Shown: piece by piece, positions 1 to 14,090 of the stretch
Position numbering within the stretch: position 1 is the stretch's first letter
How the letters are laid out: every line of letters starts with the position of its first letter
Source: an uncultured Bacteroidia bacterium
GTDB taxonomy: Bacteria; Bacteroidota; Bacteroidia; Bacteroidales; UBA932
Length of the DNA: 14,090 nucleotides
Reading direction: 5' to 3'
Assembly: GCA_902773305.1 (NCBI GenBank)
Contig: CACYEB010000060.1
Location: forward strand, 1-14,090
Translations under genes and position numbers: made by a program
The notes under the pieces: generated by a model
What the model was told of the DNA's origin: nothing
Seen by the model: the letters and a program-made list of their open reading frames with translations, nothing else
The model's database searches: none

Positions 1-194
1 CGCCCCATCTTGTAGGCAGTGTGCAGCCCCATATAGTCTATGGACGAGCGGGTCAGCTGGAGCATTACCGGGGCGTTCGCAGCCTGCGCAGCACGGGCCA
101 CGCAGGTGAGGGTTTCGTAATTATAAAAGTTGGTTGCCAGAACGGCGGTGCCTTTTGCCTGGCAGTCGTAAAGGACTTCTCGGATTGTTTTCAT
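1..194 (-). CDS. Class II ketose-bisphosphate aldolase (fructose/tagatose-bisphosphate type), N-terminal fragment
   Basis: Only the first 64 codons lie in the window; the gene continues past the left edge. Class II aldolases are zinc enzymes that reversibly split fructose- or tagatose-1,6-bisphosphate into DHAP and glyceraldehyde-3-phosphate in the cytoplasm. The visible part has the family's opening: a short helix (MKTIREVL), a strand ending in TNFYNYETL (residues 21-29, matching the usual AFNxxNxET), then a helix and the strand APVMLQLT followed by a Ser-rich turn. The zinc ligands and catalytic Asp lie beyond the edge, so fructose and tagatose specificity cannot be separated. The ATG at 194 sits 14 bp after the glpT stop, so it is probably the last or a late gene of the glp operon. 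There it could consume the DHAP made by GlpABC. Class is fairly sure; substrate is open. Confidence 0.8.
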   Translation of the reverse strand, partial: MKTIREVLYDCQAKGTAVLATNFYNYETLTCVARAAQAANAPVMLQLTRSSIDYMGLHTAYKMG

Positions 195-208
195 TCGCTA
201 TTAAAGAT

Positions 209-1588
209 TTATTTGGCAGGCTTGCGTTCTTCCTTGAGGGTGAGTCCCATAAAGAAGATGGCCAGCAGGCAGGCGGCTATCAGCAGCACAAAGGTCCATC
301 CCCAGCCGGCTTTCTGTGCCACCAGGCCTATGATTGTGTTTGCAAGTATGAACGTTCCAAGGAAGTATCCGAAGAAGCCGGTGAGGCCGGCGGCGGTGCC
401 GGCGGCGTTCTTGGGTGCAAGGTCCAGTGCCTGTACACCGATGAGCATTACTGGTCCGTAGATAAAGAACCCTATGCCGATAAGGCTGATAATAACTATT
501 GTAAGATTGTCTATGAACATCCAGTAGAGCACTACGAAAACAAGCACCAGCGCCATAAAGATCATTGTGGGCAGGGCGCGGCGGCCGTGGAAGAGTTTGT
601 CGGAGAGCCAGCCGCAGAGCAGAGTTCCGGGAATGGCGGCAAACTCGTATGCAAAGTACGCCCAGCCGGCACTCTTGAGGTCGATACCCTTTTCCGTGAG
701 GATTGTCGGCGCCCAGTCCAGACAGCCGTAGCGTACCATATAGACGAATGCGTTGGCCAGGGCTATGAACCACAGGAATTTGTTGTTGAGGACGTGGTTG
801 AAGAGGATTTCCCTGGTGGTGAGGGTGGTTTCGTGTTTCTCTGAATAGTTCTTGGGATAGTCATTACGCCAGGCTTCCACCGACTGCAGGCCGCAGGACT
901 GCGGCGTGTCGCGAAGCAGAATGTAAGCCAGCAGGGCGATGAACAGTGCCACAGCAGCCGGGAAAGCGAAAGTGCCTATCAAAAAGTAGAGTTCACTGTG
1001 GGCGCCGTAAAACCAGCTGCCGAACCAGGCGGCGCCGTAGGTGGCCATAGGGCCGACCAGCGCTCCGCCCACGTTATGGGCACAGTTCCAGATGCTCATC
1101 ATAGTGCCGCGCTCACCGGGCGAGAACCAGTGTGTCATCACACGGCCGCAGGGAGGCCAGCCCATTCCGTTGAACCATCCCACCAGGGCGTTGAGAACTC
1201 CCATCACCACAATCGCCCACATCTTGTGCCCGGCCCCTATCCACTGGATGGGAACTATCATAAAGCACATCGAAATGGCAGTAAGCACCAGTCCCAAAGG
1301 GAGGAAAACACGTGCGTTGGAGCGGTCGGAAACGCTTCCCATCAGGAATTTGGACAGGGCGTAGGCGGCGGCGTTGAGACCCAGCACAAAGCCCAGTTCG
1401 GTCTTTTCGAATCCGAGCGGAGCCATAGCCGGAATGGCCATGGAGAGGTTCTTGCGCACCAGATAGAATCCGGCGTAGCCTATGAAGGCGCCAAGGAAAA
1501 CTTGCAGGCGCAGCCGCTTGTACTTCGCATCTGCCGCAGGTCCGGTTTCCGCCGGTTTGTATTCGGGTTGTTTCAGGAATTTGAGCAT
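209..1588 (-). CDS. glpT: Glycerol-3-phosphate/phosphate antiporter GlpT
   Basis: This is a 459-residue major facilitator superfamily transporter, about the length of E. coli GlpT (about 450), with 12 predicted membrane helices. The family imports G3P across the inner membrane in exchange for inorganic phosphate. Long stretches follow the enterobacterial protein as I recall it: YLVRKN (42-47), MGSVSDRSN (83-91), GMGWPPCGR (141-149), WNCAHNVGG (167-175), RDTPQSCGL, YMVRYG (283-288), IPGTLLCGW and YGPVMLIG. The three residues assigned to phosphate or G3P binding in E. coli GlpT (Arg45, His165, Arg269) have counterparts at Arg45, His171 and Arg286, so transport of G3P rather than hexose phosphate is well supported. 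Its start overlaps the stop of the upstream phosphodiesterase gene by one base (TAATG), so the two are translationally coupled: the extracytoplasmic enzyme makes the substrate this protein imports. Confidence 0.95.
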   Translation of the reverse strand: MLKFLKQPEYKPAETGPAADAKYKRLRLQVFLGAFIGYAGFYLVRKNLSMAIPAMAPLGFEKTELGFVLGLNAAAYALSKFLMGSVSDRSNARVFLPLGLVLTAISMCFMIVPIQWIGAGHKMWAIVVMGVLNALVGWFNGMGWPPCGRVMTHWFSPGERGTMMSIWNCAHNVGGALVGPMATYGAAWFGSWFYGAHSELYFLIGTFAFPAAVALFIALLAYILLRDTPQSCGLQSVEAWRNDYPKNYSEKHETTLTTREILFNHVLNNKFLWFIALANAFVYMVRYGCLDWAPTILTEKGIDLKSAGWAYFAYEFAAIPGTLLCGWLSDKLFHGRRALPTMIFMALVLVFVVLYWMFIDNLTIVIISLIGIGFFIYGPVMLIGVQALDLAPKNAAGTAAGLTGFFGYFLGTFILANTIIGLVAQKAGWGWTFVLLIAACLLAIFFMGLTLKEERKPAK

Positions 1589-2463
1589 TATCTTACCACT
1601 TTGATTAATCTGTCGGGATAATTGGAGATGATGGCTTCTACGCCGCAGTCCACAAGGCGCTGCATCTCTTCGGGGTCATCTACAGTCCAGGGGACCACTC
1701 CGATACCGTGTGAGTGGCACCAGGCGACGTTTTCTGCAGTGACCTGCGAGGACTCGGGACTCCACCACTGCGGGACAAAGTCCAGGTTCTTCAGCAGCGA
1801 CTCGATATCTCCTCCGTCGTAATCTTCGGTGAGGTACGACAGCGTCAGCTCCGGCCACTTGGAATGTATATAGTTGAGGGCACGGGTGTCAAAACTCTGG
1901 ACAATGAGACGTTCGCCGAGATTCTTGGACAGGAGCATCGGAATGCACTTTTCGCAGAATGTTACGTAGTCGGGCCACAGTGTGCCTTCTCCCTCGCCGG
2001 GGGTCGATTTAATCTCGATGTTGTAGTTGACCGGGCTCTTGGCGTAACCTTCGGTGAAATCTATCAGGTCTGATGCAAGGGGCTTTGTGGCCGCCATCTT
2101 GACCTGATCTGGCCAGCGGTCTACGTAACGAAGCCCGACATCATACTTGGCAATACTGTCGTAGGGCATAGTGTAGAGGTACTCCTTGGGATCGCCTTCG
2201 TTTATCAGACTGCCATCGGGGCGGGTGGAATATCGGGGATGGAAATAGTTGTCGTGGGAGACCACGACCTGTCCGTCCTGAGACAGTTGCAGGTCAAACT
2301 CGAGGGTGTTTACATCCATATCCAGGGCGTTCTGCATCGCAGGTATGGTGTTTTCCGGCATAAGACCGGCTCCGCCGCGGTGTGCCTGAACGTCGATTGC
2401 CGGTTTCCCCTTGCAGCCGGACAAGATGACGGCAAGGGAAAGATAGATCAAAACTCTTTTCAT
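1588..2463 (-). CDS. glpQ: Lipoprotein glycerophosphodiester phosphodiesterase (GlpQ/UgpQ family)
   Basis: The enzyme hydrolyses glycerophosphodiesters such as deacylated phospholipid headgroups to G3P and an alcohol. The 291-residue protein begins with a lipoprotein signal peptide whose lipobox ILSGC puts the lipid-modified Cys at residue 17. The GDPD TIM-barrel motifs follow in order: HRGGAGLMPENT (His28, Arg29), LEFDLQLSQDG (Glu55, Asp57), VSHD (His70), NIEIK (Glu150, Lys152), QSFD (189-192) and VPWTVD (257-262). The start at 2463 is chosen over an in-frame ATG 69 bases upstream because it gives a clean signal peptide and an ATGA overlap with the glpC stop. Residues after the Cys (KGKPAIDV) lack the acidic run known as a surface-export signal in Bacteroidetes, so periplasm-facing anchoring is more likely than surface display. 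It would feed G3P to GlpT, encoded next. Confidence 0.9.
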   Translation of the reverse strand: MKRVLIYLSLAVILSGCKGKPAIDVQAHRGGAGLMPENTIPAMQNALDMDVNTLEFDLQLSQDGQVVVSHDNYFHPRYSTRPDGSLINEGDPKEYLYTMPYDSIAKYDVGLRYVDRWPDQVKMAATKPLASDLIDFTEGYAKSPVNYNIEIKSTPGEGEGTLWPDYVTFCEKCIPMLLSKNLGERLIVQSFDTRALNYIHSKWPELTLSYLTEDYDGGDIESLLKNLDFVPQWWSPESSQVTAENVAWCHSHGIGVVPWTVDDPEEMQRLVDCGVEAIISNYPDRLIKVVR

Positions 2464-3674
2464 ATTATGGCTTCTGCTAAAATTGATATGGGGTTCATTA
2501 CCTGATAGCCTGTGGACATTTCTATCTGCCATTTGCAGGTTTCGCAGTCACAGGCAACCACATCGGGGTTGACGGCTTTAATCTGGTTGAAGAGCGGTTC
2601 GCCGATGGCTTGGGACGCTTCGTAGTTTTCCCGCTTGAAACCGTAGGTGCCGGCTATTCCGCAGCAGGCGTCATCGAGCATCGTAAATTCCACTCCGGGT
2701 ATCATCTTAAGCAGCCTCTCGGAAAATACCCCCCAGCCGAGTTTTTCCATATGGCAAGGGGTGTGATAGGCTACGTTCTTGTGGAAACCGGGCTTGAAAT
2801 GCAACTCTGCACCCTTTTCTATCCGCTCGCAGATATAGCGGGAGGCCATCATAATGAAGTCACGTACTCCCGAATTGTCTACGCCAAGCAGCGATGGATA
2901 TTCGTCGCGGAGCGTCAGCGTGCAGGTAGATGAGGTGGTGAGCACCATCAGCCCCTTGTCCACCGCCTTTGAAAGTGCAACTATGTTGTGGTTGGCGTGC
3001 AGGGTGGCTTCGGCCTTCATCCCGTTGGTTATCATAGCGATACCACAGCATTTCTCCTTTTCCAGCAACTGTACTCCCACGCCCAGGGCGTTGAGTACCT
3101 TGACCAGATGCCGGCCAAGCCTGGGGTAGTTGTAATTGACGTAGCAGCCGTGGAAATATGCGACCTGCTCTGCGAAAGCAGCCTGTTCTTTTTCGTGACG
3201 GCCCATCCAGCTCTCAAAACTGTATGCACTGTATTTGGGGAAGGTACGCCTCCTGTCTATCTTGAACATGGCGTCCATCATCGTCTTGGTGATGCCCAGT
3301 CCGGTGACCCCGTTGACAACGGGGGCGAAGGGACGTGCCAGATGTCCCATAAAGTCGGTGGAGGCCAGCATACGGTCGCGCCATTTGACGGGGGAGGTGT
3401 CATATTTGATGCGGGCGGCCTGAATCAGGTCGGCAACCTTGACCCCGGAAGGACAGGCTACCTCGCACCGCTTGCAGTTCAGGCAATATTTGAGAGCGTA
3501 ATTGAAGAAAAACGGATCCTTTAGCCGCAACCTTTCGCCGTCGGGACCGGCCTGTTTGGGGCCGGGATAGAGTGGATTGACCTGCAGCACCGGGCAGTAG
3601 GCAGTACACACCGTGCACTTCATACACTCTTCAAAATTGTGTGAACTCTGAGTATATTCCTGAAGTTTCATCAT
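2460..3674 (-). CDS. glpC: Anaerobic glycerol-3-phosphate dehydrogenase subunit C (iron-sulfur)
   Basis: This is the iron-sulfur subunit of the GlpABC complex, which in E. coli attaches the catalytic GlpAB dimer to the membrane and passes electrons from G3P to (mena)quinone. At 404 residues it is near E. coli GlpC length (about 396). The N-terminus carries two ferredoxin-type [4Fe-4S] motifs: Cys17, 20, 23, 27 and Cys64, 67, 70, 74, each closing with CP. Two CCG-type modules follow, with CCG at 209-211 and 337-339 plus partner cysteines at 177, 251, 307, 375, 377 and 380. The same architecture occurs in heterodisulfide reductase-like and lactate/glycolate oxidase subunits, but its place directly after glpA and glpB settles the identity. 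The first of two consecutive ATG codons overlaps the glpB stop as ATGA. Confidence 0.93.
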   Translation of the reverse strand: MMKLQEYTQSSHNFEECMKCTVCTAYCPVLQVNPLYPGPKQAGPDGERLRLKDPFFFNYALKYCLNCKRCEVACPSGVKVADLIQAARIKYDTSPVKWRDRMLASTDFMGHLARPFAPVVNGVTGLGITKTMMDAMFKIDRRRTFPKYSAYSFESWMGRHEKEQAAFAEQVAYFHGCYVNYNYPRLGRHLVKVLNALGVGVQLLEKEKCCGIAMITNGMKAEATLHANHNIVALSKAVDKGLMVLTTSSTCTLTLRDEYPSLLGVDNSGVRDFIMMASRYICERIEKGAELHFKPGFHKNVAYHTPCHMEKLGWGVFSERLLKMIPGVEFTMLDDACCGIAGTYGFKRENYEASQAIGEPLFNQIKAVNPDVVACDCETCKWQIEMSTGYQVMNPISILAEAII

Positions 3675-4801
3675 TCGTCTGATTTGAGGATTTGGTCTGC
3701 CACGGCCAGTGCGCTGCGGATGGCGAGTTCGCCTCCGGAACCCAGGCCAGGACGTGTCTGTCCCAGTATGGAGCCTATGGCAAAGAGATTCCTGAGCGGT
3801 TCGCCATCCTTGAGGGGGCGCAGGTTATCGTCGCAAATTACGCCGTATTTCATATAAGGCTGCTCCCGCATGAATTCGGGGTTATACCAGTCGGTGCGGT
3901 CGGAAGCCTGTTCTACGTCAACTCCGAACACGGGCTCCGATATCTCAAAAGGATTGGACCTGAGCCCCTTTGAGAAGAAGGTGCCGGTGGCGAGGATAAA
4001 ATTGTCCGCTTCAAGGAAATGATTGCCAAGATTGTGCGTGACGATGCTGTGGACAACGCGCTCGTGGACGTGGGCGCCGGTGGCTTCGTCGCCCATCAGA
4101 TAGGTTCCGCCCAGCAGCTGGTACCGACGCTTCAAAAGCATCTGGGTGCGGATGCCGGGCACCGAAGGGGGAAGGGTTCCGACAAAGACTACCTGGGCCG
4201 GGATGCCCCCTCGTATACGGCTCGGTACCGAGGTGTCCTGGAGACCGAATACCTGAGGCAGAATGACGGTATCCTCGTCCCTGAGCAGAATCCTGACTTC
4301 ACGTACGACACTCTCCCAAATCCGGTCCATAGTGCGTGCTATCTGCACCGAACGCATTTCACTGGGACTCTTTTCCAAGTGCTCCAGTTCGGGCAGATTG
4401 AGCATTTTGATGCGACATTGCATCCCTTGCTTTTCCAGGCCCTCGGCGAGGAACTGGCAGAAGAAGTCGTGATATCCGGCGAAACTGACAATGAGTGCCC
4501 GGCTGCCTATCTTCGGCCCGGGGAAAAGGCTGATGTCCTCAAGCGAAAGGGCGGCCTTCTTGAAGGTGCCCATCGGCATCAGCCTGACGCCCGGACTGTA
4601 ATGAAGTCCGATGCCCGCTTCGGCAAACAGGTCGGTGATGCGTCCGGGAGCATCTTCTATGGACTCAAAGGTCCCGGAGAAGAAGTGCAGCGCGTTCTGC
4701 CCTTCGCTTATGATGGCGGTGCCTCTGCCGGCCTTCTGCAGGCTGATGCCGGCAACAAGGCCAGCCAGTCCTCCGCCAATTATGACAGTGTTGAATTTCA
4801 T
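3671..4801 (-). CDS. glpB: Anaerobic glycerol-3-phosphate dehydrogenase subunit B
   Basis: This is the second flavoprotein subunit of GlpABC, working with GlpA to oxidise G3P to DHAP in the cytoplasm next to the membrane. The 376-residue protein starts with a Rossmann dinucleotide-binding motif, IIGGGLAGLVAG (Gly9, Gly11, Gly14). It ends with the GlpB-type second nucleotide-contact segment, NLFAIGSILGQTRPG followed by GSGGELAIRSAL. It is about 40 residues shorter than E. coli GlpB (about 419) but shows no internal break. GlpB-type proteins are variable and poorly characterised compared with GlpA; the assignment rests on the fold plus the exact glpA-glpB-glpC order. Its ATG is 4 bp after the glpA stop and its stop overlaps the glpC start, which fits equal production of the three subunits. 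Confidence 0.9.
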   Translation of the reverse strand: MKFNTVIIGGGLAGLVAGISLQKAGRGTAIISEGQNALHFFSGTFESIEDAPGRITDLFAEAGIGLHYSPGVRLMPMGTFKKAALSLEDISLFPGPKIGSRALIVSFAGYHDFFCQFLAEGLEKQGMQCRIKMLNLPELEHLEKSPSEMRSVQIARTMDRIWESVVREVRILLRDEDTVILPQVFGLQDTSVPSRIRGGIPAQVVFVGTLPPSVPGIRTQMLLKRRYQLLGGTYLMGDEATGAHVHERVVHSIVTHNLGNHFLEADNFILATGTFFSKGLRSNPFEISEPVFGVDVEQASDRTDWYNPEFMREQPYMKYGVICDDNLRPLKDGEPLRNLFAIGSILGQTRPGLGSGGELAIRSALAVADQILKSDE

Positions 4802-4805
4802 CGGA

Positions 4806-6401
4806 TTAAATACCTAAGACGTGTTTATAAACCCACTGGGTGTATTCGGCCTCGCGCAGGGTATCTCCCCAACCTATGGGAAAATTGCCCTTCCAGCGTT
4901 CTTGCAGGAAAGCTTTCAGGTCATCGCGCTCGCGCTCTATGCAGCCGTGTGCCTTTGCCAGCAGACCGGCGGCACGGCAGGCGCAGAATTCTCCCTGACA
5001 GGTTCCCATACCGATGCGGGTGCGGCGCCTGAGGTCGGTGAGGGTAGTGGCTTCAAGATGGTCTATGGCGTCATTTACCTCTCCCACAGAAACCTCTTCG
5101 CACTCGCAGACCAGCGCTTCGTCCAGGCGGTTGCGGGTGCGCAGCCGGGCGGCGTTGTTTCCCAGGCGGGCAGCAGCCGCCTTCTGGGCGGTGGAGGGTT
5201 TCTCCCATATCTTGCGGGCGACTTCTTCGTAGGATGGCTCTCCGCTGCCGGGCAGGGGGGTGACGGCCGTCGAGCAGACCTTGTCGATATTCAGTTTGCG
5301 GCACACGGTATCAGTGGCAATCTCGGCCATCAGGCGGTAGGTCATCAGTTTTCCTCCGGTGATGGTGATGAATCCCTTGAGGCCGTCGCGCTCTTCGTGG
5401 TCAAGGCAGACGATTCCCCGGGAAATATTCCGCCCGGAAGGGTCGTCGTCGGCACTGACCAGGGGACGGACTCCTGCGTAGGCGCGCAGGATGCGGGTTG
5501 AAGAGAGACTGGGGGCCATCTTGGCTCCTTCCGTTATCAGAAGGGTAACCTCGTCGGGTGTCACGCTAACGCCGTCACACTCTTCGAACGGGATCCTGGT
5601 GGATGTGGTGCCAATGATGCAGACGGTGTCTCCTGGCACCAGGATGTCGGCATTGGAAGGTTTTCTGCAGCGGTTTATCACCATATTGTTTACGCGGTGG
5701 GCAAATACCAGCAGCGCCCCTTTTGCAGGAAACATCCCCACATTTACCCCTGCCAGAGCGGCGATGTCGTGGCCCCAGATGCCGCAGGCATTGACTGTTA
5801 CGGGAGCGAAGAAATCCTGTTCCTGCCCGGTGTTGAGGTTGCGGGTATGTACGCCGGTTATTGTGTCGCCCTCACGGATGAAGCCGGTGACGGTGGTGTG
5901 AAGGCGCACCTGCCCGCCGTGAAGCCTGGCATCCAGCATATTGGCTGCGCACAAGCGGAAAGGGTCCACACTTCCGTCGGGAACCTTGACCGCTCCCGTC
6001 AGGTCGGGGTTGACCATTGGCTCCAGCCTTTTCGCCAGCTGGGGATCTATGATCTCTGCGCTGATACCCGCCTTGCGGCAGGCCTCTACGAATGTCTGCT
6101 GATAGCTCAGATCATCTTCGGGGAGGGAGATGAAGAGCCCGTCGGTCTCGTCTATGCAGTGCGAGGCGATGCGGCGCAGAATCATATTCTCCCTGATACA
6201 CTCCTCGGCCGACTCGGGGTCGTTTACCGCATAGCGTGCGCCGGAGTGCAGCAGACCGTGGTTGCGGCCGGTCGCCCCGGTTGCTATGTCGCTGCGCTCT
6301 ATGAGCAGGGTCTTGAGACCGCGCATGGCGCAGTCCCGCTGAGTGCCGGCTCCGGTGATGCCGCCTCCTATGATTATTACGTCAAATTCGTTGTTTGCCA
6401 T
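4806..6401 (-). CDS. glpA: Anaerobic glycerol-3-phosphate dehydrogenase subunit A (FAD)
   Basis: This is the catalytic FAD subunit that oxidises sn-glycerol-3-phosphate to DHAP. It has 531 residues against about 542 in E. coli. The N-terminal FAD-binding motif is IIIGGGITGAG (Gly12, Gly14, Gly17), followed by IERSDIATGATGRNHGLLHSG (about 34-54), typical of the GlpA/GlpD DAO family. The segment FITITGGKLMTYRLMAE near residue 355 is the usual C-terminal FAD contact. A C-terminal BFD-type [2Fe-2S] domain has Cys432, Cys434, Cys468 and Cys473 (CEC ... GTCQGEFC); aerobic GlpD lacks this domain, so this is the anaerobic enzyme. The start lies 12 bp after the GH97 stop, with no gap big enough for a clear separate promoter, so it is read as the second gene of the operon. 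Confidence 0.94.
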   Translation of the reverse strand: MANNEFDVIIIGGGITGAGTQRDCAMRGLKTLLIERSDIATGATGRNHGLLHSGARYAVNDPESAEECIRENMILRRIASHCIDETDGLFISLPEDDLSYQQTFVEACRKAGISAEIIDPQLAKRLEPMVNPDLTGAVKVPDGSVDPFRLCAANMLDARLHGGQVRLHTTVTGFIREGDTITGVHTRNLNTGQEQDFFAPVTVNACGIWGHDIAALAGVNVGMFPAKGALLVFAHRVNNMVINRCRKPSNADILVPGDTVCIIGTTSTRIPFEECDGVSVTPDEVTLLITEGAKMAPSLSSTRILRAYAGVRPLVSADDDPSGRNISRGIVCLDHEERDGLKGFITITGGKLMTYRLMAEIATDTVCRKLNIDKVCSTAVTPLPGSGEPSYEEVARKIWEKPSTAQKAAAARLGNNAARLRTRNRLDEALVCECEEVSVGEVNDAIDHLEATTLTDLRRRTRIGMGTCQGEFCACRAAGLLAKAHGCIERERDDLKAFLQERWKGNFPIGWGDTLREAEYTQWVYKHVLGI

Positions 6402-6413
6402 CGGTTATGCTTT

Positions 6414-8375
6414 TTAGAATACCAGGACACATCCGCCTCCGGGGGCAAGGTGTACCGTGACTTTGCCGTCCTGGACCTTTATCTCTTCCCTGTGGTAATC
6501 CTGACCGTTGCGGTGGGCATTAGCGCCGTCTCTCCAGAGAGTGGCTCCCGAGCCGTCGGGGGCTTCAAACGGCACTTCAAAGGTGATGTCACGCTCATCC
6601 CAGTTGTTCATTGCGGCCAGATACCACCTGTCACCGCTGCGGCGGGCCATCATAATGAATTGTCCGATTGTGCCGTCCAGTGAGATGGTCTCGTCCCATA
6701 CTGTGGGTATGGAGGCGATGAAACGGGTGCATTCCTCTTCTGCCTCATAGTTTGTCGGTGCGTCGCAAAGCATTGTGAACGGTGCATCGAATATCACGTA
6801 TTCGGCCAGCTGGCGGCATCTGGTACCCTGGCTCATCGGCTCGTTGTCGCAGGGGTAGTAGTTTGCCTTGATTGCGTTGCGCATAGCGCCCTGCGTGTAG
6901 TCGCAGGGACCGGCAACCAGACGGGTGAAAGGTATTGTGACGTCATATGTGACCTGGTCGTATTCAGGACCCATCCACTTGAGTTGTTCGAGGCCGTTCA
7001 CCCCTTCGAAGTTGAGTACGTTGGGCCAGGTGCGGGTCAGTCCGGCGGGTTTGAAGGCACCGTGGAAGTCCACGAACTGATGATACTTGGCTGCGGTGCG
7101 GGCCGCCTTTTCGTAAAAGGCGACCATTGCCTGGTCGTCCCGGTTCATAAAGTCGATTTTCCAACCGGCGATGCCCATCTCGCTATAATGTCTGCACACG
7201 CCTTCCATATCACGGTTGAAAGCCCAGTAACCTGCCCACAGGACAAGCCTGACCCCTTTGCTTATTGCATAGGAGCTCAGCATCGGAAGGTCTATCTCCG
7301 GCACGACCTGCATCAAGTCAGCCTGGAGATTCACCGCCCAGCCCTCGTCCAGGATCACATATTCGATGCCGTGTGCGGCTGCAAAATCTATGTAATACTT
7401 ATATGTGTCGTTGTTGATGCCTGACTTGAAGTCCACGCCCCTGATGTTCCAGTCGTTCCACCAGTCCCAGGCAACCTTGCCGGGCTTGACCCAGGAAAAG
7501 TCGCCTTCGGAGGGTCTGGCAAGCCGCCATACAAGGTCGTTGTCGGCAAGGGCGGCATCATTGTCTGCAATGACGACTACCCTCCAGGGAAGTTCTTCCC
7601 CCTTGTCTCCCTTGTAAATGTAAGGTTCCCGCGAGGTTACTATCCCCTGCAGCATATTGTGGCCGCCCTGGACTATGGTCTTGGGAAAGGGAGCGAACAC
7701 CGCTTCCAGACCTGAGTCTCCGTCGCGGTTGCAAAGGTACATCCCGGGATAGTTCAGAAGGTCTGCTTCGGTGATGCAGATCCTTGGACCGGCAGCAGAC
7801 TCTACTGTGAGGGGAAGGAACGCCATACGGGCCGGATTCCACCGTGAAAGGGGAATGTTCGCATAAACGTTTTCAAAAGAGTTGAAGAACTGCTGCTCGA
7901 AATTGCCGCCGTCCCTCACGTATGGAATCCAGGCCATCGGGTCGCCGGGAAAGTTGAATTCAGCAGTTTCGGAAGCTATTTCCTCTCCTTTTTTTGTGAC
8001 GAAGCGATAAGCCACGCCGTCGTCAGAGACACGGAATATCAGGTCAAAATCTTTAGATATCAGCTTTATCTGGTTATAATTGTCGTGTACCTTGCTGCGT
8101 TTGAAGTTCCGTGCTGGGAGCACTTCGTCTCTACCAGTGCGCTGAACCTTTCGGAATCTGGTATTCTGCCCGTAAACGCATCCGTCGGTGAGCGTCAGGC
8201 CCAATCGGGAGGGGGCAATAAGTTGCGCGCCATCTTTGCTGACACTCCAAGTCAGAGTTTCGCCGCTCTGAATCAGCAAATTGATCTTTCCGTCAGGGGA
8301 AGTTACCCGGTAGTCTTTTGCCTGTGTGCAAATTGCCGTAAGCATCGTTGCGATGCAAATCAGGATCTTCTTCAT
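6414..8375 (-). CDS. GH97 family alpha-glycosidase, retaining-type signature (possible alpha-galactosidase)
   Basis: This is a secreted glycoside hydrolase of family GH97, the family of SusB and BtGH97b of Bacteroides thetaiotaomicron. The 653-residue protein has a cleavable signal peptide (cut probably after Ala19), an N-terminal beta-sandwich (about 21-275), a (beta/alpha)8 barrel (about 276-550) and a C-terminal beta domain ending in VHLAPGGG. From memory of the family, inverting alpha-glucosidases carry a Glu general base in an HEAVRPTG-like motif, whereas retaining alpha-galactosidases replace it with Gly and use an Asp one strand earlier. Here WKIDFMNRDDQ supplies Asp408, and the other site reads HGAFKPAG with Gly439, so the retaining class is predicted. 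Glu457 and Glu463 are candidate acid/base or calcium ligands. There is no lipobox, so it is probably periplasmic. It heads the glp operon 12 bp before glpA, which is unusual. Family is certain; sugar specificity is inferred. Confidence 0.93.
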   Translation of the reverse strand: MKKILICIATMLTAICTQAKDYRVTSPDGKINLLIQSGETLTWSVSKDGAQLIAPSRLGLTLTDGCVYGQNTRFRKVQRTGRDEVLPARNFKRSKVHDNYNQIKLISKDFDLIFRVSDDGVAYRFVTKKGEEIASETAEFNFPGDPMAWIPYVRDGGNFEQQFFNSFENVYANIPLSRWNPARMAFLPLTVESAAGPRICITEADLLNYPGMYLCNRDGDSGLEAVFAPFPKTIVQGGHNMLQGIVTSREPYIYKGDKGEELPWRVVVIADNDAALADNDLVWRLARPSEGDFSWVKPGKVAWDWWNDWNIRGVDFKSGINNDTYKYYIDFAAAHGIEYVILDEGWAVNLQADLMQVVPEIDLPMLSSYAISKGVRLVLWAGYWAFNRDMEGVCRHYSEMGIAGWKIDFMNRDDQAMVAFYEKAARTAAKYHQFVDFHGAFKPAGLTRTWPNVLNFEGVNGLEQLKWMGPEYDQVTYDVTIPFTRLVAGPCDYTQGAMRNAIKANYYPCDNEPMSQGTRCRQLAEYVIFDAPFTMLCDAPTNYEAEEECTRFIASIPTVWDETISLDGTIGQFIMMARRSGDRWYLAAMNNWDERDITFEVPFEAPDGSGATLWRDGANAHRNGQDYHREEIKVQDGKVTVHLAPGGGCVLVF

Positions 8376-8408
8376 CTATCTTAAGTTTTTTAATTCGCTC
8401 CGAATGTA

Positions 8409-8438
8409 TAAAGGTAGTAAAAATATTTATTAGGACAA
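8409..8438 (-). promoter_or_regulatory. Predicted promoter of the GH97-glp operon
   Basis: Read on the minus strand, TTG (8438-8436) is followed after 19 bp by TACCTTTA (8416-8409). This matches the Bacteroidota layout TTTG-N19-21-TAnnTTTG except for the last base of the -7 box. It predicts a transcript start near 8402 and a leader of roughly 27 nt before the GH97 ATG at 8375. It is the only plausible match in the intergenic region on this strand. No experimental support is available. Confidence 0.45.
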
Positions 8439-8471
8439 TTGTGCTGGATTTAGAAAAAACCGTTATATTTG
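8439..8471 (+). promoter_or_regulatory. Predicted promoter of the AbrB-acyltransferase operon
   Basis: The element TATATTTG (8464-8471) is a perfect match to the Bacteroidota -7 consensus TAnnTTTG. A TTG at 8439-8441 lies 22 bp upstream, slightly longer than the usual 19-21 bp. The predicted start is near 8478, leaving a leader of about 20 nt before the ATG at 8498. The TTG is one half of the palindrome CAATTG (8436-8441), whose other half supplies the -33 element of the divergent operon. Confidence 0.55.
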
Positions 8472-8497
8472 TGGGAAATTTCTAACTTTTACAACAT

Positions 8498-8707
8498 ATG
8501 CAAGAGAATGACGGCAAATACATCTTCGGGGTAGTGAAGGTGGGGGACAAGGGGCAGATCGTGATTCCGCGCGACGCCCGCAAGATATATGACATCAAAC
8601 CGGGAGATGCCCTCCTTATGCTGGGAGACCGGAAGGGGATGGCGATACTCAAGACAGAAGTGTTCCAGGCGGCGATTGACCAGACTATGGAGGACATTGT
8701 AAAATGA
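8498..8707 (+). CDS. AbrB/SpoVT-type transcriptional regulator
   Basis: This is a 69-residue protein made almost wholly of one SpoVT/AbrB swapped-hairpin DNA-binding domain: VVKVGDKGQIVIPRDARK (about 12-29), then YDIKPGDALLMLGDRKGMAI, with a short helical tail. Proteins of this family bind DNA as dimers or higher multimers, act as stand-alone regulators or antitoxins, and often control their own operon. No toxin gene is adjacent; the next gene encodes a membrane acyltransferase, overlapping by ATGA, so an antitoxin role is unlikely. It sits divergent to the GH97-glp operon across 122 bp containing both promoters, so it could regulate one or both units. Domain assignment is firm; the target is inferred only from position. 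Confidence 0.9.
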   Translation: MQENDGKYIFGVVKVGDKGQIVIPRDARKIYDIKPGDALLMLGDRKGMAILKTEVFQAAIDQTMEDIVK

Positions 8708-9831
8708 GAAGACACTGGATTGACAATCTGAGATGGACCACCGTGCTTCTGGTGTTGTTGTATCACGTTATCTATTTTTACAACAACAAGGGAGTCTTTG
8801 GCGGCATAGGCGGCTTTGGCGAATGGCCGGGCTGTCCACAGTATCAGGACGTGGTGATGTATATCCTGTATCCGTGGTTCATGCCGCTGCTGTTTATACT
8901 GGCGGGTATCAGTTCCCGATATGCGCTGGCGAAACATCCGGGAAAGGAGTGGCTGCGCAGCCGCACCCGTAAGTTGCTTGTACCCGGTACGATAGGCTTA
9001 TTCGTATTCCAATGGATGGTGGGCTACTTCAATACCGCCGTGGCTGAGAGGACGGGTGTCTTTGACGGTGTTCCGGCAGTGGTGAAGTATGTTATAATGG
9101 CGGTCAGCGGCACAGGTCCGCTGTGGTTTATCCAGGATTTGTGGCTGTTCTCCCTGCTCCTGCTGCTTGTTCGCAAGTTGGATGCAAAGGGACGTTTCTA
9201 TGAGTGGTGGGGAAAAACAGCCAGTAGCAAAGTCGGTATCATACCGATCGTCCTTTTGGGAGTCCTCTTCTGGGTAGGAGAGCAGACTCTTATAAAGAAT
9301 CCCCGTCCCGCTACTATGGACGGTCTGCTGAACCTTTACAAGCCGCTGTTTTATATAATTCCCTTCCTGCTGGGCTATTTCGTTTTCTCGCACGAGGCGA
9401 TTCAGGAACGCTTACGGCAGACGTGGATTCCACTGCTCGCCTGTGCCGTGGTTGCCGGCGGCATCCTGATCGGAACGACTTTCGGTCAGGACAATACGTC
9501 GCCGCAGTATTTGGGCAGCCCGCTCAACTGCATCTATGGTTGGCTCGCCTGCCTGGCGATGATGGGATGGTTCGCAGCCCGTTTCGACTGCACGTCGGCC
9601 TTTGCGGGCTATATGACCCGTTCGAGTTACGGCATCTATATCGTCCACTACCTTGTAATCGCCAGTCTGGGATATATGATGAAGCAGTATACCCAGCTGC
9701 CGCCGGTTGCCATGTATGTGATTCTTGCGGCCGCGGTATTCACACTGTCGCCTTTGATCTACGAAATCCTGAAAAGAATACCGCTTATCAGATGGTGCGT
9801 ATTGGGAGAAAAAGGGGTTATCAGCACCTGA
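8704..9831 (+). CDS. Integral-membrane acyltransferase (acyltransferase 3 family)
   Basis: This 375-residue polytopic membrane protein of the acyltransferase 3 (OafA/NodX/ExoZ-like) family has about 10 hydrophobic segments. The family moves acyl groups, commonly acetyl, across or onto the face of the cytoplasmic membrane, modifying surface polysaccharides, lipids or exported small molecules. Visible hallmarks are the N-terminal RRHWIDNLRW (Arg10) leading into a helix with LLYHVIYF (His21, the conserved family His), the segment RSRTRKLLVPGTIG after the second or third helix, GPLWFIQDLWL, and SYGIYIVHYL near the C-terminus. There is no fused SGNH domain, so acyl transfer would rely on the membrane domain alone. 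Its start overlaps the AbrB gene stop (ATGA). Its last 11 bases overlap the end of the convergent kinase gene. The acceptor cannot be predicted. Confidence 0.88.
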   Translation: MRRHWIDNLRWTTVLLVLLYHVIYFYNNKGVFGGIGGFGEWPGCPQYQDVVMYILYPWFMPLLFILAGISSRYALAKHPGKEWLRSRTRKLLVPGTIGLFVFQWMVGYFNTAVAERTGVFDGVPAVVKYVIMAVSGTGPLWFIQDLWLFSLLLLLVRKLDAKGRFYEWWGKTASSKVGIIPIVLLGVLFWVGEQTLIKNPRPATMDGLLNLYKPLFYIIPFLLGYFVFSHEAIQERLRQTWIPLLACAVVAGGILIGTTFGQDNTSPQYLGSPLNCIYGWLACLAMMGWFAARFDCTSAFAGYMTRSSYGIYIVHYLVIASLGYMMKQYTQLPPVAMYVILAAAVFTLSPLIYEILKRIPLIRWCVLGEKGVIST

Positions 9832-10711
9832 AGTCCTTGTCCACGTAGTTGAACAGACTTGCCACCACGTTGGCAGAGAAACTGTGGGCTATGGGGACGA
9901 TTCTGTCCCAGTCTGGTTCCTTCAATTTGAGAAGTGCATAGATGACACCGGCGTTGAAGTTGTCGCCGGCGCCTATTGTGCTCACTACGGAAGTGCCATG
10001 TGCAACCGGATAGCAGCGCTTCATTCCTGGTGAAAACACTTCCGTCTCACGGGCACCCTTGGTGCAGATAAAGTTACTGCAGAGCGGCTCGATGTGCTTC
10101 TGATAGACTTCTGCGGCATTTGTTGTGCCGTAAAGCGCCTGGATATCTTCTGAGGAACCGCGCACTATGTCTGCCAGGGCTATATTCTCTTCTGTCTGTT
10201 GAAGCGAGTCGCCGGCACGGTGGTTCTTCCTGAAGTTGATGTCGTAATATATCGTCGCGCCCGCCTTTTTGGCTTTGCGGACGACGGCACGGACCTGGTT
10301 CCTGGTAGCCGGATTGATGGCGAAGAAAGAGCCGAAGAGGACGATGTCGCCGCTGGAGAAATCCAGTTCCGGCACCTTGAACGGGGGCAGGTTCCGGTCG
10401 CGGAAAAATTCATAGCTGGCGTTGTTGTCTTCGTCCAGCATCGCCAGGGAGATGGAACTCTGGCCTTCAGCACGGATTATGCCTTCGCTTCCAATGCCGT
10501 TCTCTCTCAGGAAAGAGACCACGATGTCGCCTACGGCATCGTTTCCGACCTGTGTAATCATCCTCAGTCCTGTCCCCGGAAAATCGCGGCCGGCGGTTCG
10601 GCCAAGGGATATCATTGCGTTGAGTGTGGAGCCTCCGGGGACTGCGGCCTGCGGCTGCATCTTTTTTAATACTATGTCAAGTACGGTTTCTCCGATGCCG
10701 GTAATTGTCAT
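9821..10711 (-). CDS. PfkB-family carbohydrate kinase (fructokinase/ribokinase-like)
   Basis: A cytoplasmic ATP-dependent sugar kinase of 296 residues, a normal length for the ribokinase/fructokinase family. The first PfkB signature is AVPGGSTLNAMISLGR (about 23-38), where the sugar-binding Gly-Gly lies. The second is STIGAGDNFNAG (244-254), with the anion hole Gly-Ala-Gly and the catalytic base Asp250. The usual Asp two residues before the anion-hole segment (DTxGAGD) is Ser244 here; I believe this variant recurs in Bacteroidetes homologues, and the catalytic Asp is intact, so the enzyme should be active. The N-terminus is compact, without an extended lid insert. The start is 9 bp after the EamA transporter stop, making it the last gene of the five-gene operon. 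The substrate cannot be fixed from sequence. Confidence 0.88.
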   Translation of the reverse strand: MTITGIGETVLDIVLKKMQPQAAVPGGSTLNAMISLGRTAGRDFPGTGLRMITQVGNDAVGDIVVSFLRENGIGSEGIIRAEGQSSISLAMLDEDNNASYEFFRDRNLPPFKVPELDFSSGDIVLFGSFFAINPATRNQVRAVVRKAKKAGATIYYDINFRKNHRAGDSLQQTEENIALADIVRGSSEDIQALYGTTNAAEVYQKHIEPLCSNFICTKGARETEVFSPGMKRCYPVAHGTSVVSTIGAGDNFNAGVIYALLKLKEPDWDRIVPIAHSFSANVVASLFNYVDKDFRC

Positions 10712-10720
10712 AAAATCAGA

Positions 10721-11659
10721 TTATTGGTATAAAAAGAACAAACTGACTCCAAGCATTGTGACGGTTATGCCCAGAATCTCTCTCGGACTGATTCGTTTCT
10801 TGTTGATGATAACGTCCGGAAGGATTATCATCACCGGTGTCAGAGCCATCAGGGTAGAGGCAATTCCGGCGTCGGCATAGCGGACCGCCATAAGTGACAG
10901 AGAGACTCCGAACACCGGGCCGAAGAGGGTCAACAGGGTGGCGTACTTCATTCCGGTACGGTCGTTGATGCCTTCTTTCAGGTGTCTCAGGTTTTTTTGG
11001 ACGGCCACTATGGCAAAGAATCCGGCAAAGCCCACAATGGCCCGGATGAGCGTCGAAGCGAACGGCAGCATAAATGCCATTGACGAGGGTGCATCAGGGG
11101 GAAGGGCGGCTGCATAGTGTTCCATACCCACCTTGCTCAGCACCAGGCCTACACCTTGGCCGATGCCGGCCCCCACGCCCAGCAGGATTCCCTTCAGGGG
11201 CAGGGAAAGGCGGATATGTCTGTCCGGAGTGCGGCTCAGGACAGATATGGCGATCCCGGCCAGGGTCACTGCCATCGCCAGGCAGGTTTTCCAGGTGATG
11301 GTTTCGCCAAGGATGAAATACCCCGCGACGGCTGCCGCCGGCGGCGCTATGGTCATCAGAAGTTGCCCGAATCTGGGTCCTATATGGACGTAGCAGTTGA
11401 ACAGGCAGAAATCACCGAATACATATCCTACCAGCGCCGACAACGCCAGCCATTCCCAGGCCTTTGCATCGGCAAAGGCAGGGTAGGGACGGCCCGTGGT
11501 AATCCAGAGCAGCAGGGTCAGGAACAGTGTAGCAAGTGCCAGGCGTATGACATTGGTGACCATAGAGCCGATGCGGCGGCTGGACTTGTCGGCAAACCAA
11601 GCCGAGAAGGTCCAGGAGACGGCTACCAGCAGGGATATTATTTCGCCGGTATGATTCAT
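10721..11659 (-). CDS. DMT-superfamily transporter (EamA family)
   Basis: A 312-residue inner-membrane protein with about 10 hydrophobic helices arranged as two EamA repeats, the standard build of drug/metabolite transporters. Family members export or import amino acids, nucleotides, sugars or toxic metabolites. The N-terminal helix carries AVSWTFSAWFADKSSRRIG, and the first repeat ends with ILGETITWKTCLAMAVTLAGI. The second repeat ends with RKxISPRE-like text (NKKRISPREILGITVTMLGV), the usual EamA terminal pattern. The two repeats are joined by a short basic loop (SRTPDRHIRLSL). Start and upstream phosphatase stop are one base apart, so it belongs to the same operon as the phosphatase and the kinase. 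The neighbouring kinase might act on an imported sugar or nucleoside, but nothing in the sequence fixes the substrate. Confidence 0.88.
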   Translation of the reverse strand: MNHTGEIISLLVAVSWTFSAWFADKSSRRIGSMVTNVIRLALATLFLTLLLWITTGRPYPAFADAKAWEWLALSALVGYVFGDFCLFNCYVHIGPRFGQLLMTIAPPAAAVAGYFILGETITWKTCLAMAVTLAGIAISVLSRTPDRHIRLSLPLKGILLGVGAGIGQGVGLVLSKVGMEHYAAALPPDAPSSMAFMLPFASTLIRAIVGFAGFFAIVAVQKNLRHLKEGINDRTGMKYATLLTLFGPVFGVSLSLMAVRYADAGIASTLMALTPVMIILPDVIINKKRISPREILGITVTMLGVSLFFLYQ

Positions 11660-11660
11660 A

Positions 11661-12110
11661 TCAGTTGTTATCGAGCATTGCCGCGCAGCCTTCGGTCAGG
11701 TCGTTGTAGGTCTGCTCAAAATCTCCGGTATACCAGGGGTCGGCGACATCGCGCATCTTGCCTGCATAGGACATCATCAAGCGGACCTTGCCATCTGGAT
11801 CCTCCGGAAAGAAACGCTTTATGAGGCGGAGATTGGAGGCGTCCATACATATTATGGTGTCGAAACGGCCGTAATCGGAACGGGTGATCTGCCTCGACCT
11901 TTTCTGCGGGTCGAACCAGACGCCGTGCCGCTCAAGGCACCGCTTTGCCGGGGGATAAATCGGGTTGCCCATCTCCTCGTCGGAGACCGCCGCCGACTCG
12001 ATATGGAAGCGGTCTTCGCTCCCGCGACTCTTCACCATCGCCTTGAGTATAAACTCGGCCATCGCACTCCGGCAGATGTTTCCGTGGCAGACAAACAGTA
12101 TTCGGTTCAT
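11661..12110 (-). CDS. Low-molecular-weight protein tyrosine phosphatase
   Basis: A 149-residue cytoplasmic phosphatase of the LMW-PTP family, normal length. The N-terminal P-loop CHGNICRS (8-15) has the CX5R signature with nucleophile Cys8, Arg14 and the supporting Cys13 and Ser15. The general-acid loop is DPWY (Asp124 to Tyr127), as in bacterial enzymes such as Wzb or YwlE. The family removes phosphate from tyrosine kinases controlling polysaccharide export, or from phosphoarginine in some Firmicutes. No tyrosine kinase or polysaccharide gene lies nearby, so this is likely a housekeeping-type or stress-related phosphatase rather than a capsule regulator. Its ATG overlaps the stop of the small GH97-like gene by ATGA, coupling their translation. 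Confidence 0.93.
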   Translation of the reverse strand: MNRILFVCHGNICRSAMAEFILKAMVKSRGSEDRFHIESAAVSDEEMGNPIYPPAKRCLERHGVWFDPQKRSRQITRSDYGRFDTIICMDASNLRLIKRFFPEDPDGKVRLMMSYAGKMRDVADPWYTGDFEQTYNDLTEGCAAMLDNN

Positions 12111-12403
12111 TTTTGACAGATAATCATAGCGAAGCCGCCGCCGGGAGCCATATGGACCTTCATACGGGACGATGAATCCACTTGCAAGGTTTCCAATTTA
12201 TAGTCGGTGGCCACTTTGCCCGAGAGAATCCTTGTGGAGTCCATTATGGTCTCGCCGTTCACGGCCAGGATCCTGGTCGTGGTACCTCTCCCCGCTGAGA
12301 TGCTCATCTGCAGGCGTCCGGAAGGGCAGCTTACAGAATACACCTTGGCACTGATCGAGGTGACCAGCATCAAGGCAAAGAGAGATACAAGTATTCTTTT
12401 CAT
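12107..12403 (-). CDS. Small secreted protein resembling the fused N- and C-terminal ends of GH97 (catalytic barrel absent)
   Basis: The 98-residue product has a signal peptide (MKRILVSLFALMLVTSISA, cut probably after Ala19). It then has AKVYSVSCPSGRLQMSISAG, which parallels AKDYRVTSPDGKINLLIQSG in the GH97 enzyme of this window. The end, DYKLETLQV ... MKVHMAPGGG (67-90), parallels DYHREEIKV ... VTVHLAPGGG at the extreme C-terminus of that enzyme. The join lies around residues 56-66; about 550 residues including the catalytic barrel are missing, so no glycosidase activity is possible. The frame is open and the stop overlaps the phosphatase start by ATGA, so it looks like a maintained gene rather than decaying DNA. 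An ATG 9 bases upstream (12412) is possible; 12403 is preferred because MKRIL matches the MKKIL start of GH97. Function is unknown; a binding or chaperone-like beta protein is conceivable. Confidence 0.75.
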   Translation of the reverse strand: MKRILVSLFALMLVTSISAKVYSVSCPSGRLQMSISAGRGTTTRILAVNGETIMDSTRILSGKVATDYKLETLQVDSSSRMKVHMAPGGGFAMIICQK

Positions 12404-12420
12404 AGTTACCATCCATCGTC

Positions 12421-12924
12421 TCAGAAAGTTATTTCTATGGGTTCGGCCGTGAACGAACTGATGGTAGCCTTTGCATCTTTCAGGAAATATACGGCCGTAT
12501 TGCTGTCGTTCTCGTCGTACATCGAACGCAGTCCCGGGTTGGCGTCAAGCATGGCCTTTTTTATCTCAACCCTGGTGTCTTCCACCAAGGTGGCGCTGAT
12601 CCGGAGCCATTCGCTGCCGTTGTAGGCGCAGATTGCGATATTGGGATTGGCGGCAATCTGATGGGCGACGGCTTTTACGTGCCCTGTCTGGATATACAGT
12701 TTGCCTTCTATTATTTCGGCAGTTCCGAATGGGCGGACCTGCGGCCGGTCACCGTCGACGGTGGCCAGGAAATAGTAGCCCGTCTGATGCAGGAAATCTC
12801 TTACTCTTTGCATATTCTCTTGGTTTGGAGATTGATAGTTTTCCGGTATGGTTGTCTGGACTCTGCCCCTCTGGCACCCTAACAGGCAGAGGACGGATAA
12901 TAAAGTGATTATAACATGTCTCAT
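12421..12924 (-). CDS. Lipoprotein with pyridoxamine 5'-phosphate oxidase-like (PPOX, flavin-binding) domain
   Basis: A 167-residue protein. The start at 12924 is chosen because it opens a lipoprotein signal peptide, MRHVIITLLSVLCLLGC, with lipid-modified Cys17, and follows a -7 element; the open frame extends to 13167 but that part runs across the divergent promoter region. The mature part is a split-barrel PPOX domain: QTGYYFLATVDGDRPQVRPFGTAE, then GKLYIQTGHVKAVAHQIAANPNIAICAY, WLRISATLVED, and a C-terminal ANPGLRSMYDENDSNTAVYFLKDA. These match short PPOX-family proteins that bind FMN or F420 and are usually cytoplasmic; the lipobox makes this an exported version. It probably reduces or binds a small molecule in the periplasm, but the reaction is unknown. 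It is the first gene of the five-gene operon and is divergent from a nitroreductase, also probably FMN-dependent. Confidence 0.85.
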   Translation of the reverse strand: MRHVIITLLSVLCLLGCQRGRVQTTIPENYQSPNQENMQRVRDFLHQTGYYFLATVDGDRPQVRPFGTAEIIEGKLYIQTGHVKAVAHQIAANPNIAICAYNGSEWLRISATLVEDTRVEIKKAMLDANPGLRSMYDENDSNTAVYFLKDAKATISSFTAEPIEITF

Positions 12925-12945
12925 ACTACAAAATGATAATGGGTC

Positions 12946-12953
12946 CAAAGTTA
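12946..12953 (-). promoter_or_regulatory. -7 promoter element of the PPOX lipoprotein operon
   Basis: On the minus strand this reads TAACTTTG, a perfect match to TAnnTTTG. It predicts a transcript start near 12939 and a leader of about 15 nt before the ATG at 12924, which supports that start. No convincing -33 TTG is found at the right spacing. Confidence 0.5.
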
Positions 12954-12965
12954 TACAATTAGTAG

Positions 12966-12973
12966 TAAATTTG
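12966..12973 (+). promoter_or_regulatory. -7 promoter element of the nitroreductase gene
   Basis: TAAATTTG matches TAnnTTTG perfectly and lies 21 bp before the ATG at 12995. It is only 12 bp from the opposing -7 element of the PPOX operon. The two RNA polymerases would therefore face outward over overlapping DNA and may exclude each other. No clear -33 element is seen. Confidence 0.5.
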
Positions 12974-12994
12974 AGGTAGTTAATAAATGAAGAA

Positions 12995-13669
12995 ATGACT
13001 ATACAAGAAGCCATAAAGTGCCGGCACTCGGTCAGGAGGTACACCGGGCAGCAGATAGAAACGGAAAAGGTTGGGATGCTGCGGACAGAGATAGAGAGGG
13101 TAAACGCAGAGAGCGGGCTCAACATCCAGCTGGTGCTGGAAGAGCCCAAATCCTTTTCGAGCGGCATTTGGAAGTACGGATATTTTTCCGGCGTGAAGAA
13201 CTATTTCGTGATGGCCGGGCCTAAAGGGAAGGAAGCAGAAGAGAAGGTTGGCTATTACGGTGAGAAACTGGTCATTATGGCTCAGATGCTTGGCCTGAAC
13301 ACTTGCTGGGTCGGTCTGACGTATAAGAAGATTCCGGGTACGTATGAGTTGCGCGACGCTGATGTGGTGCATTGCGTGATTGCCCTCGGGTATGGCGCAA
13401 ATGCAGGGGTGCAGCATCCTCTGAAGGAGGCCGGGCGGTTCTATGAGTCGGAAGGCACTGCCCCGGAGTGGTTTCAGAAAGGGCTGGAGATGGCATTGTT
13501 GGCACCGACTGCAGTCAACCAGCAGAAATTCAAGTTTATACTGCACGAGGGCGGCAAAGTCGAGGCCAGGCCGCTGCCGTCAATTTACGGATACACAATG
13601 GTCGATCTGGGCATCGTGAAGTATCACTTCGAGATTGGGGCGGGGAAGGAGACTTTTGAATGGGTGTAG
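12995..13669 (+). CDS. Nitroreductase-family flavoprotein (TM1586-like)
   Basis: A 224-residue cytoplasmic protein of the nitroreductase fold. It opens with IQEAIKCRHSVRRYTGQQIE (3-22), the conserved N-terminal FMN-contact region, where Arg and Ser bind the flavin phosphate. The centre has YYGEKLVIMAQMLGLNTCWVGLTY, the usual dimer/flavin helix with its Trp, followed by VIALGYG. The second half, with PEWFQKGLEMALLAPTAVNQQKFKF, repeats the APTAxNxQ motif of nitroreductases. This arrangement fits the putative TM nitroreductase family (Pfam TM1586_NiRdase type), in which the protein is longer than single-unit enzymes. Such enzymes use FMN and NAD(P)H to reduce nitro groups, quinones or flavins; the natural substrate is unknown. 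It is a single-gene unit, divergent from the PPOX lipoprotein and ending 1 bp before the convergent small membrane gene. Confidence 0.85.
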   Translation: MTIQEAIKCRHSVRRYTGQQIETEKVGMLRTEIERVNAESGLNIQLVLEEPKSFSSGIWKYGYFSGVKNYFVMAGPKGKEAEEKVGYYGEKLVIMAQMLGLNTCWVGLTYKKIPGTYELRDADVVHCVIALGYGANAGVQHPLKEAGRFYESEGTAPEWFQKGLEMALLAPTAVNQQKFKFILHEGGKVEARPLPSIYGYTMVDLGIVKYHFEIGAGKETFEWV

Positions 13670-13670
13670 T

Positions 13671-13853
13671 CTACCGGGAGTTCTTCTGCTTCTCCTCTGC
13701 ACGGTAGGATAAGTACATCGCGAGAATACCCATTGCATTGGAGAGAATACCCAGGATCTTCTCTGCTTTCCAGCCCGGACAGAATAGCCAGAAAATCAGT
13801 AAGACTGCGAAAAGCACTCCAAGCACGAGTTGCATTATTTGCCTTTTGTTCAT
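13671..13853 (-). CDS. Small two-helix membrane protein
   Basis: A 60-residue hydrophobic protein I do not recognise by family. It has a basic N-terminus (MNKRQ), one membrane segment LVLGVLFAVLLIFWLF (about 8-23), a short loop with Cys-Pro-Gly-Trp-Lys-Ala-Glu-Lys, a second segment ILGILSNAMGILAMYLSY (about 33-50) and a charged tail rich in Glu, Lys and Arg. This predicts a hairpin with both ends in the cytoplasm. The start at 13853 is preferred to the ATG at 13865 because it leaves a leader of about 15 nt after the -7 element; 13865 would be nearly leaderless. A further in-frame ATG at 13955 lies upstream of the promoter and is not used. It is convergent with the nitroreductase gene, separated by 1 bp. 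Confidence 0.65.
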   Translation of the reverse strand: MNKRQIMQLVLGVLFAVLLIFWLFCPGWKAEKILGILSNAMGILAMYLSYRAEEKQKNSR

Positions 13854-13874
13854 ATTCGATACCATTAATCGATA

Positions 13875-13882
13875 CAAACGTA
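13875..13882 (-). promoter_or_regulatory. -7 promoter element of the small membrane protein gene
   Basis: On the minus strand this reads TACGTTTG, a perfect TAnnTTTG match, 21 bp before the ATG at 13853. No TTG is present at -33 spacing. The remaining sequence between here and the terminator (about 13883-13963) holds a 7-bp inverted repeat (GCAAAGC 13922-13928, GCTTTGC 13947-13953) and no recognisable gene. Confidence 0.45.
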
Positions 13883-13963
13883 AAAAAAGAGAGTTAATGC
13901 GCATTCCCCCGCTCACCGAGAGCAAAGCAAATAGGGGAGAGGCGGGGCTTTGCAAACCGTCAT

Positions 13964-14000
13964 AAAAAATCAGCGCTCAAGCAAGCTTGGCGCTGTTTTT
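13964..14000. terminator. Intrinsic terminator hairpin downstream of tRNA-Ser, probably bidirectional
   Basis: CAGCGC (13971-13976) pairs with GCGCTG (13990-13995), and an inner CAAG/CTTG stem extends it with one bulged base and a four-base loop. Read on the minus strand, the hairpin is followed by ATTTTTT (13970-13964); on the plus strand it is followed by TTTTT (13996-14000). It lies 17 bp beyond the 3' end of the tRNA gene, so its main role is to end the tRNA transcript before the small membrane protein gene. Confidence 0.85.
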
Positions 14001-14011
14001 ATTCCGCTTTG

Positions 14012-14090
14012 CGGTGAGTGAGGGATTCGAACCCCCGGTACGTTGCCGTACACCTGTTTTCGAGGCAGGCTCCTTCAACCACTCGGACAA
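14012..14090 (-). tRNA. tRNA-Ser (anticodon CGA), 5' end cut by the window edge
   Basis: The visible 79 bases cover positions 7 to 73 of a class II tRNA. The anticodon loop CTCGAAA gives anticodon CGA (14060-14062), reading UCG serine codons. The long variable arm GTACG-GCAA-CGTAC identifies it as tRNA-Ser. The T arm is GGGGG-TTCGAAT-CCCTC. The 3' acceptor strand ACTCACC with discriminator G ends at 14012; the next genomic bases are CAA, so CCA is not encoded. The first six bases lie beyond the window and are predicted to be GGTGAG. The anticodon stem has four clean pairs (CCTG/CAGG) and a C-A mismatch at the loop-closing position 31-39. Confidence 0.93.

Follow-up and report, generated by a model that had tools for sequence, protein, structure and literature searches.

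A predicted alpha-galactosidase gene at the head of glycerol 3-phosphate genes in one clade of rumen Bacteroidales

Described systems and the gene string of the window

The glp regulon of Escherichia coli comprises glpABC, glpTQ and glpFK, with glpABC and glpTQ forming divergent operons. The locus described here resembles it in its protein families (GlpT-like import, GlpFK, and GlpABC leading to dihydroxyacetone phosphate, DHAP; each tested against family models, GlpF via an MIP subfamily model). Unlike in E. coli, the genes form a single string, glpABC-(Q)-T, with glpF-glpK nearby on the opposite strand, and the string is headed by a gene for a predicted alpha-galactosidase of family GH97. 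The closest described relative of this enzyme is BT1871 of Bacteroides thetaiotaomicron, which we take to be the BtGal97b of PDB entry 3a24; both fall into the same NCBIfam family, and the catalytic Asp and Glu are kept. According to the excerpted text of PMC11501099, BT1871 is encoded in PUL24 together with a SusC-like transporter and a beta-glucosidase and is needed by B. thetaiotaomicron for the use of raffinose-family sugars, whereas the present gene heads a glp string in a window without a SusC-sized open reading frame (ORF). Deletion of two BT1871 homologues in B. ovatus caused no defect on these sugars (same excerpt of PMC11501099), so the role of the GH97 enzyme is not fixed by homology. 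The third point of comparison is GlpQ of Bacillus subtilis, a teichoicase of the glycerophosphodiester phosphodiesterase (GDPD) family. As far as the available part of PMC7086022 describes it, this enzyme barely acts on lipoteichoic acid (LTA), which is made of sn-glycerol-1-phosphate, unless the polymer is precleaved, when glycerol 3-phosphate (G3P) is released; glycosylated glycerophosphate stops it.

The window, i.e., the whole stretch of 14,090 nucleotides analysed, makes up all of contig C60; the genome comprises 1.54 Mb, with a completeness of 70%. Its minus-strand ORFs run in the order GH97, glpA, glpB, glpC, GDPD lipoprotein, glpT and class II aldolase, with intergenic gaps of 12, 4, -4, -4, -1 and 14 bp (Table 1). 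The seven-gene order and tight spacing (-4 to 14 bp) given in the preliminary description are thus borne out by ORF positions and family matches. A SusC/SusD pair, the hallmark of Bacteroidetes polysaccharide utilization loci, was found neither in the window, whose longest ORF has 653 aa, nor among 10 scanned neighbour genes of the clade. A PfkB-family kinase gene is close to GH97 in 6 of the 12 clade genomes, and in this window a divergent acyltransferase gene lies between the two; the kinase is a possible partner of GH97.

Table 1. Features of the window and the matches on which their names are based
Feature	Position	Strand	Basis
GH97, predicted retaining alpha-galactosidase, 653 aa	6414..8375	-	PF10566, NF053844, PDB 3a24
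glpA, predicted anaerobic G3P dehydrogenase subunit A, 531 aa, DAO and BFD-like domains	4806..6401	-	TIGR03377
glpB, 376 aa	3671..4801	-	TIGR03378
glpC, iron-sulfur subunit, 404 aa	2460..3674	-	TIGR03379
GlpQ-like glycerophosphodiester phosphodiesterase, lipoprotein, 291 aa	1588..2463	-	PF03009, LPAM_1
glpT-like organophosphate:phosphate antiporter, 459 aa	209..1588	-	TIGR00712 best family
Class II aldolase, truncated by contig edge, 64 codons visible	1..194	-	PF01116
Promoter-like -7 element TACCTTTA, 41 to 34 bases ahead of GH97 start	8409..8416	-	TAnnTTT[AG] match
PfkB-family sugar kinase	9821..10711	-	PF00294, 93.7 bits

Protein families of the string

The GH97 protein scored 336 bits on PF10566 and 974 bits on NF053844, passing the cut-off of 800, and matched PDB 3a24 over nearly its full length with 810 bits. 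Its residues D408 and E457 occupy the alignment positions of the conserved Asp and Glu of 3a24, presumably the catalytic nucleophile and the acid/base, respectively; chain 5e1q has Gly at the position of the catalytic Asp. By these matches, the protein is predicted to be a BtGal97b-type retaining alpha-galactosidase. The N-terminus, MKKILICIATMLTAICTQAKDY, resembles a signal peptide, as judged by eye, and the enzyme is probably periplasmic.

All three Glp dehydrogenase subunits, encoded by adjoining genes, exceeded the curated TIGR cut-offs: GlpA with 772 bits (TIGR03377, cut-off 553), GlpB with 322 bits (TIGR03378, cut-off 174; too low to pass the PRK05329 GlpB models) and GlpC with 575 bits (TIGR03379, cut-off 280). 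Together they constitute a predicted anaerobic G3P dehydrogenase. The antiporter matched TIGR00712 best of 12 families, yet its 554 bits are under the cut-off of 633, and it is therefore named GlpT-like; it does pass TIGR00881, a model of the PgtP-type subfamily (416 against a cut-off of 408). For the GDPD protein the listed ORF opens at 2532, and the lipoprotein signal begins at the ATG at 2463 (LPAM_1, 20.3 bits; lipobox LSGC). With 111.5 bits on PF03009 it shares the family of B. subtilis GlpQ; unlike that enzyme, it stays under the cut-offs of all four listed NCBIfam families (83 of 264 for PRK09454, 36 of 254 for PRK11143). Since these equivalog cut-offs were missed, though the GDPD domain is present, it is called GlpQ-like. 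The aldolase fragment reached 44.5 bits on PF01116 over 64 aa, and a complete copy at a relative's locus has 274 aa, 98% identity over the shared part and 284 bits on the same model.

Conservation and promoter-like sites

A GH97 gene lies upstream of glpA on the same strand in 12 of the 12 genomes of the clade (GlpA 88-100% identical), a count that includes one genome inferred across a contig break. The clade is one clade of one genus, and the locus type belongs to one rumen Bacteroidales family. In seven genomes GH97 directly precedes glpA, and in five, among them the one with the contig break, a Tricorn-like protease gene stands between the two. The Tricorn protease, PfkB, aldolase and GDPD genes vary in presence around the clade locus. 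Outside the clade, none of the loci read showed the GH97-glpA head arrangement, and glpA was preceded by genes for AnmK, OPT, ChlI/AAA_25, DUF1846, DUF6340, MIP, radical SAM and other proteins. No shared theme was found among 17 such same-strand genes and the Tricorn gene of locus L004 (of 44 upstream ORFs on the same strand, 18 were scanned, and 4 of the 17 genes gave no Pfam match). In a separate observation outside the genus, genome G211 has a GH97 gene 2.7 kb past glpC, i.e., downstream, whose product shares about 35% identity with the second GH97 of the clade; it was the sole near pair found among 66 non-genus genomes.

The variety of genes that precede glpA at loci beyond the clade, the restriction of the GH97 head to the clade among the loci read, and the intervening protease gene in 5 of 12 genomes would all fit a chance juxtaposition kept by descent, whereby a GH97 gene landed upstream of glpA once and read-through replaced the glpA promoter with no shared physiology. 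Such an origin deserves consideration but seems rather unlikely: GH97 was kept upstream in 12 of 12 genomes though the intact proteins are just 78-83% identical to the one described here, and although the genes beyond GH97 differ from genome to genome.

The -7 consensus of B. fragilis is TAnnTTTG (PMC7366714, from the available part). Its relaxed form TAnnTTT[AG], picked after inspecting the stretches upstream of clade GH97 genes, occurs ahead of GH97 in 9 of 12 clade genomes; ahead of glpA it was found at 49 of 73 other loci versus 0 of 11 clade loci, the loci not being independent. The stretch before clade glpA is coding sequence, where few occurrences are expected in any case (mean of 0.1 of 11 after shuffling). 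Ahead of the other genes the motif was counted at 1/80 loci for glpB, 0/71 for glpC, 0/46 for glpT and only 6/34 for glpK. A sigma-70 scan tells little about promoters in Bacteroidales. Its presence before GH97 and absence before clade glpA support co-transcription of GH97 with the glp genes, as had been proposed.

The GlpQ-like gene behaves differently. It sits between glpC and glpT solely in this genome (10 clade loci with both genes were seen), and no homologue of this GlpQ type was found in the remaining 11 clade genomes. Moreover, GH97 was not seen in the 5 kb upstream of any of the 15 named loci with GlpQ, of which 13 offer at least 3 kb of upstream sequence and two have short flanks. 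A conserved GH97-GlpQ unit is therefore rejected; what the clade conserves is GH97 before glpA, the GlpQ-like gene having been found there in this genome alone.

Glycerol kinase, candidate substrates and physiology

The preliminary description had argued that a string with no glycerol kinase is built for G3P. The lack of a kinase gene is true of the window but not of the genome, which carries glpK on another contig (G000:C212:727-2190; 741.7 bits, cut-off 590). That contig starts inside glpF and is collinear with the flank missing from the window. In addition, glpF-glpK lies less than 3 kb from glpT in 8 of 8 clade loci reaching that far, and among the 39 named loci that have glpT and extend 8 kb or more beyond glpA, 31 had glpK in the sequence fetched. 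As the window stops at the contig end, the missing kinase reflects the contig edge, and glpK of this genome lies most likely just beyond it, with glpF-glpK expected about 0.8 kb from window base 1. A kinase-free G3P pathway is rejected on these grounds, and the case shows how the end of a contig may make an enzyme look missing when it is not.

The same evidence bears on the substrate first suggested, alpha-glycosylated glycerophosphate, from which GH97 would strip the blocking sugar, GlpQ would free G3P and GlpT would import it. Alpha-galactosylated wall teichoic acid, precleaved LTA and glycosylated glycerophosphodiesters could serve, and in this genome GH97, GDPD and GlpT do stand in one gene string. 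Because glycosylation halts B. subtilis GlpQ, a deglycosylating partner would make sense, and precleaved LTA gives G3P with that enzyme (PMC7086022, available part). Nevertheless, with glpK in the genome, no GlpQ homologue found in any of the other 11 clade genomes and no GH97 seen within 5 kb upstream at the 15 GlpQ loci, such a salvage route is very improbable. Intact LTA is itself judged an unlikely substrate, being a poor one for GlpQ in the same excerpt of PMC7086022; LTA is a weak candidate overall, with precleaved fragments possible since they yield G3P.

Our preferred explanation, which we hold to be fairly probable, is an operon particular to this lineage that serves the use of alpha-galactosides as well as glycerol/G3P. 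Its base would be a standard anaerobic glycerol/G3P respiration cluster (glpABC-glpT, often with glpF-glpK close by), at the head of which a BT1871-like alpha-galactosidase gene took its place in one clade and now appears to bear the promoter. Outside the inner membrane, GH97 would free galactose from the alpha-galactosides of plants. GlpF and GlpK would import and phosphorylate glycerol, GlpT would import G3P, for which the GDPD would be a source in this genome, and GlpABC would oxidise G3P to DHAP. Most likely, the GH97 half and the glp half are regulated together to exploit a single food source, the contents of plant cells, and do not act in successive steps on one molecule. As the neighbourhood is fluid, the placement of GH97 could also be near-neutral.

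The whole operon might, on the contrary, handle one molecule in sequence. The terminal galactose of digalactosyldiacylglycerol (DGDG) is alpha-linked. After de-acylation of chloroplast DGDG, GH97 would trim this galactose from digalactosylglycerol, a beta-galactosidase would free glycerol, and GlpF, GlpK and GlpABC would burn it, so that one compound would induce and feed both GH97 and the glycerol respiration genes. The predicted alpha-galactosidase family of GH97, the naming of rumen, reticulum or omasum in many related record titles and the relatives' nearby glpF-glpK, which would supply the free-glycerol step, speak for such use of galactolipid head groups. It is nonetheless improbable: a lipase or beta-galactosidase was not found among the selected neighbour genes examined, and BT1871 acts on raffinose-family sugars (PMC11501099, as excerpted). 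The 10 genes scanned upstream of clade GH97 held neither a raffinose-family-type nor a lipid-type gene set. A literature search by title gave no match linking GH97 or a glycosidase to G3P, galactosylglycerol, floridoside, glp genes or rumen glycerol. Since galactolipid use would be one particular version of this operon, its probability overlaps with that of the preferred explanation; if true, it would give Bacteroidales a route for the sugar-glycerol remaining after rumen lipid hydrolysis.

Should the co-regulation assumed in the preferred explanation prove real, it would assign to this Bacteroidales clade, represented here by metagenome-assembled genomes alone, a rumen niche that can be tested, the use of alpha-galactosides together with glycerol, and would suggest a possible fate of galactolipid head groups.

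Conservation of GH97 at the head of the glp operon

The seven genes of the preliminary description, with their strand, order and spacing, agreed with the predicted ORFs (gaps of 12, 4, -4, -4, -1 and 14 bp). Family searches assigned them to GH97, GlpA, GlpB, GlpC, a GDPD lipoprotein (the GlpQ-like protein, hereafter GlpQ), a GlpT-like transporter and a class II aldolase, the latter being cut off in the window after 64 codons. The best family for the transporter was GlpT, with a score of 554 bits that lies below the cut-off of 633, and a PgtP-type subfamily model was passed. The GH97 scored 974 bits on the NCBIfam retaining alpha-galactosidase model (cut-off 800) and matched PDB 3a24 across residues 25-651, with the catalytic D and E retained as D408 and E457. 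The window is the entire contig C60 of a 1.54 Mb genome (G000), 70% complete and in 256 contigs; its closest named records were Bacteroidales/Bacteroidia MAGs, many with rumen, reticulum or omasum in their titles.

A GlpA match was present in 18 of the 26 genus genomes, own genome counted. Identity to the GlpA of the window was 88-100% in 12 of them (the clade) and 53-59% over the longest match in six. The placement of GH97 before glpABC, described initially for one genome, extends to the whole clade, with GH97 upstream of glpA in 12/12 genomes, one of them across a contig break. In seven it directly precedes glpA (G000, G051, G230, G033, G169, G153, G102), in G091, G175 and G210 a gene for a Tricorn-like protease separates the two, and in G124 a PfkB and a Tricorn gene lie between glpA and a GH97 in two frames. 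In G113 the GH97-Tricorn pair sits close to a contig end and glpA begins another contig; here we infer the order GH97-Tricorn-glpA across the break. The six non-clade genus genomes with GlpA had no GH97 match (1e-50) on any contig with a glpA match. Among 80 named GlpA loci, 60 had at least 3 kb upstream, and GH97 was found within 5 kb upstream in five of these (L003, L004, L005, L007, L068), all clade members already counted; L037 had a GH97 piece, 37% identical, 9.3 kb upstream of glpA. Outside the genus, GH97 and GlpA places were compared by eye in 66 GlpA-bearing genomes, of which 57 belong to the family and 9 to the order, and a GH97 was located less than 10 kb from glp genes in one, G211, at a search cut-off of 1e-40 that misses more distant GH97s. 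This enzyme, encoded downstream of glpC, is about 35% identical to the second GH97 of the clade. A limited literature search found no published report of a GH97-headed glp arrangement. GH97 stands as a clade-wide operon head, a better reading than one-genome noise.

The 5/12 clade genomes with an intervening Tricorn-like protease gene are represented by loci L004, L124, L126, L131, and L130 at a contig end; the gene stands 3 to 4 bp ahead of glpA where both share a contig (four genomes). In L121 (G124:C1), GH97 and glpT are each in two frames, which suggests assembly indels or decay. Six genomes (G188, G226, G231, G243, G267, G273) had frames of 665-853 aa with a GlpA-like match from about residues 3-6 to 385 only, which may represent a GlpA variant whose C-terminal region differs.

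Promoter motif upstream of glpA and GH97

The Bacteroides -7 consensus is given as TAnnTTTG in the available text of PMC7366714. The motif TAnnTTT[AG], selected after the GH97 upstream stretches were looked at, was searched in the 110 bp before glpA. The non-clade set comprised 74 named loci (L008-L082 without L068), reduced to 73 by dropping L022 with its 60 upstream bases, and the clade set 11, G113 being left out for its contig edge. The motif was present in 49/73 non-clade loci (mean of single-base shuffles 7.5), mostly 25-35 bases ahead of the start among the 60 loci with positions listed, whereas it occurred in 0/11 clade loci (Fisher P 2e-5), in which this stretch is coding sequence; the loci are mutually related. 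Before GH97 it was found in 9/12 clade genomes, the other three being G230 and G033, where PfkB ends 13 bp upstream, and G091, where a SpoIIE-domain gene ends 1 bp upstream. Controls in the 80 named loci gave 1/80 before glpB, 0/71 before glpC, 0/46 before glpT and 6/34 before glpK. This distribution fits a putative move of the operon promoter to the front of GH97 in the clade.

Optional members and neighboring genes

GlpQ and the aldolase are optional operon members. Of the 10 clade loci with both glpC and glpT in view, one, that of the own genome, has GlpQ between them, and the aldolase follows glpT in three (G000, G230, G033). A whole-genome search (1e-10) found homologues of the window GlpQ in 7/26 genus genomes, the own and six non-clade, and none in the other 11 clade genomes, the genomes being incomplete. 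In the four of these six with the surrounding stretch in view (L150-L153), GlpQ is immediately upstream of glpT, and glpABC is absent from that stretch. Among the named loci, 15 of the 44 with glpC and glpT in view carried GlpQ, and none of the 15 had GH97 within 5 kb upstream, L013 and L052 having less than 3 kb there.

The 101-aa ORF aligns with the intact second GH97 of L122 in two pieces (residues 4-61 with 1-58, 62-98 with 611-647), the catalytic domain being lost; the close relatives G230 and G033 retain a full second GH97 nearby. The acyltransferase occupies the same place in G169 (L125) and is absent there in G230 and G033. In G124, PfkB lies between GH97 and the Tricorn gene.

Locations of individual features in the window, the own genome and relatives
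Feature	Location	Strand	Remarks
PfkB kinase	window 9821-10711	-	no clear substrate class; below cut-off for each of the 14 listed NCBIfam families
Divergent acyltransferase	window 8704-9831	+	PF01757; between PfkB and GH97
101-aa ORF	window 12107-12412	-	decayed remnant of second GH97
Glycerol kinase	G000:C212:727-2190		741.7 bits (cut-off 590)
Tricorn-like protease	L004:6574-9921		between GH97 and glpA
GH97 of G211	L148:2587-4554	-	2.7 kb past glpC, same strand

Glycerol kinase and candidate substrates

The kinase-free route for G3P proposed from the window does not hold, as the own genome encodes a glycerol kinase on contig C212, which opens within glpF and continues through glpK and an unnamed gene to an Omp85 gene. 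C212 is collinear with the clade locus L007 from base 16359, and base 1 of the window corresponds to L007 base 15541; provided that the order matches L007, glpF-glpK would lie about 0.8 kb beyond the window edge. In 8/8 clade loci reaching far enough, glpF-glpK follows glpT on the opposite strand, less than 3 kb away. Among named loci with at least 8 kb past glpA, glpK was in the fetched stretch in 31/39 with glpT and 2/21 without it.

Salvage of glycosylated glycerophosphate, the preliminary interpretation, thus loses its main argument. According to the available text of PMC7086022, B. subtilis GlpQ is specific for sn-glycerol-3-phosphate, LTA consists of sn-glycerol-1-phosphate and is barely cut unless precleaved, when G3P is released, and a glycosylated unit halts GlpQ on WTA. 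Intact LTA would therefore be a poor candidate and LTA fragments a possible one, and, since a glycosylated unit stops the enzyme, a partner that strips off the sugar would make chemical sense; however, the search detected no homologue of this GlpQ in most of the clade.

The GH97 alpha-galactosidase BT1871 of B. thetaiotaomicron is taken here to be BtGal97b. In the available text of PMC11501099, BT1871 cleaves melibiose and is required for the use of raffinose-family sugars; loss of two BT1871 homologues in B. ovatus had no effect. PfkB near GH97 in 6/12 clade genomes would suit an oligosaccharide role. With glpF-glpK in place, free glycerol could be a substrate no less than G3P, and this includes glycerol derived from galactosylglycerols.
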